Assembly: GCA_009693055.1 (NCBI GenBank)
Contig: SHYA01000001.1
Coordinates: 186,001-250,000 of the forward strand
Direction of reading: 5' to 3'
DNA from: Dehalococcoidia bacterium
Lineage (GTDB): Bacteria; Chloroflexota; Dehalococcoidia; Lucifugimonadales; SHYT01
Length of the DNA stretch: 64,000 nucleotides
Shown here: positions 1 to 64,000 of the stretch, piece by piece
Layout: every line of letters begins with the position of its first letter
How positions within the stretch are numbered: position 1 is the stretch's first letter
The notes under the pieces: generated by a model
Seen by the model: only the letters and a program-made list of their open reading frames with translations
Database searches by the model: none
Told to the model about the DNA's origin: nothing
Program-made: the position numbers and the translations under genes

Positions 1-345
1 AATCATCACGTCGGACTGGCGCGGCGACGGCCACGTGACCACCCCGAACCGGTCGAGGTCGTGCTGGGCCATGTACGTGGCCATCATCTCAATGGCGCAG
101 CAGGCCAGCCCGAACTGGAGCGGCCAGAGAGAGCTTTTGCGGGCCATGGCGATCAGGTCTTCTGCGCGCGCCGTGATGATGCTGGGCGCGGCCCTGGCGT
201 AGATGCCCGGAAGCGCGACGTTTCCGCGTCCTACTGTGATGCCCTGCTCGGAAGGCGCCGGCGGACCCTGGCGCGTCCACGGCGCGGCCCTCACCTTGTC
301 CGCAGGCAGCAGCGGGCTAAGCTCGCGCCCCTTCTCTACTTCCAT
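1..345 (-). CDS. nuoB: NADH-quinone oxidoreductase subunit B, 3'-truncated by window edge
   Basis: Complex I subunit of the peripheral arm that carries the terminal Fe-S cluster N2 and passes electrons to quinone. The 115 visible residues contain the NuoB signature: LACCAIEMM near residues 80-88 with the adjacent Cys pair that ligates N2, then DLDRFG and SPRQSDVMI. The first ~50 residues form an extension before the usual start region. The ATG lies inside the end of nuoA (10-bp overlap), which implies translational coupling. The rest of the gene lies outside the window, so only the first part can be judged. Confidence 0.93.
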
Positions 346-704
346 TCCAGCATTCCTTTCCGCCACCCGTAAAGGATACCGAACATGAGTATCCCCACAA
401 AGATGAGCATCTCGTAGAACACGGCGGGAGTGCTCTTGACGAAGATGAGCACCCAGGGGAAGAGGAAGACCGCCTCCACGTCAAACACCAGAAAGAGGAT
501 GGCGAAGATGTAGTAGCGAATGTTCATCTGCGACCAGGAGAACGGTGCGGCGGGAGCGCCGCACTCAAAGGGGAGCTCCTTCATCGCGGAGGGACGCCGG
601 GAGGAGAGAACGAAGTTCCCGACAAAAAGGGCGCCCACGGCGCCCAGGCCGACAATGGCTGCCAACACGACGGCCCCGTAGTTGACCGCGTATCCTTCGG
701 GCAT
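336..704 (-). CDS. nuoA: NADH-quinone oxidoreductase subunit A
   Basis: Small membrane subunit of respiratory Complex I, at the junction of the hydrophilic and membrane arms. It has 122 residues, normal for the family, with three predicted membrane helices (about 9-31, 64-84, 93-113). The conserved loop has FECGAP (residues 46-51), and [10 protein letters not shown] (75-84) carries the acidic residues typical of NuoA. A purine-rich ggggagcgg precedes the ATG. It is the first gene of a minus-strand nuo operon and overlaps nuoB. A TAGAAT -10-like box lies on the minus strand at 736-731, but I see no convincing -35. Confidence 0.95.
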
Positions 705-953
705 AGTCCGCTCCCCTCAAATCCGCGCCTATTCTAGCACAACCAGCGATTTGCGGAACGCAGGAAACACTCGATACCCCTCACGACGCCTTGCCCTACA
801 AGCCTGCGCGCCGTGTTGACCAGGCTTCCCCTCTCCATAGCATGGAGAGGATGATAGGGGGTGAGGTCTGTCACGCCCCACACAGAACAGGCTCATGCTC
901 AATCACACGATGGTACAATGCTCTGGGCGCTGTCAAGAAGCGCGGAGGCGATA

Positions 954-3938
954 ATGCCGCTGGAAAACATCGTCGTCAAAGGGGCCCGCGAGCACAACCT
1001 CAAGGGGATTGACGTCGTCATCCCCCGGAACAAGCTCGTGGTCATCACCGGCGTCTCCGGCTCAGGGAAAAGCTCGCTCGCATTTGACACCATCTACGCG
1101 GAGGGCCAGCGCCGCTACGTCGAGTCCCTCTCGGCGTACGCCCGCCAGTTCCTGGGCCGGATGGAGAAGCCGGACGTTGACTACATTGAGGGCCTTTCGC
1201 CCGCCATCTCCATCGACCAGAAGGGCGTCTCCCACAACCCCCGCTCCACCGTGGGTACCATCACCGAGGTGTACGACCACCTTCGCCTGCTGTACGCCCG
1301 CGTGGGCAAGCCCCACTGCGCGCAGTGCGGGCGCCCCGTCCAGCGCCAGACCCCTCAGCAAATCGTGGACGCCATCTTCGCGCTCCCCTCGGGGAGCCGC
1401 ATCATGCTCCTGGCGCCCGTGATCCTCGACCGGAAGGGCGAGCACCAGGGCATCCTGGACGATGCTCGGAAGAAGGGCTTCGTCCGCGCCCGGGTGGACC
1501 ACAAGCTCCACGAGCTCTCAGAGACGATCACTCTGGCCAAAAACAAACGCCACACCGTGGAGATTGTGGTTGACCGTCTGATCATCGCCGAGGGGCTGGA
1601 ACAGGCGCGTGTCGCCAACTCCGTGGACACCGCCCTCAAGCTCGCGGAGGGGGTCGTGGCGGTCTCAATCACCTCCGAGCCATCTCGAGAGATGGTCTTC
1701 TCGCAGCAGTTTGCCTGCCCCTACTGCGGCATCAGCATGGGCGAGCTGGAGCCGCGCAGCTTCAGCTTCAACAGCCCGCACGGCGCCTGCCCCGAGTGCA
1801 CGGGCCTGGGCTTCCGCCTTGACGTAGACCCCGACCTCGTCATCCCAAACCCGGGCCTCTCGCTCGCGCAGGGCGCCATTCAACCGTGGGTGAGGGCCGG
1901 CACCTCCAGCGCCTGGTATGGAAGCCTCCTGGAATCGCTCTCGCGTTCGCACGGCTTTTCCACCAAGGTGCCCGTCAAAGAGCTTCCCGACGGCGTCATG
2001 GACCTCATCCTGTACGGGAACGATGGGCGCTCCTTCACCATGCAGCACCGGACCCATCAGGGCAAGCACTACTCCTGGGAGACCACGTTTGAGGGGGTTA
2101 TCTCCAACCTGGCCCGCCGCTACAAGGACACGCAGTCCGACTACGTCCGGCAAGAGATCGAACGGTACATGGCGCAGCGGCCCTGCACAAGCTGCAAGGG
2201 CCTGCGGCTCAAGCCCGCCGTGCTCGCCGTAACGGTCTGCGCCAAGAACATCATGGAGGCGTGCAGCCTGAGCGTGGAGAAAGCGCTCGGCTGGGTCAAT
2301 GAGATCCAGGCTCGCGACCCGGCGCTCATCACGGCGGACCAGGCCCTCTCCGACCGCGACCTCCTCATCGCCACGCAGGTGCTCAAAGAGATCGCCGCCC
2401 GCCTCAACTTCCTGTCCAACATAGGCCTTGAGTACCTCACGGTTGACCGGACGGCCTCCACCCTCTCCGGCGGCGAGGCGCAACGCATCCGGCTCGCCAC
2501 CCAGATCGGCTCGGGCCTCACCGGCGTCCTCTACGTCTGCGACGAGCCGACCATCGGCCTCCACCCGGCGGACGACTACCGCCTCATCCACACGCTGAAG
2601 GAGCTACGCGACCTGGGGAACTCCGTCCTCATCGTGGAGCACGACGAGGCGGTCATGCGCGCCGCCGACTACCTGGTGGACATGGGGCCCGGCGCCGGAG
2701 AGCACGGCGGCCGGCTGGTGGCCTGCGGCACCCCCGAGGAGGTGATGGCCAACCCGGACTCCATTACCGGCGCGTACCTCTCCGGCCGGCGGACCATCCC
2801 CTTGCCCGCCGGGCGCCGACTGGGGAACGGCCAGGTCATCCGCGTCCGCGGCGCGCGCGCCAACAACCTGAAAAACATCACCGTGGACTTCCCCTTGGGG
2901 ATGCTGGTCTGCGTCGCCGGCGTCTCCGGCTCCGGCAAGAGCACCCTGCTGTACGACGTGCTGTACAAGCGTCTCGCACAAATCCTGTACCAGGCGAAGG
3001 ACCGGCCAGGCGAGCACGACGCGGTGCTCGGTATAGAGCACATTGACAAGGTCATCAACATTGACCAGTCCCCCATCGGGCGCACGCCGCGGAGCAACCC
3101 CGCCACGTACGTCGGCGCGTTTACGCCCATCCGCGAGCTGTTCTCGGCGCTGCCGGAGGCGAAGGCGCGGGGCTACGAACCGGGCCGCTTCTCCTTCAAC
3201 GTGAAGGGAGGGCGCTGCGAGGCCTGCCAGGGCGACGGCTACATCCAGATTGAGATGCAGTTCCTGCCGGACGTGACCGTTCCGTGCGAGGTGTGCAAGG
3301 GCGCCCGCTACGACCGCGAGGCGCTGGAGGTCAAGTACCACGACAAGTCCATCGCGGACGTGCTCAACATGACCGTGGACGAGGCGCTGGAGCTGTTCCG
3401 CAACATCCCCGCCGTCAAGAACAAGCTCGAGACGATGCAGGCCGTGGGGCTTGGCTACATCCGCCTGGGCCAGCCGGCGACCACGCTCTCCGGCGGCGAG
3501 GCCCAGCGCATCAAGCTCTCCACCGAGCTCTCGCGGCGCGCCACCGGCCGCACCCTGTACATCCTGGATGAGCCCACCACCGGCCTCTCCTTTGAGGACG
3601 TGGCGGCGCTCCTCAGGGTCCTGCACCGCCTCGTGGACACGGGAAACACCGTCGTGGTCATTGAGCACCACCTGGACGTCATCAAAAACTCCGACTGGAT
3701 CATTGACCTTGGCCCCGGCGCCGGCGACCGCGGCGGCTACGTCATCGCTACCGGGACGCCGGAACAGGTCGCCGCGACCGCGGACTCCGCCACCGGCGCG
3801 TACCTCAAGGGCCTGCTCAAACCGCCTGCCGCACAGGACGGCAAGCGTCCGGCACGCGAAAACCGCGCCGTGGCCTCACCCAACGGGCCGAACCCCCAGC
3901 GCAAAGGCCGCAAGGCCATGCAGCCGGCGCCAAGGTAG
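954..3938 (+). CDS. uvrA: Excinuclease ABC subunit A
   Basis: Damage-recognition ATPase of nucleotide excision repair, acting as a dimer with UvrB on DNA. The product has 994 residues, full length for UvrA. It carries the first Walker A GVSGSGKS (33-40), a CxxC...CxxC zinc module around 256-285, ABC signature LSGGEAQRI in both halves, a second Walker [10 protein letters not shown], and the C-terminal zinc finger (CEACQGDG...CEVCKG). An upstream in-frame ATG at 861 would add 31 residues. I prefer 954 because GCGGAGGCG sits just before it and the family starts with the equivalent of [24 protein letters not shown] -10-like box is at 914-919. The last ~40 residues are a basic low-complexity tail. 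Confidence 0.97.
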
Positions 3939-3953
3939 CAGGACAACAACGAC

Positions 3954-4115
3954 GTGTTTCCTGGACTCGCCTTCATCTTCATCGGCGTTATCCTGCTCCT
4001 AGAAACGCTGGACGTCATCTCCAAAGGGCTGGGCACCTACTGGCCTATCATCCTCGGTGCCGACTTCCTTACCGGCCACAGGCGCATGGTCTGGTGGCAG
4101 TGGCGCAGGCACTAG
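3954..4115 (+). CDS. 53-residue membrane protein, similar to the TM module of LiaF-like/DUF5668 proteins
   Basis: Short ORF starting at GTG, 15 bases after uvrA. The product begins MFPGLAFIFIGVILLLETLD and ends with a Trp/Arg/His-rich tail. One hydrophobic helix is followed by a Gly/Trp-containing segment (YWPIILGADFL) typical of the small membrane modules found at the N terminus of LiaF-like proteins. The next gene downstream has the same kind of helix (IALGVALLLDALDVLDV), so the two may be related parts of an envelope-stress module. No strong ribosome binding site is visible. Function unknown. Confidence 0.6.
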   Translation: MFPGLAFIFIGVILLLETLDVISKGLGTYWPIILGADFLTGHRRMVWWQWRRH

Positions 4116-4286
4116 GACAACGCCACCACCGGTTCGGCTTGGGGTCGTCCCGTTCTCCCAGCCATTCGTTCCTGCCGTTGGCCAGGGTGCCTTTGGGCTG
4201 TCATCAACCGCTCATGGTGAGCCTTGCCTGCTCCAACCGTAGTGAGCCGATCAAACTATGAGCGGCTCGCCCTAGCGAGAAAATCG

Positions 4287-4874
4287 ATGCAAGAAAGCCG
4301 TTTCTGGCAGCAGTCTGTAGCCATCATCCTCATCGCCCTGGGCGTGGCGCTCTTGCTGGACGCCCTGGACGTGCTGGACGTCTCCGCCGGCGACGTCGTG
4401 CTGGTGCTGCTCGCGCTGGTGGCCATCCCGGTCGGCCTGTCCATGTTCCGCCGCGCTCGTCATCCGATGCACGGCGTGTTCCACGACCGCTTCTTTGGCC
4501 GCCTCTACGTGGGCGAAGGGTGGCGAGCGGATGCGGCGACCCTCCGCACCGGTTTCGGCGAGCTGGTCTTGGATTTGACCAGGGCGGATGTGCCGGAAGG
4601 CGAGCACGCCATCGACGCCCAGGGCCTGGTCGGCGGGCTGGAGGTGATCGTTCCCCGCGACCTGGCCCTGAGCGTGGACGCCGAGGTCATCCTCGGCGCC
4701 ATCCACGTGCTGGGGCGAAGCGCGGACGGGCTCGCCCGCGTCCTGACCTTCACCTCTCCCGACTACGCCACAGCCTCCCGCAAGGTGCGATTAAACGCAG
4801 AGCTGGCCATCGGCGAGCTCCAGGTGCACTACCCGTTGCCGGGACAGGAGAGCGCGTCAGCCGGACGACCCTAG
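4287..4874 (+). CDS. LiaF-like membrane protein (cell-wall-active antibiotic response family)
   Basis: About 195 residues: two N-terminal membrane helices, then a soluble domain with the LiaF/YvqF pattern (GFGELVLDLTRADVPEGEH, then GLVGGLEVIVPRDLALSVDAE and GAIHVLG), predicted as short beta-strands. In Firmicutes LiaF inhibits the LiaSR envelope-stress system. No histidine kinase or response regulator is adjacent here, so that role cannot be transferred. The start is uncertain: ATG 4287 is used, but TTG 4224 and GTG 4242 are in frame and none has a good ribosome binding site. Confidence 0.7.
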   Translation: MQESRFWQQSVAIILIALGVALLLDALDVLDVSAGDVVLVLLALVAIPVGLSMFRRARHPMHGVFHDRFFGRLYVGEGWRADAATLRTGFGELVLDLTRADVPEGEHAIDAQGLVGGLEVIVPRDLALSVDAEVILGAIHVLGRSADGLARVLTFTSPDYATASRKVRLNAELAIGELQVHYPLPGQESASAGRP

Positions 4875-4889
4875 CGCCTACTATGTGTA

Positions 4890-4909
4890 GGGCAATTCAT
4901 GAATTGCCC
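4890..4909. repeat. Perfect 20-bp palindrome just after the LiaF-like gene
   Basis: GGGCAATTCATGAATTGCCC reads identically on both strands. It sits 15 bases after the stop at 4874 and may act as a terminator-like hairpin, but no T-run follows. A related hairpin (core CGATTC/GAATCG flanked by a G/C run) occurs at 40098-40122, which suggests an interspersed palindrome family. Confidence 0.7.
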
Positions 4910-5106
4910 ATAAGGCCGATTGCGGCGAGTGTCAAGCCAAAAGTGCAAGGGGGAGCCCGACAGCCTGTCCTGAGCGAAGCCGGTGCGGGTGCGGCTGTAG
5001 GCGCCGCCGCCGCCTCTTCGTCGTCCGAGCACGCCATCGCAAGGAATGCAATCGAAGGAAGACCAGCGAGTAGCAGCACAGTGCCGCGTGACCACGAACG
5101 AGTCAT
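4897..5106 (-). pseudogene. 5' remnant of a family-5 solute-binding lipoprotein
   Basis: The ORF starts like the lipoprotein at 7568-9478: signal peptide MTRSWSRGTVLLLAGL, lipobox Cys in LAMAC and the start of the Ala/Pro linker. After about 44 codons the similarity stops and the reading continues into unrelated sequence, ending after 69 residues. The DNA around the start (about 5040-5115) is nearly identical to 9415-9490. The upstream region, including a promoter, instead resembles that of the gene at 5394-7307. It is therefore a degraded third copy of this locus and is unlikely to encode a working transporter component. Confidence 0.8.
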
Positions 5107-5136
5107 GTTTCCCCTCCCCTACGCAATGGGGGGGGT

Positions 5137-5163
5137 ACTATAAGCACTGGCTCTCGCTGTCAA
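5137..5163 (-). promoter_or_regulatory. Sigma-70-like promoter upstream of the lipoprotein remnant
   Basis: On the minus strand TTGACA (5163-5158), 15-base spacer, TATAGT (5142-5137). The same TAGGCTCTTGACA context precedes the intact paralog promoter at 7363-7336, showing that the promoter was duplicated with the gene. The remnant may still be transcribed. Confidence 0.55.
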
Positions 5164-5328
5164 GAGCCTATGCCGACAAACAGAAGCCATGACCCCTTTT
5201 CTTTCTCTTCCTGCTTACTCTTTTCGAAGGGACTGAGCATCTTTCAAATGTCGTCAGCTTACGTTGGACGACATCCGTATATGGTGCTGCCCATGAGGAT
5301 GACTGGGAGGCCTCGACGCACAAAAGCC

Positions 5329-5355
5329 AAGGGGGCCTGAAGTGCAGGCCCCCTT
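5329..5355 (-). terminator. Intrinsic terminator of the solute-binding gene at 5394-7307
   Basis: A perfect 11-bp stem (AAGGGGGCCTG with its complement) encloses a 5-base loop. On the minus strand it is followed by GGCTTTTGTG, a short T-run. It lies about 40 bases beyond the stop codon. Confidence 0.75.
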
Positions 5356-5393
5356 GCGGGGTTGAACGAGGCGAAGACAGTCTCTCTAGCGCA

Positions 5394-7307
5394 CTACCTG
5401 CCACTAGTCCTGGGGTAGCCGGGGTAGTCGGTGTTGTTCATCCCCAGCCAGGTAGGGCCGTTGAGGGCGCCAAAGTACATCGTCCCGTGACTGGCGCCGT
5501 TCCTCTCAAACGGCTGCATAATCGTGAAGTTGCTACAGAACCCCGTGTGCATGAGGTAGAGCTGATCCAGTTGGTACTTCTCAAACTTTATCAGGAGCTG
5601 GCGTCGCTTCACCGGGTCAAGCTCTTTCCGTTGCTGGACGTAGATGTCGTTGATGAACGGGTCGTTCAACTTCTGGGCGTTCTGCGGGCTGTCGGGGATG
5701 AACTGTGCGAACACGTCGTCCGTCGTCCCCCAGCAGCTCAGGATCCAGCAGCAGAACTGGCCCATGTACCCGTCCCAGCCCTCCTGGTTATAGCTGGTGA
5801 ACCAGGCCTGGAAATCGAGCTTCTGAATACTAACATCCACGTTGAGGTACTTCTTCCAGTTCTGCTGGAGGTGCAGCGCGATCCCCTCCCCGTACCAGGA
5901 GAAGTTGAGAGTGTTAATACTGGTCTTGAAGCCGTCGGGGTAGCCCGCCGCCGTCAGGACCTGCTTCGCCTTCTCCGGGTTGAACTGGTACCACTCTCCG
6001 AGCTGGGGTATGGTGTACCAGAATCCCACCCCAAACATCTCCCTGGGGACCACCGGCGCCATCAGGTGGAAGCCGCCGTTGCTCGCCTCCCACATGTTCG
6101 GGATGTCCATCGCCAGGGAAAGCGCCCGCCGCACTCCGACATCCGCGACAGGCCCTTTCATGAACGGCCGCATGAAGCCGGGGACCCCACCGTGGCCGCC
6201 GGCCGTTTGCATCTGGGCGCCCGGGACCTTGTCCAGGTATGTGAACGCCTCTTCCACCGTCGTCGGGGTGGCATCATCCAACTGGTTGGAGACAAACGCG
6301 GCGAACACGGCGTTCGGGTCGATGATGTTCAGCACGATCATGCCGTCGTAGTACGGCAACCCCTTCAGGTAAAACTCGGGGTTCTTCTCCAGCAACAGCC
6401 GCTCGTTAATCACGTGCTCCTTCACCAGGAAGGGCCCGGGGCTCACCGATTTGATAGACCCTATGCAGTCCTTCTCCTCAAAGCATTCCCTTGGGAAGAC
6501 CCCTTGGGAGGTGTTCGCGATGTTCAGCAGCATGTCGGCCACCGGCACCTTCAGCGTCAGCTTGACCGTGTACCGGTCCAACGCCTCAATCGTGTCCACG
6601 TCCGTGTAGTTCGACGAGGTTATTCCGCCTTCCTTGGTCTTTTGGATGAACCACGCCATGTCCTCCGCCGTCACCTCCCGATCTGTTCGGGCCATCGGCG
6701 GCGTCTGCGGCCACAGCACACCCTTGCGGACGTGGAACACGTACGTCAGCGGGTCGGGTTGCTCCCACCGGTCAAACATGCCGGGAACAATGATGTTGTC
6801 ATCGTTGGCGGCGTACTGGCCGTTGCACGTATCAAAGTGCCCCTCCCTGCCCACCAGGCTGCACCGGCCGCTGTCTATCAACAGCATCGTGCCGGCGATG
6901 GAGGGCCGGTTCAGCACCAGGGTGTCGTAGAAGCGATAGCTGAGGGTAACCAACGGGTAGAAGTAGATGCGATGCCAGCCGCCGTACGTCGCTTTAGTCC
7001 ACAGGGGCAGTTTGGTGTAGTGGTACTGCGAAAGCAGCTGGTAACCCTTGTACGTTTCCAGCGTCGCCTTGTCAAACAGGGGTGCGCCCTCCAGCAACGG
7101 CCGCGGGACGGCAGGCGCGGCTGTAGGTGCTGGCGCAGGCGCAGCTGTAGGTGCTGGCGCAGGCGCGGCTGTAGGTGCTGGCGCAGGCGCGGCTGTAGGC
7201 GCCACGCCACCCTCCTCGCCGTCGCCGGCGCACGCCATTGCCAGAAAGGCGACCGAAAAAAGGCCAATCAAAAGCGCCACCGTGCGGCGCGACCACAAAC
7301 GAGTCAT
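5394..7307 (-). CDS. ABC transporter family-5 solute-binding lipoprotein (peptide/nickel-type)
   Basis: Secreted, lipid-anchored binding protein of 637 residues, the usual size for DppA/OppA-type proteins. An N-terminal signal peptide ends in the lipobox LAMAC (acylated Cys at residue 26). Then comes a linker built of repeated APAPTAAP units, and from about residue 80 the SBP-5 domain, with the family-typical stretch VTAEDMAWFIQKTKEGG in its first half. It is ~55% identical by eye to the tandem paralog at 7568-9478. No permease or ATPase gene is adjacent, so it is an orphan binding protein. Its ligand cannot be read from the sequence. AAGGAGGGGCATC precedes the ATG. Confidence 0.92.
   Translation of the reverse strand: MTRLWSRRTVALLIGLFSVAFLAMACAGDGEEGGVAPTAAPAPAPTAAPAPAPTAAPAPAPTAAPAVPRPLLEGAPLFDKATLETYKGYQLLSQYHYTKLPLWTKATYGGWHRIYFYPLVTLSYRFYDTLVLNRPSIAGTMLLIDSGRCSLVGREGHFDTCNGQYAANDDNIIVPGMFDRWEQPDPLTYVFHVRKGVLWPQTPPMARTDREVTAEDMAWFIQKTKEGGITSSNYTDVDTIEALDRYTVKLTLKVPVADMLLNIANTSQGVFPRECFEEKDCIGSIKSVSPGPFLVKEHVINERLLLEKNPEFYLKGLPYYDGMIVLNIIDPNAVFAAFVSNQLDDATPTTVEEAFTYLDKVPGAQMQTAGGHGGVPGFMRPFMKGPVADVGVRRALSLAMDIPNMWEASNGGFHLMAPVVPREMFGVGFWYTIPQLGEWYQFNPEKAKQVLTAAGYPDGFKTSINTLNFSWYGEGIALHLQQNWKKYLNVDVSIQKLDFQAWFTSYNQEGWDGYMGQFCCWILSCWGTTDDVFAQFIPDSPQNAQKLNDPFINDIYVQQRKELDPVKRRQLLIKFEKYQLDQLYLMHTGFCSNFTIMQPFERNGASHGTMYFGALNGPTWLGMNNTDYPGYPRTSGR
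7117..7200. repeat. 24-bp tandem repeat encoding the Ala/Pro linker
   Basis: About 3.5 copies of a 24-base unit (gctgtaggtgctggcgcagg core) encode the APAPTAAP linker of the binding protein. The copies are nearly identical, so linker length is likely to vary by slippage. Confidence 0.85.
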
Positions 7308-7335
7308 GATGCCCCTCCTTGCTTTATGGGGGCAT

Positions 7336-7363
7336 GCTACACGCTGTCACGATGCATTGTCAA
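7336..7363 (-). promoter_or_regulatory. Promoter of the solute-binding gene at 5394-7307
   Basis: Minus-strand TTGACA (7363-7358), 16-base spacer, TGTAGC (7341-7336). The -35 is perfect and the -10 weak. It lies about 30 bases upstream of the ATG. Confidence 0.5.
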
Positions 7364-7473
7364 GAGCCTACGCCGACAAGCGAGCGGCGAACCCCTTTTC
7401 ATAAAAGCGGAATTCGTTGGCGTAAAACTGAACCCACCGGACCCCTGGAAATACTCTGTTCGCTGACCCAGAA

Positions 7474-7503
7474 GGGGGCGTCCCGATGAATCGGGACGCC
7501 CCC
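7474..7503 (-). terminator. Strong hairpin terminator between the two solute-binding genes
   Basis: A perfect 13-bp stem (7474-7486 with 7491-7503) and a TGAA loop lie 65 bases beyond the stop of the gene at 7568-9478. The T-rich tail (CTCTTTTA) is on the plus strand, so the hairpin may work better in that orientation or in both. Confidence 0.7.
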
Positions 7504-7567
7504 TCTTTTAGCCCAGTGTTATCGATTGGCTACTGGTCAAGCTTGTACTTCCTACCCCCCGCGTAAT

Positions 7568-9478
7568 CTATCGATTGGGATAGCCGGGATGACTCGTGTC
7601 GTGCATGCCTAGCCAGGTAGGCCCGTTCAGCGCTTGGAAGTACATGGTCCCGTGGCTGGCGCCATTCATCTCCCAAGGCTGGAATGTTATATAAATGGGA
7701 CAGCCGCCGGTGCGCAATTGAAGGACGTTATCAAGCTCGTACTTCTCAAACTCGTAGAGGAGCAGGTTCCGCTTCGCTGGGTCCAACTCACTCCGTTGCC
7801 TGCGGTTCAGGTCTTCAATGATAGGATCGTTGATCTTCTGCACGTTCTGGACGCTCCCCGTGACGAATTGGGCAAAGGCGTCATCCGCAGTACCCCAGCA
7901 GCTCGGAATCCAGCAGCACATCTGGTCCAACAGCCCATCCCACGAACTTTCGCTGTACGCAGTGGACCACGCAACAAAGTCGTTTGTGAGGACCTTAAGG
8001 TCTATGCCCAGGTATTTTTTCCAGTTCTGCTGAAGGTGCAAGGCGATGCCACTGCCGTACCAGGAGAGGCCTAGGGTATTGAGCTTCAAAGAGAACCCGT
8101 TAGGAAAGCCAGCCTCCACCAAGAGCTGCTTGGCCCGCTCCGGATTGAATTGGTACCATTCCCCCATCTGTTCTTTGGTGTAGAAGAATCCCTCGCCGAA
8201 GTAGTGCCGGCTCACGAGGGGCGAGAACATGTGAACGCCCCCATCGCTGGCCTCCCACATTTGCAGTGGATCCATCGTCATCGTCAAAGCCCTACGTACT
8301 CGCACGTCCGCGAGGGGCCCCTTAAACGCCGGCCGCATCACTCCTGAAACGGCCCCATGGCCCATGCCCAGCTGCAAGTATGCACCCTTGACCCTGCCCA
8401 CGGTGGCAACCGCCTCCTCCGTGGTAATAGGGAAGCCGTCGTCTATTTGGGCTGTTATAAAGGCCGAGTTAATGGCAATCGGGTCTGACATGTTGAGCAC
8501 CGTAATCAGGTCGTAGTATGGCAACCCCTTAAGGTAGAACTCCGGATTCTTCTCTAAAACAAGCTTCTGGCTCAGCTCGTGTTGTTTCACGAGGAAGGGA
8601 CCCGGGCTCACAGATTTGACCGCTCCAAGACAGTCCTTTTCCTCAAAGCACTCGCGGGAGAAGATCCCTTGGGAGGTGTGGGCGAGGCTAAGAAGAAAGT
8701 CGGCGTCGGGTAGTTTCATGGTGATCTTTACTGTATAGCGGTCCAGCGCCTCAAACGCGTCCACGAGAACATAGTTCGGGGCCATAATCCCGCCATCTTT
8801 AGTGGTCTGCAACCACCAGACCATGTCGTCGGCGGTCACTTCCCGGTCAGTCCTCGCCATCGGGGGTGTTGACGGCCACAACACGCCCTTTCTCATGTGG
8901 AATATATAGCTCGTCAGGGTTGGCTGCTCCCACTTCTCGAAGATACCCGGAACTAACTCGTAGCCATCGTTGTGGGAATACTTTCCGTTGCACGTATCAT
9001 ATTGCCCTTCCCTTCCGAGCAGGCTGCAGCGGCCGCTGTCCACGTACAGCATCATCCCTGCTACGTCGGTCCGGTTCAACACCTGGGTGTCGTAGAGTCG
9101 GAACGTCTGAGGTACAAGAAAATAGAAGTACGTAATGTGATGGCCACCGTATTTTGCCTTGGTCCACAACGGCAGCGTTGTGTGGTGATACTTCTGAAAC
9201 GCTTGCCAGCCCTTGTATTTGGCGATCTCATCGCGGTAGAAAGGCGGCGCGCCAGGCACTAAAGGCTCCGACCCGCCTGACTCCGCTGTGGCAACCGGCG
9301 CAGGAGCCGTCGCAGGAGCCGTCGTGGGTGCGGGCGCTGCCGTAGGCGCCGGGGCGGCTGTAGGCGCGGGCGCCGCCGCCTTCTCCTTATCATTACCCGC
9401 GCACGCCATCGCGAGGAATGCAATCGAAAGAAGACCAGCGAGTAGCAGCACAGTGCCGCGTGACCACGAACGAGTCAT
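7568..9478 (-). CDS. ABC transporter family-5 solute-binding lipoprotein, tandem paralog
   Basis: 636 residues with the same architecture as the gene at 5394-7307: signal peptide, lipobox LAMAC, APAPTAAPAP-type linker, then the SBP-5 domain. Many segments are shared (REVTADDMVWWLQ, TSQGIFSRECFEEKDC, KNPEFYLKGLPYYD, ASHGTMYFQALNGPTWLGM). The conserved Cys pairs (ECFEEKDC and CCWIPSC) suggest disulfides in the exported domain. Ligand unknown; no transporter partners lie nearby. GGGAGGGGAAAC precedes the ATG. This copy is the source of the 5' remnant at 4897-5106. Confidence 0.92.
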   Translation of the reverse strand: MTRSWSRGTVLLLAGLLSIAFLAMACAGNDKEKAAAPAPTAAPAPTAAPAPTTAPATAPAPVATAESGGSEPLVPGAPPFYRDEIAKYKGWQAFQKYHHTTLPLWTKAKYGGHHITYFYFLVPQTFRLYDTQVLNRTDVAGMMLYVDSGRCSLLGREGQYDTCNGKYSHNDGYELVPGIFEKWEQPTLTSYIFHMRKGVLWPSTPPMARTDREVTADDMVWWLQTTKDGGIMAPNYVLVDAFEALDRYTVKITMKLPDADFLLSLAHTSQGIFSRECFEEKDCLGAVKSVSPGPFLVKQHELSQKLVLEKNPEFYLKGLPYYDLITVLNMSDPIAINSAFITAQIDDGFPITTEEAVATVGRVKGAYLQLGMGHGAVSGVMRPAFKGPLADVRVRRALTMTMDPLQMWEASDGGVHMFSPLVSRHYFGEGFFYTKEQMGEWYQFNPERAKQLLVEAGFPNGFSLKLNTLGLSWYGSGIALHLQQNWKKYLGIDLKVLTNDFVAWSTAYSESSWDGLLDQMCCWIPSCWGTADDAFAQFVTGSVQNVQKINDPIIEDLNRRQRSELDPAKRNLLLYEFEKYELDNVLQLRTGGCPIYITFQPWEMNGASHGTMYFQALNGPTWLGMHDTSHPGYPNR

Positions 9479-9516
9479 GTTTCCCCTCCCTACACTATCG
9501 AGGCTCCGTGCCCTAC

Positions 9517-9544
9517 CCTATAACAGATACCTAGAGGCTGTCAA
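9517..9544 (-). promoter_or_regulatory. Promoter of the solute-binding gene at 7568-9478
   Basis: Minus-strand TTGACA (9544-9539), 16-base spacer, TATAGG (9522-9517). It lies about 40 bases upstream of the ATG. Confidence 0.55.
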
Positions 9545-9694
9545 TAGCGGTTTTTGTAGCGTCGACTTCAGACCATCTCCTGTTCCTGAGGAAAGGCCTT
9601 GAAAAAGCCTGGTGCGTGGAGCATACTCCAACGCGACCCGGTTCCGTTCTGGGTGCTTCGCTGCTCAGCGGTCAAGATTGAAGAGGAGGGGCAT

Positions 9695-10867
9695 ATGGTC
9701 AACACCAAGGCGAACGATCAAGTCAAGGCGCTCTTGGACAAGATGGTCAAGAACAAGGAGGAGGTGGGACTCCAGGTCGCCGCCTACCTGGACGGCGAGC
9801 TCGTGGTGGACTGCTGGGCCGGCCTGGCCGACTCCACCACCAACCGGAAGGTGGACGGCGACACGCTGTTCACCGTCTTCTCCACCACCAAGGGCATCAC
9901 CGCCACCTGCATCCACATGCTCGCCGACCGCGGCAAGCTGGACTACGACGCCCCCATCGCCAAGTACTGGCCCGAGTTCGCCCAGAAGGGCAAGGCCAAG
10001 GCCACCGTCCGCCACGGCCTCACCCACTCGGTGGGCCTCCCACTCATGCCGGATGGCATCACCACAGAGAAGATGTGCGACTGGGACTGGATGTGCAAGA
10101 CGCTCGCTGAAACGAAGCCCATGTGGGAGCCCGGAACCAAGACGGGCTATCACGCCTACACCTACGGCTGGATCCTCGGCGAGGTGCTCCGCCGCGTGGA
10201 CGGCCGCACCATCGGAAAGTTCGTGCAGGAAGAGATCTGCAAGCCTCTGGGCATGACCGACATCTACATCGGCATCCCCGGCTCGGTGGAGAAGCGCGTG
10301 GCGCGGCTAGAAAACGCACCGGTCCCGCCGGGCGCGCCTGTTTTCCCTGCGGATTCGCTCATCTTCAAGGCGATCCCTCCCATCGTGGGCACCACGGGCG
10401 AGGTGTTCAACCGCCCGGACGTGCGCCGCGCCTCCATCCCCGGCGCCGGCGGCATCATGAGTGCTCGCGCCCTCGCCAGGCACTACGCCGCCCTCGCGGG
10501 CGGCGGCACCCTGGGTAAGGCCAAGCTCATGTCCTCCAAGCGCGTGGACATTGCTCGCACCAAGCAGACCGAGGACACGGACTTCGTTATCGGCATGCCA
10601 ATCACCAAAGCGATGGGCTACTTCCTGGGCGGCGCCGGCCCGATGGACGCCGGCATGGGGCCTTCACCAAAGGTCTTTGGGCACGCCGGTGCAGGTGGGT
10701 CGAACGGCTTCGCCGACCCGGAGCACAAGTTCGCTTTCGGCTTCGCGAAGACGTTGCTCAAAGGCTTCGGGGACCCGCCACCGCCGGCAGCCGCAAAAAT
10801 AGCTGATGCGATCCGCGCCGCGCTGGGTCTCCAGATCCCAGCCGGGGTAAAGGAGAGAAGGAGATAA
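9695..10867 (+). CDS. Serine hydrolase of the beta-lactamase/esterase (class C-like) family
   Basis: 390-residue cytoplasmic enzyme with the penicillin-binding-like fold. The nucleophile motif S-T-T-K is at residues 63-66, and the Tyr motif is YHAYTYGW near 153-160, the form seen in esterase-type members rather than true beta-lactamases. A C-terminal HAG (FGHAGAGGS) replaces KTG. No signal peptide is seen. The natural substrate is unknown; lipid or polyketide esters are typical for relatives. The upstream in-frame start at 9599 is rejected because AAGAGGAGGGG stands directly before ATG 9695. Confidence 0.9.
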   Translation: MVNTKANDQVKALLDKMVKNKEEVGLQVAAYLDGELVVDCWAGLADSTTNRKVDGDTLFTVFSTTKGITATCIHMLADRGKLDYDAPIAKYWPEFAQKGKAKATVRHGLTHSVGLPLMPDGITTEKMCDWDWMCKTLAETKPMWEPGTKTGYHAYTYGWILGEVLRRVDGRTIGKFVQEEICKPLGMTDIYIGIPGSVEKRVARLENAPVPPGAPVFPADSLIFKAIPPIVGTTGEVFNRPDVRRASIPGAGGIMSARALARHYAALAGGGTLGKAKLMSSKRVDIARTKQTEDTDFVIGMPITKAMGYFLGGAGPMDAGMGPSPKVFGHAGAGGSNGFADPEHKFAFGFAKTLLKGFGDPPPPAAAKIADAIRAALGLQIPAGVKERRR

Positions 10868-10886
10868 GCCTCGCAGCAAACACCTC

Positions 10887-10915
10887 TTGCACCGCTGGGG
10901 TTCCTCTGCTAGACT
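10887..10915 (+). promoter_or_regulatory. Sigma-70-like promoter for an 18-codon ORF
   Basis: TTGCAC (10887-10892), 17-base spacer, TAGACT (10910-10915). It lies 28 bases upstream of the small ORF at 10944 and would start a transcript near 10922. Confidence 0.5.
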
Positions 10916-10943
10916 GCCGCCATCGGAAAGGAGGTGAGAGCTT

Positions 10944-11000
10944 ATGCGTAGTGACTCTGGCAAACCCGCACAGGCTCCCTCCCGCGAGGTGAGCGCCTAG
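10944..11000 (+). CDS. 18-residue small protein or leader peptide
   Basis: The ORF encodes MRSDSGKPAQAPSREVSA. It is preceded by AAAGGAGGTGAG (10927-10938), a full-length match to the anti-Shine-Dalgarno of 16S rRNA, the best in this window. A promoter lies upstream and a 17-bp-stem terminator ends the unit at 11070, giving a predicted ~150-nt transcript with only this ORF. The peptide is hydrophilic and has no membrane segment. Either a highly translated small protein or a translated leader/sRNA; I do not recognise it. A second SD-like stretch (GGAGGGAAGGAG, 11015-11026) is not followed by an obvious ORF. Confidence 0.5.
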   Translation: MRSDSGKPAQAPSREVSA

Positions 11001-11032
11001 TAGGCGACCCCCTCGGAGGGAAGGAGTACCGG

Positions 11033-11070
11033 CAACAAAAGGGCCCGCATGACTGCGGGCCCTTTTGTTG
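11033..11070. terminator. Bidirectional intrinsic terminator
   Basis: A perfect 17-bp stem (11033-11049 with 11054-11070) with a TGAC loop, containing AAAAGGGCCC and GGGCCCTTTT, so both strands have a T-run. It ends the small-ORF transcript on the plus strand and the aminotransferase gene on the minus strand. Confidence 0.92.
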
Positions 11071-11094
11071 TCTCAAGCCGCGCACGCGCAGCCC

Positions 11095-12285
11095 TCACGG
11101 AATGAGCTTGTGCTGTTTGGCTACGCGCGCAAACCCCTCAAGCGCGCCGTCCAGCACCCGCTCCTCCACGGAGTAAGAAATGCGGAAGTAGCCCGGCGCG
11201 CCGAAGCCCACCCCCGGCGTCACAATGACCCGCTCCTCCAGCAACTCCTTCATAAAGGCCACATCGTCCGGGATGGGTGATTTCGGAAAAGCGTAGAACG
11301 CCCCCTCCGGCTTGTGCAGCATGTACCCCGTGGCGCGCAGCCCTTCGTAGAGGCGGTCGCGCTGACGCTGGTACCAGGCCACGTCCACCCGCTGCTCCTG
11401 GAGCGTACGCACCACTCTTTGCATGAGGGCGGGCGCGTTCACAAAGCCCAGCACCCGGTTGGCGTACGTGCACGCGTCAACCAGCTCCTGCACGTCCGGG
11501 CACGACGGGTGCACCGCCAGGTAGCCGATCCGCTCTCCCGCGAGCGACAGGTCCTTTGAGTACGAGGTCACCAGGATGCTCGCTTGGTGGTGCAGCAGCG
11601 GCCTCGGGAGCGCCATGCCGTCGTACACCAGGTTGGCGTACGGCTCATCGCTCACCAGGTAGACGGAGTGGCCGAACCTGGTCTCCGCTCCCGCAAGCAC
11701 CCCGGCGATGCCGCGCAGGCACTCCTCGCTGTACACCATGCCGGACGGGTTGTTCGGCGAGTTGACCATGAGCACTTTCGTCCTGGGCGTGATCGCCTTT
11801 CGCAGCGCGTCCAGGTCCGGCTGGAATCCCTCAGTGAAGGGCACGACGCGTGCCACGCCGCCATGGTTGTCCGCGTAGCCAAGGTACTCCGGGAAGTACG
11901 GCGCAAGCACCAATACCTCGTCCCCCGGGTCCAGCAGCGCCTTGAACACCACGTTGATGGCCCCTCCCGCCCCACAGGTCATCACCACGTGCTGCCCGGT
12001 GAACGGGAGGCGAAGCTCCTTAGCGAGCTTGGCCGCGATTACCTGGCGCGTCTCAGGGTACCCGGCGTTCGGCATGTACCGGTGCGTGCCGGTGGCCGGG
12101 TCCTCCGCAAGCCGCTTCAGCTCCGCCCGGAACGCCGCGGGCGGCTCCAGGATGGGATTTCCGAGCGACAGGTCAAACACGTTCTGCTCGCCGTGCTGGC
12201 GTTTGAGCTGGATGCCCAGCTCAAACATCTGGCGGATCCAGGACCCTGCCTCCATAGCCTGGCGCATTCTGGCCGCGACTGGCAT
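11095..12285 (-). CDS. PLP-dependent aminotransferase, class I/II
   Basis: 396-residue fold-type I enzyme that transfers an amino group between an amino acid and a 2-oxo acid. Substrate not assignable. Key residues: NSPNNPSG (175-182), SDEPYANLVYD, Schiff-base Lys in SYSKDLSLAGERIGY (Lys ~244) and the phosphate-binding Arg eight residues later. The start at 12285 is preceded by AAGGAGAAGGCG. An upstream in-frame ATG at 12330 would add 15 unlikely residues. The gene stands alone and ends at a shared bidirectional terminator. Confidence 0.92.
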   Translation of the reverse strand: MPVAARMRQAMEAGSWIRQMFELGIQLKRQHGEQNVFDLSLGNPILEPPAAFRAELKRLAEDPATGTHRYMPNAGYPETRQVIAAKLAKELRLPFTGQHVVMTCGAGGAINVVFKALLDPGDEVLVLAPYFPEYLGYADNHGGVARVVPFTEGFQPDLDALRKAITPRTKVLMVNSPNNPSGMVYSEECLRGIAGVLAGAETRFGHSVYLVSDEPYANLVYDGMALPRPLLHHQASILVTSYSKDLSLAGERIGYLAVHPSCPDVQELVDACTYANRVLGFVNAPALMQRVVRTLQEQRVDVAWYQRQRDRLYEGLRATGYMLHKPEGAFYAFPKSPIPDDVAFMKELLEERVIVTPGVGFGAPGYFRISYSVEERVLDGALEGFARVAKQHKLIP

Positions 12286-12460
12286 CGCCTTCTCCTTCAC
12301 AAGAAACGTCCCCCGCCTGAGACAGGGCAAAGGCGCTCCGGCAGGGGGACACCGCAGACTGACACTAATGAACTAGTATAATCTCGCCACGGCAACGCAT
12401 CCAGGACGCGGTGCGAAGCTCGCCTCCACGCCCAGCCCACGATGCCATGAAAGGGATGAC

Positions 12461-13264
12461 ATGCCGGAGCCACTCGTACTCTTTGAGCGCGAAGACGGGG
12501 TAGCGACCATCACCCTCAACCGCGCTCACGCCCTGAACGCCTACACGCTGGACCTGGCCGCGGCGCTCGGAGACGCCATCGAGCGGTGCCAGGACAGCTC
12601 GGTCAGGGCGGTGGTTGTGACCGGCGCCGGTCGCGCCTTCTGCGCGGGCGCCGACATCAAGGAGCTGCTGAAGGCCATGGAGGAAGGCGGCCCTGAGGGC
12701 GGCGCGCGGTACGTGACCCAGCTCGTCAGAGACCTTCACCGGAGCGTTCTCCTGCCCCTGCGCCGGATGCCCAAGCCCGTTATCGCGGCCGTGAACGGCG
12801 CAGCGGCGGGCGCCGGCTTTGGCCTGGCGCTCGCCTGCGACCTCCGGATCGCTGCGGACGAGGCGCGCTTCGTCATGGCGTTCGCCGGGCTGGCCCTCGC
12901 GGCGGACAGCGGCGCCACCCACTTCCTTCCCCGGCTTATCGGCGCGCCACGCGCGGCGGAGCTCTACCTCCTGAACGAGCCGCTGGACGCCCGCCGCGCG
13001 CAGCAGCTTGGGATTGTCAACACCGTGGTGACTCTGGCCGAGCTGCCCGCAAAGGCGGCAGAGATGGCGCGCAAGCTCGCCAGCGGGCCAACGCTGGCCT
13101 TCGCCCGCACCAAGGCGTTGCTGGAGGGCACCTGGACGGCGTCCCTAGAACAGCAGCTGGCCGCCGAGGCGCAGGCGGTGTCCGAGACCGCAAGCAGCGC
13201 GGACTTTCAGGAAGGCGTGCAGGCGTTTACGCAGCGCAGGGCGCCATCGTTCCGCGGACGCTGA
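12461..13264 (+). CDS. Enoyl-CoA hydratase/isomerase family protein
   Basis: 267-residue crotonase-fold enzyme acting on acyl-CoA thioesters. It shows the oxyanion-hole segments GAGRAFCAGADIKEL (near residue 60) and AAVNGAAAGAGFGLALACDLRIA (near 110-130), ending in a normal helical C terminus. At the usual catalytic Glu positions the protein has substitutions (GLALAADSG where hydratases often have GL..D.G), so hydratase versus isomerase cannot be settled. A weak purine stretch, AAGGGAT, precedes the ATG. It stands alone, and a beta-oxidation role is only inferred. Confidence 0.88.
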   Translation: MPEPLVLFEREDGVATITLNRAHALNAYTLDLAAALGDAIERCQDSSVRAVVVTGAGRAFCAGADIKELLKAMEEGGPEGGARYVTQLVRDLHRSVLLPLRRMPKPVIAAVNGAAAGAGFGLALACDLRIAADEARFVMAFAGLALAADSGATHFLPRLIGAPRAAELYLLNEPLDARRAQQLGIVNTVVTLAELPAKAAEMARKLASGPTLAFARTKALLEGTWTASLEQQLAAEAQAVSETASSADFQEGVQAFTQRRAPSFRGR

Positions 13265-13314
13265 ACGGCGCCAACAGGTCCAGCGGAGCCGTGCCTTAAG
13301 AGTCCGCCTCCGGT

Positions 13315-13334
13315 CGTCCTTCAGCTGAAGGACG
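13315..13334. repeat. 20-bp palindrome with GTCCTTC/GAAGGAC arms
   Basis: CGTCCTTCAGCTGAAGGACG is self-complementary. A second palindrome sharing the TCCTTC/GAAGGA arms lies at 13436-13451. The two bracket about 100 bases of non-coding sequence between the enoyl-CoA hydratase and the zinc-finger membrane protein. No T-run follows either one. Confidence 0.7.
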
Positions 13335-13435
13335 CTCCCCCGCGCAGCATCGCATGGGGCTTTAGCCGCAGAGGGGTTAGGGGTGAGGTATTCCACAGAA
13401 CGAGCTTCAACCAGGATAGCTCAAGCCTGTCCTGA

Positions 13436-13451
13436 TCCTTCCGCGGAAGGA
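13436..13451. repeat. 16-bp palindrome with TCCTTC/GAAGGA arms
   Basis: TCCTTCCGCGGAAGGA is a perfect palindrome related to that at 13315-13334. Both lie in the 237-base gap 13265-13501, in which I see no gene. Confidence 0.65.
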
Positions 13452-13501
13452 CGAAGGAAATGTGGTGGCATTCCCTATAAACGAATCTCTGGCAAGGCAG
13501 C

Positions 13502-13993
13502 CTAGCGCAACCTGCTGGTGATGATGGCCAGTCCAACAATGCCCGCCATCAACGGCCACAGGCCGGAAAGAACCGTCCACGGGATCAGGGCCTCAAAGAC
13601 GGCGTAGCCCGCCAGGAAGCAGGCGACTCCCACCATCTGCAGCGGCGGCCCGCTCTTCCTGTTCGTGGCCAGGCTGACCACCTCGGCGGTAAGGTAGCTC
13701 ATGGTCAGGAGGATCAGGGCAGCAAGCACCCGGCTGCGAGAGATCACGTCCTCTCTGAACAGGAACCCCCCGAGCAAGCCCACGCCAACCGCCACCGCCA
13801 GTCCCGCAACAAGGCCCCGCACAAGGTACACGGGGTTGACCTGGTACGTGGGCACCCGCTTGAGACGGGCGCAGTCCCTACAGCGCGTCCCTACCTCCGT
13901 GTTCATCGCGCAGCGCCCGCAGATCGGCTTGTCGCACTTGCCGCAACGCAGCGCGGTCTCTACTTTCTTGTGGTTCGTGCAGACAGTGGTCAT
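13502..13993 (-). CDS. B-box-type zinc-finger membrane protein
   Basis: 163 residues. The N terminus has a B-box-like zinc module (CTNHKKVETALRCGKCDKPICGRC, then RCRDCAR), with paired Cys/His able to bind two metals. It is followed by an RVPTYQVNP linker and four predicted membrane helices. Bacterial proteins of this layout often resemble the front end of rhomboid-like membrane proteins, but no rhomboid catalytic Ser/His motif is seen. Function unknown. The start is set by the ATG at 13993, with no strong ribosome binding site. Confidence 0.75.
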   Translation of the reverse strand: MTTVCTNHKKVETALRCGKCDKPICGRCAMNTEVGTRCRDCARLKRVPTYQVNPVYLVRGLVAGLAVAVGVGLLGGFLFREDVISRSRVLAALILLTMSYLTAEVVSLATNRKSGPPLQMVGVACFLAGYAVFEALIPWTVLSGLWPLMAGIVGLAIITSRLR

Positions 13994-14152
13994 CCCGCCT
14001 ATTGTACCGAAAACGCTCCCAGTAGCGCCCGCGCCCGCGACGGCTATTCTGCTGTGATGCGTCCGCCCCAGTGCAACACTTCACCAGGACAACTCTTCAC
14101 ACAAGACGCGGCGCGGCATCGGCCTAATGCCTAATAAATAGGGGGGATAGCG

Positions 14153-14902
14153 ATGAGACTGAAGGGCAAGGTGGCAATCATCAGCGGAGGCGCCAGGGGA
14201 CAAGGCGCAGCGGAGGCGAGGCTGTTCGCCAAGGAGGGCGTCAAGGTCGTCATCGGGGACGTCCTGGACGCAGAGGGGACAAGGACCGCCTCCCAGATCG
14301 CGGAGGGTGGCGGGGACGCCATCTTCGTCCACCTGGACGTCACCAAGGAAGAGGACTGGAAGAGGGTAGCGGACACAGCGGTCAGTCGCTTCGGCAAGGC
14401 GGACATCCTGGTCAACAACGCCGGCATCCTGCGGATGGAAGGCCTGGAGGAGACCACAGTCAAGGTCTGGGACCAGGTCATAGACATCAACGCCAAGGGC
14501 GTCTTCCTGGGGACCAAGGCCGTCATCCCCGCAATGCGGAAGGCGGGTGGAGGCTCCGTCATCAACATCTCGTCGGTCGCCGGAATGGTCGGTGGTGCCA
14601 GCGCCACCGCTTACACCGTCTCCAAGGGAGCGGTCCGGCTGCTTACGAAGGCCACCGCCGTTCAGTACGGCAAGGAGAAGATCCGCTGTAACTCCATCCA
14701 CCCGGGCATCATCCAGACCGACATGACGGCCGATTTTCTGAAAGACCCCAAACAGCGCCAGCAGCTCATAACGAGCGTGCCGCTGGGACGCGTAGCCAAG
14801 CCGGAGGAGGTAGCGACGTGCGCGCTCTTCTTGGCTTTGGACGAGTCATCGTACGTCACCGGCTCCGAGCTGGTTGTCGACGGCGGGATGCTCGCCCAGT
14901 AG
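14153..14902 (+). CDS. Short-chain dehydrogenase/reductase (SDR)
   Basis: 249-residue NAD(P)-dependent oxidoreductase with a Rossmann fold. The cofactor motif is SGGARGQG (residues 11-18), followed by DV at ~63, NNAG near 89, catalytic Ser in NISSVAG and YTVSK (Tyr/Lys), and a C terminus ending in GSELVVDGGM, all classical SDR. An Asp after beta-2 (IGD) suggests NAD preference. AGGGGGGATAGCG precedes the ATG. A second, very similar SDR follows 40 bases downstream. Substrate unknown; relatives include hydroxysteroid and cyclohexanol dehydrogenases. Confidence 0.92.
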   Translation: MRLKGKVAIISGGARGQGAAEARLFAKEGVKVVIGDVLDAEGTRTASQIAEGGGDAIFVHLDVTKEEDWKRVADTAVSRFGKADILVNNAGILRMEGLEETTVKVWDQVIDINAKGVFLGTKAVIPAMRKAGGGSVINISSVAGMVGGASATAYTVSKGAVRLLTKATAVQYGKEKIRCNSIHPGIIQTDMTADFLKDPKQRQQLITSVPLGRVAKPEEVATCALFLALDESSYVTGSELVVDGGMLAQ

Positions 14903-14942
14903 GACCGCGTATACGTGTGAGCGCAGTACGGCGGAGGGTGAA

Positions 14943-15693
14943 ATGCGGCTCAAGGGCACGGCGGCAATCATCAGCGGAGGCGCCGGGGGGCAAGGCGCAG
15001 CGGAGGCCAGGCTGTTCGCCCAGGAGGGCACAAAGGTCGTCACCGGCGACGTCCTGGAGGCGGAGGGGACCAAGACCGCCGCGCAGATCGCCGAGGGTGG
15101 CGGCGACGCCCTCGGCGTCCGGCTGGACGTCACCAAGGAGGAAGACTGGAAGAGGGTGGTGGACACCGCAGTCAAGCGCTTCGGCAAGGTGGACATCCTC
15201 GTCAACAACGCCGGCATCGTTCGCATGGGCAACGTGGAGGAGACCACGACAAAACTCTGGGATGAGGTCATGAACGTCAACGCCAAGGGGGTCTTTTTTT
15301 GGTACCAAGGCGGTCATCCCGGAGATGCGGAAGGCGGGCGGCGGCTCCATCGTCAACATCTCCTCGGTAGCAGGAATGGTGGGCGGCTTTGGCTTGGCGG
15401 CTTACACCAGCTCCAAGGGCGCTGTCCGGCTGCTCACCAAGGCCACCGCAGTCCAGTACGGTAAGGCGAAGATCCGCTGCAATTCCATCCACCCCGGCCC
15501 CATAGATACCAACATGATGGATGTCGCACGAGATAACCCGGCAATGATGGACGCGATGATGGCGCAGGTCCCGATGGGCCGGATAGGCCAGCCGGAGGAG
15601 GTGGCCAACTGTGCGCTCTTCCTCGCCTCCGAAGACTCGTCGCACATGACCGGCTCAGAGCTGGTCGTGGACGGTGGAATGCTCGCCTCGTAG
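14943..15693 (+). pseudogene. Second tandem SDR, with a +1 frameshift in a T7 run
   Basis: The gene starts at ATG 14943 after GGAGGGTGAA and reads as an SDR closely related to the gene at 14153-14902 (SGGAGGQG, NNAG, NISSVAG, YTSSK, GSELVVDGGM). The frame changes at the seven T's of 15294-15300. With six T's the protein would read GVFFGTKAVIP and be full length, 250 residues. The rest shows no decay, so this is either a sequence error in the homopolymer or a very recent mutation. Confidence 0.85.
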
Positions 15694-15783
15694 CCAGGGG
15701 CGTGCCTGATCTAAGGACATGCATCTGTGACGGCCACGCTTTCCAGCGCAGAGATCACGCGGTAGAGAAAGGGACGCGGTCCC

Positions 15784-16524
15784 TTAGCCCGGCTTGTCGC
15801 CCCACAAGATGGCGGCAGAGCCGAAACCCACCCGCTGGTGACGCACATCGGAAAGCCCGGCGGCCTCCATCATCGTGGCCAGCTTTTCCACGTCTGGAAA
15901 GCGCGCCACGGAGGCGGGCAGATAGGCGTAGGCCTCGCGGTCGCCCGCCAGGAGCTGCCCCAGAAGCGGCGTGACGGTCCGGAAGTACCACCGGAAGATG
16001 CGGGGCAGCACTCCGCCCTCCGTCATCGGTACGATCTCCAGGATGACGACACGCCCCCCAGGACTCGCGACGCGCGCCATCTCCGCCAACGCGAGGGGGA
16101 GGTCCGCCACGTTGCGCATGTTGAAGCCGGACGTCACCCATTGAAACGCGGCGTCGGCGAAAGGGAGCCGGAGCGCGTCACCCGCCACCAGCGTCACGCG
16201 GTCGCGGCGCCGTCTCCGGCGGGCCTTTGCATCGGCGAGGCCCAGCATGGACGGCACGAAGTCTACCCCAACCACGTGTGGCGCGCCGCGCTTGAGCAGG
16301 GCCAACACAAAGTCGCCGGTGCCCGTCGCCACGTCAAGCGCGCGCGTCTGGTCGCGTCCGTCCCCCCGCGGCTTACGCTCTATGGCGAGTGCCGCGGCCC
16401 GCCGTCGCCACCGGTGATGCATCCCCCCGGAGATCACCGTGTTCAGCAGGTCGTACCGCGGCGCAATCCGCTGGAACATGGAGCGGACGTACGCGCTTTT
16501 CTCTTCGCCGCGCAGATGGGCCAT
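15784..16524 (-). CDS. menG: Demethylmenaquinone/ubiquinone C-methyltransferase
   Basis: SAM-dependent methyltransferase of about 246 residues catalysing the last C-methylation of menaquinone (MenG/UbiE). Signatures: RIAPRYDLLN near the N terminus, ALDVATGTGDF (SAM-binding motif I), GFNMRNV, and the C-terminal FGSAAILWGDKPG. With nuo genes in the same window, menaquinone respiration is a reasonable inference. The start at 16524 is preceded by GGGGGGTTGCG. A 20-residue longer frame exists but has no ribosome binding site. The 5' end overlaps a DUF503-like ORF. Confidence 0.92.
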   Translation of the reverse strand: MAHLRGEEKSAYVRSMFQRIAPRYDLLNTVISGGMHHRWRRRAAALAIERKPRGDGRDQTRALDVATGTGDFVLALLKRGAPHVVGVDFVPSMLGLADAKARRRRRRDRVTLVAGDALRLPFADAAFQWVTSGFNMRNVADLPLALAEMARVASPGGRVVILEIVPMTEGGVLPRIFRWYFRTVTPLLGQLLAGDREAYAYLPASVARFPDVEKLATMMEAAGLSDVRHQRVGFGSAAILWGDKPG

Positions 16525-16715
16525 CGCAACCCCCCAAACAGCATCTCCTCCGCCGTATGGAACAACAGGACGGCGGTCTGCCAACGGCCCTGCTCGCCCA
16601 CCTCCGCGATGGAGACGTTAAACCGCTGGCGTACGCGCTGCGTCACGGACTGAAGGAGCTGGCGCTTGCCTTTGAGCGAGTAATTCTCAGCAAGCTGGAG
16701 CGTTACCCGGCACAT
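16443..16715 (-). pseudogene. DUF503-like gene, shortened and running into menG
   Basis: The first ~45 residues match the DUF503 pattern well: CRVTLQLAENYSLKGKRQLL, then RQRFNVSIAEVGEQGRWQTAVL. In the family this is followed by a second beta-alpha unit. Here about eight residues seem missing before HTAEEML, after which the frame reads through the first 82 bases of menG and gives non-family sequence. I judge it a C-terminally damaged copy. It could be a genuine overlapping gene. Start uncertain (ATG 16715 or GTG 16727). Confidence 0.45.
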
Positions 16716-16833
16716 CACGACGTTCACCGGCTGCTCGCTTTCACCGCACCCCCACGGGTCTCCGGCCACCAGACCGCCCACCCGTTGGCGGCGGTCTGCT
16801 ACACTGATATTAGCCTAAACACGGAGGTACAGC

Positions 16834-17001
16834 ATGCCCCCGAGCAGAGAAGGTGGAAGACGTGACGCCCGCTGGCACGAGACCAAGAAGCCGAAGAAGG
16901 GGAAGGAGAAAACCCCTCAACCGAGCACGGTGCTCGCGCACGTGCCAGAGCCGCAGGTAATTCCCAAAGGGAAGGCAGCCAAGAAGCAGGAGGAGCTTTA
17001 G
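16834..17001 (+). CDS. Small basic hypothetical protein (55 residues)
   Basis: It starts at ATG 16834 after ACGGAGGTAC, a good ribosome binding site. The product is Lys/Arg-rich (ARWHETKKPKKGKEK), ends in a short PxVIPKGK-like segment, and has no membrane helix. It resembles small basic proteins found in Chloroflexota genomes, from memory only. It lies alone between divergent and convergent neighbours. Function unknown; nucleic-acid or ribosome association would be a guess. Confidence 0.65.
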   Translation: MPPSREGGRRDARWHETKKPKKGKEKTPQPSTVLAHVPEPQVIPKGKAAKKQEEL

Positions 17002-17034
17002 CAACTCCTCGCAGCAAGAACAATTAGCGCCTTG

Positions 17035-17526
17035 TCATGCGCCAGCCTTGCTCGCTGTCTCGAGACGCTTGAGGCCGTAGCTGGTCTGGTGTTCCAGCAG
17101 CCGCTGGAGCGCTTCAGGGCTTACGTCGCGGGGGTACTGCCCGCGGGTGTACCGGTCCCGGATGAACTCAACCATCTCCTGAAGGGCGATAGGGCGGTTC
17201 CGTTCAGCCAGCAGGACCCGGAACACCGCCTCAAGAAGGGGTGTATCCGACGTCAGGTAATCCGGCGCTCGCGCGGAATAGTCCGCCGCGGAGTTCATCT
17301 CCTCTTGCCACGCCTCCACCTTTTTCCCACCTTTCCTCTCGTCTTTGCCCTTGGCGCCCTTGGTCACGGACGCCTTAGCGCCCGGACGGCGGGCCCGGAT
17401 GACCTCGTCAAGGGCTACCCCTCGGGTCTCATACCAGGAGGGGTCAATCACATACCATGGCCCGGCATAAGTTGTCGCAGGGGTAGGAGAAACGGCCTTG
17501 GTTGCGCTTTGCTTGCGTGTCGGCAT
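17035..17526 (-). CDS. Hypothetical protein downstream of moeA
   Basis: 163 residues beginning MPTRKQSATKAVSPTPATTY. A conserved-looking segment, GPWYVIDPSWYETRGVALDEVIRARR, is followed by a Lys/Gly-rich disordered stretch (residues ~50-70), then a helical C-terminal half that looks like a small winged-helix or helical bundle. No catalytic motif is visible. Its ATG lies 2 bases after the moeA stop, so the two are co-transcribed. No function is assigned. Confidence 0.7.
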   Translation of the reverse strand: MPTRKQSATKAVSPTPATTYAGPWYVIDPSWYETRGVALDEVIRARRPGAKASVTKGAKGKDERKGGKKVEAWQEEMNSAADYSARAPDYLTSDTPLLEAVFRVLLAERNRPIALQEMVEFIRDRYTRGQYPRDVSPEALQRLLEHQTSYGLKRLETASKAGA

Positions 17527-17528
17527 AG

Positions 17529-18836
17529 CTAGAGGTCAACCTCCTCGGGCCAATTCACCATCTGCACCTTGGCCCGCTCTCCCGCCGGCAGCACTGCGAC
17601 GTCTTCCGGACAGATAGCCAGGCCGTTGGCGCGGCTGAGCGGCGTCAGCACATTGGAGCCTTGCGCTCCCGTCAGGCGGGCATAGAATCGCCCGTCCCGC
17701 TTCGTGACCAGCACCCGGGCGTAAACGCGCCGCCCATCATGGTTGTGAAGGTCGTCTTCCAGGGTCGCGTCAATGACGGGCCTCTCCCACCGGGTGCGGC
17801 CCTGCATCTTGAGAAGAGCGGGACGCACGATCTGCTCAAACGCCACCATGGCGCTGACCGGATTCCCAGGCAGCCCCACGTGCGGCACCATAGCTCCGGA
17901 AGGGCTGCGGAGCAGGCCGAACGCCAGCGGTTTTGCCGGACGCATGCGCACCGACCAGAACTCCACCTGGCCGCGCTGGGCCAACACGTCCTTCACCAGG
18001 TCGTAGTCGCCCTTGGAGACCCCTGCCGAGGTGAGCAGCAGGTCGGCCTGAAGCCCCTGGTCCACCTTGGCGTGCATCCCCGGCAGCGTGTCGCGGGCGA
18101 TGCCGAGCAGCTTCGGAATGCCGCCCGCCCTCAGCACGGACGCCGCCACGCTGAAGCTGTTGACATCGTAGATCTTGCCGGGCGCAAGCGCCTCGCCAGG
18201 CGGCTGCAGCTCATCGCCGGTGGAGAGGACGGCAACCACCGGCCGCCTGACCACCTTGAGCGTTGACCTTCCTATCGAGGCGGCAACACCAAGAGCGGCG
18301 GGGGAAAGCACCGCTCCCTTGGCGAGGACCTGTTCCCCTTCGCGCACGTCTTCACCGGCGGGACGCACGCACGCGCCCTTCTGGTCCGCGCTACGCACGG
18401 CTATCTGCTCCAGCCCGTTGCCAGCCTCCTTGCGCTCAAGCTCGTCCGTCTCCTCAAACGGGACAACGGTGTCCGCCGCTTCAGGAAGGGGGGCCCCGGT
18501 CATGATGCGCACAGCCGTGCCCGGCTCCACCCGCACGTGGGGCACGTCGCCCGCCGCCACCGTGCCGATGACCCGCAGCACGCGCGGACGCTGGAGCGAC
18601 GCCCCCGCCACGTCCAGGTGCCGCACCGCGTACCCGTCCATGCCGGAGTTGGCCCAGAGCGGGATATTGATAGGCGAAACGACGTCCTCCGCCAGGACCT
18701 GGTCCAGGGCGTCGAGCAAGGATTTTTCCTCTGGCTCCAGGACGCGCACAAAGGCGAGGACGCGCTCGCGCGCCTCTTCCACGCTGAGCATGTCCTCGCG
18801 GTGACTATGCGAATGGGCTGTCAGCGCCCGTGCCAT
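17529..18836 (-). CDS. moeA: Molybdopterin molybdenumtransferase
   Basis: 435-residue cytoplasmic enzyme inserting molybdate into adenylylated molybdopterin. Family marks: NSGMDGYAVR near residue 65, the MTGAPLPEAADTVVPFEE segment, LSTGDEL, the VSKGDYDLVKDVL motif and GLPGNPVSAMV. A His/Ser-rich N-terminal stretch (TAHSHSHRED) precedes the fold. ATG 18836 has AGGAGGCTCA in front; the longer frame to 18914 is rejected. The window also holds a likely client, the sulfite-oxidase-family enzyme at 41867-43432. Confidence 0.95.
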   Translation of the reverse strand: MARALTAHSHSHREDMLSVEEARERVLAFVRVLEPEEKSLLDALDQVLAEDVVSPINIPLWANSGMDGYAVRHLDVAGASLQRPRVLRVIGTVAAGDVPHVRVEPGTAVRIMTGAPLPEAADTVVPFEETDELERKEAGNGLEQIAVRSADQKGACVRPAGEDVREGEQVLAKGAVLSPAALGVAASIGRSTLKVVRRPVVAVLSTGDELQPPGEALAPGKIYDVNSFSVAASVLRAGGIPKLLGIARDTLPGMHAKVDQGLQADLLLTSAGVSKGDYDLVKDVLAQRGQVEFWSVRMRPAKPLAFGLLRSPSGAMVPHVGLPGNPVSAMVAFEQIVRPALLKMQGRTRWERPVIDATLEDDLHNHDGRRVYARVLVTKRDGRFYARLTGAQGSNVLTPLSRANGLAICPEDVAVLPAGERAKVQMVNWPEEVDL

Positions 18837-18901
18837 TGAGCCTCCTGCCGATGAACCGTAGGGATATTGTACGCGAATATCGTGGGATTTTGGCAAAAAC
18901 G

Positions 18902-18945
18902 AGGTGGCGCTCATTCAGAACTACTGCTCTCAATGAGCGCCACCT
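18902..18945 (-). terminator. Terminator of the proline-rich surface protein gene
   Basis: A 14-bp stem (18902-18915 with 18932-18945) and a 16-base loop. On the minus strand it is followed by CGTTTTTGCC. Confidence 0.8.
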
Positions 18946-18969
18946 TTATGTCTACGGGAACGGGGCTGC

Positions 18970-19665
18970 TTAGGCCTGCTTCTGGCTCCTCTGGTTCCTC
19001 TTCCGTAGGACGGCAGCCGCGCCAAGCAGAGAGGCGAGGCCAACCCACATGCCGATGTCGCGCGCGCCAGGCCCGCTCATGCGACCACACCCACTGGATC
19101 CTCCACCACCCGATTCAGCGGCAGGCGGAGCCACCGGTGTAGGCGTGACAGGCGGCGCCGCTGGCGGCGGAGGGGGAGGAGGCTCCGGCGCCGGGGGCGG
19201 CGGAGGAGGCTCCGGCGCCGGGGGCGGCGGAGGAGGCTCCGGCGCCGGGGGCGGCGGAGGGGGAGGAGGCGGTGGGGGCGGCTCCGGTGGAGCCGGTGGT
19301 GGGGCAGGAGGCGGCGTGACCGCCGTCAGCTCAAAGTTGGCGTTGACGGCAAAGGCGGTGAACGGTATGGTCTGGGTCGCGAGTTCGCTCCCCACGCGGA
19401 AGGAGATGGTCTTCCCCGCGTAGGAGTTTACGTCAGGCTCTTGGAGCCGGAGGACGTAGCTCCCGCCCGCCGCAGCGGTAGTGGAGGCTGCCACAGCACC
19501 GCCAATGACCGCGGATATCACCGTGCCTTCGGGGACAGGGCTCCCGTCCAGCTTGGCGATGCCGTAGATCCCCTGTGGGTTCGGCTGCTGGGCAAACAGC
19601 ACGCCCGGGAGCAGCACGAGGGACGCCAGGACTCCTAAGATGACCAACACTCGCAACTTGGTCAT
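18970..19665 (-). CDS. Secreted proline-rich surface protein with C-terminal membrane anchor
   Basis: 231 residues. Signal peptide (residues 1-25, ending LFAQ), then a ~90-residue beta-sandwich-like domain (IYGIAKLDGSPVPEGTVISA... with GGSYVLRLQEPDV and YAGKTISFRVG), reminiscent of carboxypeptidase-regulatory/Ig-like repeats. A ~65-residue poly-proline stalk of PAPEPPPPP units follows. The C terminus is GGGGSSGCGRMSG, one membrane helix, then RKRNQRSQ, a tripartite motif-helix-basic arrangement like protein-sorting signals. Likely exported and displayed outside the cell. It lies downstream of pheT and may be partly co-transcribed. Confidence 0.85.
   Translation of the reverse strand: MTKLRVLVILGVLASLVLLPGVLFAQQPNPQGIYGIAKLDGSPVPEGTVISAVIGGAVAASTTAAAGGSYVLRLQEPDVNSYAGKTISFRVGSELATQTIPFTAFAVNANFELTAVTPPPAPPPAPPEPPPPPPPPPPPPAPEPPPPPPAPEPPPPPPAPEPPPPPPPAAPPVTPTPVAPPAAESGGGGSSGCGRMSGPGARDIGMWVGLASLLGAAAVLRKRNQRSQKQA
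19181..19262. repeat. 27-bp tandem repeat encoding the poly-proline stalk
   Basis: GGCTCCGGCGCC recurs at 19181, 19208 and 19235, a period of 27 bases (nine codons, PAPEPPPPP). Copies are nearly identical, so stalk length could vary by slippage. Confidence 0.85.
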
Positions 19666-19707
19666 GCCTTATCCTTTCTGTTCGCCTGCTCAGTCACCAC
19701 GCATGGC

Positions 19708-22107
19708 CTACGCCCGCGCCCCTGCGTTTACTTCCCGGCGGAGAGCATACCACAATTCCGCCATCACCTCGTTTACCTCGTCACCAGTCAGGGTCCGTTG
19801 GGGCGCCTGCAGCAGCACCCGATAGGCCAGCGACCGCTTGCCCGCGGGGAGTTGCCCTCCTTCGTACACGTCAAAGAGCGTGAACTGGGCCACCAATGGG
19901 TTGGAGCGCAGCACGTCGCCCACCTTTCCGGCGGGGACGTCGCGGTCCACCACCAGGGCCAGGTCGCGCCACGCACCGGGGAAGCGCGGCAGGGCCCGGA
20001 AGTGCTGCCGCGTCGAGGATTGGGTAGCCCTGAGCAACGCCTCGACGTCTAATTCCAGCAGAGCAACGGGGCCGGAGTCAATAGCAAAAGCCTCCAAAAT
20101 GCCTGGATGTACCTCACCCAACACCCCCACAGGCGCCCCGCCGATCAGGAGCGTGGCGCAGCGGCCTGGGGCGCACCACGCGGCGGATGCGGATTCCACG
20201 GCCAACTCCAGCCCCACAGCGCGGGCCAGCGTCTCGGCGACGCCTTTCGCCTCGTAAAAGTCCTCCACGCCCTGGTCCTTGCGCCACGCCGGCAGTGCGC
20301 GCGGGCCACAGAGGACGGCGCCAGCCACCTCGTGCTCCTCCGGCAGGTCATTTGCGCGCGGGAGAAAGACCCGCCCCACCTCAAACAGGCACAGCGGTCC
20401 CGACGCCATGGAGGCCTGGTTGGCGGCAAGGCTGGCGAGGAGGCCCGGACGCAGAGTGGTCCGCAGGTACTCGTGCTCCTTGGCCAGGGGGTTCGCCACA
20501 CGCAGGGGTTGGACCCCGTCCCATGCCGCTGCTTTCCTCAGCACCTCTTCGCTCAGGAGCGGGTAAGTGATCACCTCCTCCAGCGTGCAAGCGGCGAGGA
20601 GATCGCGGACCCGCTCTTTCAGTTCCTGCAACGGCTGCGGCTGCCACGCAGGAGCAGGAGTGGAGAGCGGCTGCAACGGCAGCACGTCATAGCCATGGAT
20701 TCTCGCCACCTCCTCCACCAGGTCGTCCTCAATGGCGATGTCGCTACGCCAGGGGGGCGCGGTAACCTGAACCCCGTCTGAGTGGCGGCAGTGGAATCCC
20801 AAGCTCGTCAGGATGCGCTCCACCTCGGAGAGCGGTACGTCGGCGCCAAGCACCTGCTTGAGGCGATGCTCCGTGAGGGTCACCGAATGCTGCGCCTGCC
20901 GGCCGGGGTACACGTCCACCATCCCCTTGGCCGCCTCGCCGCCCGCCACCTGGAGCAGCAGGTGCATGGCGCGCCGCAGCGCCAGCGGCGGCAGCTCCAG
21001 GCGCAGCCCTTTTTCAAAGCGGAGCGACGCCTCCGTGCGGAGCTTGAGCGCCTGCGCAGTCCGCCGCGTGACGATAGGGTTGAAGCTGGCAGACTCCAGC
21101 AGCACGTCCCGCGTCGTCTGCGTTACCTCGCTCTCTACGCCGCCGATGACCCCCGCCACGGCCTGCGCGTCCTGTGCGTCGGCAATGACCAGCATCTCGC
21201 GGTCCAGCTTCCGCTCCTGCCCGTCCAGGCTCGCCATCACCTCGCCTGGGCGGGCGCGCCGGGCGACCACCGCCCGCTCCTTCAGCTTCGCCAGGTCAAA
21301 GGCGTGCAGCGGCTGGCCGTACTCCAGCATCACGTAGTTGGTCACGTCCACGACGTTGTTGATGGGGCGCATCCCCGCCTTAGTGAGGCGTTGCTGCATC
21401 CACAGTGGCGATGGGCCGACCGTAACGCCGCGCACGACGGCCCCGCAGTAGCGGGGGCACAGGGCCGGATCCTCGACGTGGATGCGCACCAGCGACTCGG
21501 CCGGCGTGGCGCCCTCGGCGTAGGCCAGGTCCGGCGGTCGCACGGTCGTGCCGGTCAGCGCGGCCACCTCGTACGCCACGCCGAGAACCGAGAACCAGTC
21601 GGGATGGTTGGATGTCGGTTCCGCATCCAGCACCACGTCCGACAGGTACTCGGAAAGCGGCACGCCAACGGGCGCCTCCTGTGGGAGCACTAGGATGCCG
21701 GTGTGGTCCTCGCCCAGTCCCAGCTCCTTCTCCGAGCAGATCATCCCCTCGGAGAGAACGCCGCGGATGCGCGCGGACTTGAGCTTAGCGGGCTGGCCGG
21801 TGTGCGCGTCGGTGAGCGTGGCGCCGACCTTGGCGAAGGCGATGCGCTGTCCGGCAGCGACGTTAGGCGCGCCGCAGACCACGCGCAGCTTCTCGCGGCC
21901 CAGGTTCACCGTGCATAGCTTGAGCCGGTCGGCGTTGGGGTGCTGCTCCACGGCGTCCACGTGACCGACGTAGCAGTTCTCCCAGCCGGTGCCCACCCGC
22001 TCCACGGAGCCGACCTCCAGGCCGGCCATGGTGAGCCGGTGGGCAAGCTCCTTCGCGGGGAGCGCCACGTCCACGTAATCACGAAGCCAGGAGAGGGGGA
22101 TTTTCAT
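19708..22107 (-). CDS. pheT: Phenylalanine--tRNA ligase beta subunit
   Basis: 799 residues, full length for bacterial PheT. Domains in order: OB-fold tRNA-binding domain (about 40-150), B3/4 editing domain (about 210-380), B5 domain, the catalytic-like core and a C-terminal anticodon-binding FDX-ACB domain (from about 705; ALPRFPGAWRDLALVVD). Forms the (alpha-beta)2 synthetase with PheS, encoded 112 bases upstream. The ATG at 22107 opens MKIPLSWLRDYVDV, the canonical start. Confidence 0.97.
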   Translation of the reverse strand: MKIPLSWLRDYVDVALPAKELAHRLTMAGLEVGSVERVGTGWENCYVGHVDAVEQHPNADRLKLCTVNLGREKLRVVCGAPNVAAGQRIAFAKVGATLTDAHTGQPAKLKSARIRGVLSEGMICSEKELGLGEDHTGILVLPQEAPVGVPLSEYLSDVVLDAEPTSNHPDWFSVLGVAYEVAALTGTTVRPPDLAYAEGATPAESLVRIHVEDPALCPRYCGAVVRGVTVGPSPLWMQQRLTKAGMRPINNVVDVTNYVMLEYGQPLHAFDLAKLKERAVVARRARPGEVMASLDGQERKLDREMLVIADAQDAQAVAGVIGGVESEVTQTTRDVLLESASFNPIVTRRTAQALKLRTEASLRFEKGLRLELPPLALRRAMHLLLQVAGGEAAKGMVDVYPGRQAQHSVTLTEHRLKQVLGADVPLSEVERILTSLGFHCRHSDGVQVTAPPWRSDIAIEDDLVEEVARIHGYDVLPLQPLSTPAPAWQPQPLQELKERVRDLLAACTLEEVITYPLLSEEVLRKAAAWDGVQPLRVANPLAKEHEYLRTTLRPGLLASLAANQASMASGPLCLFEVGRVFLPRANDLPEEHEVAGAVLCGPRALPAWRKDQGVEDFYEAKGVAETLARAVGLELAVESASAAWCAPGRCATLLIGGAPVGVLGEVHPGILEAFAIDSGPVALLELDVEALLRATQSSTRQHFRALPRFPGAWRDLALVVDRDVPAGKVGDVLRSNPLVAQFTLFDVYEGGQLPAGKRSLAYRVLLQAPQRTLTGDEVNEVMAELWYALRREVNAGARA

Positions 22108-22134
22108 GCCTCAGCCTTTCAGGTCGGGGTTTCA

Positions 22135-22159
22135 CCAGAGGAGCTGTTAGCCCCTCTGG
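22135..22159 (-). promoter_or_regulatory. Hairpin in the pheS-pheT spacer
   Basis: Inverted repeat CCAGAGG/CCTCTGG with an 11-base interior, about 30 bases ahead of the pheT start. No T-run on the minus strand, so it is more likely an RNA-processing or stability element than a terminator. I see no T-box features. Confidence 0.3.
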
Positions 22160-22219
22160 ACTCCCTTTCAGTTTTTTCGAGAGTCTCCCGGGGCCAGTGA
22201 TCCCCTTAGAGTCACACCC

Positions 22220-23302
22220 CTAGAACTGCCTCAAGAACCTTACGTCGTTGGCGTAGAAGTGGCGGATGTCGTCAATGCCGTGCTTGAGCATGGCGACCCG
22301 CTCCACGCCGATGCCAAACGCAAAGCCCGTGTACCGCTTGGGGTCATAGCCCACCATCTCCAGCACGCGGGGGTGGACCATGCCGGCGCCCATGATCTCA
22401 ATCCAGCCCGTTTCCTTGCAGACGCGGCAGGGCGCGCCCTTGACGGTGCCCTGACCCTTGCAGATGAAGCAGTCCATCGCCATGTCCACGCCGGGCTCCA
22501 CGAAGGGGAAGTAGTCGCAGCGGAAGCGCACGCGGCGCTCCGGCCCGAAGATGCGCCGCGCGAACTCGTACAGCGTCGCCTTCAGGTTGGCGAACGTGAT
22601 GCCTTCGTCCACGGCCAGGCCCTCCACCTGGTGGAAATGCCACTCGTGCGTGGCGTCCGTCGCCTCGTACCGGTACACCTTGCCGGGCACCACCACGCGG
22701 ACGGGCGGCTGCGTCTTTTCCATCACCCGCGCCTGCATCGGCGACGTGTGGGTCCGGAGCAGCATGGGCCGCTCACCGTTCGCGTCCGTGTAGTCAATCC
22801 AGAGCGTGTCCCACATGTCACGCGCCGGGTGGCCCCTGGGGATGTTCAACAGCTCAAAGTTGTACCGGTCCCACTCCACCTCGGGGCCTTCCACCACCTG
22901 GAAGCCCATGGCGGTGAAGGCGGCGAGCACCTCGCGAAGCGTCTGCGTGGTCGGGTGCAGCCGCCCCAGTAGTAGGGGGCGGCCCGGCAGCGTGACGTCC
23001 AAGCGCTGCTCAGTGGCGAGCCGCTCCAGCGCCCGCTCTTTCAGCGCCTGCTGGTGACGCGCCAAGCCCTCCTCCAGCGCCGTCTTCACCTGGTTGGCCG
23101 CGACGCCCGCCGCGGGCCTCGCCTCCGGCGCCAGCTTGCCGAGCGAGCGCATGGCGAGTGTTAAGCGCCCCTCTTTGCGGCCCAGGTACGCCACGCGCCA
23201 AGCCTCCAGCGACTCTTCAGAGTCAGCGGCCTCCAGCGCCTTGAGCGCTTCGTCCTTCAGGGCCTCCAGGGTGCGCACCAGCTCGTGGGCGTCGGTGGTC
23301 AC
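22220..23302 (-). CDS. pheS: Phenylalanine--tRNA ligase alpha subunit
   Basis: Catalytic alpha subunit, 360 residues. N-terminal coiled-coil (about 1-80), then the class II core with motif 2 (FHQVEGLAVDEGITFANLK), motif 3 (GFAFGIGVERVAMLKHGIDDIRHFYAND) and the insertion CFICKGQG...CRVCKETGW, a CxxC pair arrangement seen in some bacterial PheS. The start is GTG 23302 after GGGAGAGAGG. An ATG 43 codons upstream gives atypical sequence. Divergent from an alpha/beta hydrolase gene. Confidence 0.96.
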   Translation of the reverse strand: MTTDAHELVRTLEALKDEALKALEAADSEESLEAWRVAYLGRKEGRLTLAMRSLGKLAPEARPAAGVAANQVKTALEEGLARHQQALKERALERLATEQRLDVTLPGRPLLLGRLHPTTQTLREVLAAFTAMGFQVVEGPEVEWDRYNFELLNIPRGHPARDMWDTLWIDYTDANGERPMLLRTHTSPMQARVMEKTQPPVRVVVPGKVYRYEATDATHEWHFHQVEGLAVDEGITFANLKATLYEFARRIFGPERRVRFRCDYFPFVEPGVDMAMDCFICKGQGTVKGAPCRVCKETGWIEIMGAGMVHPRVLEMVGYDPKRYTGFAFGIGVERVAMLKHGIDDIRHFYANDVRFLRQF

Positions 23303-23446
23303 GGGCGTTGACCTCTCTCCCTGCTCTGAGTGAAGTCGAATGGGAAGGGGTTGGGGTTGGATTGACCGATGGCACCGATTATAGGCACGCACGATGAATC
23401 CAGCAACGGCGCTGAGCAGTATCATCAACACAGGAGGATGCCCGCC

Positions 23447-24370
23447 ATGCCCATAGACTTTGGCCTGCCCCTACCAGAAGCAGCGCGACGGCTGGGCCTC
23501 ACCGTTCGCACGGAGGCTACGCCGCGCGAGGGCTCCGTGCGGAGCGGCGCGCTGCGCTTGCACTACCTGGACTGGGATAGCGCACCCGCAAGCCGTCCGC
23601 CGCTCGTCTGCCTGCACGGCTTCGCGCAGAACGCCCACATGTGGGACTTCACCGCATTGGCCCTGGCCGATCGTCGCCGCGTCATCGCGCTGGACCAGCG
23701 CGGCCACGGCGACAGCGACTGGGCGCCGCCGGACGAGTACAGCCTGGAGACGATGCAGCGGGACCTGGCCGCTCTGGTGGACGCGCTCGGGCTGGAGCGC
23801 TTTATCCTCGTGGGCCTCTCCATGGGAGGACGCAACGCGTTCACGTACGTGGCGGCGCACCCGGAGCACGTCCACGCGCTCGTGGTCGTCGACATGGGGC
23901 CGGAGGTCAACCGCAAGGGTGTGGAGCGCATCCAGGGGTTTGTGGCGCAGCAGGACGTGCTGGACAGCTTTGATGCCTTTGTGGAGCGGACGCTCCGCTA
24001 CATGCCGCACCGGCAGGAGTGGATGGTCCGCGGCAGCCTGCGGCACAACCTGAAGCAGCTCCCCGACGGCCACTGGACGTGGAAGTATGATCAGGCGCTG
24101 CGCGAGACGGCGCGGCACGGGCTGCCGTCCAGCGAGCAAGGGCCAGAGCAGGCGTGGCAGGCCTGGCGCAGCATCCGCTGCCCGACGCTCATCATTCGCG
24201 GGGCCGAGAGCGACATCTTGACGCGCGATGTGGCGCAACTCATGGAGCGGGAACTGCCCGGGCGCGGACGCTTGGTGGAGGTGCCGAACGCCGGCCACCT
24301 CGTCCCAGGCGACAACCCCCGTGCGTTTGAAGCGGCGCTCGGCACGTTTCTTGAGGACTTGCCGCGCTAA
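23447..24370 (+). CDS. Alpha/beta hydrolase
   Basis: 307-residue soluble hydrolase of the alpha/beta fold. LHGFAQNAHMW forms the oxyanion region, GLSMGGRNAF holds the Ser nucleophile (GxSxGG), a downstream Asp is in RGAESDIL, and the catalytic His is in NAGHLV. Substrate unknown; esters and C-C hydrolase substrates are typical. ATG 23447 sits nine bases after AGGAGG. The ATG immediately after AGGAGG (23438) is too close to be used. Single gene. Confidence 0.9.
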   Translation: MPIDFGLPLPEAARRLGLTVRTEATPREGSVRSGALRLHYLDWDSAPASRPPLVCLHGFAQNAHMWDFTALALADRRRVIALDQRGHGDSDWAPPDEYSLETMQRDLAALVDALGLERFILVGLSMGGRNAFTYVAAHPEHVHALVVVDMGPEVNRKGVERIQGFVAQQDVLDSFDAFVERTLRYMPHRQEWMVRGSLRHNLKQLPDGHWTWKYDQALRETARHGLPSSEQGPEQAWQAWRSIRCPTLIIRGAESDILTRDVAQLMERELPGRGRLVEVPNAGHLVPGDNPRAFEAALGTFLEDLPR

Positions 24371-24506
24371 CACCGGCAAGCTCGCACACCCTACCACTCT
24401 CGGTGAGCACTACCTATCTTCATATCCGCATCTTTCTTTATATGATACGGCTCATCTGCTATACTGTATGGCAAACGGTCTCTCGGGCTGACTTTGAGGA
24501 CTTGCC

Positions 24507-25454
24507 ATGACAACCGCCGCGCGAAAAGACTACTACGTGCTCCTGCAGGTGCCCCGGAACGCCGACGACAAGGCGATACGGGCGGCCTACCGCCGTCTTG
24601 CGCGCCAGTACCACCCAGACGTCAACAAGACCGACCCCAACGCCGAGAAGCGCTTCAAAGAGGTTGGCGAGGCGTACGAGGTCCTCTCCAGCCCTCAAAA
24701 GCGGAGCCTCTATGACCGGTATGGCGTCAACTGGCAGCAGGCCCAGCGGATGCAAGAGCGAGGCGTCCCCTTTGACCAGGGAACGGGAGGACAGCCGCCG
24801 TTTGGCCCGTTCGGCGAGGACGGAGGCGACCTAGGCGACCTGTTTGCAAACCTCTTTGGTGGAGGCTTGCGCAGGCCCGCTACCCAGGTGGAGGTGCAAC
24901 TCACCCTGGAGGAGGCGTTCCACGGCGCCAAACGCATTCTGGAGCTCCCCACTCAAGAGGCGTGCGTTCAGTGCCAGGGCAGGGGCAGGTCTCGCGGGGG
25001 TCCCGGGGGCCTCTGTTCAGCCTGCCGAGGGCGCGGCGCCGTCACCCAGGTCAGGCGTGTAGAGGCGGCCATTCCACCGGGCGTGGACAACGGCGCACAG
25101 ATCCGGATTACCCCGCACCGGCATGGGCTCCTCCTCACCATCACGGTGCTGCCCCATCCCCGTTTCCGCAGAGAGGGGGCAGACCTGTCCGTGGATGTGC
25201 CGGTGCCGCTGTACGCCTCTGTCCTCGGCGGCGAGGTTAAGGTCCCAACCGTCACCGGCCACGTGACCCTCACAATCCCGCCGGAGACCGCCAACGGCCA
25301 GTCCTTTCGCCTTACCGGCCAGGGCATGCCGCACTTGGGCAACCAGGGCCGGAGGGGCAACTTGTTCGCCACCGTCCGGGTGGCCTTGCCCACGAAGCTC
25401 ACTTCAAAAGAAAAGGCCCTCTTTGCGCAGCTCCACAACCTGCGCCCTGCGTAG
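24507..25454 (+). CDS. dnaJ: DnaJ-type J-domain co-chaperone with half zinc finger
   Basis: 315 residues. N-terminal J domain (1-70) with YHPDVNK, the HPD that stimulates DnaK. A Gly/Phe-rich linker follows (about 85-120), then only two CxxCxGxG repeats ([16 protein letters not shown]) instead of the four of classical DnaJ, and the C-terminal substrate-binding domain. It is thus between DnaJ and CbpA in type. First gene of dnaJ-hspR-clpC. A TATACT -10-like box lies at about 24463, without a clear -35. No CIRCE or HAIR operator was recognised upstream. Confidence 0.92.
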
Positions 25455-25475
25455 CGATGGGCTGAGGCGGCAATC

Positions 25476-25835
25476 GTGTCCAAGAACCAAACCGACCACG
25501 CACCCGAGCAACCTCGGCAGACGCCGTCAGACCCGGCGCACGAGGCCCGGTACACCATGAGCGTGGCCGCAAGGCTGGCCCAGCTCTCGCCAGCGGCCAT
25601 CCGCTCCTGCGAGCGGGCCGGCGTCATCGCGCCAACCCGCTCGTCGGGCAGGCAGCGCCTCTACTCCGCGCACGACGTGGCGCGGCTGGGCCGGGTGAGG
25701 ATGCTCCTGGTGGACATGGGCGTCAACATGGCGGGCGTTGAGGTGGCGCTCCGGCTGATGGACCGGATCGCAGAGCTGGAACGACAAGTGGAGAGACTGC
25801 GCGCAACACGCCAGAACCCACAGCGAGGTCAGTAA
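25476..25835 (+). CDS. hspR: MerR-family heat-shock repressor HspR
   Basis: 119 residues with GTG start, 21 bases after dnaJ. The MerR-type winged helix occupies residues 25-95 ([26 protein letters not shown], then [14 protein letters not shown]), followed by a short coiled coil ([14 protein letters not shown]). HspR represses dnaK/clp operons through HAIR inverted repeats and senses heat through DnaK. The dnaJ-hspR-clp order is the classic autoregulated arrangement. I could not find a clear CTTGAGT-type HAIR in the 136 bases ahead of dnaJ, so the operator may be diverged. Confidence 0.9.
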
Positions 25836-25837
25836 GC

Positions 25838-28309
<2,472 letters not shown>

Positions 28310-28416
28310 ACGACAGAGACGGGAGTGTTCCCCCCTCCCGCACGGCGCGGCCGCCATCCCATTCGCTTGGCCGTAGGCCGTTGTGCCATTCAAGCTCCGC
28401 TCACTAGGAGAAGGGT

Positions 28417-28434
28417 GCAGGGGCTGGCCCCTGC
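28417..28434 (+). terminator. Terminator of the dnaJ-hspR-clpC operon
   Basis: Stem GCAGGGG/CCCCTGC with loop CTGG, followed by CTTTAG. A second hairpin (GAGGGGAC/GTCCCCTC, 28456-28473) follows within 25 bases. Otherwise the 241-base gap 28310-28550 shows no gene. Confidence 0.6.
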
Positions 28435-28550
28435 CTTTAGCCCGACCGGAAGCCCGAGGGGACTCGTCCCCTCCGAAAAGCATGAGGGCGGGTGGTTGGC
28501 GTGGTATCCTTGCCGTAGCCAAGCACTAAGAAGGGCACCGTGAGGGCGTC

Positions 28551-29417
28551 GTGTGGGATAAAGCACTCGGAATCAAGAAGGAATATCTCGACGTCGGCGG
28601 CATCAAGACCCACTGCTTGATCGCGGGGAGCGGGCCGCCGCTCGTCCTGCTGCACGGCGTGGGGTCGTCCGTTGTGGCGTGGACGGAGAACCTCCTCCCG
28701 CTCGCGGAACACTTCACGGTTTACGCACTGGACCTCCCCGGCCACGGTGACAGCGAAAAGCCGGAAATGGCGTACACGCTGCCCGCGGCATCCCGCTTCA
28801 TGACCGACTTCTTAGACGCGATTGACGCGCCGCGCGCCCACCTGGCCGGTGAGTCGCTGGGCGGGCTCATCACCCTCAAGACGGCGCTGGACCACCCGGA
28901 CCGCGTGGACAAAGTGGTCGCCATCGGCTCGGCGGGCCTGGGGCGCGACCTGGCCTGGGTTATCCGGTGGATCTCGGTCCCCATCATCGGCGAGATCATC
29001 GTGCATCCCACCGCCAGCCGCATGAAGTACCAGCTCAAGCGAGTGATGCGCGGCAAACGCTACGTCACGGACGAGCTGATCAAAGAGCTGTACCGCGCCC
29101 GAGTCTCGCCGGGGGCCGAGCGCGCCCTTCTGAAGATGGTCCGGTGGGGCGTTACGCCGTTCGGCCTCCGCCGCCGAGCGTACCTGCTGCCTGAGCTCCC
29201 AAGGCTTCAGGCCCCGCTTATGCTCGTCTGGGGCGCCAACGACAGCATCGCGCCCGTGCACCACGCCTACGAGGCCGTGCGCATTTCCCCGGCCGTCCGC
29301 CTTGAGGTGTTCGAGCAGTGCGGGCACTGGGCCCAGATGGAGCAGCCGGAGCGGTTCAACCGTCTCGTTCGCGAGTTCCTGCTCAGCCCGCCGCCCGTCA
29401 ACGGCGCCCGCCCGTAG
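28551..29417 (+). CDS. Alpha/beta hydrolase
   Basis: 288 residues, GTG start. HGVGSS oxyanion loop, nucleophile elbow GESLGG, acidic residue in WGANDSIAP, and catalytic His in QCGHWAQMEQPERF, the form seen in meta-cleavage-product (C-C bond) hydrolases and related esterases. Soluble, no signal peptide. Followed closely by a VTT-domain membrane protein, possibly one transcription unit. Substrate unknown. Confidence 0.88.
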   Translation: MWDKALGIKKEYLDVGGIKTHCLIAGSGPPLVLLHGVGSSVVAWTENLLPLAEHFTVYALDLPGHGDSEKPEMAYTLPAASRFMTDFLDAIDAPRAHLAGESLGGLITLKTALDHPDRVDKVVAIGSAGLGRDLAWVIRWISVPIIGEIIVHPTASRMKYQLKRVMRGKRYVTDELIKELYRARVSPGAERALLKMVRWGVTPFGLRRRAYLLPELPRLQAPLMLVWGANDSIAPVHHAYEAVRISPAVRLEVFEQCGHWAQMEQPERFNRLVREFLLSPPPVNGARP

Positions 29418-29432
29418 CCACCGACCCCTTCG

Positions 29433-30053
29433 TTGGAATCGTTCGTGGTGCGCTGGCTCAGCAAGCAACGGGACCGCCTGGTGAGCAATGGAAACGAACC
29501 ATGGCGCCGCCTGTGGCCCTGGGCGCTCGTCTTCGCGGTCGTCTTCATCGTTCTGGCCGTCGTCTTCTACGACAACCTTCCCAGCCCGCGAAACGCGGGG
29601 TATCCCGGCATCTTCCTCCTCAACCTCATCGCGAGCGGCGGTCTCGTTATACCGGCGCCCGGACTCGCCTCCACCTGCTTCGGGACGTCCGCGCTGGGTC
29701 TGGACGTGATCAGCGTGGGACTGCTGGCGGCGACCGCCGAGACGATTGGGGAGCTGACGGGCTACCTTGCGGGCGTCGGGGGACGCAATTTCCTGGACCG
29801 CCTCCCCCTTGCGCGCCTGCGCCGCGGGCTGGAGGCCTGGGTCCAACGCCGCGGAGGCCTGGTCATCCTCGTCGTGGCGGCGATACCCAACCCGATTTTT
29901 GACGTCGTTGGCATCGCCGCGGGCAGCCTGCGCTACCCGCTGCCCGCCTTTCTCGGCTACGTGTTCCTCGGCAAGTGCGTCAAGGACCTCGCCGTCGCCT
30001 ACGCTTGCCTGCACGGCATGGACAACATCGTGAGGTTCTTTGGCATGGGATAA
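29433..30053 (+). CDS. VTT-domain (DedA/TVP38-like) membrane protein
   Basis: About 200 residues with an N-terminal helix (WPWALVFAVVFIVLAVVFY), then the VTT/SNARE-associated pattern: GGLVIPAPG, AATAETIGELTGYLAG, and VVAAIPNPIFDVVGIAAG near residue 150, with further helices. Members act in lipid scrambling and membrane homeostasis; the specific role here is unknown. The start is unsure: TTG 29433 is used, GTG 29445 is possible. Neither has a clear ribosome binding site. Confidence 0.8.
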   Translation: MESFVVRWLSKQRDRLVSNGNEPWRRLWPWALVFAVVFIVLAVVFYDNLPSPRNAGYPGIFLLNLIASGGLVIPAPGLASTCFGTSALGLDVISVGLLAATAETIGELTGYLAGVGGRNFLDRLPLARLRRGLEAWVQRRGGLVILVVAAIPNPIFDVVGIAAGSLRYPLPAFLGYVFLGKCVKDLAVAYACLHGMDNIVRFFGMG

Positions 30054-30101
30054 CGCGGCCTTGCCCTTCCGCAGGGCAGCGGCTAGCATGAAGAGGTTGC
30101 A

Positions 30102-30473
30102 ATGCGCATTTTCGTTGACATAGACAACACGCTGCTCGCCTCGTCGGAGAGCGAGTGGGCGCTCCGTCCCGGCGCATGCGAGGTGCTGGCCGCGCTCCAG
30201 GGCCACGGCCACGCGGTGTACCTCTGGTCCGCCACGGGGCGCGCGCACTGCCAGCGCATCGCGGAGCACTTTGGGCTCCAGCCCTTCATCACCGAGTACT
30301 TTGACAAGGACCCGGACTGCCCTATCAAGCCTGACCTGATTGTGGACGACGACTGGTACCTGGTGCAGAAGTACTCCGGCGTGCTGGTCACCCCCTTCCG
30401 CGAACCGGACCCGAACGACCGGGAGCTGTACAAGGTGCTGGCGCACGTGGGCATTCCGATCCCAACGAGTTGA
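30102..30473 (+). CDS. Small HAD-like phosphatase
   Basis: 123 residues with the HAD signature FVDIDNTLL (nucleophile Asp near residue 6 and general acid Asp two residues on), motif II SATG and motif III/IV around KPDLIVDDDWYLV. Cap domain absent (C0 type). Function is probably a small phosphatase or an inactive relative. GAAGAGGTTGCA before the ATG is a good ribosome binding site. Closely followed by ABC transporter genes. Confidence 0.82.
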   Translation: MRIFVDIDNTLLASSESEWALRPGACEVLAALQGHGHAVYLWSATGRAHCQRIAEHFGLQPFITEYFDKDPDCPIKPDLIVDDDWYLVQKYSGVLVTPFREPDPNDRELYKVLAHVGIPIPTS

Positions 30474-30482
30474 CATGCGCAC

Positions 30483-31451
30483 ATGATGAACGCCATCGTC
30501 GTTGACCATCTGCACAAGCGCTTCCGCGCCGTGGAGGCCGTCAAGGACGTCTCCTTTACGGTCGCGGAGGGTGAGGTGTTCGGTTTCCTCGGCCCCAACG
30601 GCGCGGGAAAGACGACCACCATCAACATCCTGTGCACGCTGCTTGCGCCAACCTCGGGGACCGCGCTGGTCAACGGCTTTGACGTCGCCCGCCAGCAGAG
30701 CGAGGTGAGGCGCTCCATCGGCCTCGTCTTTCAGGAGACGACGGTGGACGACTACCTGACCGCGGAGGAAAACCTGAGGTTCCACGCCAGGGCGTACCGG
30801 CTGCCGCGCGACGTGTGGGTGGGGCGCGCCGAGGAACTGCTGCGCCTGGTTGACCTGTGGGACCGCCGCCATGACCGGGTGCGCACCTTCTCCGGCGGCA
30901 TGAAGCGCCGCCTGGAGCTGGCCCGCGGCCTGCTCGTCCGGCCACGCGTCCTCTTCCTGGACGAGCCCACGCTGGGGCTGGACCCGCAGACCCGCCGCCA
31001 CATCTGGGACTACCTGCTCCAGGTGCGCCGCAACGAGGCACTCACGGTCTTCCTGACCACGCATTACCTGGAGGAGGCCGAACACTGTGACCGCGTCGCC
31101 ATCATTGACCACGGGCAGATTGTTGCTCTGGACACCCCTGAGCACCTCAAGGCCGCCGTCGGAGGGGGCGTGGTGACTATCCGCGTGGAGGACCAGGCCC
31201 TGGCTCTGGAAGAACTGCAGACCCGCTTCGGCCTGGCGCCGGTGGTGCTGGACGGCGCAATTCAGTTCAACGTCCCGAGCCCCGAGGAGTTCCTGCCGGA
31301 GTTCATCCGCGCGTTTGCTGTCCCTCTGAACTCGGTGAGCATCCACCGCCCCACGCTTGAAGACGCGTTCGTGAAGCTTACGGGCCACGCGATCCGCGAT
31401 GACGCGCCCGCCGCCAGCACCTACGCCCGTGTCCGCATGCGGATGAGGTAA
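30483..31451 (+). CDS. ABC-2 type exporter ATP-binding protein (DrrA-like)
   Basis: 322-residue nucleotide-binding subunit at the inner face of the membrane. GPNGAGKTT (Walker A near 40), Q-loop VFQET, signature FSGGMKRRLELARGL, Walker B VLFLDEPTLGLDP, and switch His in LTTHYLEEAEH. The C-terminal ~80-residue domain is typical of the DrrA/CcmA group that exports drugs, lipids or polysaccharide. The permease partner begins 2 bases downstream. Confidence 0.94.
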   Translation: MMNAIVVDHLHKRFRAVEAVKDVSFTVAEGEVFGFLGPNGAGKTTTINILCTLLAPTSGTALVNGFDVARQQSEVRRSIGLVFQETTVDDYLTAEENLRFHARAYRLPRDVWVGRAEELLRLVDLWDRRHDRVRTFSGGMKRRLELARGLLVRPRVLFLDEPTLGLDPQTRRHIWDYLLQVRRNEALTVFLTTHYLEEAEHCDRVAIIDHGQIVALDTPEHLKAAVGGGVVTIRVEDQALALEELQTRFGLAPVVLDGAIQFNVPSPEEFLPEFIRAFAVPLNSVSIHRPTLEDAFVKLTGHAIRDDAPAASTYARVRMRMR

Positions 31452-31453
31452 GC

Positions 31454-32284
31454 ATGAGCGAGGTGTTCACCGGCTTCTGGGTCATCGCCCATCGTGAGCT
31501 GCTCCGGCTCCTGCGAGAGCGCGCGCGGCTCGTCTCCACGTTCGCCATCCCTATCTTCACGCTGATCATCTTCGGCGCCGGCTTCAATCGGATTGTCACG
31601 GATCTGGACTCGGACGTAGACCTGGTGCAGTTCATGTTCCCCGGCGTGGTCTGCATGGGCGTAGCCGTCACGTGTATGTTCGCCGGGCTGTCGGTGGTCT
31701 GGGACCGGGAGTTCGGCTTCCTCAAGATGGTGCTTGTCGCGCCATTGAACCGCATCGGGGTGGCCCTGGGCAAGGCTGCCGGTGGAGCCGCGGTGGCAAC
31801 GGTTCAAGGACTCATCATCCTGGCCTTCATGCCGGTCGTGGGCCTTTCCCTAGACGGCCTCGCATTCCTCAAGCTCTTCCTCGTGCTGATCTTGATGGCG
31901 GCAACCCTCTCCTGCCTCGGCATCCTGGTCGCCTCGCGCATGCGCTCCCAGCAGGGTTTCCACGGCGTGGTGGAGATGTTGCTGTTCCCGCTACTGTTCT
32001 TCTCAGGCATCTTCTTCCCTGTGGACAGGGTGCCAACTTGGCTGGGCGTTATCGCCAAGCTCAACCCCATCACGTACGGCGTGGACGCCGCACGCCAGGT
32101 GGTGCTCGAGTCGCAGGCGGGCTCAGCGCTCGCCGGCAACGCACCGCTGAGCGCCGGCAACGGCGCGCTGGGCGTAACGGTGTTCGGGCACACGATGGCC
32201 GTGTGGGAGGACGCGCTCGTCCTCGCCGCGTTCGGCGTAGTGGTCGTCGTGACGGCGGCGTGGTCGTTCAGCCGCCAGGAGTGA
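31454..32284 (+). CDS. ABC-2 type exporter permease (DrrB-like)
   Basis: 276 residues with six predicted membrane helices and the ABC-2 signature region FPLLFFSGIFFPVDRVPTWLG plus LNPITYGVDAARQ near residues 180-215. Partner of the ATP-binding protein immediately upstream; together a homodimer-type exporter of unknown substrate. The stop is followed four bases later by the selenocysteine-type peroxiredoxin gene, suggesting one operon. Confidence 0.92.
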   Translation: MSEVFTGFWVIAHRELLRLLRERARLVSTFAIPIFTLIIFGAGFNRIVTDLDSDVDLVQFMFPGVVCMGVAVTCMFAGLSVVWDREFGFLKMVLVAPLNRIGVALGKAAGGAAVATVQGLIILAFMPVVGLSLDGLAFLKLFLVLILMAATLSCLGILVASRMRSQQGFHGVVEMLLFPLLFFSGIFFPVDRVPTWLGVIAKLNPITYGVDAARQVVLESQAGSALAGNAPLSAGNGALGVTVFGHTMAVWEDALVLAAFGVVVVVTAAWSFSRQE

Positions 32285-32288
32285 ACCG

Positions 32289-32780
32289 ATGGCACAGCAG
32301 AGTCGAACGGTCTCTGTGGGCTCCACCGCGCCCGGCTTCACACTGGAATCGGCGAGCGGCGGCCAGGTCTCCCTCTCCGACTTCCGGGGCAAGCGCTGCG
32401 TCGTTTTGGTCTTTCTCCGCGGGTTCGCTTGACCGTTCTGCCGAAGGCACCTCCGCCAGTTGGCGGAGCAGCACCGAGAGTTCCTCGAGGCCGGCGCGCA
32501 GGTCCTGGCCATCGTCCACGACTCACCCCAGGCAGCCAGGGCGTTCCTGGCGCAACACCCGTCGCCCTTCCCGCTCCTGCTAGATGCCACCCACGCCCTC
32601 TTTGAGCAATACGGAGTAGAGAGCAAGCTCGCCTCTCTGGGCCAGCGGCCTGGCCTCTTCGTCATTGACAGCGAGGGAGTGGTGCGGTTTACTCACCTCG
32701 GAAGGCAGCAGTGGGAGATCCCGTCCAACCCGGTCGTCCTGGAAGAGGTGCGTTGCCTTCCCTGCGAGGCAACACGGTGA
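32289..32780 (+). CDS. Peroxiredoxin-like (AhpC/TSA) selenoprotein, Sec at codon 48 (TGA)
   Basis: A thioredoxin-fold protein of 163 residues if TGA 32430-32432 is read as selenocysteine. Reading MAQQSRTVSVGSTAPGFTLE, then VLVFLRGFA-U-PFCRRHL; relatives have Cys at the U, the first Cys of CPFC. After the TGA the same frame continues with normal family sequence (LAEQHREFLEAGAQVLAIV, then GLFVIDSEGVVRF) to a real TGA stop at 32778. A SECIS-like hairpin with loop AGUU follows at 32451-32468. The expected role is reduction of peroxides or disulfides. The stop overlaps the GTG of the next gene. Standard gene callers will split it. Confidence 0.85.
32451..32468 (+). promoter_or_regulatory. Candidate bacterial SECIS element (peroxiredoxin-like gene)
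   Basis: CTCCGCC-AGTT-GGCGGAG: perfect 7-bp stem, 4-base loop with G second. The loop starts 25 bases after the TGA, within the 16-37 range of the published bacterial SECIS consensus. Confidence 0.7.
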
Positions 32781-33477
32781 CAGAAAACGCGATGGCCACC
32801 TACCTCAGCGAAGGCGCCTCGCTCCACGCCTACCTGGCAAGGCCCACAGGCAGCGGCCGTTCCCGGCGGTGGTCGTCATCCAAGAGCTGTTCGGCCTGAA
32901 CGACAACATCCGGCGGATCGCCAACCGGCTCGCCGGCGAGGGGTACATTGCCCTCGCGCCAAACCTGTATTCCCGCCCGGGCGGGTTCGGCCGTTTCTGC
33001 GTGACCAGTCTGATGAAAGCGATGCTGAACAACGGCGTGGAGCAGCAGCCGGTGCGGGACCTGAAGGCGGCGGTGGCCTACCTCCAGCAACAGCCGTTCG
33101 TGCACGCCGAGCGCATCGGCGTGACCGGCTTCTGCATGGGCGGCGGCTATGCCATTCTGTTGGCGTGCGCCTCCGACCAGGTGAAGGGCAGCGTGGCCTT
33201 CTATGGCCGCAACCCCTCGCCGATTGACGCCGTGGCGAACATCCGCTGCCCGCTCCTCTACCCCTACGGCGCGTCTGACCGGCTCGTCCGCGGCGGCGTT
33301 CCCAAGCTGAAAGAGGCGCTGAAGCGGCAAGGCAAGCAGTACGAGGTCAAGGCGTACCCCAACACCGGCCACTCGTACATGAACGACTCGCGGCGCAGCT
33401 ACCGGCGCGACGTGGCTGAGGGCTCGTGGAAACACCTGCTCGCCTTCTTCGGCGAGCACTTGAAGGAGACGCCATGA
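32777..33477 (+). pseudogene. Dienelactone hydrolase family gene with a -1 frameshift
   Basis: The N-terminal frame starts at GTG 32777 (MTENAMATYLSEGASLHAYL, then ARPTGSG). The remaining frame gives PFPAVVVIQELFGLNDNIRRI, the active-site Cys in GVTGFCMGGGYA, an Asp in YGASDRLV and a His in NTGHSYMND, a complete DLH triad. The frames meet at about 32857 (ggcagcggccgttcc), where one C appears to be missing. Restored length would be ~233 residues, normal for the family. Either a sequence error or a recent mutation. Overlaps both neighbouring redox genes by 4 bases. Confidence 0.8.
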
Positions 33478-34091
33478 ACATGCCCATCAAGCTCACCGTC
33501 TACTCCGACTACATCTGACCCTTCTGCTACATCGGCCTGGAGCGGGTCGATAGGATGCAGCAGGAGTTTGAGGTCCAGGTGGAATGGCGCCCGTACGAGC
33601 TCCACCCAGAGATCCCTCCGGAAGGCAAGCCGCTGGAGGAGCGGTCGCGCCTCGGCTTCAGCCGGATCCTCGCGATGGCGAAGGAGGCCGGGCTGGAGAT
33701 GAGCCCGCCCCCGCGCATTGCGAACTCTCGGCTGGCCCTTGAGGCCACCGAGTTCGCCAACGCGCAAGGCAATGGCGGCGCGTTCCACCGTGCCGTTTTT
33801 GAAACCTACTGGCGGCGCGGCCTGAACATCGGGCAGCAGGCAGTCCTCCTCCAGCTCGCCGATGAGGCCGGCCTTGACCGCGAGGCGTTGCGCCAGGCGC
33901 TGCAGCAGGGAACGTACCGCGAAGTGCTGGAGCGAAAACTGGGAGAGGCCCGGAAGACGGGCGCCAACGGCGTCCCGGCGTTTGTCTTCAACGACCGGTA
34001 CCTCGTGACGGGCACGCACCCGTACGAGGTGTTCCGGAACTTCATTGCGGAGCGGCTGCTCAAGGAGCGGGACGAACCTCGCTCACCCTGA
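33474..34091 (+). CDS. DsbA/FrnE-like oxidoreductase selenoprotein, Sec at codon 15 (TGA)
   Basis: 205 residues if TGA 33516-33518 is selenocysteine. The start MNMPIKLTVYSDYI-U-PFCYIG corresponds exactly to the DYxCPFC active site of FrnE-type DsbA proteins, with U replacing the N-terminal Cys. The rest is normal for the family: EWRPYELHPEIPPEG, helical insertion, GREAL-like helices, cis-Pro loop GVPAFVFNDRY. No signal peptide, so probably cytoplasmic disulfide or glutathione-type chemistry. The ATG overlaps the DLH stop (ATGA). A SECIS-like stem-loop follows at 33531-33551. Confidence 0.87.
33531..33551 (+). promoter_or_regulatory. Candidate bacterial SECIS element (DsbA-like gene)
   Basis: ATCGGCC pairs with GGTCGAT (one G-U pair) around the loop TGGAGCG, G second in the loop. 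The loop begins 20 bases after the TGA. Confidence 0.55.
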
Positions 34092-34096
34092 ACTTG

Positions 34097-34163
34097 CCTG
34101 CCCTCGAGCGAAGCGAAGGGTCGAAGGGCGCACCCTCATGGTTCGACAAGCTCACCACGGGCG
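34097..34163. repeat. Interspersed repeat remnant (TCGACAAGCTCA family)
   Basis: Contains CCTGCCCTCGAG, AGCGAAGGG, TCGAAGGG and GGTTCGACAAGCTCACC, motifs that recur at 40018-40090 and 63631-63660. Non-coding, between the DsbA-like gene and the VOC pseudogene. Confidence 0.6.
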
Positions 34164-34184
34164 GTTGAAGATGCTGCACGCCGC

Positions 34185-34542
34185 CTAGCTGCGCGGGACC
34201 TCTGACATCAGCGCCATCGTGTCCCCCTCCGTGTCTCAAAAGAAGGCCATCCACAGCGCGTGGTCCGGCATCTCGGCGATGACGTGCGACTCGTTGCGGA
34301 ACCGGACGCCACGTGCCTTGAGCGTCCCAAAAGTGGCCGGTAGGTCCGCCACCTTGAAATAGAGGATAGGGCTTGCACGGTCAAACTCCCGATCAGAAAG
34401 TTCCGGCATGAGCCGCACGCCGTTGCAATTGAAGAAAGTCAAGCGTGTCCCGGTAAAAGCCCACCGCCCGCAGGGGATCCTTGACCGGCACCGCGATCTG
34501 GCCGATGTGCGCTAAAGTCAATCCTGCCCCTTGTTGCACCAT
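34185..34542 (-). pseudogene. VOC-family (glyoxalase/bleomycin-resistance-like) pseudogene
   Basis: The N-terminal frame starts at ATG 34542 and gives IGQIAVPVKDPLRAVGFYRDTL. A deletion of about a dozen codons and a frame change then lead into NCNGVRLMPELSDREFDRAS, ILYFKV, and PDHALWMAFF. There a TGA replaces what should be Arg, followed by DTEGDTMALMSEV and a TAG at 34185. Two independent lesions make this a genuine pseudogene. The TGA is not at a Cys position and is not a selenocysteine candidate. Confidence 0.82.
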
Positions 34543-34603
34543 TGCTTCCCTCCCGCGCTGCTAAAACACCAACGTGTCCTTGAGCCGTTGTCGCTACGCG
34601 CCC

Positions 34604-35300
34604 TCACGGCTCCCGCGCTACCACCAACGCCCACACGCGCTTTGCTCCGCTCTCCAAGAGCGCCGCCGCGCACGCGTCCAGTGTTGCGCGGTGGTGCACA
34701 CGTCATCTAGTAGCAAGACGCGCTTGCCCGCCAGGGCTGCGCCACGACAGGAGAAGGCCCCCGCTACGGCGGCATGCCTGGCTGCCGCGTCACTGGCGCG
34801 CGCCTGGGGTGGCGTGGCCCGCGACCGGACCAGCGTGCGCCTGTCTACCGCCACTTGCAGGAGCTGGCCTAGCTCCTCGGCAAGGAGCGCCGCCTGGTTA
34901 TATCCGCGTTGTCGCTCGCGAGCGGCGTGCAGCGGCAACGGCACCAGGATGTCCGGCACAAAGCCGCTCCCATTCAGGGTGACCGCCAGCGGGCGCGCCA
35001 GCCATCATATTTCAGGCGGTGCACCATCTCGCGTGCCGCGCCCTGCATCAGAAACGTCGCGAGGACGCGCTCCACGGCCAGAGGCGCCTGCTCGCAGCGA
35101 GGACACAGCGAGCCCCTCAGAGCGACTGCGGCCGCCCCAGGGAACGGTTGCGCGCAGCGGACACACAGCGGCGGCTCCAGCCGCCCAAGCAGTCCGGAGC
35201 AGCCGTCGCACAGCCACGCACCGGGCTTCCGGCACATCGCGCACTGCGGAGGAAATACCACGTCAAGGGCGGCGTGGTAAAGCCACCTCACTCTATTCAC
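34604..35300 (-). pseudogene. comF: comF-type phosphoribosyltransferase pseudogene
   Basis: The N-terminal part has the ComF zinc region (VFPPQCAMCRKPGAWLC, then LCVRCAQPFPG and LCPRCEQ) and reaches MVHRLKYDGWRA, where about 15-20 codons are lost and the frame changes. It resumes with PDILVPLPLHAARERQRGYNQ. The PRPP motif LLLDDVCTT is then broken by a missing G, after which the third frame continues family-like (LDACAAALLESGA, ALVVAREP) to a TGA at 34604. ComF normally aids DNA uptake. Two lesions, one a deletion, make inactivity likely. Start approximate (GTG 35300 or 35291). Confidence 0.8.
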
Positions 35301-35404
35301 GGCTGTTATGCTGGACTCAGTCTCTGACCTGACCCCCATTGATTCCACCTGCGCGGCGTCGCGCCTTGTGTTGTTCCGTTGGCGGACTGCTAAGATTCTA
35401 CTTG

Positions 35405-36130
35405 ATGAGCAAAGAGCCGGCGTTGCCGGGTGTGAAGGCGGTCTTCTTCGACCTGTTCAACACGCTCGCGCGCTTCTGGCCGCCGCGCGAGGAAGTACAG
35501 GCCCAGGCGTGTCAGGCGTTCGGCATCGCGCTTGACACGTCGCGGGTGGACCTGGGCTACGCGGAGGCGGACGCCTACATGACGCGCGAGAACTCCTCTG
35601 CGCCACTTCGAACACGCACCAACGCGCAAACGGACGCCTTTTTCGCCCGGTACGAACAGATCATCTTGAAGGGCGCGGGGGTTGACGTGGACCTGGCCGT
35701 TGCCGGTCAGGTCTGGCAACGGGTGCGACAGATCCCTTACGGCCTCACCCTCTTTGACGACGTGCTGCCTTCTCTAAGACGGCTGCGCCAAAAGGGGCTT
35801 GTCCTGGGGATGATCTCCAACCTGAACCGGCCGGGTGACGCGCTGACCAAGGAGCTTGGCCTGACGGGGACGCTCCACTTCGCGGTGACCTCGTTTGAAG
35901 CGCAGGCGGAAAAGCCGGACGCGGCTATTTTTCAGGCGGCGATAGAGCGGGCGGGCGTTCCCGCCTCGGAGGCCGTTCACGTCGGCGACCAGGTCTCCTC
36001 CGACGTAGAGGGGGCCAGAGGCGCTGGAATCCGGCCCGTGCTCATGGACCGCTACGGGACCGGACCCCGAGCCGCCGGCTGCCCCGTAGTCCACTCCATG
36101 GTAGAGTTGGAACGTCTCCTGGACCCATAG
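35405..36130 (+). CDS. HAD-superfamily hydrolase
   Basis: 241 residues, HAD subfamily IA with helical cap. Motif I is KAVFFDLFNTLARF (nucleophile Asp near residue 16), motif II MISN, motif III KPDAAIFQAA with Lys, motif IV VGDQVSSDVEGARGAG. Likely a phosphatase of small phosphorylated metabolites. The start at 35405 is chosen because the family begins shortly before motif I; the in-frame ATG at 35339 adds odd sequence. Lies next to the ArsC-like selenoprotein gene, 26 bases apart. Confidence 0.88.
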   Translation: MSKEPALPGVKAVFFDLFNTLARFWPPREEVQAQACQAFGIALDTSRVDLGYAEADAYMTRENSSAPLRTRTNAQTDAFFARYEQIILKGAGVDVDLAVAGQVWQRVRQIPYGLTLFDDVLPSLRRLRQKGLVLGMISNLNRPGDALTKELGLTGTLHFAVTSFEAQAEKPDAAIFQAAIERAGVPASEAVHVGDQVSSDVEGARGAGIRPVLMDRYGTGPRAAGCPVVHSMVELERLLDP

Positions 36131-36156
36131 CGTCAACCCTTGACACGAGGGAAAGG

Positions 36157-36504
36157 ATGAACGCAGAGGCCAGGTTCTACGGCTACTCCCGCTGAGCGAC
36201 CTGCAAGAAGGCGCGGGAGTTCCTCGCGCGCAAAGGGGTCGCCGTCCAAGAGCGGGACTTCTTTCAGCTGCCGCTCACCGAAGTGGAACTGCGGGGCCTG
36301 CTGCACGGAAGGCCGGCCTCGGACGCCTTCTCCTGGAGGTCGCCATCGGTCAAGGCGCTGGGGCTGGAGGGTAAGCGCCTGAGCGACGCGGAGCTGGTCC
36401 AGTGGATGCTCAAGGAACCGAGGCTCATCAAGCGACCGATCCTGGTGCTCAAGGGGACAGTGTTCTTCGGGTTCCGGCCCGCGGAGCTTGAGGCGCACCA
36501 GTGA
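36157..36504 (+). CDS. ArsC/Spx-like selenoprotein, Sec at codon 13 (TGA)
   Basis: 115 residues when TGA 36193-36195 is read as selenocysteine: MNAEARFYGYSR-U-ATCKKAREFL. The family has Cys at this place (CxxC, as in Spx, or Cys of ArsC). The same frame continues as a normal ArsC-type thioredoxin-fold protein (KGVAVQERDFFQLPLTEVEL, then LLKEPRLIKRPILVLKG with the conserved Arg) to a TGA stop at 36502. AGGGAAAGG precedes the ATG. A SECIS-like hairpin follows at 36211-36229. Arsenate reduction versus another thiol reaction is open. Confidence 0.86.
36211..36229 (+). promoter_or_regulatory. Candidate bacterial SECIS element (ArsC-like gene)
   Basis: GCGCGGG-AGTT-CC-T-CGCGC: a 7-bp stem interrupted by one bulged T on the 3' side, with loop AGTT identical to the peroxiredoxin gene. 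The loop begins 23 bases after the TGA. Confidence 0.7.
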
Positions 36505-36518
36505 GGAGCGCGGAACGG

Positions 36519-37151
36519 CTAAAGCCGCGCTAGCGCTTCCCGAGGGTGCTGCCAGGCCATGTCAGGGGCCGTAGGGATGGTGTGCGGGGCCTTGCTGCCC
36601 CACAACGCGGCCGCAAACCCGACGCCCGCCTGTTGCGCGCACCGCATGTCGGCATGCGTGTCACCCACGTACAGCGCCTGCGACGGGTCCGAACCGAGGA
36701 CTTTGAGCACATGCTGCACGCCGTCCGGCTCCGGCTTAGCGCGTGCGACCTCGTCACCAAACGCATCAACGACAAAGGCGCGCCCAACCCCCGCCACAGC
36801 CAGCTCCGGGACGGCGGCCCAGCGCGGCTTGTTGGAGAAGAGTGCCAGGCGGTACCCCTTTTCCCTCAGTCCAACCAGCATCGCCTCCACTTTAGGGAAA
36901 AGGCTGCTCGTTGCGCGCCAACCCCGCTCGTAGTGGCCCAGGTAGCTCTGCGTCACCTCTTCGCTTCTGCCCGGAAACAGCTGCGTGATAATCTGGGCGA
37001 GGGGCAGGCCGTGGCACTCTGCAATGGCCTCACTCGTAGGGGCTGGGCACCCGGCCTGGGCGGCGGCGTACTGCAGCGCCTCCTCATGGGCCTGCCAGGA
37101 GTTCCAGAGCGTCCCATCCCAGTCAAAAATCACGACGTTGTATTTCTTCAT
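36519..37151 (-). CDS. HAD-family phosphatase (phosphoglycolate phosphatase/PpaX-like)
   Basis: 210 residues, HAD IA. Motif I VVIFDWDGTLWNSW (residues 5-18), helical cap, motif II LFSNK, motif III KPEPDGVQHVL, motif IV VGDTHADMRCAQQAG. Resembles Gph/PpaX-type phosphatases. Substrate unproven. The ATG at 37151 lies only about 10 bases after a TATACT box, so the mRNA may be almost leaderless; no ribosome binding site is seen. Convergent with the ArsC-like gene. Confidence 0.88.
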   Translation of the reverse strand: MKKYNVVIFDWDGTLWNSWQAHEEALQYAAAQAGCPAPTSEAIAECHGLPLAQIITQLFPGRSEEVTQSYLGHYERGWRATSSLFPKVEAMLVGLREKGYRLALFSNKPRWAAVPELAVAGVGRAFVVDAFGDEVARAKPEPDGVQHVLKVLGSDPSQALYVGDTHADMRCAQQAGVGFAAALWGSKAPHTIPTAPDMAWQHPREALARL

Positions 37152-37160
37152 CGGACGTTT

Positions 37161-37189
37161 AGTATACCGCAAACAGCGCTTCAGTACAA
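37161..37189 (-). promoter_or_regulatory. Promoter of the HAD phosphatase, near-leaderless
   Basis: Minus-strand TTGTAC (37189-37184), 17-base spacer, TATACT (37166-37161). Predicted start of transcription is within a few bases of ATG 37151. Confidence 0.5.
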
Positions 37190-37223
37190 GTGTTCTATGG
37201 CCGAGGTAGCGTCTCCTCGCTTG

Positions 37224-38198
37224 CTACTTCCTGCGCCGGACCACGTACTGAGCGATCTCTTCCATCGTCTCGCGCTCCGGGATATGGGGCAAGGCCCCCA
37301 GTCCTTGAAGCGCCTCATCACAGAAAGCCGCCGCCACCTGGTAGGCGTCTTGGATGATGCCGGACTCCCTGACCATCGCCACGGCTTGCTGGAGGGCCTC
37401 GGTCCTGCCGGGCTCCTTGTAAAAGCTCACAATCGGGTTGTCCTTCGGATACCGTTCCAGGAGCATGATGGCCGGCAGCGTGAGCACCCCGTGCGCAAGG
37501 TCCTCGCCCACGGGCTTGCCCATCTCCTCAGGGACGCCCTCAAAGTCCAGGATGTCATCAATCACCTGAAAGGCCATGCCCAGGTTCCGTCCGTAGCGGA
37601 CCAGAGCCTGCACCCGTCCCTCGTCCAGCTCGGCCAGGACGGCCCCGGACTCCACCGCCGTCGAGAACAGAGAGGCGGTCTTCGCGGCGATCCTCTGGTA
37701 GTACTGCTCCCTGCTGATGACGGGCTTGTAGGCCTGGACCTGCTCCAAGAGCTGCCCCGTGGAGAGCTCCATGATGGTCTGTGCAAAACGTCGCATGATG
37801 CGCAGATTGCCGGTGTCGGCCACCTGGATGGCGGAGGCGGAGAACAGGTAGTCCCCGACCAGGACTGCGGCGTTCGGGCCCCAGATGGCGTTTAACGTGG
37901 CCCGCCCGCGCCGGGTGGCGGCCGCATCCACGGCGTCGTCGTGGAGGAGTGTCGCAAGGTGCAGCAGCTCCACGCCGGAGGCCATGAGGACGACCGTGTC
38001 TTCGGAGCCTCTGCCAAACCGGGAGGCCAGTATCGTAAGAGTGGGCCGCAGCCGTTTTCCCGGCACCTCAACCGCCTTCGCCAGCAGGGGGCTGATGCCT
38101 TGCGCCAGCGCCTGGTCCGCCACGCCGCGGATCAAGCGTTCCACGCTCTCCATCTGGGCACGCACAATCAGGGCGAAATGGGGCTCCGTAGCGGTCAC
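37224..38198 (-). CDS. Polyprenyl diphosphate synthase (trans-type)
   Basis: 324-residue all-alpha prenyltransferase that chains isopentenyl diphosphate units, giving the side chain of menaquinone or other lipids. First Asp-rich motif is LLHDDAVDAAATRRG (DDxxD near 88-92), second is VIDDILDFEG, with GKRLRP near residue 48 binding the diphosphate. Small-loop residues before the first motif suggest a medium/long-chain product, but length cannot be fixed. Starts 17 bases after metG on the same strand, so co-transcribed. Consistent with menG in this window. Confidence 0.93.
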   Translation of the reverse strand: MTATEPHFALIVRAQMESVERLIRGVADQALAQGISPLLAKAVEVPGKRLRPTLTILASRFGRGSEDTVVLMASGVELLHLATLLHDDAVDAAATRRGRATLNAIWGPNAAVLVGDYLFSASAIQVADTGNLRIMRRFAQTIMELSTGQLLEQVQAYKPVISREQYYQRIAAKTASLFSTAVESGAVLAELDEGRVQALVRYGRNLGMAFQVIDDILDFEGVPEEMGKPVGEDLAHGVLTLPAIMLLERYPKDNPIVSFYKEPGRTEALQQAVAMVRESGIIQDAYQVAAAFCDEALQGLGALPHIPERETMEEIAQYVVRRRK

Positions 38199-38215
38199 CG
38201 CCTGCTCCTCTTGCG

Positions 38216-39922
38216 CTAGACCTTGACTCTGCCCGCTTCCAACAACGCCATCTCCTCGCCAGCCACCTTATCCTCCAGCTTCACAAACAGGGGAGCCGGA
38301 GGCGGGAACGGCTGCCCGGCGGGGACGGGCAAGACCTTCCAGCCGTGCTGTTGCATCGGCCCGGAGAAGCCCAACAGGGTATGCAGCTTCTGCGAGCTGA
38401 ACGGCAGGAACGGCGCTAAGGCGGTCTTGAGGGCGGAGAGAACGCTGATGGCGATCCAGAGGGTGGTCGCCGTCCGCTGGCGGTCCTCCTTCAACGTCTT
38501 CCACGGCGCCTTCAGGTCCAGGTACCGGTTGGCGGCCTGGGCAAGCCCCATAGCGGCACCCAACGCCGCGCGAAAGCTGCACGCCTCCAGGCCCGCCCCC
38601 ACCTCGGCGAGCGTCCGCTCCTGCGCGCGTCTGAGAAGCTCGCTGTCGTCGGCGTCCAGCGGGCCAGGCGCAGGCACGCGCCCGTCAAAGTTGCGGTGCG
38701 TGAAGCTGAGCACCCGGTGGACAAGATTCCCGTAGGTTGCGACCAGCTCGTCGTTGTTGCGGCGCACGAACTCTTTCCAGGTGAAGTCCGCATCCGAGGT
38801 TTCCGGCATGCCCGCCGCCAGCAGATACCTGAGGGCGTCCGGGTCGTACCGATCCAGGAAGTCCGGCACCCAGACCGCCCAGTTCTCCGACGTGGAGAGC
38901 TTACGACCCTCCAGGGATAGAAACTCGTTCGCGGGCACGTCGTAGGGTAGGTTGTAGCGGCTGTGCCCGCTGTCGTAGTCGCCGTACGCCATCAGCATCG
39001 CGGGCCAGATGATGGTGTGGAACGGGATGTTGTCCTTACCGATGAAGTAGTAGGCACGACAAGCCGGGTTCTGCCAGAAGTCGCGCCACTTGTCCGGCTC
39101 GCCGCGGCGCTCCGCCCACTCCACGGCCGCGGACAGGTACCCGCTGACCGCCTCAAACCACACGTAGATGCGCCGGTCATCATAGCCCCGCAAGGGGATG
39201 GGAACGCCCCAGGAGATGTTGCGCGTGATGTCCCTGTCGCGCAGGCCGTCCGCCAGCCACTGGCGGGTGAAGTTGCGGACGTTGGGACGCCAGTGCTCCG
39301 AGCGGGCGCCAATCCATTCCTCCAGCTTCGCCTGGTACGCGCCGAGGCGCAAGGTGAACTGTTCCGACTCGCGCAGCTCCGGCGCGTTCCCGCAGAGGCG
39401 GCACTTCCAGTCCATCAGGTCCTGCGGGTTGAGCGTGCGCCCGCACTTTTCACACTGGTCGCCGCGGGCCTTCTCGCTTCCGCAGAAGGGGCACGTGCCA
39501 AGGATGTACCGGTCTGACAGGAATCGGCGGTCTTTCGTGCAGTACGGCATCGCGCCCGACCGCTTGTAGATGTCCCCCTGCCGGAGCAGCTTGGTGAAGA
39601 TCCGGTGAACGACTTCGCGATGGTTCTCGGTGCCGGTGCTGGTGTACAAGTCCCAGGAGATGCCCAACCGCTCCCACGAGTCGAGGAAGCTGGCATGGTA
39701 CTTGTCGACCACCTCCTGGGGTGAGACCCCATCTTGCTCCGCGCGAATGGTGATCGGGGTGCCGTGCTGGTCGGAGCCGGACACCATGAGCACCTCGCTT
39801 CCCTTGAGCCGGTGGTAGCGGGCGAAGATGTCCGCGGGCAGGTAGCAGCCGGCGATGTGCCCCAGGTGCAGCGGGCCGTTGGCGTACGGCCACGCGACAC
39901 CAATGAAGATGCGTTCCGGCAT
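38216..39922 (-). CDS. metG: Methionine--tRNA ligase
   Basis: 568-residue class I synthetase. The HIGH motif is HLGH in YANGPLHLGHIAG (residues 14-26). The zinc-binding connective peptide has two CxxC pairs (CPFCGSEKARGDQCEKC, then CRLCG), the KMSKS loop is KLSTSEN, and an anticodon-binding helical domain fills the C terminus. The C-terminal dimerisation/OB domain of some MetRS is absent, as in many bacteria. First gene of metG-polyprenyl synthase. Confidence 0.97.
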   Translation of the reverse strand: MPERIFIGVAWPYANGPLHLGHIAGCYLPADIFARYHRLKGSEVLMVSGSDQHGTPITIRAEQDGVSPQEVVDKYHASFLDSWERLGISWDLYTSTGTENHREVVHRIFTKLLRQGDIYKRSGAMPYCTKDRRFLSDRYILGTCPFCGSEKARGDQCEKCGRTLNPQDLMDWKCRLCGNAPELRESEQFTLRLGAYQAKLEEWIGARSEHWRPNVRNFTRQWLADGLRDRDITRNISWGVPIPLRGYDDRRIYVWFEAVSGYLSAAVEWAERRGEPDKWRDFWQNPACRAYYFIGKDNIPFHTIIWPAMLMAYGDYDSGHSRYNLPYDVPANEFLSLEGRKLSTSENWAVWVPDFLDRYDPDALRYLLAAGMPETSDADFTWKEFVRRNNDELVATYGNLVHRVLSFTHRNFDGRVPAPGPLDADDSELLRRAQERTLAEVGAGLEACSFRAALGAAMGLAQAANRYLDLKAPWKTLKEDRQRTATTLWIAISVLSALKTALAPFLPFSSQKLHTLLGFSGPMQQHGWKVLPVPAGQPFPPPAPLFVKLEDKVAGEEMALLEAGRVKV

Positions 39923-40017
39923 AGGTCACACTTTCAGGGGGGTTTTCCCGATTGTAGCACGGAGGCTCCGCAGGGCGGGAGGACGGCGCGCCGTACACCT
40001 CAAGCGCATAAGTACCG

Positions 40018-40090
40018 CCCTTCGACCCTTCGCGGAGTTTACCCTGAGCAAAGCGAAGGGCTCGAGGGCAGGCAGGCTCAGGGTGAGCCG
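40018..40090. repeat. Interspersed repeat remnant (CCCTTCGAC/CTCAGGGTGAGC family)
   Basis: Contains CCCTTCGACCCTTCG, CCCTGAGCAAAGCGAAGGG, CTCGAGGGCAGG and GGCTCAGGGTGAGCC. Shares CTCGAGGGCAGG in inverted orientation with 34097-34163. Non-coding, in the 231-base gap upstream of metG. Confidence 0.6.
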
Positions 40091-40097
40091 GAGCACA

Positions 40098-40122
40098 GGG
40101 GGCGATTCGTAGAATCGCCCCC
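40098..40122. repeat. 11-bp-stem palindromic hairpin downstream of the VLRF1-type gene
   Basis: GGGGGCGATTC pairs with GAATCGCCCCC around GTA. It lies 32 bases beyond the stop of the gene at 40154-40960 and may end that transcript, but there is no T-run. Related in core to the palindrome at 4890-4909. Confidence 0.65.
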
Positions 40123-40153
40123 ACGGTAATCCTCAAGGCCGCGCCTTGGCCGC

Positions 40154-40960
40154 TCAGCCCTTTAAGAAACTGAGCACGCTGCCCTTCCACACCTCCTTCA
40201 GGATGCCCTCCAGAGCCGCGCGGTCGGGACGGTGAACCTGGAGCGTGCGCGCCAGCAGCCGCGGCCCGAACTTCGCCAGGTAGGGGCACCGCTCCTGGAA
40301 TCCCAGGAGAGTCTGGCGCTCGCCGCCGAGGAGCACGTAGTCCAGGGTCCTTTCCACCGGGAGAAAGTGCTCCTGCACGTGCTGGCACACCCGGTCGAAC
40401 AGCTCGCGGGCCTGATTCTCGCGGCGGCGGGCAAAGCGCTGCTGTGACCAGCCTCCCGCTTTGTGGCGGCCGTGCACGTGGGCGGTCCCTACCTTGGACG
40501 CAGCAAGGGTGTCCCCCTGGAACACGCCCACGGCGTACCCCTGCAAGCGGAGCAGCACCACACCCACTTTGGGCCGGGAGGCGAGCGTGTCGCGAAGGGG
40601 CTGAGTCCACCAACCGGGCCGCGTCTCACTTTGCAGCACTGGGAACGGCGGAACGATCACGTGGACGGCGGCCGGCGCCCAGAGCAGGTACGCGCCCGTT
40701 GTGGACTTGCTGAGCATCCCGTCCACGGCATCTCGTTGCCGCGCGGAGAGCCAGACGGACCGCGAGGGGAAGGAAGCCACCGGCCCTGGCGCTCCCGCCG
40801 CGCTCGCAATCGTGAGTGCGCCGTCAGGTGCGCGCAGCCCTTCCAGAAACCGGCTGAGCGCCGCTCTGTCCGCTCTCCGCGGGAGAAGCGCGGCGTCCTC
40901 CCCCTCGCGTTGGCCCGCTTCAGCCACGCTGGCCCTCCAGCCACAGACGGTAGAGGTCAC
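40154..40960 (-). CDS. VLRF1-type (Vms1/eRF1-like) putative peptidyl-tRNA hydrolase
   Basis: About 257-268 residues. The C-terminal half carries HVHGRHKAGGWSQQRFARRR, the signature of bacterial VLRF1 domains, with the Gln in the position of the catalytic Gln of eukaryotic Vms1/ANKZF1. YAVGVFQGD and FGPRLLARTLQVHR fit an RNase-H/eRF1-like fold. Such proteins release nascent chains from stalled ribosomes; that role is inferred. It overlaps the 3' end of rsmI. GTG 40927 gives a smaller overlap than ATG 40960 and may be the true start. Confidence 0.75.
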   Translation of the reverse strand: MTSTVCGWRASVAEAGQREGEDAALLPRRADRAALSRFLEGLRAPDGALTIASAAGAPGPVASFPSRSVWLSARQRDAVDGMLSKSTTGAYLLWAPAAVHVIVPPFPVLQSETRPGWWTQPLRDTLASRPKVGVVLLRLQGYAVGVFQGDTLAASKVGTAHVHGRHKAGGWSQQRFARRRENQARELFDRVCQHVQEHFLPVERTLDYVLLGGERQTLLGFQERCPYLAKFGPRLLARTLQVHRPDRAALEGILKEVWKGSVLSFLKG

Positions 40961-41792
40961 GCCGGTGCATCCCCGTGAGAGTGGACGCCTGGGCGACTGC
41001 GTCCCGGGCGCTCAGCCCCTGCTCCCGCAGGCGAGCCAGGAGCTGGCGCGCGTCCGCCTCGGTTGCCCCTGTTGCCGCCGTGTCGTGCGGCCCCTTCTCC
41101 GCGACACCCTCCACCACCAGGGTGAACTCACCCCTTGGCGCATGGAAATGCGCCAGCGCCTCCTGGAGCGTTCCCCGGAACACCTCCTCGTGGAGCTTGG
41201 TCATTTCGCGGCAGACCACGACGCGCCGGTCGCCGAGCGCTTGCCGCATGTCCGGGAGCGTCACTCGCAGCCGGTGCGGCGCCTCCAGAAAGACCAGGCT
41301 GAACCCGCCGGGCACGTCGCGCGCCAGCAATCCGAGGGCGCGCCGCCGCTCCCCGGCGCGGCTGGGCAAGAAGCCCGCAAAGAGGAACCCCCTGGCGTCA
41401 GCGAATCCGGAAACGGCAACGGCAGCGGTCACGGCGGAAGGGCCTGGGATAGAGACCACGGGAAAGCCGTTCTCGGCGGCAACCGCCACCAGCTCCCGAC
41501 CGGGGTCGCTAACGCCCGGCGTGCCAGCCTCCGAGACGAGCGCCACGTCCTTCTGCGCGAGGGCCTGCAACAGGTACGGCAGCTTGCTCCGCCGGTTCTG
41601 CGTGAAGTAGCTGGTCACGGGCGTGGCAATCTCGTACCGGGCCAGCAGCTTGCGCGTGGTCCGTGTGTCCTCCGCGGCGATCAGCCCAACCTCACGGAGC
41701 ACGCGCAGCGCCCGGAGGGTGATGTCCTCCAGGTTTCCTATGGGTGTCCCTACAAGGTACAGCGTCCCCACGCCCTTCTCCTTGGACGGCAT
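40920..41792 (-). CDS. rsmI: 16S rRNA (cytidine1402-2'-O)-methyltransferase
   Basis: 290-residue SAM-dependent enzyme of the tetrapyrrole-methylase fold, modifying C1402 in the decoding centre. Start region LYLVGTPIGNLEDITLRAL, followed by GLIAAEDTRTTRKLL, SEAGTPGVSDPG and a VSIPGPSAV segment, all diagnostic. The C-terminal ~60 residues form the small helical domain (RDAVAQASTLTGMHRRDLYRL). Overlaps the next gene by 8-41 bases, indicating an operon of two translation-related genes. Confidence 0.96.
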   Translation of the reverse strand: MPSKEKGVGTLYLVGTPIGNLEDITLRALRVLREVGLIAAEDTRTTRKLLARYEIATPVTSYFTQNRRSKLPYLLQALAQKDVALVSEAGTPGVSDPGRELVAVAAENGFPVVSIPGPSAVTAAVAVSGFADARGFLFAGFLPSRAGERRRALGLLARDVPGGFSLVFLEAPHRLRVTLPDMRQALGDRRVVVCREMTKLHEEVFRGTLQEALAHFHAPRGEFTLVVEGVAEKGPHDTAATGATEADARQLLARLREQGLSARDAVAQASTLTGMHRRDLYRLWLEGQRG

Positions 41793-41866
41793 CTCTCCTC
41801 GCCCGCCATGCGTAGTATTATGCGGAATGGACCGCCCCGGGGAAACAGCGGGAGGAGAGAGGCACG

Positions 41867-43432
41867 ATGATAGTCCGTGCGCGGCGGCTCCTTGACCGTG
41901 GCCTCGGCGCCGGCCTGCTTGCCGGGCTGACCGCCGCGCTCGGCATGATGGCCTTGCGGTTTGCGGTGGGCGCCCCCTCCCTCCAGGAGCTCATCTCCGA
42001 AAAGCTGCTCGCTTACCTCTCTCCCCAGGCGTTTGAGTTTCTTTTGGAGCAGTTCTGGTCGCTGGGCAAGACCTTCGCCGTCCTCGGCGTCACCGCCGCG
42101 CTCACGGCGTCGGGCGGCGTACTCGGGCTGGCCTACGGGTGGTCCCGCGACCGGCTTCCCCCGTGGGTGCCGGTATCCGGCGGCGCAAGGCTCCTGACGG
42201 GCCTCAGCTTGGGGCTCATCCTGTGGGCGCTCACCAGCATGGTGCTGGTCCCGCTGCTGGGCGGCGGGGTCTGGGGGAACAAGGTGCCCGGCGGGGCGGG
42301 TGGTTTCTCCCTCGTCACCTTTCTCTCCACCGGCCTCTACGGCGTTCTGCTCGTCTGGCTGATGCCAAAGAAACAACCCGAGCTCGTCCCCACGGAGACA
42401 GGGATGACCCGGAGGGCCTTCCTGGGCCGCGCCGTCACCTGGATGGTGATCCTAGGGGCGGCGGGCTTCGGTATCCGCGCCCTGGCCTCCAGCGCGGCGC
42501 GGATGGCCGGCTCCACCGTCTCTGTGCGAGACGCGGGAGCCATCCCGCCGGAGATCACCCCGAACGACCGCTTCTACCACGTCTCCAAGAACTTCGTAGA
42601 CCCCGAGGTGAACGGCGCGACGTGGAAGCTCCAGGTGGACGGCATAGTGGACAGCCCTTACACGCTCACCCTGGAGGAGCTGCGCGCCGTCCCAGCGGTT
42701 GAGCAGACCGTGACCCTGGAGTGCATCAGCAACCTCGTCGGCGGCGACCTGATCAGCAATGCGCGGTGGAAGGGCGTGCCGCTGCGCGCGCTGCTGGAGC
42801 GTGCCGGCCTCCAGCCCGGCGTCGTGCGGGTCACCTTCCGCTCCGCCGACGGCTACACGGAAAGCATCCCGCTGGAGGAGGCGATGCGCCCAGAGGTGAT
42901 GGTCGCCTACGAGATGAACGGCGTGCCCCTGCCCTCAGACCACGGTTACCCCGCGCGGATCATTTACCCAAACCACTTCGGGATGAAGGGCCCCAAGTGG
43001 CTGAAGCAGATCGCCACGACCGACGACGCCGGGGTCCGCGGGTACTGGGAGCGCCAGGGGTGGGACGACTGGGCCGAGGTGCTCACGACCTCCCAGGTGC
43101 TGGCGCCCGCTGACGGCATCCAGGTCCCGATCGGCGCGACGCTTGTTGGCGGCCTCGCCTTCTCCGGCGCTAAAGGCATCTCACGCGTAGAGTTCAGCGA
43201 TGATGGCGGGCGCACGTGGCTGCCAGCTCGCCTGAAGCCCGCGCTCTCCCCGTACAGCTGGGCCTTCTGGACCACCGAGTGGAAGCCCGCTGCGCCGGGA
43301 CGCCACCGGCTGGCGGTCCGCACGTACGCAGCGGACGGCGCGCCGCAGGAGCAACAGCCCCACGACGCTGCGCCATCCGGCGCCACCGGCTACCACATCG
43401 TTGACGTGGTGGTCTTGCCGAGTGCGACGTAA
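41867..43432 (+). CDS. Membrane-anchored sulfite-oxidase-family molybdoenzyme
   Basis: 521 residues. Four predicted N-terminal helices (about 12-32, 68-88, 106-130, 145-163), then a twin-arginine-like MTRRAFLGRAVTWMV helix. The sulfite oxidase/YedY-type molybdopterin domain has the Mo-ligating Cys in TLECISNLVGG (Cys 286) and the continuation NARWKGVPLRALLE. A C-terminal Mo-co dimerisation domain follows (ISRVEFSDDGGRTWLPARL). The catalytic part is expected outside the membrane. Substrate (sulfite, sulfoxide or other) is not predictable. No heme gene is adjacent. moeA is encoded at 17529-18836. Confidence 0.92.
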   Translation: MIVRARRLLDRGLGAGLLAGLTAALGMMALRFAVGAPSLQELISEKLLAYLSPQAFEFLLEQFWSLGKTFAVLGVTAALTASGGVLGLAYGWSRDRLPPWVPVSGGARLLTGLSLGLILWALTSMVLVPLLGGGVWGNKVPGGAGGFSLVTFLSTGLYGVLLVWLMPKKQPELVPTETGMTRRAFLGRAVTWMVILGAAGFGIRALASSAARMAGSTVSVRDAGAIPPEITPNDRFYHVSKNFVDPEVNGATWKLQVDGIVDSPYTLTLEELRAVPAVEQTVTLECISNLVGGDLISNARWKGVPLRALLERAGLQPGVVRVTFRSADGYTESIPLEEAMRPEVMVAYEMNGVPLPSDHGYPARIIYPNHFGMKGPKWLKQIATTDDAGVRGYWERQGWDDWAEVLTTSQVLAPADGIQVPIGATLVGGLAFSGAKGISRVEFSDDGGRTWLPARLKPALSPYSWAFWTTEWKPAAPGRHRLAVRTYAADGAPQEQQPHDAAPSGATGYHIVDVVVLPSAT

Positions 43433-43508
43433 CCCGGCCAACAAGGAGTCCGGCGCACCATCGTAATGGCATAGCGTAAGGGCTGGCCCCTGCCTCGCGG
43501 TCGCCTGC

Positions 43509-44172
43509 TCAGGAGAGCGCCGGCCGTGGGGTGAGGGTCCGCGGCTCGCCGGCTTGCGTCCGGCGCTGCACGGCGATGAAGAGCAGCACAATCCCAGGCA
43601 TCTGGGCGAGATGGTAGAGAGAGTTGGTGTCAAACTCCCATCCGCTCGCGGTAAATTCCACGCCGGTGCCTCGGACAACCCCAGCAACGACGCTGGAACC
43701 GATGGCGAGGATGACCAGAGCAACAGCCGGCTGCCGCATCCGCCAGGCGTGGCCCCAGAGGCCCAGCGCCATAAGCATGGCGAGCCCCTCGGTGATCATC
43801 AACGTCACGATGCTCGCGTGGCCGAGGACCACCAGGATAAAGAAGGCCCCCAGGCAAACGAAACGCACAGCCAGGAGAGGCCGCCCGCGCCCTTCGCCCA
43901 GGACGCTCGCCACCGTCGCAGCCAGGAGGAACGAGATCGCAACCGCGACGACCAGGCTGATGGCGGACCAGCTCACCTTCGCCGCCGTTTCGTGATCGGC
44001 GAGAAAGCCGTGGTGGACACCGCCCCAAAGGCCGGCCAGGCCGATGAGCAGAAAAGTCCACCGCCAGTAGGTGACGGCCTTCCCGCCCCCCCCGAAGGGC
44101 AAGGCCCGTGCTCACCGCCAGCGCGCCCAGAGCGAAGTCGGTCAGCGAGCTCGCCGGCTCAATCAGTCCCAC
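43509..44172 (-). pseudogene. Multi-helix membrane protein with +1 frameshift in a G8 run
   Basis: The first frame reads LVGLIEPASSLTDFALGALA, then VSTGLALRGG. The second frame continues GKAVTYWRWTFLLIGLAGL, then WGGVHHGFLAD and five further helices. The pattern (EP..LTD at the first helix, GGxHHGF after the second) fits a single six- or seven-helix membrane protein of unknown function. The frames join at eight G's (minus strand of about 44086-44093); seven G's would restore one ORF of ~220 residues. Start probably GTG 44172. Sequence error or recent mutation. Confidence 0.7.
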
Positions 44173-44195
44173 CAGGCTCTTCGGCGTTTTCTCCG

Positions 44196-44672
44196 CTAGC
44201 CGCCGTAGAACCAGCCGGTGTGCCACATCTCCAGCGGCTTGTCGTCACGGGCCTGCCCGACCTCGGTCACCTCCGCCACGTACACCGTGTGGTCGCCGCG
44301 GGCGATCGTGTCGGTCACCTTGCACTCAATGTGGCAGTACGCCTCGTCCAGGACCGGCGCCCCGTTGGCGCCCGGCCTGAACGAGTGGCCGGACATCTTG
44401 TTGCCCTCCACCTTCAGCGGGCGGAAGAAGTCCTCGGCGACCTGCTTCTGCGACGCGGAAAGAACGTTGACCGTAAACGTCTTGGCCTTCGCCACGGCGG
44501 GCTGCAGGCTGCTGTCGCCCTTGACCGCCACCATGATCAGTGGCGGGTTGAACGACGCCTGCGACAGCCAGTTAACCGTACCGGAGGCGAGCTCCTCCCC
44601 CGCTTTGGCGGTCATGACGTACATGCCGTAGGTGATCTGCCTCAGCACCTTCTTCTTGACGTCTTTGTCCAT
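44196..44672 (-). CDS. Flavin reductase-like domain protein
   Basis: 158 residues of the FMN-binding split-barrel family (DIM6/NTAB): MYVMTAKAGEELASGTVNWLSQAS, FNPPLIMVAVKGDS, FTVNVLS, and the C-terminal HTVYVAEVTEV with GDHTVY. Reduces or binds FMN; partners unknown. GAGAGGGAGGGAACC precedes ATG 44672; the longer frame to 44765 is rejected. It lies just upstream of the frameshifted membrane protein on the same strand. Confidence 0.9.
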   Translation of the reverse strand: MDKDVKKKVLRQITYGMYVMTAKAGEELASGTVNWLSQASFNPPLIMVAVKGDSSLQPAVAKAKTFTVNVLSASQKQVAEDFFRPLKVEGNKMSGHSFRPGANGAPVLDEAYCHIECKVTDTIARGDHTVYVAEVTEVGQARDDKPLEMWHTGWFYGG

Positions 44673-44804
44673 GGTTCCCTCCCTCTCAGTGCCCGCATAA
44701 GCCGTACGAAGGCCGCACGGACAACAGCAGTATGCTAGCAGAGATGGGCAGCGCCTTTCAAGCAAAGACGCCAGGGCGCAGCGCCTCGCGAGGCGTTAGC
44801 CACC

Positions 44805-44834
44805 TTGACGGTGGCTCCGGCGCTTGGCTATACT
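44805..44834 (+). promoter_or_regulatory. Promoter of the tRNA-Ile gene
   Basis: TTGACG (44805-44810), 18-base spacer, TATACT (44829-44834), about 70 bases before the tRNA. The 231-base gap 44673-44903 holds nothing else that I recognise. Confidence 0.6.
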
Positions 44835-44903
44835 TGCCTTTGCGTTCCTTCCACACGCGCCTGGTAGCCCCCCCCATGCTGCAAGTGCCTCAATCCGCTC
44901 CGT

Positions 44904-44980
<77 letters not shown>

Positions 44981-44983
44981 CAC

Positions 44984-45002
44984 TCCGTCACTGGCAAGAC
45001 GC
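44984..45002. repeat. Left copy of a direct repeat flanking the HNH gene
   Basis: TCCGTCACTGGCAAGACGC starts four bases after the tRNA-Ile gene. The right copy, TCCGTCACTGGGAGACGC, is at 45746-45763. They differ by one substitution and one base of length. Confidence 0.7.
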
Positions 45003-45039
45003 TTGCCAATAAGATTGGCGCACGGGGCAATAGTAGTTT

Positions 45040-45732
45040 GTGAAAGACGAGATCCTTAGCTATTGGGACATGTGCAGCCGGCAGGGCATGGCCTTGCAGC
45101 GCGGTATGTACTTCAAGTCACCTCCGGGACACGGTATTATCTTCATGCCTCATCGTCCTAACGCCCCATACGCCGACGCACTCAGCTCAGATGGGACAGG
45201 GCTGCTCTACGAAGGCCATGATGTTCGGCGTACTCAGGGAACCCCAGGCCCAAAGGCCTTCGACCAACCACGGTTCGAGATGGACGGCAAACCCACTCAG
45301 AACGGGTTATTTGCTGTATGGGTAGATGACTTAAGGCGCGGCAAGGTGCTCCCAGCAATCTTTCGGGTCTATGGGAAAATGCGCCCCGGCGTCTGGATTG
45401 ACCGTGGGCTGTGGCTACTCAAGGACTATGGGCACTGCAAAAAGGGTCGCCGCAAGGTCTTCAGGTTCCGCCTTGCGCAAGCCGACTTCAATTCCAGTAC
45501 CCCTCATGAATCAGCCAGTGCTGACCTCAAGGCTAGCCGCCAGATTCCATCGCGGATCAAACAAGCAGTCTACAAACGCGACAAGGGTAGATGTGTAATC
45601 TGCGGCGGGGCGGACCAACTCCATTTCGACCACGACTTTCCGTTTTCAAAAGGTGGAACAAGCATCTTGCCAGAGAACGTGCGAGTCTTGTGTGCAAGAC
45701 ACAACCTTGCGAAGTCGGCAACAATCGATTGA
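45040..45732 (+). CDS. SRA/YDG-like domain fused to HNH endonuclease
   Basis: 230 residues with GTG start. N-terminal part (1-150): GTGLLYEGHDVRRTQGTPGP, KAFDQP, TQNGLF, VYGKMRPGVWIDRGLWLL, a pattern like SRA/YDG modified-base-binding domains such as those in ScoMcrA-type enzymes. C-terminal HNH nuclease (175-225): RDKGRCVICGG, HFDHDFPFSKGG, NVRVLCARHN, with a Cys4 zinc frame. Likely a type IV-like nuclease that cuts modified DNA; the modification is unknown. Its base composition looks less GC-rich than neighbours, and it sits between tRNA-Ile and gcvT, flanked by direct repeats, suggesting acquisition by transfer. Confidence 0.85.
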   Translation: MKDEILSYWDMCSRQGMALQRGMYFKSPPGHGIIFMPHRPNAPYADALSSDGTGLLYEGHDVRRTQGTPGPKAFDQPRFEMDGKPTQNGLFAVWVDDLRRGKVLPAIFRVYGKMRPGVWIDRGLWLLKDYGHCKKGRRKVFRFRLAQADFNSSTPHESASADLKASRQIPSRIKQAVYKRDKGRCVICGGADQLHFDHDFPFSKGGTSILPENVRVLCARHNLAKSATID

Positions 45733-45745
45733 CAGCCGGGCCAGG

Positions 45746-45763
45746 TCCGTCACTGGGAGACGC
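45746..45763. repeat. Right copy of the direct repeat flanking the HNH gene
   Basis: TCCGTCACTGGGAGACGC, near-copy of 44984-45002. It ends six bases before the gcvT start. Confidence 0.7.
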
Positions 45764-45768
45764 CACGC

Positions 45769-46899
45769 ATGGGGCACCAGACCTCCGAGAGCCTGCGCCG
45801 CACGCCGCTGTACGCCGCCCACGTCGCCGCGGGCGCGCGCATGGTGCCCTTTGGCGGCTGGGAGATGCCGGTGCAATATGCCAGCATCCTGGCGGAGGCA
45901 CGGGCCGTGCGGGCCGGCGCGGGCGTCTTCGACGTCTCCCACATGGGGCGCTTGTGGTTTGAGGGCGGCAACGCTCCGGCGTTCCTTCAGCGGATGCTCA
46001 CCGCCGACGTTCAGGCGCTGCCCGCTGGCCGCAGCCGCTACGCCTTCCTGCTGAACGAGCAGGGCGGCGTCATTGACGACACCGTCATCAGCCACGTGGC
46101 CGGCGGCCGTTTCCTGCTGGTGTGCAACGCCGGCAACCGACCGGCCGTCGTGGCCTGGCTGCACCGCTGGCTGTCCGGCTTCCCCGACGTGACCCTGGAC
46201 GACGCCACGGAGGAGACGGTGATGCTCGCGGTGCAGGGGCCGCAAGCCGTCACAGCAGCGGAGCGGTTGGAGTCATTTCTTCATACGGAGCAACCGCCCT
46301 CCGCGCTCCGTTCGTTCGGCATCGCCCAGGCCGCCGTGCAGGGACAGAGCACCTCTCAGGGGTGGGTCGCCCGCACCGGCTACACCGGCGAAGACGGCGT
46401 TGAGCTCGCGCTCCCCGCGGAGCGCGGGGTCCGCCTGTGGCAGCTCCTCGTGAAACGCGGCGTGGTCCCGTGCGGGCTCGGGGCTCGCGACGTGCTCCGC
46501 CTGGAGGCGGGCCTGCTGCTGCACGGCAACGACATAGACCAGGCTACGACGCCGCTGGAGGCTGGAATGGAGCGGTTCGTCGCTCAAGGCAACACCGCCT
46601 TCATCGGACGCGAAGCCCTGGAGCGCCAGCGGGCCACGGGGCTCACGCGCAAGCTGGTCGGCTTCAAGCTGCTGGAGCGCGGCATCCCACGGCACGGGTA
46701 CGCGCTCTTAGCTCAGAATGGCGCAACGGCGGGCACCGTGACCAGCGGCGGTCATTCGCCAACCCTTGACACCCCCATTGGGATGGGCTATGTTGCCTTG
46801 GAGTTTGCCGCACCTGGACAACGAATCACCGTGGATATCCGAGGACGCCTGTTGCCCGCCGAAGTCGTCCCCCTGCCCTTCTACACCCGCAAGCGGTAA
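45769..46899 (+). CDS. gcvT: Glycine cleavage system T protein (aminomethyltransferase)
   Basis: 376 residues. Transfers the methylene carbon from the lipoyl arm of GcvH to tetrahydrofolate, releasing ammonia. Start TPLYAAHVAAGARMVPFGGWEMPVQY, GVFDVSHMG, catalytic Asp region NEQGGVIDDTVI, GYTGEDGVE, and DVLRLEAGLLLHGNDID are all diagnostic. First gene of the gcv operon. Only 36 bases separate it from the HNH gene, and no glycine riboswitch is visible. Confidence 0.96.
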   Translation: MGHQTSESLRRTPLYAAHVAAGARMVPFGGWEMPVQYASILAEARAVRAGAGVFDVSHMGRLWFEGGNAPAFLQRMLTADVQALPAGRSRYAFLLNEQGGVIDDTVISHVAGGRFLLVCNAGNRPAVVAWLHRWLSGFPDVTLDDATEETVMLAVQGPQAVTAAERLESFLHTEQPPSALRSFGIAQAAVQGQSTSQGWVARTGYTGEDGVELALPAERGVRLWQLLVKRGVVPCGLGARDVLRLEAGLLLHGNDIDQATTPLEAGMERFVAQGNTAFIGREALERQRATGLTRKLVGFKLLERGIPRHGYALLAQNGATAGTVTSGGHSPTLDTPIGMGYVALEFAAPGQRITVDIRGRLLPAEVVPLPFYTRKR

Positions 46900-46943
46900 C
46901 GGCGCTTTCCCTTTGAACGCTCCTGCAACTGAGGAGGCCGCTC

Positions 46944-47345
46944 TTGAGTAACTGCCCACCTGACCTGCGCTACACCAAGGAGCACGAGTGGGCCAAGCTC
47001 CAGGACGATGGCGCCGTGCTGGTCGGCATCACGTTTTTCGCCCAGGAGGAGCTTGGCGACGTGGTGTACCTCGGTCTTCCCGCCATCGGGAGCAAGCTCC
47101 TCCAGTCCGGTAAGATGGGCGAGATCGAGTCGGTCAAGGCGGTGTCGGACCTGTTCTCCCCCGTGTCGGGCGACGTGGTCGCCGTGAACACGGAGGCCAT
47201 GGACCACCCAGAGCTGGTCAACGAGGACCCCTACGGCAAGGCGTGGCTCGTAAAAGTGCGCCCCTCCCGCGCACATGAGATGGACGCCCTCCTCACCGCC
47301 GAGCAGTACGAGGCGTACGTGGCCACCCAGGCCAAGGAACACTGA
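46944..47345 (+). CDS. gcvH: Glycine cleavage system H protein
   Basis: 133 residues. Lipoyl carrier that shuttles the aminomethyl group between P, T and L proteins. LRYTKEHEWAKLQDD at the start, and lipoylation Lys in GEIESVKAVSDLFSP (Lys 65). The start is TTG 46944, supported by GAGGAGG nine bases upstream and by family alignment. The stop overlaps the gcvPA ATG (ATGA-type), so translation is coupled. Confidence 0.96.
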   Translation: MSNCPPDLRYTKEHEWAKLQDDGAVLVGITFFAQEELGDVVYLGLPAIGSKLLQSGKMGEIESVKAVSDLFSPVSGDVVAVNTEAMDHPELVNEDPYGKAWLVKVRPSRAHEMDALLTAEQYEAYVATQAKEH

Positions 47346-48673
47346 TGGCCTCCTTCAGCCACCCATACCTACCGCAGACCGACGGACAACGGCGGGAGAT
47401 GCTGGCAGCGGTCGGTGTCTCCTCTGAAGAAGAGCTGTTCCAGGACATCCCCGCGCCACTGCGCAACCCCACGCTCAAGCTGCCGCCCCCCCTGACCGAG
47501 ATGGAGCTTGTGCGGGAGCTCCGCGCCCTGGCCGAGCAGAACGCCGTCCCTGGCGAGTACGCGTGCTTCCTCGGCGGGGGCGCCTCCCGCCACTTCATCC
47601 CCAGCGTGGTGGGCGCGCTCATCTCCCGCGGGGAGTTCACCACCCCCTACACACCCTATCAACCGGAAGTGAGCCAGGGAACGCTCCAGGCGACCTACGA
47701 GTTCCAGTCGTTCATCTGCCAGCTCACCGGCATGGAGGTCGCCAACGCCGGCATGTATGACGGCGCCAGCGCCCTGACAGAGGCCGCGTTGATGGCCTGC
47801 CGCGCCACGAACCGCTATCAGGTGGTGGTGTTGGACACCGTGAACCCGCGCTACCTGGACGTGGTGAACACGTACACCGAGCCACAACGCATCCGGGTGC
47901 GAACGGCGGCGTCCGCCGGCCTCACGCTCACGAAGGGCGACGCCTGCCTGCTGGTCCAGTCGCCCAACTTCTTCGGCTCCCTGGAAGACTTGAAACGCCT
48001 GCGCGACGCAGCGACGGCGCAAGGCGCCATGTTGGTGGTCTCCACGGACCTCCACGCCACAGGACTGTTCAAGCCGCCGGGCGACTACGGCGCGGACATC
48101 GTGGTCGGCGAGTGCCAGCCGACGGGCGTCAACGCCAGCTTCGGCGGCCCGTACGTGGGGTTCTTCACGTGCAAGGAGAAGTTCGTGCGTCAGATGCCGG
48201 GGCGAATCGTGGGCCGGACCGTTGACCTGCAGGGCCGCACCGGCTACGTGCTCACCCTCCAGCCCCGCGAGCAGCACATCCGCCGGGAGCGCGCCACCTC
48301 CAATATCTGCACCTCGGAGGCGCTGGTCGCAACGGCAGTCGCCATGTACTTGGCCGTGCTCGGCAAGCACGGGTTCCGCCAGGTGGCGGAGCTGTGCTAC
48401 CACAAAGCGCACTACGCGGCCTCCCGCCTGGCCGCGCTCCCCGGCTTCGCCGTCGTCCCGAGCGGCACGGGCGCATTCTTCAACGAGTTTGTCCTGCGCT
48501 GTCCCGTGCCGCCGGCGCGCCTCAACCGGCTGCTCCTGGAGCACCGCATCCTGGGCGGCTTGGACATCAGCGCCCAGGTCACCGACGGGATGCTGCTGTG
48601 CGTGACCGAGACGAACTCGCGGGACGAGATTGAGAGGCTGGTGCGGGCGCTGAGCGCCGCGGGGGCACGATGA
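47345..48673 (+). CDS. gcvPA: Glycine dehydrogenase (decarboxylating) subunit 1
   Basis: 442 residues. N-terminal half of the split P protein, which decarboxylates glycine with PLP; the PLP Lys is in subunit 2. PLPQTDGQRREMLAAVG-like start (YLPQTDGQRREML), YTPYQPEVSQGTLQATYEFQ, GMYDGASALTEAAL, and GRTVDLQGRTGYVLTLQPREQ are typical. Overlaps gcvH before it and the DUF393 gene after it by ATGA junctions. The partner gcvPB is separated by about 0.9 kb of inserted genes. Confidence 0.95.
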   Translation: MASFSHPYLPQTDGQRREMLAAVGVSSEEELFQDIPAPLRNPTLKLPPPLTEMELVRELRALAEQNAVPGEYACFLGGGASRHFIPSVVGALISRGEFTTPYTPYQPEVSQGTLQATYEFQSFICQLTGMEVANAGMYDGASALTEAALMACRATNRYQVVVLDTVNPRYLDVVNTYTEPQRIRVRTAASAGLTLTKGDACLLVQSPNFFGSLEDLKRLRDAATAQGAMLVVSTDLHATGLFKPPGDYGADIVVGECQPTGVNASFGGPYVGFFTCKEKFVRQMPGRIVGRTVDLQGRTGYVLTLQPREQHIRRERATSNICTSEALVATAVAMYLAVLGKHGFRQVAELCYHKAHYAASRLAALPGFAVVPSGTGAFFNEFVLRCPVPPARLNRLLLEHRILGGLDISAQVTDGMLLCVTETNSRDEIERLVRALSAAGAR

Positions 48674-49173
48674 CTTGGCCAAAGGCCCAATCCCATTCAC
48701 TTGAACCGGAGGATTTCTTGGCGCTACGAGCGAGTCAGCAGCCAACACCAGGAGCGAGGGCGCGGGACGACATCACCCTGTACGACGGCGCATGCCCGGT
48801 CTGCCGAGGCGCGGTGCGGGTGCTCCGCGCCGCTCACGCTCGCAACGTCTCCTACCTGCCCTACCAGGAGGCCCCGCGCTCGCTCGGCCTTGACCCCGCG
48901 CCGCTTGAGCGCGAGCTGCACCTGGTCTGCCGCGACGGCACCGTGCTCCGAGGCTTCACAGCCGTGCGCGCCGTGTGCTGGAAGACACCCCTGCTGTGGC
49001 CCCTGGCCGTCCTCTTGTCGCTCCCAGGCGCGTCGTGGCTGGGGCCACGGGTGTACCGGCTCGTGGCTGCCCGCCGGCGCCGGCTTCTGGGAAGGCCGTC
49101 CTCCGCTCAAGCACGAGGCGCCTTTCTGACCCGCACCAAAACAATTCTCCCTCCCCTCGCGGGAGGGAGTTAG
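48670..49173 (+). CDS. DUF393 (DCC-family) thiol-disulfide oxidoreductase-like protein
   Basis: 167 residues. ITLYDGACPVCRGAVRVLRA holds the CxxC of the DCC family, followed by ELHLVCRDGTVLRGFTAVRAV and a hydrophobic helix (LLWPLAVLLSLPGASWL). Normal Cys, not Sec, here. The last ~13 codons (RTKTILPPLAGGS) lie inside the palindrome at 49147-49169, so the natural C terminus was probably replaced when the DUF559 element inserted. The ATG overlaps the gcvPA stop. Role in the operon unknown. Confidence 0.8.
   Translation: MTWPKAQSHSLEPEDFLALRASQQPTPGARARDDITLYDGACPVCRGAVRVLRAAHARNVSYLPYQEAPRSLGLDPAPLERELHLVCRDGTVLRGFTAVRAVCWKTPLLWPLAVLLSLPGASWLGPRVYRLVAARRRRLLGRPSSAQARGAFLTRTKTILPPLAGGS
49147..49169. 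repeat. Palindrome bordering the DUF559 element (left)
   Basis: CTCCCTCCC pairs with GGGAGGGAG across CTCGC: a perfect 9-bp stem. Paired with a similar palindrome at 49555-49577 around the DUF559 gene. Confidence 0.75.
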
Positions 49174-49184
49174 TGGGAGGGGGA

Positions 49185-49582
49185 TTGGTTAGGCAGACAA
49201 AACCGACCGCTCTCGCTCGGGCACTGAGGAAAGGAAGCACCGACGCCGAGCGCGTATTATGGGCACAACTGTCAGCAAAAAGCTCGGGAATCTCAAATTC
49301 CGGCGTCAGCAGCCCATTGGAGCCCATATCGTGGACTTTGTGACCTTTCAACATAAGCTGGTTATTGAGCTAGATGGAGGGCACCACAACCAAGATAGCG
49401 TTGTCACCAGAGATGCTCAGCGGACCGCTGATCTGGAAGCTGCCGGCTACCGAGTGCTGCGCTTTTGGAACCATGACGTGCTCGCAAATCTTGCGAGTGT
49501 TCTGGACGTGATTGAAGGAGCGATCACCGCAAGAATGAAATCACCCTCTCCCTACCCTCTCCCGTCAAGGGAGAGGGAATAA
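49185..49582 (+). pseudogene. DUF559 (Vsr-like nuclease fold) gene with a -1 frameshift
   Basis: The first frame gives QTKPTALARALRKGSTDAER, then VLWAQLSAK. The second continues KLGNLKFRRQQPIGAHIVDF, then KLVIELDGGHHNQ and AAGYRVLRFWNHDVL, the complete DUF559 pattern with catalytic acidic residues. The frames join at an A5 run near 49276 (caaaaagctc); six A's would restore one ORF of ~132 residues from TTG 49185. DUF559 genes are related to very-short-patch-repair nucleases and are often mobile with palindromes. Sequence error or recent mutation. Confidence 0.8.
49555..49577. repeat. Palindrome bordering the DUF559 element (right)
   Basis: CCCTCTCCC pairs with GGGAGAGGG across GTCAA. It overlaps the last codons of the DUF559 gene and ends 17 bases before gcvPB. 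Confidence 0.75.
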
Positions 49583-49593
49583 AGGTAACAAAC

Positions 49594-51090
49594 GTGGCTC
49601 AAACGGATCTTCGGCAAGACGACAGCCAGCTCCTCATGGACCGGAGTGTGCCGGGACGTGTGGGCACCCAGTTGCCGGCGCTGGACGTGCCCGCCCAGCC
49701 GTTGCCCCCCGCGGCGCTCCTGAGGCACGATCTCCCGCTGCCGGAGCTCTCCGAGCTGGACGTGGTGCGCTATTTCACGCGCCTCTCACAGAAGAACTTC
49801 TCGGTGGACACCAACTTCTACCCGCTCGGCTCCTGCACGATGAAGTACAACCCAAAGGTCAACGACACCGTCGCGGCGTTTCCGGGTTTTGCAGCCCTCC
49901 ACCCCCTCCAGCCCGAGGAGACGGTGCAGGGCGCTCTGGAGCTCCTGTACCGGCTGCAAGACATGCTCCAGGAGGTCACCGGCATGGCAGGGTGCAGCCT
50001 CGCCACGTTGGCCGGCGCGCACGGAGAGCTGGCGGGCGTGCTGATGATGCGCGCCTACCACCTGGCGCAGGGCGACACCAAGCGTAAGGTCATCCTGATC
50101 CCCGATAGCGCGCACGGCACCAACCCGGCGTCCGCGGCGATGGCCGGCTTCCGTGTCGCCTCCATCCCGTCCGACGCCAAGGGCAACATGGACTTGCACG
50201 CCCTCCGCAACGCTGCGAACGATGAGCTGGCGGGGCTGATGATTACGTTGCCAAGCACGCTGGGCCTCTTTGACACCGGCATCCAAGAGGTCTGCTCCAT
50301 CGTGCACGAGGCGGGCGGACTGGTGTACGGGGACGGAGCGAACATGAACGCCCTTCTGGGACGCGTGAAGCTGGGCGCGCTTGGGTTTGACGTCGTGCAC
50401 CTGAACCTGCACAAGACGTTCAGCACGCCACACGGCGGCGGAGGGCCGGGCGCCGGCCCAGTCTGCGCGGCGGAGCGCCTTGCGCCGTTCCTTCCCACTC
50501 CGGTGATCGAGCGCGTGCCCCCCGCCGCGGTGCCCGCGCGAGAAGACACGGTGACATACCGCCTGGGCGCACCGGGCAGGTCTATCGGCAGAATGGCGGC
50601 CTTCCACGGGAACTTCGGCGTCCTGGTGCGGGCGTACGCCTACAGCCGCGCGCTGGGCGCGGATGGGCTGCGCCAGGTCAGCGGCGACGCGGTGCTCGCC
50701 GCCAACTATGTGCTCGCCTCCCTGAAGGACCTCTACCATCTCCCGTACGACCGCCGCTGCATGCACGAGGTGGTCTTTTCCGCGAAGAGGCAGAAGGAGC
50801 GCGGCGTCCGCGCGCTGGACGTCGCCAAGCGGCTGCTGGACTACGGCATCCACGCCCCGACCATGTACTTCCCGCTCATCGTGGACGAGGCGCTGATGAT
50901 TGAGCCAACGGAAGCCGAGAGCAAGGAGACGCTGGACCGGTTCATCCAGGTGATGCGCCACATCGCGCAGGAGGCCGTGACCAGCCCGGAGACGGTAACC
51001 GGGGCGCCGAGCTCTGCGCCAATCTCGCGGCTGGATGAGGCGCGCGCCGCCCGGCACCCGGACCTGCGCTGGAAGCCACGGACCTCGTAG
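49594..51090 (+). CDS. gcvPB: Glycine dehydrogenase (decarboxylating) subunit 2
   Basis: 498 residues, GTG start. PLP-binding half of the P protein: Schiff-base Lys in VVHLNLHKTFSTPHGGGGPG (Lys 274), NFYPLGSCTMKYNPK, DSAHGTNPASAAM, FHGNFGVLVRAYAY. Works with GcvPA, GcvH and GcvT. The ribosome binding site is weak (AAAGGTAAC). Convergent with the phosphohexomutase gene; only 5 bases separate the two stops. Confidence 0.96.
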   Translation: MAQTDLRQDDSQLLMDRSVPGRVGTQLPALDVPAQPLPPAALLRHDLPLPELSELDVVRYFTRLSQKNFSVDTNFYPLGSCTMKYNPKVNDTVAAFPGFAALHPLQPEETVQGALELLYRLQDMLQEVTGMAGCSLATLAGAHGELAGVLMMRAYHLAQGDTKRKVILIPDSAHGTNPASAAMAGFRVASIPSDAKGNMDLHALRNAANDELAGLMITLPSTLGLFDTGIQEVCSIVHEAGGLVYGDGANMNALLGRVKLGALGFDVVHLNLHKTFSTPHGGGGPGAGPVCAAERLAPFLPTPVIERVPPAAVPAREDTVTYRLGAPGRSIGRMAAFHGNFGVLVRAYAYSRALGADGLRQVSGDAVLAANYVLASLKDLYHLPYDRRCMHEVVFSAKRQKERGVRALDVAKRLLDYGIHAPTMYFPLIVDEALMIEPTEAESKETLDRFIQVMRHIAQEAVTSPETVTGAPSSAPISRLDEARAARHPDLRWKPRTS

Positions 51091-51095
51091 CGAGG

Positions 51096-52532
51096 CTACA
51101 GGCCCGCTAGCTCCTGGGCGGCCGTGAGCAACCCCCGCGCTCTTTGTGGGTTGTCCGCCTCGGCATAGACGCGCAGCAGCGGCTCCGTACCCGAGAAACG
51201 CACCACCACCCAAGCGCCGCCTTGCAGGGTAAAACGAACGCCGTCCGGCTGGTCTTTCCGCTCCACGCGCAGGCCCGCCATGCTTGAAGGCTCCACTTGC
51301 TCCAGCTGCTGCTGGATGCGAGCACGCTCCCCCTCCGGGAAGGCCAAGTCAACTCGGTCGTAGTAGTGCGGCCCCACGAGGCCCAGCAGGTGCTCCACCA
51401 GCGCCGATGGCTTCTTTCCGGTGCGCGCCATCAGCTCCAGGAACAGCAGCGCGCTCATGATGCCATCGCGCTCCGGCAGGTGCCTACACACCGCGTAGCC
51501 GCCGCTCTCCTCAATGCCGACCAGCGCCCGCGACCCCTCCTCAACGAGCACGGGAGTGATGTGTTTGAACCCCACCGGCGTCTCCCGCACGGGCACCCCG
51601 TACCGCTCGCCAAGGCGCCACAGCATGCTTGAGCTGGTGAGCGACTTGACGATGAGGCCGCGCTCATTGCGGAACTCCAGGAGCAGGTAAGCGAGAAGCG
51701 CGCCAACGTGGAGGGCCGAGAGGAGCTGCCCGCGCTCATCCACCACGCCCACGCGGTCCGCATCGCCGTCAAACGCAATGCCAACGTCCGCGCCCTCTTG
51801 CACCACGGACTGCATGAGCGGCTTCAGGTTCTTCGCGATAGGCTCGGGGTTGTGCATCCCCGGGAAGGCGGGGTTACGCTCGCCACGGAGCTCGGTCGTC
51901 ACCGTTGCGCCGCTGCGCAGCATCGCTCCCAGATAGCCGGCGCCCGCCCCGTGCATGGCGTCCACAACCACCGACAGACCGCACTTTTTCAGGGCGTCAA
52001 CATCAACGTAGCGTGCGAGGCGGCCCAGATACGGCCCTTGCAAGTCAGCCATCTGCACAAGGCCCTGCCGCTGAGCCTCCGCGAGGGGCAGACGCGCCAG
52101 GGGCTCGGTCTCCGCGATCGCTTGAATGTGGCGTTCAATGGCGGCCAGCGTGCGCTGCGGGGGGCTTCCCCCGGAGGCGGAGCGGTACTTGAACCCGTTC
52201 CACTCGGGTGGGTTGTGGCTTGCCGTAATGACCACGCCGCCCGCCGCTTTGCGCTCCACGATGGCGGAGCAGACCGCAGGCGTCGGAACGGGCGCGTCGG
52301 CCAGGACCACGCTCAGCCCGTTGGCCGCCAGCACCTCGGCAGCCGCCTGCGCAAAAGCGCCCGACAGGAAGCGCGTGTCGTATCCCACGACCAGCGGGCC
52401 GGAAACCGCGCCCTGCTCCGCGTGGTAGCGCGCCACACCCTGAGCGCACCTCTGCACGTTCGCGAACGTAAACTGGTCCGCAATGACGGCACGCCATCCG
52501 TCGGTGCCGAAGTGCACCGGTTGCGCCGCCAT
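51096..52532 (-). CDS. Phosphoglucomutase/phosphomannomutase family protein
   Basis: 478-residue alpha-D-phosphohexomutase. Phosphoserine loop ITASHNPPEWNGFKYR (Ser near 106), metal loop FDGDADRVGV, sugar-binding GIEESGG, and C-terminal phosphate loop RFSGTEPLLRVYAE. Interconverts hexose 1- and 6-phosphates; glucose versus mannose specificity is not resolvable. It lies 11 bases downstream of metK on the same strand, at the distal end of the SAM-recycling cluster. Confidence 0.93.
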   Translation of the reverse strand: MAAQPVHFGTDGWRAVIADQFTFANVQRCAQGVARYHAEQGAVSGPLVVGYDTRFLSGAFAQAAAEVLAANGLSVVLADAPVPTPAVCSAIVERKAAGGVVITASHNPPEWNGFKYRSASGGSPPQRTLAAIERHIQAIAETEPLARLPLAEAQRQGLVQMADLQGPYLGRLARYVDVDALKKCGLSVVVDAMHGAGAGYLGAMLRSGATVTTELRGERNPAFPGMHNPEPIAKNLKPLMQSVVQEGADVGIAFDGDADRVGVVDERGQLLSALHVGALLAYLLLEFRNERGLIVKSLTSSSMLWRLGERYGVPVRETPVGFKHITPVLVEEGSRALVGIEESGGYAVCRHLPERDGIMSALLFLELMARTGKKPSALVEHLLGLVGPHYYDRVDLAFPEGERARIQQQLEQVEPSSMAGLRVERKDQPDGVRFTLQGGAWVVVRFSGTEPLLRVYAEADNPQRARGLLTAAQELAGL

Positions 52533-52543
52533 CCGCCTGTCCT

Positions 52544-53887
52544 CTATCGCCGCCTGGCTGCCGGCTTGGACCTGGCCCGCGCTTTCGGCTTGGCCGGAGA
52601 AGCGCGCTTGGACCGGGCCTTGGTCTTAGCCGGGGCCTTGGTCTTAGCCGGGGCCTTGGTCTTAGCTGGAACCTTCGGGAAGGCGTCCTTCGCCAGGGCC
52701 TCGGCCTTGTCAAGGCGCTCCCAAGGGAGGTCAACATCCTTGCGTCCAAAGTGTCCGTACGCCGCCGTGGCCTGGTAAATCGGCTTGCGAAGGCCAAGGC
52801 CACGAACGATGGCGCCCGGGCGCAGGTCAAAGTGCTTCTTGATCAGCTTGTTGATCACCGAGTCGTCAACCGCCCCTGTACCGAAGGTCTCCACCGAGAC
52901 CGAGATAGGTTCTGGGTGGCCGATAGCGTACGAGACTTGCACCTCCACCCGCTCCGCCAGGCCCGCAGCCACCACGTTCTTCGCCACGTACCGCGCGGCG
53001 TAGGCCGCGGAACGGTCCACCTTCGTCGGATCTTTGCCGGAAAAAGCGCCGCCGCCGTGCCGGGCTGAGCCACCATAAGTGTCCACCAGGATCTTCCGCC
53101 CGGTCAGCCCCGTGTCCGCTGCCGGCCCGCCAAATGTCCAGCTATCCCCTGGGTTGGTGTGGATTTCAGCACCCTTGAGGAGTGCGGCTGGGATCACAGG
53201 TTTGAGCACGTGCTCGATCAGGTCCCTGCGCAGCCGGTCCTGCGCGACGCCCGGTTCGTGTTGCGCGCTCAGCACCACCGTGTGCACGCGCTTTGGGCGG
53301 CCGTACGCGTACTCTATCGTAACCTGCGACTTCCCGTCGGGACGCAGGTACGGGATGATGCCCTCTTTTCGGACGAGCGTCATCTGCTGGCAGAGCTGCT
53401 GCGCCAGAGAGATCGGCAGCGGCATAAACTCCGTGTCCAGCACGCGGCCGTTCATCGTCTCACGGCACGCGAAGCCCACCATCATGCCCTGGTCACCCGC
53501 GCCCGTTTTAGCGGGGTCGTCAACGGCGTCGTGGGTGACCGCCTTGTTGATCTCCCCCGACTGCTGGTGGAGCGCAACGCGTATTTCGGTGGAATCGCAC
53601 CCGATACCCACGTCGCGGCTCGTATAGCCGATTCTGCGGAGCGTCTCGCGCACCACCTGGGGAACGTCTACCTTGCCCTTGGAGGTGATTTCGCCCATCA
53701 CCACCACCAGCTCGTCGGTGGCAGCGGTCTCGCAAGCCACCCGCGAATACGGGTCCTGGGCGAAATACGCGTCCAGCACCGCATCGGAGATCTGGTCGCA
53801 CACCTTATCGGGGTGCCCCTCCGTCACCGACTCCGAGGTGAAAAGATAGCTAGGCGACCCGTAGAAACTCATCGCTTTGGCGTCCAA
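52544..53887 (-). CDS. metK: S-adenosylmethionine synthetase with basic C-terminal tail
   Basis: Makes SAM from methionine and ATP. 447 residues: catalytic core about 1-395 with FTSESVTEGHPDKVCDQISD, GAGDQGMMVGFA (ATP loop) and GGGAFSGKDPTKVDRS. Then a ~50-residue tail of PAKTKA units and Lys/Arg-rich sequence, absent from typical MetK (~390-400 residues). The start is taken as TTG 53887, which has AGGAGGG five bases upstream; ATG 53872 is in frame but poorly spaced. Precedes the phosphohexomutase gene. Confidence 0.94.
   Translation of the reverse strand: MDAKAMSFYGSPSYLFTSESVTEGHPDKVCDQISDAVLDAYFAQDPYSRVACETAATDELVVVMGEITSKGKVDVPQVVRETLRRIGYTSRDVGIGCDSTEIRVALHQQSGEINKAVTHDAVDDPAKTGAGDQGMMVGFACRETMNGRVLDTEFMPLPISLAQQLCQQMTLVRKEGIIPYLRPDGKSQVTIEYAYGRPKRVHTVVLSAQHEPGVAQDRLRRDLIEHVLKPVIPAALLKGAEIHTNPGDSWTFGGPAADTGLTGRKILVDTYGGSARHGGGAFSGKDPTKVDRSAAYAARYVAKNVVAAGLAERVEVQVSYAIGHPEPISVSVETFGTGAVDDSVINKLIKKHFDLRPGAIVRGLGLRKPIYQATAAYGHFGRKDVDLPWERLDKAEALAKDAFPKVPAKTKAPAKTKAPAKTKARSKRASPAKPKARARSKPAARRR
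52615..52674. repeat. 18-bp tandem repeat in the metK tail
   Basis: About three near-identical copies of CGGGGCCTTGGTCTTAGC (plus strand) encode the KAPAKT units of the MetK tail. Confidence 0.85.
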
Positions 53888-53966
53888 GGTATCCCTCCTC
53901 TCGAGACTTCCCCGCTTGGTACTCCTGCCTTCCTACGTACTGGGGCCTGACCCCTCTGGGTGCCAC

Positions 53967-55650
53967 CTAAGGGCTGCCCAAAGCCACTGGGACCTTCTCA
54001 TCGCCGGTCGTCTCGGCGTCCGTGCGTCCAAGCCGGTGCCCTCGCTGGCGGAAGAGTGCCTTGAAGACCCCCTCCAGCGCCCTTTGCGTGACCTCCGGCG
54101 ACGGCAGGTTCGTATCCAGGACCAGGTGCTGACCGCGCGCGAACCCCCTGACCGGCTCAAAGGCTGCCTTCTGCCGGGCGTACGGCTCCCAGCGCGCGTC
54201 GCTGGCATCCTTGCCGATTGCTGCCCGTGCGTCCAACCGCTGGCGGGCCACGGCGTCCTGGGCGCGGCACTCCAGGACAAGAAACGGCGCGCCGGCCTCG
54301 TTTGCCACCGCATGCGCTCCGGCCCGCCAGGCCGCCTTCCGAAACGAAGCGTCCGCAATGACCCGTTGCCCCTTCATCAGCTTCTCACGCGCCGCCGAAA
54401 GCAACTCCTGATGGTTTTGCTCCACCGCCTCCTCAGAGTAGAAGCCTGCACCCCAGGCCTCCGGCCTCCGCTCCGTCACGGCGAGCCCCCGTGCGACATT
54501 CCGCACTACATCGGAAGCGAGCACCTCAGCGCCGAGCCGCTCCCCAAACTCCCTTGCCAGGACGATCTTCCCGGTCGCCATCAGCCCAGTCGTAATGAGC
54601 AACAGCGGCCCCTCGGGACGCGCGTACTCGGCAGCCAAGGTGAAGTGCCGGGCGGCACGCTCTTGAAGCTCTTTCCGCTCAGCGGAAAGCAGGTTGGCGT
54701 CCGCAAGGCGAAACCCCTCCACCTTACCGCGCACGTAGGGGCGATACACCTTGTAGAAGTCCGGCAGCTTCAGCAGGTCGCCGTCCCCGCTCAGCTCCAC
54801 GTAGTGCTGCACGAGCGCGCGGGACAAGTCAGCGCGGCCCAGATAGTCTAGGCCCATCGCCAAGAAAGCGAGGTCGCTGGCCACATCGGAGTACCGGAAC
54901 CGTTTGTTGAACTCGATGCAATCAATCACGGAGATGCGGACGCCATCGGGGATTGCGGAGTCTTTTTCAAGGAAGACCTGAGCAGCGTGGAGGTCGCCGT
55001 GGCAGTCGCGGATGTAGCCACCGTCAGCGCGCGCCCGGAACAAGTCCGCATACGTCCTCATGAACGCGTCGCTGTACGCCCGCAGTAGGTCATAGACCGG
55101 CTGGCTGATTGTGGTCCCAATGACGTCCCGGGTCTGCGCGAAATTCTCCCGTACGTTCCTGCGGACCGCCATGCGGGCTCCCGGGGCGGGCGATGGCCGG
55201 CGTACTCTCAGTGCGCTGGTGGAACCGCCAGATCTGCCGGGCGGCCAGACGGATATGCCACCTGGTGACCTTCCCCTCCTTCAGCAGGCGCCGCATCTCC
55301 CGATCCGCGGGAAGCTGGCGCATTACGACGGCGTAGTCTGCCACGCGGCCCTTGCCATCCACTGTGTACTCACCATCCCGCTGCCGTATCGTGGCCACCC
55401 TCAAGTAAACACTTGGTGACATGCGGCGGTTAAGCCGCGGCTCCTCCTTGCAGTAATGGCGCCGCTTGGCGAGGGTGGTGAAGCCCAGAAACCCAAAGTC
55501 TACGGCTTTCTTCAACTTGTAGACGCGCTGGCCGGTGAGGAACAGGTAGGAAATATGAGTCTCCACGAGATCAACTCGCGCGGAACGTTGCTCCGGCGGG
55601 TAAGCGCTGGGGTAGAGAAGCGCTTGCACGAGCGGTGGGCACCCCATCAC
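53967..55650 (-). pseudogene. Two-domain kinase (APH-like + P-loop) with a +1 frameshift
   Basis: N-terminal frame (55650 to ~55172): VETHISYLFLTGQRVYKLKK, then FGFLGFTTLAKRRHYCKEE, an aminoglycoside-phosphotransferase-like domain. The second frame (from ~55171) continues RRNVRENFAQTRDVIG, HGDLHAAQVFL and DCIEFNKRFRYSDVASDLAF (kinase catalytic/metal segments), then a P-loop domain LLLITTGLMATGKIVLAREF. The P-loop has Ile where Ser/Thr normally follows GK, so that domain may be impaired. The frames join at GGGAGCCCGC-ATG with one extra base. Restored length ~560 residues, typical for this fusion. Its start overlaps the PfkB stop. Confidence 0.8.
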
Positions 55651-56600
55651 CCTCTCCTAGTGCCCGTCCTTCCCTCAAAGTGCTGCCGGAACCGGGCTCT
55701 GAAGGCGCCCTCGGTGAACGAGTACGTCTGGGTGCCCGGGCACTCAATAGCGAACGACGCACAGACAGTTCCGATCTTGGCGCTTTCTATCAGGTCCTTA
55801 CCGGCTACCAGGCCCTTGATGAACCCGCCTCGATAAGCGTCGCCCGCGCCTGTAGGGTCGACCAAGCCCTCAATCCGCTTGACAGCGGGGACCAGCGCCT
55901 CCCCGTCGTGCGTGGCGACCACCGACCCCTGGTCGCCTTTCGTCGTGATAACGGCGTCCGCGCGCTTCAGGAGCGCGGCCTTGTCCAGGCCGGTCCGCGC
56001 CATAATCATCTCCATCTCGTAGTCGTTGGCGATAAGGACCTTCGCCCCCTCTATGCAGTGCGCCAGCTTCTCCGGGTCCCACTGCGGCAGGGACTGTCCC
56101 GGGTCAAAGATGAAAGGGATGTTCCTGGTCCGGTAGAGATCGTGATAGGTCATCATGTCCTGCAGGTTGCCAGGTGCGATGATAGCAAAGCACGTCGTGG
56201 GGTCTACCCCATCAAGGCGGAACAGTGAGGGGTGCTTCATGGCGCCGGGGTTAAACCCCGTGATCTGGTTGTCCGACTGATCCGTGGTAATGTAGGCGCC
56301 CGAGGTGAATTCGTCCTCAATGATCCGGATGCCTTCATGGGAGATATGGTTCTTTTCAAACCACTGGAAGTAGCGCTGGTAATCCTGGCCAATCGTGGCA
56401 AGGATTGTGGGCCGCTCGCCCAAGAGCGCGAGCGCGTACGCGATGTTCCCAGCGGTGCCGCCCAGGCGCTCTACGAGCCCGTTGACGACGAAGCTCACGT
56501 TCAGAATGTGGATCTTTTCCGGCATGATGTGGTCTGAGAACTTGCCGGGGAAGTCCATAATCCTGTCGTAGGCCAGCGAGCCGGAAACAAAGATATCCAT
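55647..56600 (-). CDS. PfkB-family carbohydrate/nucleoside kinase (adenosine-kinase-like)
   Basis: 317 residues. GGTAGNIAYALALLGERP near residue 47 and the C-terminal anion-hole motif VDPTGAGDAYRGGF (catalytic Asp in GAGD) define the ribokinase family. The sequence style (MDIFVSGSLAYDRIMDFPGKF) resembles adenosine-kinase-like members. With mtnP, mtnA and ahcY nearby, recycling of adenosine to AMP is an attractive role, but is inference. The ATG at 56600 is preceded by GTGAAGAAGC. Much longer upstream reading frame is rejected. Confidence 0.88.
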   Translation of the reverse strand: MDIFVSGSLAYDRIMDFPGKFSDHIMPEKIHILNVSFVVNGLVERLGGTAGNIAYALALLGERPTILATIGQDYQRYFQWFEKNHISHEGIRIIEDEFTSGAYITTDQSDNQITGFNPGAMKHPSLFRLDGVDPTTCFAIIAPGNLQDMMTYHDLYRTRNIPFIFDPGQSLPQWDPEKLAHCIEGAKVLIANDYEMEMIMARTGLDKAALLKRADAVITTKGDQGSVVATHDGEALVPAVKRIEGLVDPTGAGDAYRGGFIKGLVAGKDLIESAKIGTVCASFAIECPGTQTYSFTEGAFRARFRQHFEGRTGTRRG

Positions 56601-56613
56601 GGTTGTAGCTTCT

Positions 56614-57228
56614 TCACGTGCCTCCGGACGAGTCTGCGATGGGTGCGGCATCTCCACCAGCGCGGCGGCGGGACTTGCGGGGGGGAGCCTTGGCGGCCTC
56701 CGGGGCTGCAGGCGTAGGGGCCTGCTCGGGAGCGGGCTGTACCGCGCCCTCTGAAGTGGCCTTCGCGCGGACCCGGCGCGCCGGCTTGTGCAGTGCGGTC
56801 TCCTCAGCTGGTGGCGCTCCAGCGGTTCCGGCGGGCGCCTTCTCCGCCAGGGCATGCCGTGGGGCCTTGGCTGCCCCAGCGCGGGGCTTCGGCCTTGGAG
56901 CCGCTGCAGGCGCCGCCACCACGGCACGCGGGGCAGCGGGCGCTTCGGCGGTCGGCAGCGCAGGCTTCGGAAAGGCGGTGTCGGCCAGCGCGGGGGCGAT
57001 CGCCCGGCTGATGGCCTGGGCGACCAGCGACGGCGGCGTCATCGTCTCCTTGGGGAGCAGATATGCCGCAGTGCGCAACACGTTCCGAGCCGATGGTCCG
57101 GCAAGCCGCTCCATCTGCGGCAGCGTGATCTGCCCCTTCAAGAGCTGCCGTGCGAGCTGACGCCAGTGCCGCCTCTTCGTCTCGGTCTTTAGGTGGATGG
57201 CCCGTGCGCGTTGCTGCGGCTTGTCCAT
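56614..57228 (-). CDS. Hypothetical protein with basic N terminus and Ala/Pro/Lys-rich tail
   Basis: 204 residues. Residues 1-60 are basic and helical (HLKTETKRRHWRQLARQLLK), with a QITLPQMERLAG segment that may be a small helical domain. From about 95 onward the protein is Ala/Pro/Lys/Arg-rich and probably disordered (AAPRPKPRAGAAKAPRH). It resembles nucleic-acid-binding tails and shares that style with the MetK tail. Located between rhodanese and PfkB kinase in one operon. Function unknown. Confidence 0.65.
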   Translation of the reverse strand: MDKPQQRARAIHLKTETKRRHWRQLARQLLKGQITLPQMERLAGPSARNVLRTAAYLLPKETMTPPSLVAQAISRAIAPALADTAFPKPALPTAEAPAAPRAVVAAPAAAPRPKPRAGAAKAPRHALAEKAPAGTAGAPPAEETALHKPARRVRAKATSEGAVQPAPEQAPTPAAPEAAKAPPRKSRRRAGGDAAPIADSSGGT

Positions 57229-57245
57229 GCTTTCACCTTTCTCTC

Positions 57246-57599
57246 TTATGGTTCGTTGCCGTAGCTGGCAGGGTACTTCTTTTCCAGCCAGGCCGGCGTG
57301 CCGTCTTCTATGTTGTAGAGGTGGTCGGAGTCCAGCCCCATCGCGGCGGCCATCTCACATGCCAGGCCGCTTCTCTGGCCCATGGCGCAGATGAACAGCA
57401 GCTTCTTTCCTTTGGGCAGCTCGTCAATCCGGCCCAGGACGTCGTCCACAGGGATCCACAAGGCGCCCTTCACGTGGCCGGCCTTGTACTCGTCCGCGCC
57501 CCGCACATCCACCACCACCACGTCCGGCTTACCGTGCATCTTCGCCGCCTCGTCCGCTGATATCCGAAAGAATGGCTCCCCCGGCTCTTTCCTAGGCAT
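57246..57599 (-). CDS. Rhodanese-like sulfurtransferase
   Basis: 117-residue single rhodanese domain. Active-site loop FICAMGQRSG with Cys 71. VVVVDVRGADEYKAGHVKGALWIP is the conserved first part. Moves sulfane sulfur as a Cys persulfide. In this operon it may handle sulfur from methionine salvage; partner not shown. Spaced 14 bases from mtnP and 18 from the next gene. Confidence 0.92.
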   Translation of the reverse strand: MPRKEPGEPFFRISADEAAKMHGKPDVVVVDVRGADEYKAGHVKGALWIPVDDVLGRIDELPKGKKLLFICAMGQRSGLACEMAAAMGLDSDHLYNIEDGTPAWLEKKYPASYGNEP

Positions 57600-57612
57600 G
57601 TCTCCCTCCCCC

Positions 57613-58479
57613 TCAGCTCCTGAGATACTTTTGCAAGAGCGGCCCCAACCGCCGCTTGGCGTCCGGGCTGATGGCGTCTTTGCTGGTCACAATGGCGTCT
57701 TTGAGCGCGGAGCTACACCCGCAGCGGCGTTCTTTGGGGATGCTGGGGATAACGTTGCGGAGCACCTGAGCGGAAACGGCCGCGTTCCGCAGGAGGTTTT
57801 GCAGGACCATCTCCACGCTCACCGCCTCGTGCTGCTGGTGCCACACATCGTAGTCGGTCACGCTCGCCAGGATGGAGTAGCACATCTCCGCCTCGCGGGC
57901 GAGCTGCGCTTCCGGCAGCGCCGTCATGCCGATAATGGTCCCGCCCCACGAGCGGTAGAGGGCCGACTCGGCCCGCGTGGAAAAGGCCGGCCCTTCAATG
58001 ACCACCAGCGTGCCGCTCGTGTGCAGATTTGCCCGCGCGCCATTCGCCGCGGCAGCCAGCGTGCCGCTCAGCTCGCCGCAAAACGGGTCCGCAAAACCGA
58101 CGTGCACCGCGATCCCGTCCCGAAAAAAGCTCTTGGGTCGTTGCCGCGTCCAGTCAATCAGCTGCGTTGGTATCACCAGGTCCAGGGGGTGCACCTGCTC
58201 GGCAAGGCTGCCCACCGCGGCGACCGAGATAACTCTCTCCACGCCGAGCAGCTTGAGCGCAAAGATGTTGGCCAGGGACGGCACCTCAGAAGGGCCCAAC
58301 CGGTGGCCGCGCCCGTGCCGTGGCAGAAAGGCGACCGGCACGCCCTGAAGCTCGCCCACCGTGATGGCATCGCTCGGCGGGCCGAACGGCGTCTCCGGCG
58401 TAACCTCGCACACCTTGCTCAGCCCCTCCATCTGGTAGAGGCCGCTCCCTCCGATGACCCCAATGCGCGCTTCAACCAT
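57613..58479 (-). CDS. mtnP: S-methyl-5'-thioadenosine phosphorylase
   Basis: About 288 residues. Cleaves methylthioadenosine with phosphate to adenine and methylthioribose-1-phosphate. IGVIGGSGLYQMEGL at the N terminus, FLPRHGRGHRLGPSEV (phosphate/His), GSLAEQVHPLDLVIPTQLID, EGPAFSTRAES and IIGMTALPEAQLAREAEMCY are diagnostic. ATG 58479 has GAGGAGACCCG in front. An upstream GTG at 58494 would overlap mtnA. Feeds its product to MtnA, encoded immediately upstream. Confidence 0.95.
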   Translation of the reverse strand: MVEARIGVIGGSGLYQMEGLSKVCEVTPETPFGPPSDAITVGELQGVPVAFLPRHGRGHRLGPSEVPSLANIFALKLLGVERVISVAAVGSLAEQVHPLDLVIPTQLIDWTRQRPKSFFRDGIAVHVGFADPFCGELSGTLAAAANGARANLHTSGTLVVIEGPAFSTRAESALYRSWGGTIIGMTALPEAQLAREAEMCYSILASVTDYDVWHQQHEAVSVEMVLQNLLRNAAVSAQVLRNVIPSIPKERRCGCSSALKDAIVTSKDAISPDAKRRLGPLLQKYLRS

Positions 58480-58490
58480 TGCGGGTCTCC

Positions 58491-59537
58491 TCACACATCC
58501 GTGAGCTGTCCCTGGAACAACAGCTTCAAGCTCTCGGTGTAAGGAGGACGCGCAACGCCGCGTTCCGTAATGATAGCCGTCACCAGGCGGGCGGGTGTCA
58601 CGTCAAATGCGGGGTTGTACACCGGCACCCCGTCCGGGGCCGTCTTGACGCCGCCGAAGCCTCGCACCTCTTCCGGCTTGCGCTGCTCAATGGGGATCCG
58701 CGCTCCTGAAGGGGTGCTCAAGTCCACCGTGCTCATGGGGGCCGCCACGTAGAACGGCACGCCGTACTCCTTGGCGAGCACCGCCAGCGTGTGCGTTCCC
58801 ACCTTGTTGGCCACGTCGCCGTTGGCCGCGATCCGATCCGCGCCCAGGATGACGCAACTCACCCCGCCCTGGGACATCCGATACCCCGCCGCCGAGTCCG
58901 GCAGGAGCGTTACCGGGATCCCGTCTTGCAGCAGCTCCCACGTCGTGAGGCGTGCGCCCTGTAGCAGCGGACGTGTCTCGGTGGCTAGCACCTGGCGCAG
59001 CTTGCCCTGTTGCCAGCTCACCCGAATGACGCCGAGCGCGGTCCCCAGTCCCATTGCGGCCAGGGAGCCGGTATTGCAGTGGGTCACCACCGTCGCGTCC
59101 TGCGGCACAAGCTCCGCTCCAATCTTCGCCATGGCGTAGCTGGCCGCCTCGTCCTCACTCTCAATGCGCCGCGCCTCAACAAGAAGCCGTTCAACCGTCT
59201 CCTCACGGGAGCCCGTCTGGCTCGCGGCGCGCATCACCCGCTCCACAGCCCAGCGGAGGTTGACCGCCGTGGGCCGCGCGGAAGCAATCTCCTCCGCCGC
59301 TTGCCGCAAAGCAAGAAGAAGGCCGGTTGATGGGCCGCCCAACGCTTGCGCCGCCAGCACGACCGCGTACGCGCCCGCCACTCCGATGACCGGCGCCCCG
59401 CGGACCCGCAGCTCGCGGACCGCCTCGATCACCTGCCGATAATCGGTGCACTCCACGTACCGCACCACGGCGGGGAGCAGCGTCTGGTCCAGGAGACGCA
59501 GCTTGCCCTCATCCCAAACAACCGCCTTGACAGGCAT
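58491..59537 (-). CDS. mtnA: Methylthioribose-1-phosphate isomerase
   Basis: 348 residues. Converts methylthioribose-1-phosphate to methylthioribulose-1-phosphate. RVRGAPVIGVAGAYAVVLAA near 45-65, HCNTGSLAAMGLGTALGVIR (Cys region), GADRIAANGDVANKVGTHTLAVLA (Asp), and the C-terminal NPAFDVTPARLVTAIITERG. First gene after a SAM-I riboswitch and terminator. GAGGGGGAAG precedes the ATG. Confidence 0.96.
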   Translation of the reverse strand: MPVKAVVWDEGKLRLLDQTLLPAVVRYVECTDYRQVIEAVRELRVRGAPVIGVAGAYAVVLAAQALGGPSTGLLLALRQAAEEIASARPTAVNLRWAVERVMRAASQTGSREETVERLLVEARRIESEDEAASYAMAKIGAELVPQDATVVTHCNTGSLAAMGLGTALGVIRVSWQQGKLRQVLATETRPLLQGARLTTWELLQDGIPVTLLPDSAAGYRMSQGGVSCVILGADRIAANGDVANKVGTHTLAVLAKEYGVPFYVAAPMSTVDLSTPSGARIPIEQRKPEEVRGFGGVKTAPDGVPVYNPAFDVTPARLVTAIITERGVARPPYTESLKLLFQGQLTDV

Positions 59538-59564
59538 CTTCCCCCTCGTTCGGCTTCAGGCAAC

Positions 59565-59591
59565 AAAAAAGCTTCCCAACGCGGGGAAGCT
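59565..59591 (-). terminator. Riboswitch-controlled terminator upstream of mtnA
   Basis: On the minus strand AGCTTCCC (59591-59584), loop CGCGTT, GGGAAGCT, then TTTTT from 59569 on: stable stem plus T-run, 28 bases before the mtnA ATG. It lies right after the SAM aptamer, as expected for an OFF switch. Confidence 0.88.
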
Positions 59592-59602
59592 CTTCCCCTT
59601 CC

Positions 59603-59722
59603 GCTCTCATCGCTCAACCCGCAGCATGCGGACTGACGATTTTAGCACCGGAGCGTGCTGTTCAGGCGCGTCCGGTTGCCGGGCTTCGTCGGGCCGGTCC
59701 CTTCACCACTCTAGATGAGCGC
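59603..59722 (-). promoter_or_regulatory. SAM-I (S-box) riboswitch aptamer controlling mtnA
   Basis: Reading the minus strand from 59722: GCGCTCATC (P1 5' arm), AGAGTGGTGAAGGGACCGGC, CCGACGAAGCCCGGCAACC, then GGTGCTAAAATC, and GATGAGAGC closing P1 at 59611-59603. These are the conserved S-box segments in the right order. P1 pairs at eight of nine positions. Together with the following terminator it should shut off the mtn-metK cluster when SAM is plentiful. Confidence 0.93.
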
Positions 59723-59748
59723 GGCGTACCTATTCACGTGTTACGCCT

Positions 59749-59778
59749 ATGGTAGCCATGCCGCCCAACCGCTGTCAA
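59749..59778 (-). promoter_or_regulatory. Promoter of the mtnA operon
   Basis: Minus-strand TTGACA (59778-59773), 18-base spacer, TACCAT (59754-59749). Start of transcription would be near 59742, just ahead of the riboswitch. The remaining divergent leader up to ahcY (59779-59942) shows no further element that I recognise, including no SAH riboswitch. Confidence 0.5.
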
Positions 59779-59837
59779 GGCGGCCCGCGAGCGGGACTGC
59801 GCCCGTTCCGCTTCCTGCTCCTCACAGAAACGTGTAA

Positions 59838-61211
<1,374 letters not shown>

Positions 61212-61224
61212 CGGGGAGCCTGAC

Positions 61225-61356
61225 CTCGCACGCGGCGGCCATAGCGCCGTCCCGCGCGCTAAGGTCCACCTCGCCCCACGGGCACCGGTAGTTCGCCGCG
61301 ATGACTTCGTAGTCGCGCTCCTCCAGAAAGGTCCGCGCTTGGGCCTCGCCGAGCAT
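61225..61356 (-). pseudogene. UPF0102 (YraN-like) remnant
   Basis: MLGEAQARTFLEERDYEVIA, then ANYRCPWGEVDLSARDGAM matches the N-terminal third of UPF0102/YraN, nuclease-fold proteins often encoded next to rnhB. The sequence loses similarity where FVEVK should follow and runs into the 3' end of ahcY, so the C-terminal half is missing. rnhB lies directly upstream on the same strand, the ancestral order. Confidence 0.65.
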
Positions 61357-61430
61357 TCCCCAGCCGGGTGCGCCATGGTTCAGGCTTGTCCCGACGCCTC
61401 GGGTCGCCTCCCTCCGGCGGCTCCTGGCGT

Positions 61431-62075
61431 TTAGCCACGGTCCGCCTCGGCCAGCAGCCGTACGGGGGCGAATGTGCGCCGGTGCTGCGGCGTAGGGCCC
61501 AGGCGCGCCAGGCTCGCAAGGTGCTCCGCGGTACCGTACCCCTTGTGCCGCGCAAAGCCATACCCGGGGTGCTCCGCGTCCATCTCCACCATCATCCGGT
61601 CGCGCGCCACCTTCGCCACGATGGACGCCGCTGCGATGGACAGACAGAGCGCATCCCCGTGGATGATCGCCCGGAACGGGATGCCTGCCTGCGGCAGCGG
61701 CAGCGCGTCAATCAGCAGCAGGTCGGGGCGCACCGCCAGCGACTCCAGCGCGCGCAGCATCGCCTGTCGCGTCGCCCAAACAATGCCCAGCTCGTCTATC
61801 TCCTCCGACGTGGCCAACCCCACGCCGGCGCCTACCGCGTGCTCGCGGATGAGCGGCGCCAGCCGCGCGCGGGCCTGCGGCGAAAGCTGCTTGCTGTCCC
61901 GGATGCCGCAGCGGAGCAGCCGTTCTGGCACAGGATAGGGAAGCACGACGGCGCCCGCGACCACCGGTCCGGCGAGCGGCCCGCGTCCCACCTCGTCAAG
62001 GCCAGCCACACGCCGGTGCCCCTCCGCCCACGCCTGCCGCTCCGATGTTAGCGTTGGCCTGCCCACTTTTGTCAT
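61431..62075 (-). CDS. rnhB: Ribonuclease HII
   Basis: 214 residues. Removes ribonucleotides and RNA primers from RNA-DNA hybrids. VAGLDEVGRGPLAGPVVAGAV (first Asp-Glu pair), DSKQLSPQAR, LLIDALPLP (Asp), DALCLSIAAASIVAKVARDR (Asp) and YGFARHKGYGTAEHL are conserved. ATG 62075 is chosen from family length; a 46-residue upstream extension has unusual composition. Confidence 0.95.
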   Translation of the reverse strand: MTKVGRPTLTSERQAWAEGHRRVAGLDEVGRGPLAGPVVAGAVVLPYPVPERLLRCGIRDSKQLSPQARARLAPLIREHAVGAGVGLATSEEIDELGIVWATRQAMLRALESLAVRPDLLLIDALPLPQAGIPFRAIIHGDALCLSIAAASIVAKVARDRMMVEMDAEHPGYGFARHKGYGTAEHLASLARLGPTPQHRRTFAPVRLLAEADRG

Positions 62076-62265
62076 CCCGAGTCCCGACGTGTCGGCACCA
62101 GGAATCTCTGCACACCGCTTCTCACGTTTGCGCACGTCCCTCGCCCCCGCCGGAGCACGCCGAGGGGCCACAGGCCCCTCGGGCACCCCGCTTGCCGGAG
62201 CAGACGCTGCCAAGAATAGCCCTTCCCTGTCACCGTCACCTGCATATCCAGCGGACAGGCTGTCC

Positions 62266-63612
62266 TTACCTTTGCAGCATCCGCGCCAGGTCCACGTTGC
62301 GCCCCTTGGACTTTGCGAACTGCTTCATCACCTTCTGCATCTCGCGGAACTGGTTCAGGAGCTGGTTCACCTCCTGCACCGTCGTGCCGCTCCCCTGCGC
62401 GATGCGCCGCCTGCGCGACCCGTTCAGCACGTCCGGGTCCCGCCGCTCCTTCCGCGTCATGGAGAGCACAATCGCCTCCACCCGCCTGATCTTCTTCTCG
62501 TCCAGGTTCGCCTCCGCCAGCCGCTTCTTCAGCCCGCCGATGCCCGGCAGCAAGTCAAAGAGTTGGTTGAGCGAGCCGATCTTCTTCATGGCGCGGAGCT
62601 GCTCCAGAAAGTCCTCAAGGTCGAACTTGGCGCGGCGCAGCTTCTTCTCCAGCTCCTGCGCCTTCTCGGTGTCTATCGCCTGCTCCGCCTTCTCCACCAG
62701 CGTCAGCACGTCCCCCATCCCGAGGATGCGCGAGGCCATCCGGTCGGGGTAGAACGGCTCCAGCGCGTCCGTCTTCTCGCCCGTCCCAATGAACTTGATC
62801 GGCACGCCCGTGACCGCCGTGATGGAGAGCGCCGCGCCTCCGCGCGCGTCACCGTCCAGCTTCGCGAGCACCAGCCCGGTCAGCCCAAGCCGCTGGTGGA
62901 ACTCCGTCGCCGCCTGCACCGCGTCCTGCCCCGTCATCGCGTCCACGACCAGCAGAATCTCGTGCGGCGAGACCGCCCGCTTGACCGCCTCCAGCTCCGC
63001 CATCAGCTCGTCGTCAATGTGCAGCCGGCCGCCCGTGTCCAGGATGACCCACGGAAGGCCCAGTTCCTTCGCCCGCTTCACCCCGTTCTCCGCCACCTTC
63101 ACAGCCGTGGACGTGACCGGCTCCGTGTACACCGGCGCGTCAAGCTGCTTGCCGAGCGTCATAAGCTGCTCCACCGCCGCCGGACGGCGCAGGTCGCCCG
63201 CCACCAACAGCGGCTGCGGCCTGCTCGGCGCGCGGCGCAGGTGCAGCGCCAGCTTCGCCGCCGTCGTCGTCTTGCCGGACCCTTGCAGCCCCACCAGCAT
63301 CACGACCGTCGGCGTCTGCGGCGAGGTGGTCAGCTTGTGCTCCCCGCCGCTCAGGACGGCCGCCAGCTCCTCGTTCACCACCTTCACCACGTGCTGCGCC
63401 GGGTTCAGCCCCTGCAGCAGCGGCGAGCCAACCGTCTTCTCCCGCACCTTCGCCACCAGGTCGCGAGCCACGCGGAAGTTCACGTCCGCTTCCAGCAGCG
63501 CCACGCGGACCTCCTTGAGCGCCTCGTCCACGTCCTTCTCGCCCAGGTGGCCCTTCCCGCTCAGTCGCTGGAAGACCGCCGTCAGCTTGCCAGTCAGCGT
63601 TTCAAATGGCAT
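62266..63612 (-). CDS. ffh: Signal recognition particle protein Ffh (SRP54)
   Basis: 448 residues. N domain (1-85), GTPase G domain with GLQGSGKTTTAAKLA (G1), DTGGRLHIDDELM (G3) and TKLDGDARGG-type G4 (AKLDGDARGGAAL), then a Met-rich M domain (FLEQLRAMKKIGSLNQLFDLLPG, RRRRIAQGSGT). Targets membrane proteins co-translationally with SRP RNA and FtsY. No SRP RNA gene is evident nearby. Stands alone on the minus strand. Confidence 0.97.
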   Translation of the reverse strand: MPFETLTGKLTAVFQRLSGKGHLGEKDVDEALKEVRVALLEADVNFRVARDLVAKVREKTVGSPLLQGLNPAQHVVKVVNEELAAVLSGGEHKLTTSPQTPTVVMLVGLQGSGKTTTAAKLALHLRRAPSRPQPLLVAGDLRRPAAVEQLMTLGKQLDAPVYTEPVTSTAVKVAENGVKRAKELGLPWVILDTGGRLHIDDELMAELEAVKRAVSPHEILLVVDAMTGQDAVQAATEFHQRLGLTGLVLAKLDGDARGGAALSITAVTGVPIKFIGTGEKTDALEPFYPDRMASRILGMGDVLTLVEKAEQAIDTEKAQELEKKLRRAKFDLEDFLEQLRAMKKIGSLNQLFDLLPGIGGLKKRLAEANLDEKKIRRVEAIVLSMTRKERRDPDVLNGSRRRRIAQGSGTTVQEVNQLLNQFREMQKVMKQFAKSKGRNVDLARMLQR

Positions 63613-63630
63613 AGTGTTCCCCTCTTAGTA

Positions 63631-63660
63631 CCGCTCATCCTGAGCCTGTCGAAGGATGGC
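63631..63660. repeat. Interspersed repeat copy (TCATCCTGAGCCTGTCGAAGG)
   Basis: Contains CTCATCCTGAGCCTGTCG followed by AAGGATGG, the form of a dispersed repeat also seen in pieces at 4961-4982, 34097-34163 and 40018-40090. Non-coding, between ffh and the last gene. Confidence 0.65.
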
Positions 63661-63753
63661 CTCACGAATGCGAACGCCCCTGCAAGGCCTCAGCCATTCT
63701 AGGCCAGCCGCAGAGCGCGGGCAACGTTCAAGCCCGATGAGGGAGTACTACGC

Positions 63754-64000
63754 ATGGCGAGCAAGGCGCCAGTGACATCCACTTCTCAGGGTTGGCTGGT
63801 TGACCGATTGCGCCGCCTCGGCAGGGAAGCCACCGTTTGCCTGCTGGCGGGCCTCATAGCGGGCGCTCTCGTGGGAGGCATCGGGGGACGTTTAGCCATG
63901 CGGGTCTCAGCGGCTGCCGGCGGGGACGAGATCGCGGGCCGCATCACCGAGGCCGAAGCCACTGTGGGAGACATCACTAACATAACTAGCGTCGCGCATC
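63754..64000 (+). CDS. Membrane protein, 3'-truncated by window edge
   Basis: 82 residues visible from ATG 63754 (GAGGG upstream). A basic N terminus (WLVDRLRRLGREATV) is followed by a hydrophobic helix with GLIAGALVGGIGGRLAMRV, a Gly-rich helix ending in GRLAMR, and the start of a soluble loop. Family not assigned; the rest lies outside the window. Confidence 0.6.
   Translation, partial: MASKAPVTSTSQGWLVDRLRRLGREATVCLLAGLIAGALVGGIGGRLAMRVSAAAGGDEIAGRITEAEATVGDITNITSVAH

Follow-up and report, generated by a model that had tools for sequence, protein, structure and literature searches.

Three genes for thiol-redox proteins, all within about 4.3 kb of the 64-kb stretch of DNA analyzed here (hereafter the window), each contain an in-frame TGA codon. 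Are they selenoprotein genes in which this TGA is read as selenocysteine (Sec), genes broken by mutation or sequencing error, or genes written in a code in which TGA has been reassigned? And, if they do encode selenoproteins, does their proximity reflect a common pathway? The window belongs to a MAG of 1.51 Mb in 11 contigs (94% complete, 7% estimated contamination), and the comparison set comprised 98 genomes of its order, distributed over 41 families.

Coding features of the three genes

Reading TGA as a residue opened three frames, encoding a Prx-like, a DsbA/FrnE-like and an ArsC/Spx-like protein (Table 1). In line with an earlier note on this DNA, each gene holds a single internal TGA, located where a UxxC active site begins, and continues in frame to a normal stop. 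Pfam matches run across the TGA in all three (AhpC-TSA, PF00578, E 6e-32; DSBA, PF01323, 2e-37; ArsC, PF03960, 6e-16). Standard annotation would call these genes truncated, a fault that the Sec reading repairs.

Table 1. Features of the locus, with positions in the window.
Feature	Position	Strand	Remarks
ABC exporter ATP-binding subunit (DrrA-like)	30483..31451	+	TIGR01188 drrA over cut-off; PF00005; first gene of the predicted operon
ABC-2 type permease (DrrB-like)	31454..32284	+	PF01061 E 2e-35; TIGR01247 below cut-off
Prx-like (AhpC/TSA) selenoprotein	32289..32780	+	Sec at codon 48 (RGFA-U-PFC); stop TGA
Prx-like gene, Sec codon TGA	32430..32432	+	
Candidate SECIS, Prx-like	32451..32468	+	7 bp, CTCCGCC-AGTT-GGCGGAG; 25 nt from UGA
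Dienelactone hydrolase family protein	32776..33477	+	PF01738 E 8e-55; GTG start 32776
DsbA/FrnE-like selenoprotein	33474..34091	+	Sec at codon 15 (DYI-U-PFC); stop TGA
DsbA/FrnE-like gene, Sec codon TGA	33516..33518	+	
Candidate SECIS, DsbA	33531..33551	+	ATCGGCCTG-GAG-CGGGTCGAT; about 9 bp; 21 nt from UGA
Two genes, VOC/glyoxalase-like and ComF-like	34190..35348	-	Both apparently frame-disrupted
HAD hydrolase	35405..36130	+	PF00702 E 1e-19; directly upstream of ArsC
ArsC/Spx-like selenoprotein	36157..36504	+	Sec at codon 13 (YSR-U-ATC); stop TGA
ArsC/Spx-like gene, Sec codon TGA	36193..36195	+	
SECIS, ArsC	36211..36229	+	GCGCGGG-AGTTC-CTCGCGC; 7 bp; 22 nt from UGA

The terminal stop is also TGA in all three genes (32778, 34089 and 36502 for Prx-like, DsbA and ArsC, respectively), so that the same codon would serve as Sec and as stop within one gene. 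This bears on a reading in which TGA encodes Cys, Trp or Gly throughout the genome and selenium is not involved. The opening of the frames once TGA is read as a residue would fit such a code, but besides the three terminal stops, TGA is the stop codon of 66 among 261 long ORFs found over 450 kb, the same 450 kb hold no other plausible read-through TGA except that of selD, and tRNA-Sec and SelB are present. TGA stop usage thus refutes reassignment, which we consider vanishingly improbable. The 64-kb window and about 390 kb of additional genome sequence, covered by a screen that may miss short N-termini, yielded no further convincing Sec-TGA apart from that of selD. A stop at 30471, from which the frame runs on into the ABC gene, was judged not to mark a selenoprotein.

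The Prx-like protein combines an AhpC/TSA domain with a UxxC motif (UPFC); it is devoid of the TxxC peroxidatic motif and more aptly called a thiol:disulfide oxidoreductase with the AhpC/TSA fold. Among its PDB matches are AhpE-type peroxiredoxins (Rv2238c) as well as ResA, and its best NCBIfam match, the SelL-related NF040769, is under cut-off (88 vs 120 bits). The second protein likewise joins a DSBA domain to UPFC, and its best PDB match is FrnE (5cp1). Its active site lies just 15 residues from the start, where a signal peptide would not fit, and the protein is apparently cytosolic.

The ArsC/Spx-like protein, starting at ATG 36157, falls below the curated cut-offs of both NF041106 (ArsC-like (seleno)protein; 22.4 vs 85 bits) and TIGR01617 (Spx/MgsR; 70.2 vs 75.05 bits). 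With a profile of its orthologues, Spx structures score highest (82 bits for 3l78 and 78 for 3gfk), while the arsenate reductase 1i9d trails them (43 bits), and an RRP or KRP motif close to the C-terminus hardly varies. Both observations would suit a selenium-based Spx transcription regulator with the U-x-x-C pair as its redox switch. Against this stand the score of the window protein under the Spx/MgsR cut-off and the fact that the fold is common to YffB-type thiol reductases, and we consider such a regulator quite unlikely. Still less probable is an extension of it, in which a Sec-based Spx-type switch would sense oxidants and regulate transcription, with the neighboring Sec-Prx and Sec-DsbA as its effectors.

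Selenocysteine machinery

The earlier note had made its claim depend on a Sec machinery elsewhere in the genome, taking the absence of one as refutation. The same genome encodes SelB, a tRNA-Sec with anticodon UCA, SelA (560 bits) and SelD (387 bits). SelD itself carries an in-frame TGA (HCAG-U-AAK); SelD proteins with Sec form a well-known family (PMC13188914). The machinery is found on contigs C6-C9 and the window on C11, with G+C contents that agree (0.66-0.69). A dispersed short repeat (TTCGACAAGCTCA / TGAGCTTGTCGAA) has copies at 34142, just after DsbA, and at 63641; it also occurs inside the selB coding region (L001 2759; VLSLSKD), and scattered copies are present elsewhere in the genome.

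SECIS hairpins

Each TGA is followed by a stem-loop, as had been noted earlier. The bacterial SECIS model calls for a loop of 3-9 nt, a G in the first two loop positions and a distance of 16-37 nt after the UGA (PMC13188914). All three hairpins conform to it, with spacings of 25, 21 and 22 nt and loops AGTT, GAG and AGTTC for Prx-like, DsbA and ArsC, respectively. Taken one by one, they are modestly better than synonymous recodings of the same stretches (P = 0.11 for Prx, 0.003 for DsbA and 0.08 for ArsC), and the case is made by conservation across relatives.

For ArsC, five of the seven stem pairs change on both sides among 29 orthologues, and 92% of the stem's cells are paired. The same orthologues hold 23 double-changed cells where 4.6 are expected; the covariation score was reached by none of 500 shuffles, and slid controls collapse. 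The Prx-like hairpin has changed bases in one relative (L053) with its pairing kept (CTGCGCC-GGTT-GGCGCAG). A test for covariation in the DsbA hairpin found none, the stem being conserved in sequence. In all three genes, conservation is higher in the codons right after the UGA than in the remainder (p = 0.019 for DsbA, 0.016 for ArsC and 0.007 for Prx), and the Cys forms that were read show nothing comparable to the hairpin at the corresponding site. A search of Rfam gave no SECIS family match.

Conservation of the TGA codon and Sec/Cys exchange

Across the 98 genomes, the TGA is kept in 43 of 44 DsbA matches, one of which also contains a TAG, and in 57 of 62 ArsC matches, two of the five exceptions being C-terminal fragments without the site. 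For Prx, all 15 matches at E<=1e-18 have it, three of them at about 58% identity. In loci read from relatives, the TGA aligns with the Sec position of the window.

These counts decide on the possibility that the genes are simply broken and their TGAs nonsense mutations or sequencing errors. The neighboring minus-strand VOC-like and ComF-like genes, which appear frameshifted, speak for it. However, dozens of independent genomes share this TGA at the catalytic column, the frames are intact on both sides of it, and the ArsC SECIS covaries. Chance nonsense mutation, already thought unlikely in the earlier note, is refuted by conservation across the order, and we regard broken genes as hardly credible.

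The Cys/Sec exchange at the TGA column that had been envisaged was also found. Genome G002, from the same family as the window genome, has no SelB and carries Cys at this column in both DsbA and ArsC; in G042, ArsC has Cys despite the presence of a SelB fragment. A third genome, G032, lacks SelB, and its ArsC frame contains no stop. For Prx, the order search returned Sec forms alone, and Cys-type relatives are present in Pfam and the PDB.

TGA in ArsC and SelB occur together in 54 genomes; one genome has TGA without SelB, one SelB without TGA and two neither, an association (Fisher p = 0.005) that rests on few exceptions and is calculated without regard to kinship. No SelB was detected in G021, G027 and G089, yet these have TGA orthologues; all three are incomplete MAGs (74-92% complete), and SelB is presumably absent through missing contigs.

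SelB was found in 88 of the 98 genomes. Sec use is the norm in the order, and losses look scattered. In this uncultured order, Sec is the normal state of DsbA and of Spx-type ArsC, and the family of the window genome offers a natural Cys-type, SelB-less genus.

Genomic organization and synteny

The genes for the ABC ATPase, permease, Prx, hydrolase and DsbA are separated by 2-4 nt or overlap through GTGA/ATGA: the dienelactone hydrolase gene overlaps the Prx stop (GTGA), and its own stop overlaps the DsbA start, ATG 33474 (ATGA). From this spacing, exporter, Prx, dienelactone hydrolase and DsbA would form one packed operon carrying two Sec genes, and HAD-ArsC a second plus-strand unit past the minus-strand VOC-like and ComF-like genes. 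Since DsbA and HAD-ArsC are separated by these two genes, the cluster is one of 2+1, in two transcription units; it does not place all Sec genes in a single unit of the Tso/SAO-like kind.

The names VOC and ComF rest partly on reading of the sequence, Pfam backing the ComF zinc ribbon only. Both genes (34190-35348) are split between two frames, which suggests decay or assembly indel errors; in G002, ComF is single-frame. Three different HAD-type phosphatases occur inside 7 kb (30102-37172).

The earlier note had suggested a seleno-redox module next to an ABC exporter. Do the three selenoproteins, the exporter and the hydrolase form a dedicated module of this kind, serving one shared pathway? 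The tight operon with its overlapping starts and stops would fit, and three Sec genes inside about 4.3 kb are improbable by chance (7.5e-5 to 3e-3 for 4-10 genes placed randomly in a genome of this size). Moreover, the sister genus G001 keeps the gene order, Prx-DsbA-ComF-HAD-ArsC. Several layouts tell against it, in addition to the division over two transcription units. In G001, exporter and hydrolase are missing; G002, with the layout exporter-DsbA(Cys)-ComF-HAD-ArsC(Cys), retains the exporter next to Cys forms and has no Prx; and in both G008 and G044 each of the three genes, Prx, DsbA and ArsC, sits on a different contig. What stands of the proposal is that the tight grouping is unusual; the module itself is weakly supported, and we hold it to be unlikely.

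In G001, Prx and DsbA are separated by about 550 nt (L096 10011-10558) that hold no recognisable gene, in the place of the dienelactone hydrolase. The adjacency of HAD and ArsC is kept in both G001 and G002. In family f41, DsbA and ArsC are about 9-14 kb apart; out of four genomes examined there, three have a related HAD gene adjoining DsbA. The grouping is thus stable within a single family and does not amount to a module of the whole order. The proximity of the three Sec genes is inherited synteny of that family, and the ABC exporter is probably just an operon neighbor. The order is well suited to work on Sec/Cys exchange and on the co-localisation of selenoproteins.

Proposed decoding and function

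We are almost certain that the three are genuine selenoprotein genes, which the ordinary bacterial Sec system would decode. SelD would supply selenophosphate, and SelA would convert Ser-tRNA-Sec to Sec-tRNA-Sec. SelB, bound to the SECIS hairpin that follows the UGA at a distance of 21-25 nt, would then deliver Sec at that codon, the terminal UGA being read as stop. The Prx-like and DsbA/FrnE-like proteins are probably co-expressed with the ABC-2 exporter and the dienelactone hydrolase, and the ArsC/Spx-like protein would be made from the adjacent HAD-ArsC unit. By analogy with UxxC chemistry in Trx-fold enzymes, the selenol would attack a substrate disulfide or an oxidant, the Cys at +3 would resolve the Se-S bond, and a thioredoxin-type system may recycle the three proteins. 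Their most likely role, as far as it can be predicted, is in cytosolic thiol-redox and oxidant defence.

Comparison with known selenoprotein systems

All three families are already known to use selenium, and the tight grouping alone is unusual. The statement in the earlier note that they are known from marine metagenomes agrees with the catalogued Prx-like 1, DsbA 1 and Arsenate reductase 2 (PMC2398784). The UxxC selenoprotein Prx-like 1 (pfam00578) was described from the GOS and Sargasso Sea metagenomes (PMC2398784, PMC1088965). It shares the AhpC/TSA domain, the UxxC active site and a downstream bacterial SECIS with the Prx-like protein of the window, whose gene differs in its apparent operon with an ABC-2 exporter, a dienelactone hydrolase and Sec-DsbA. 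DsbA 1, or DsbA-like form 1, is likewise a UxxC selenoprotein (pfam01323; PMC2398784, PMC13188914). Both it and the window DsbA have a DSBA domain with a UPFC/UPWC active site; the latter is FrnE-like, apparently cytosolic and in Sec form across nearly the whole order. The counterpart of the window ArsC belongs to cd03032, which we take to be the Spx-type ArsC domain, and both place UxxC at the catalytic site of an ArsC-family fold. This counterpart is the UxxC selenoprotein Arsenate reductase 2 (PMC2398784). From ArsC-like NF041106, on the other hand, the window protein is distinct (22 bits vs a cut-off of 85).

In the literature searched, no report of the Prx-DsbA-ArsC combination of Sec genes was found. 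Selenoprotein operons as such are known, namely Grd, Prd, SAO and Tso, as are neighboring pairs, Prx/SelW and Prx-like/AhpD-like (PMC13188914, PMC2398784), and larger selenoprotein operons are listed in a 2026 review (PMC13188914). Like these operons and pairs, the window has several Sec genes side by side; it differs from them in its gene set and in the division over two transcription units, and a shared pathway would be putative.

Follow-up and report, generated by a model that had tools for sequence, protein, structure and literature searches.

The gene at positions 36157 to 36504 (+ strand) of the window, a 64,000-nucleotide stretch of a Dehalococcoidia genome, is, on strong comparative evidence, a genuine bacterial selenoprotein gene. 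It encodes a Sec-containing Spx/ArsC-fold protein of 115 amino acids with the N-terminal motif U13-A-T-C16. The sequence comparisons as a whole indicate that the in-frame UGA is probably read as Sec with the help of SelB and a downstream hairpin, and that the product is most likely a UxxC selenol/thiol oxidoreductase and no classical arsenate reductase.

In the window sequence and its translation, the frame opens with ATG at 36157, runs for 115 codons and closes with a terminal TGA at 36502-36504. Its sole interruption is the TGA at 36193-36195 (+ strand, codon 13), and the same gene uses TGA both at this internal codon and as its stop. When codon 13 is translated as Sec, the Pfam ArsC domain (PF03960) matches residues 8-113 above the gathering score (E = 5.6e-16); the frame is therefore homologous to the family on either side of the TGA. 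The sequence-only reading had proposed that, in a thioredoxin-fold protein of ArsC/Spx type, this TGA replaces the catalytic Cys, with all later family positions intact. Both proposals are supported: Sec stands in place of the first catalytic or redox Cys, at a column that has Cys in relatives, and the remainder of the protein, EPRLIKRPI included, is intact.

A six-frame search found the protein in 146 of the 197 genomes of the host's order, in almost every case with a single internal TGA, which excludes chance and sequencing error as its source. In the genes read, this TGA falls on the first position of UxxC, and the family alignment at the codon-13 column has TGA in nearly all relatives and TGC or TGT in the exceptions. 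In a second set of loci UGA occupies the codon in 100 of 108, and every exception read encodes Cys. Over every locus retrieved, 113 distinct genes have the Sec form at this codon and 11 have the Cys form. The nearest Cys form, from a genome (G042) of the same family as the host, is 57-59% identical to the window protein, has TGC at the codon and shares a polyprenyl synthetase neighbour with the window; no SelB scored over the cut-off in that genome. On a quick tree the Cys forms lie dispersed between Sec forms, and the tree requires at least seven Sec/Cys changes, an approximate figure given the few columns and many weak forks. One genus, represented by five genomes, carries the Cys form although it retains SelB.

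Downstream of the UGA, nucleotides 16-34 (36211-36229, + strand) are predicted to form a SECIS-like upper hairpin, GCGCGGGA-GUU-CCUCGCGC, with an 8-bp stem and a 3-nt loop at a fixed distance from the TGA. In the predicted minimum-free-energy (MFE) structure of the window copy, the full stem spans 36196-36242 (+ strand) and adds an outer stem (36196-36202 paired with 36236-36242). The apical loop begins with G in 109 of 113 Sec genes, and a G in this loop is a feature of bacterial SECIS elements (PMC1088965). The window stem has an MFE of −25.5 kcal/mol, compared with a mean of −16.2 in synonymous-codon shuffles (z = −2.6). The mean z over Sec forms is only −1.4 and some Cys forms are negative as well, so MFE against shuffles is by itself a weak test, and we relied instead on covariation at the fixed position. 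In an alignment of 34 Sec genes, 92% of cells are paired, double changes occur in six of the eight pairs, and compensatory (double-change) cells number 39 versus 12 in shuffles; pairing is lost when the partner strand is slid. The 113 distinct Sec genes have a mean of 7.1 of 8 pairs at this position, against a background over offsets of 3.1 (sd 0.7), and the offset of 15 nt ranks best of about 240 tested. The 11 Cys genes, in contrast, average 3.1 of 8 pairs there, and none of them has a hairpin with at least seven pairs. On this comparative evidence, the hairpin is a bacterial-SECIS-like element evolving by compensatory change. Bacterial SECIS elements are poorly covered by Rfam, and the lack of any Rfam match over the gene is therefore expected.

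The host genome bin contains SelB, SelA (560 bits), SelD (387 bits) and a tRNA-Sec with anticodon TCA (UCA). The host SelD gene (G000:C8:96878-97798) is itself a candidate selenoprotein gene, with an in-frame TGA in the context AHCAGUAAKF. The bin is 94% complete with an estimated contamination of 7%, and its rpoA gene is present in two differing versions, located on separate contigs and each next to a truA-like gene; two related organisms may be mixed in it. Across the order, SelB scores over the cut-off in 176 of 197 genomes, and about 133 of these 176 carry the UGA form, versus 5 of the 21 SelB-negative genomes (a hand tally that ignores kinship). The five UGA-form genomes that lack a SelB hit over the cut-off are incomplete or fragmented assemblies (completeness 55-92%), and the missing SelB genes are thus likely to reflect assembly gaps.

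The family is widespread in deep-branching Chloroflexota. Outside the order, a phylum-wide set of 400 genomes gave matches at E ≤ 1e-15 in 45, mostly with TGA, and named records carrying the family come from SAR202, Dehalococcoidia, other Chloroflexi and Syntrophaceae/Smithella. When genome contigs were queried with a single protein no match was returned, whereas an alignment query returned matches. In the Syntrophaceae/Smithella loci, from Desulfobacterota-type syntrophs, Sec genes of the family have this hairpin too, and their occurrence there suggests that the gene either moved horizontally or is an old one common to both groups. Gene neighbourhoods are variable. In the window, a gene for a HAD-family hydrolase (35406-36130, + strand, start approximate; PF00702/PF13419) ends 26 nt before the ATG of the Sec gene and is possibly co-transcribed with it; none of the other family loci retrieved has a homolog of the hydrolase gene next to the Sec gene. 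In some lineages the neighbours repeatedly include MutS/MutL, a molybdopterin oxidoreductase and others; in certain Dehalococcoidia lineages mutS lies upstream in 14 of 62 cases and mutL downstream in 15 of 62, with names judged by eye. Because no universal partner was found among the loci compared, function cannot be read from gene association. Elsewhere in the window, a SAM riboswitch (RF00162, 62 bits) lies at 59604-59721 on the − strand.

The structure prediction and alignment proposed by the sequence-only reading place the protein in the ArsC/Spx/YffB superfamily. Its AlphaFold2 model has a mean pLDDT of 92.7 and is nearest in fold to YffB (1rw1, TM 0.86), with ArsC-related proteins, Spx and ArsC also among its neighbours. 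Sequence profiles compared with solved structures score highest against Spx (84 bits), followed by YffB (59) and E. coli ArsC (about 43). In 136 aligned members, U/C13, C16, R93 and P94 are invariant. Several curated models score below their cut-offs: TIGR01617 (Spx) reaches 70.4 against 75.05, the Spx models NF002459, NF009885 and NF009210 reach 31-46 against 123-159, TIGR00014 (arsenate reductase) reaches 34.2 against 106.05, and NF041106 falls far short, with 22.5 against 85 bits.

Several other readings of the codon and of the protein can be weighed against these data. Sequencing error, a pseudogene and an alternative genetic code are ruled out by the comparative evidence. No observation was found in favour of taking the TGA as an error, as the stop of a pseudogene or as a codon reassigned to Cys or Trp instead of Sec. 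Such a reading is next to impossible, given more than 100 distinct genes with TGA and a covarying hairpin that the Cys forms lack, Sec machinery in the genome and a gene that itself terminates at TGA; the correction to TGC raised earlier as a potential refutation is excluded by the same genes. It had also been suggested that the selenol could raise reactivity toward arsenate. An arsenate reductase in which the selenol of Sec attacks arsenate as the nucleophile would be consistent with the Pfam ArsC match, with R93 at the position of ArsC Arg94 and with the listing of Sec-ArsC proteins (UxxS) in the literature (PMC1088965), and the window protein shares with classical glutaredoxin-dependent ArsC (TIGR00014) both the fold and the position of the nucleophile. 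Yet the score against TIGR00014 is about a third of its cut-off, and of the Arg60/Arg94/Arg107 triad of ArsC (PMC3169414) only the Arg94 equivalent is invariant, position 61 being mixed and position 107 being Arg in only 4 of 136 members. The UxxS/CxxS motif of the classical enzyme is likewise absent, and its place is taken by a motif with an invariant second Cys (C16). A search for arsenic-resistance genes, which the same suggestion called for, located neither the arsenite exporter Acr3 nor ArsB in the 94% complete host bin, and no ars gene is present among the recurrent neighbour clusters inspected. We therefore regard an arsenate reductase as very unlikely and the suggestion of raised arsenate reactivity as unsupported.

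The other suggestion was that the selenol could act as a redox switch, and here the results are divided: the UxxC pair fits such a role, but the features by which Spx contacts RNA polymerase are not conserved. In a Sec-based Spx-like switch, an Se-S bond formed upon oxidation would change how the protein binds RNA polymerase or some other regulator and so turn on a thiol-stress programme. The best solved-structure matches by sequence are Spx proteins, UxxC aligns with Spx C10-C13, R93 corresponds to Spx R92 in 136 of 136 members, R61 corresponds to Spx R60 in 93 of 136 (mostly Lys or Asn in the rest), and its genome has no other match to the ArsC/Spx family. The window protein also shares the RRP motif with Spx of B. 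subtilis and S. mutans (TIGR01617/NF002459). It differs from them in having Sec for Cys10 and in lacking the G52 loop, K62 and the C-terminal tail, and residues G52 and K62 of Spx, like the Spx-contacting Tyr263 of the polymerase α subunit, are of known significance (PMC2801614). In most family members the loop of the G52 polymerase contact is two residues shorter, and Gly is found in only 14 of 136; K62 is replaced by Pro in 118 of 136; no C-terminal tail continues past about residue 115; and in both rpoA copies of the host bin the α-CTD has Phe at the position that Tyr263 occupies in Gram-positive α. The TIGR01617 score also stays below its cut-off. Since the closest solved structures by sequence are Spx regulators, a regulatory role keeps some probability, but a Spx-like switch of this kind, the chief alternative to the oxidoreductase reading, appears unlikely. 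Less likely still is the particular variant in which a Sec-containing Spx relative uses an Se-S bond to sense oxidants and meets RNA polymerase, or some other regulator, by a surface other than that of G52.

We infer that the protein functions instead as an oxidoreductase because the Spx residues are only partially present, the Arg triad of ArsC is not maintained and neither acr3 nor arsB was found in the bin. YffB, which has been proposed to be a glutathione-dependent thiol reductase (PMC3169414), is the best fold match; YffB and ArsC-related proteins (PDB 1rw1, 2kok) resemble the window protein in length and in having one active-site Arg, although Brucella YffB has a single Cys in place of the UxxC pair. 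In the favoured explanation, SelB with Sec-tRNA(UCA) would decode the UGA at codon 13, aided by the hairpin that begins 15 nt downstream, to yield a member of the ArsC/Spx/YffB superfamily with one thioredoxin-fold domain. Its N-terminal UxxC site most likely alternates between the reduced form, with selenol and thiol, and an Se-S bond, and its most likely function is that of a small thiol:disulfide (selenenylsulfide) oxidoreductase. By analogy with YffB and Spx, R93 beside the active site would bind an anionic partner, e.g. a low-molecular-weight thiol or a protein thiolate.

The family itself has probably been recorded before, under the domain entry cd03032, which we take to be the Spx subfamily. 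The 2008 survey of the Global Ocean Sampling (GOS) selenoproteome lists an 'Arsenate reductase 2' assigned to cd03032 with a UxxC motif and 42 ocean sequences (PMC2398784). Both this family and the window protein are Sec-containing members of the ArsC superfamily with UxxC, a likeness drawn from the motif and the nearest-Spx match, and marine SAR202 is among the clades with the present family. In the available parts of that survey, 'Arsenate reductase 2' is a table entry, and the text gives no host, SECIS, neighbourhood or functional analysis. An 'ArsC-like' Sec protein has also been recorded (PMC1794560), and the UxxC motif of NF041106 is covered in a 2026 review (PMC13188914). NF041106 (ArsC_rel_Se_1, 'ArsC family (seleno)protein') has, like the window protein, an ArsC fold, UxxC and both Sec and Cys forms, but its low score places the window protein in a different subfamily. 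In the literature searched, from which subscription journals were mostly absent, no functional work on a Sec-containing Spx-like protein came to light. What the present analysis adds is the dominance of the family in the order, the covariation of the SECIS-like hairpin, the host range and the residue analysis.

As no curated seleno-model reaches its cut-off for the window protein, automatic annotation may cut such genes at the UGA. The occurrence of Sec and Cys orthologs in close relatives provides natural pairs for comparing Sec with Cys. If the protein were a regulator, redox control by selenium would extend to transcription. The host belongs to an uncultured and abundant order of Chloroflexota, much of which carries the Sec form, and because this form dominates the family, a redox protein of housekeeping-like character seems to have selenium as its working state there.
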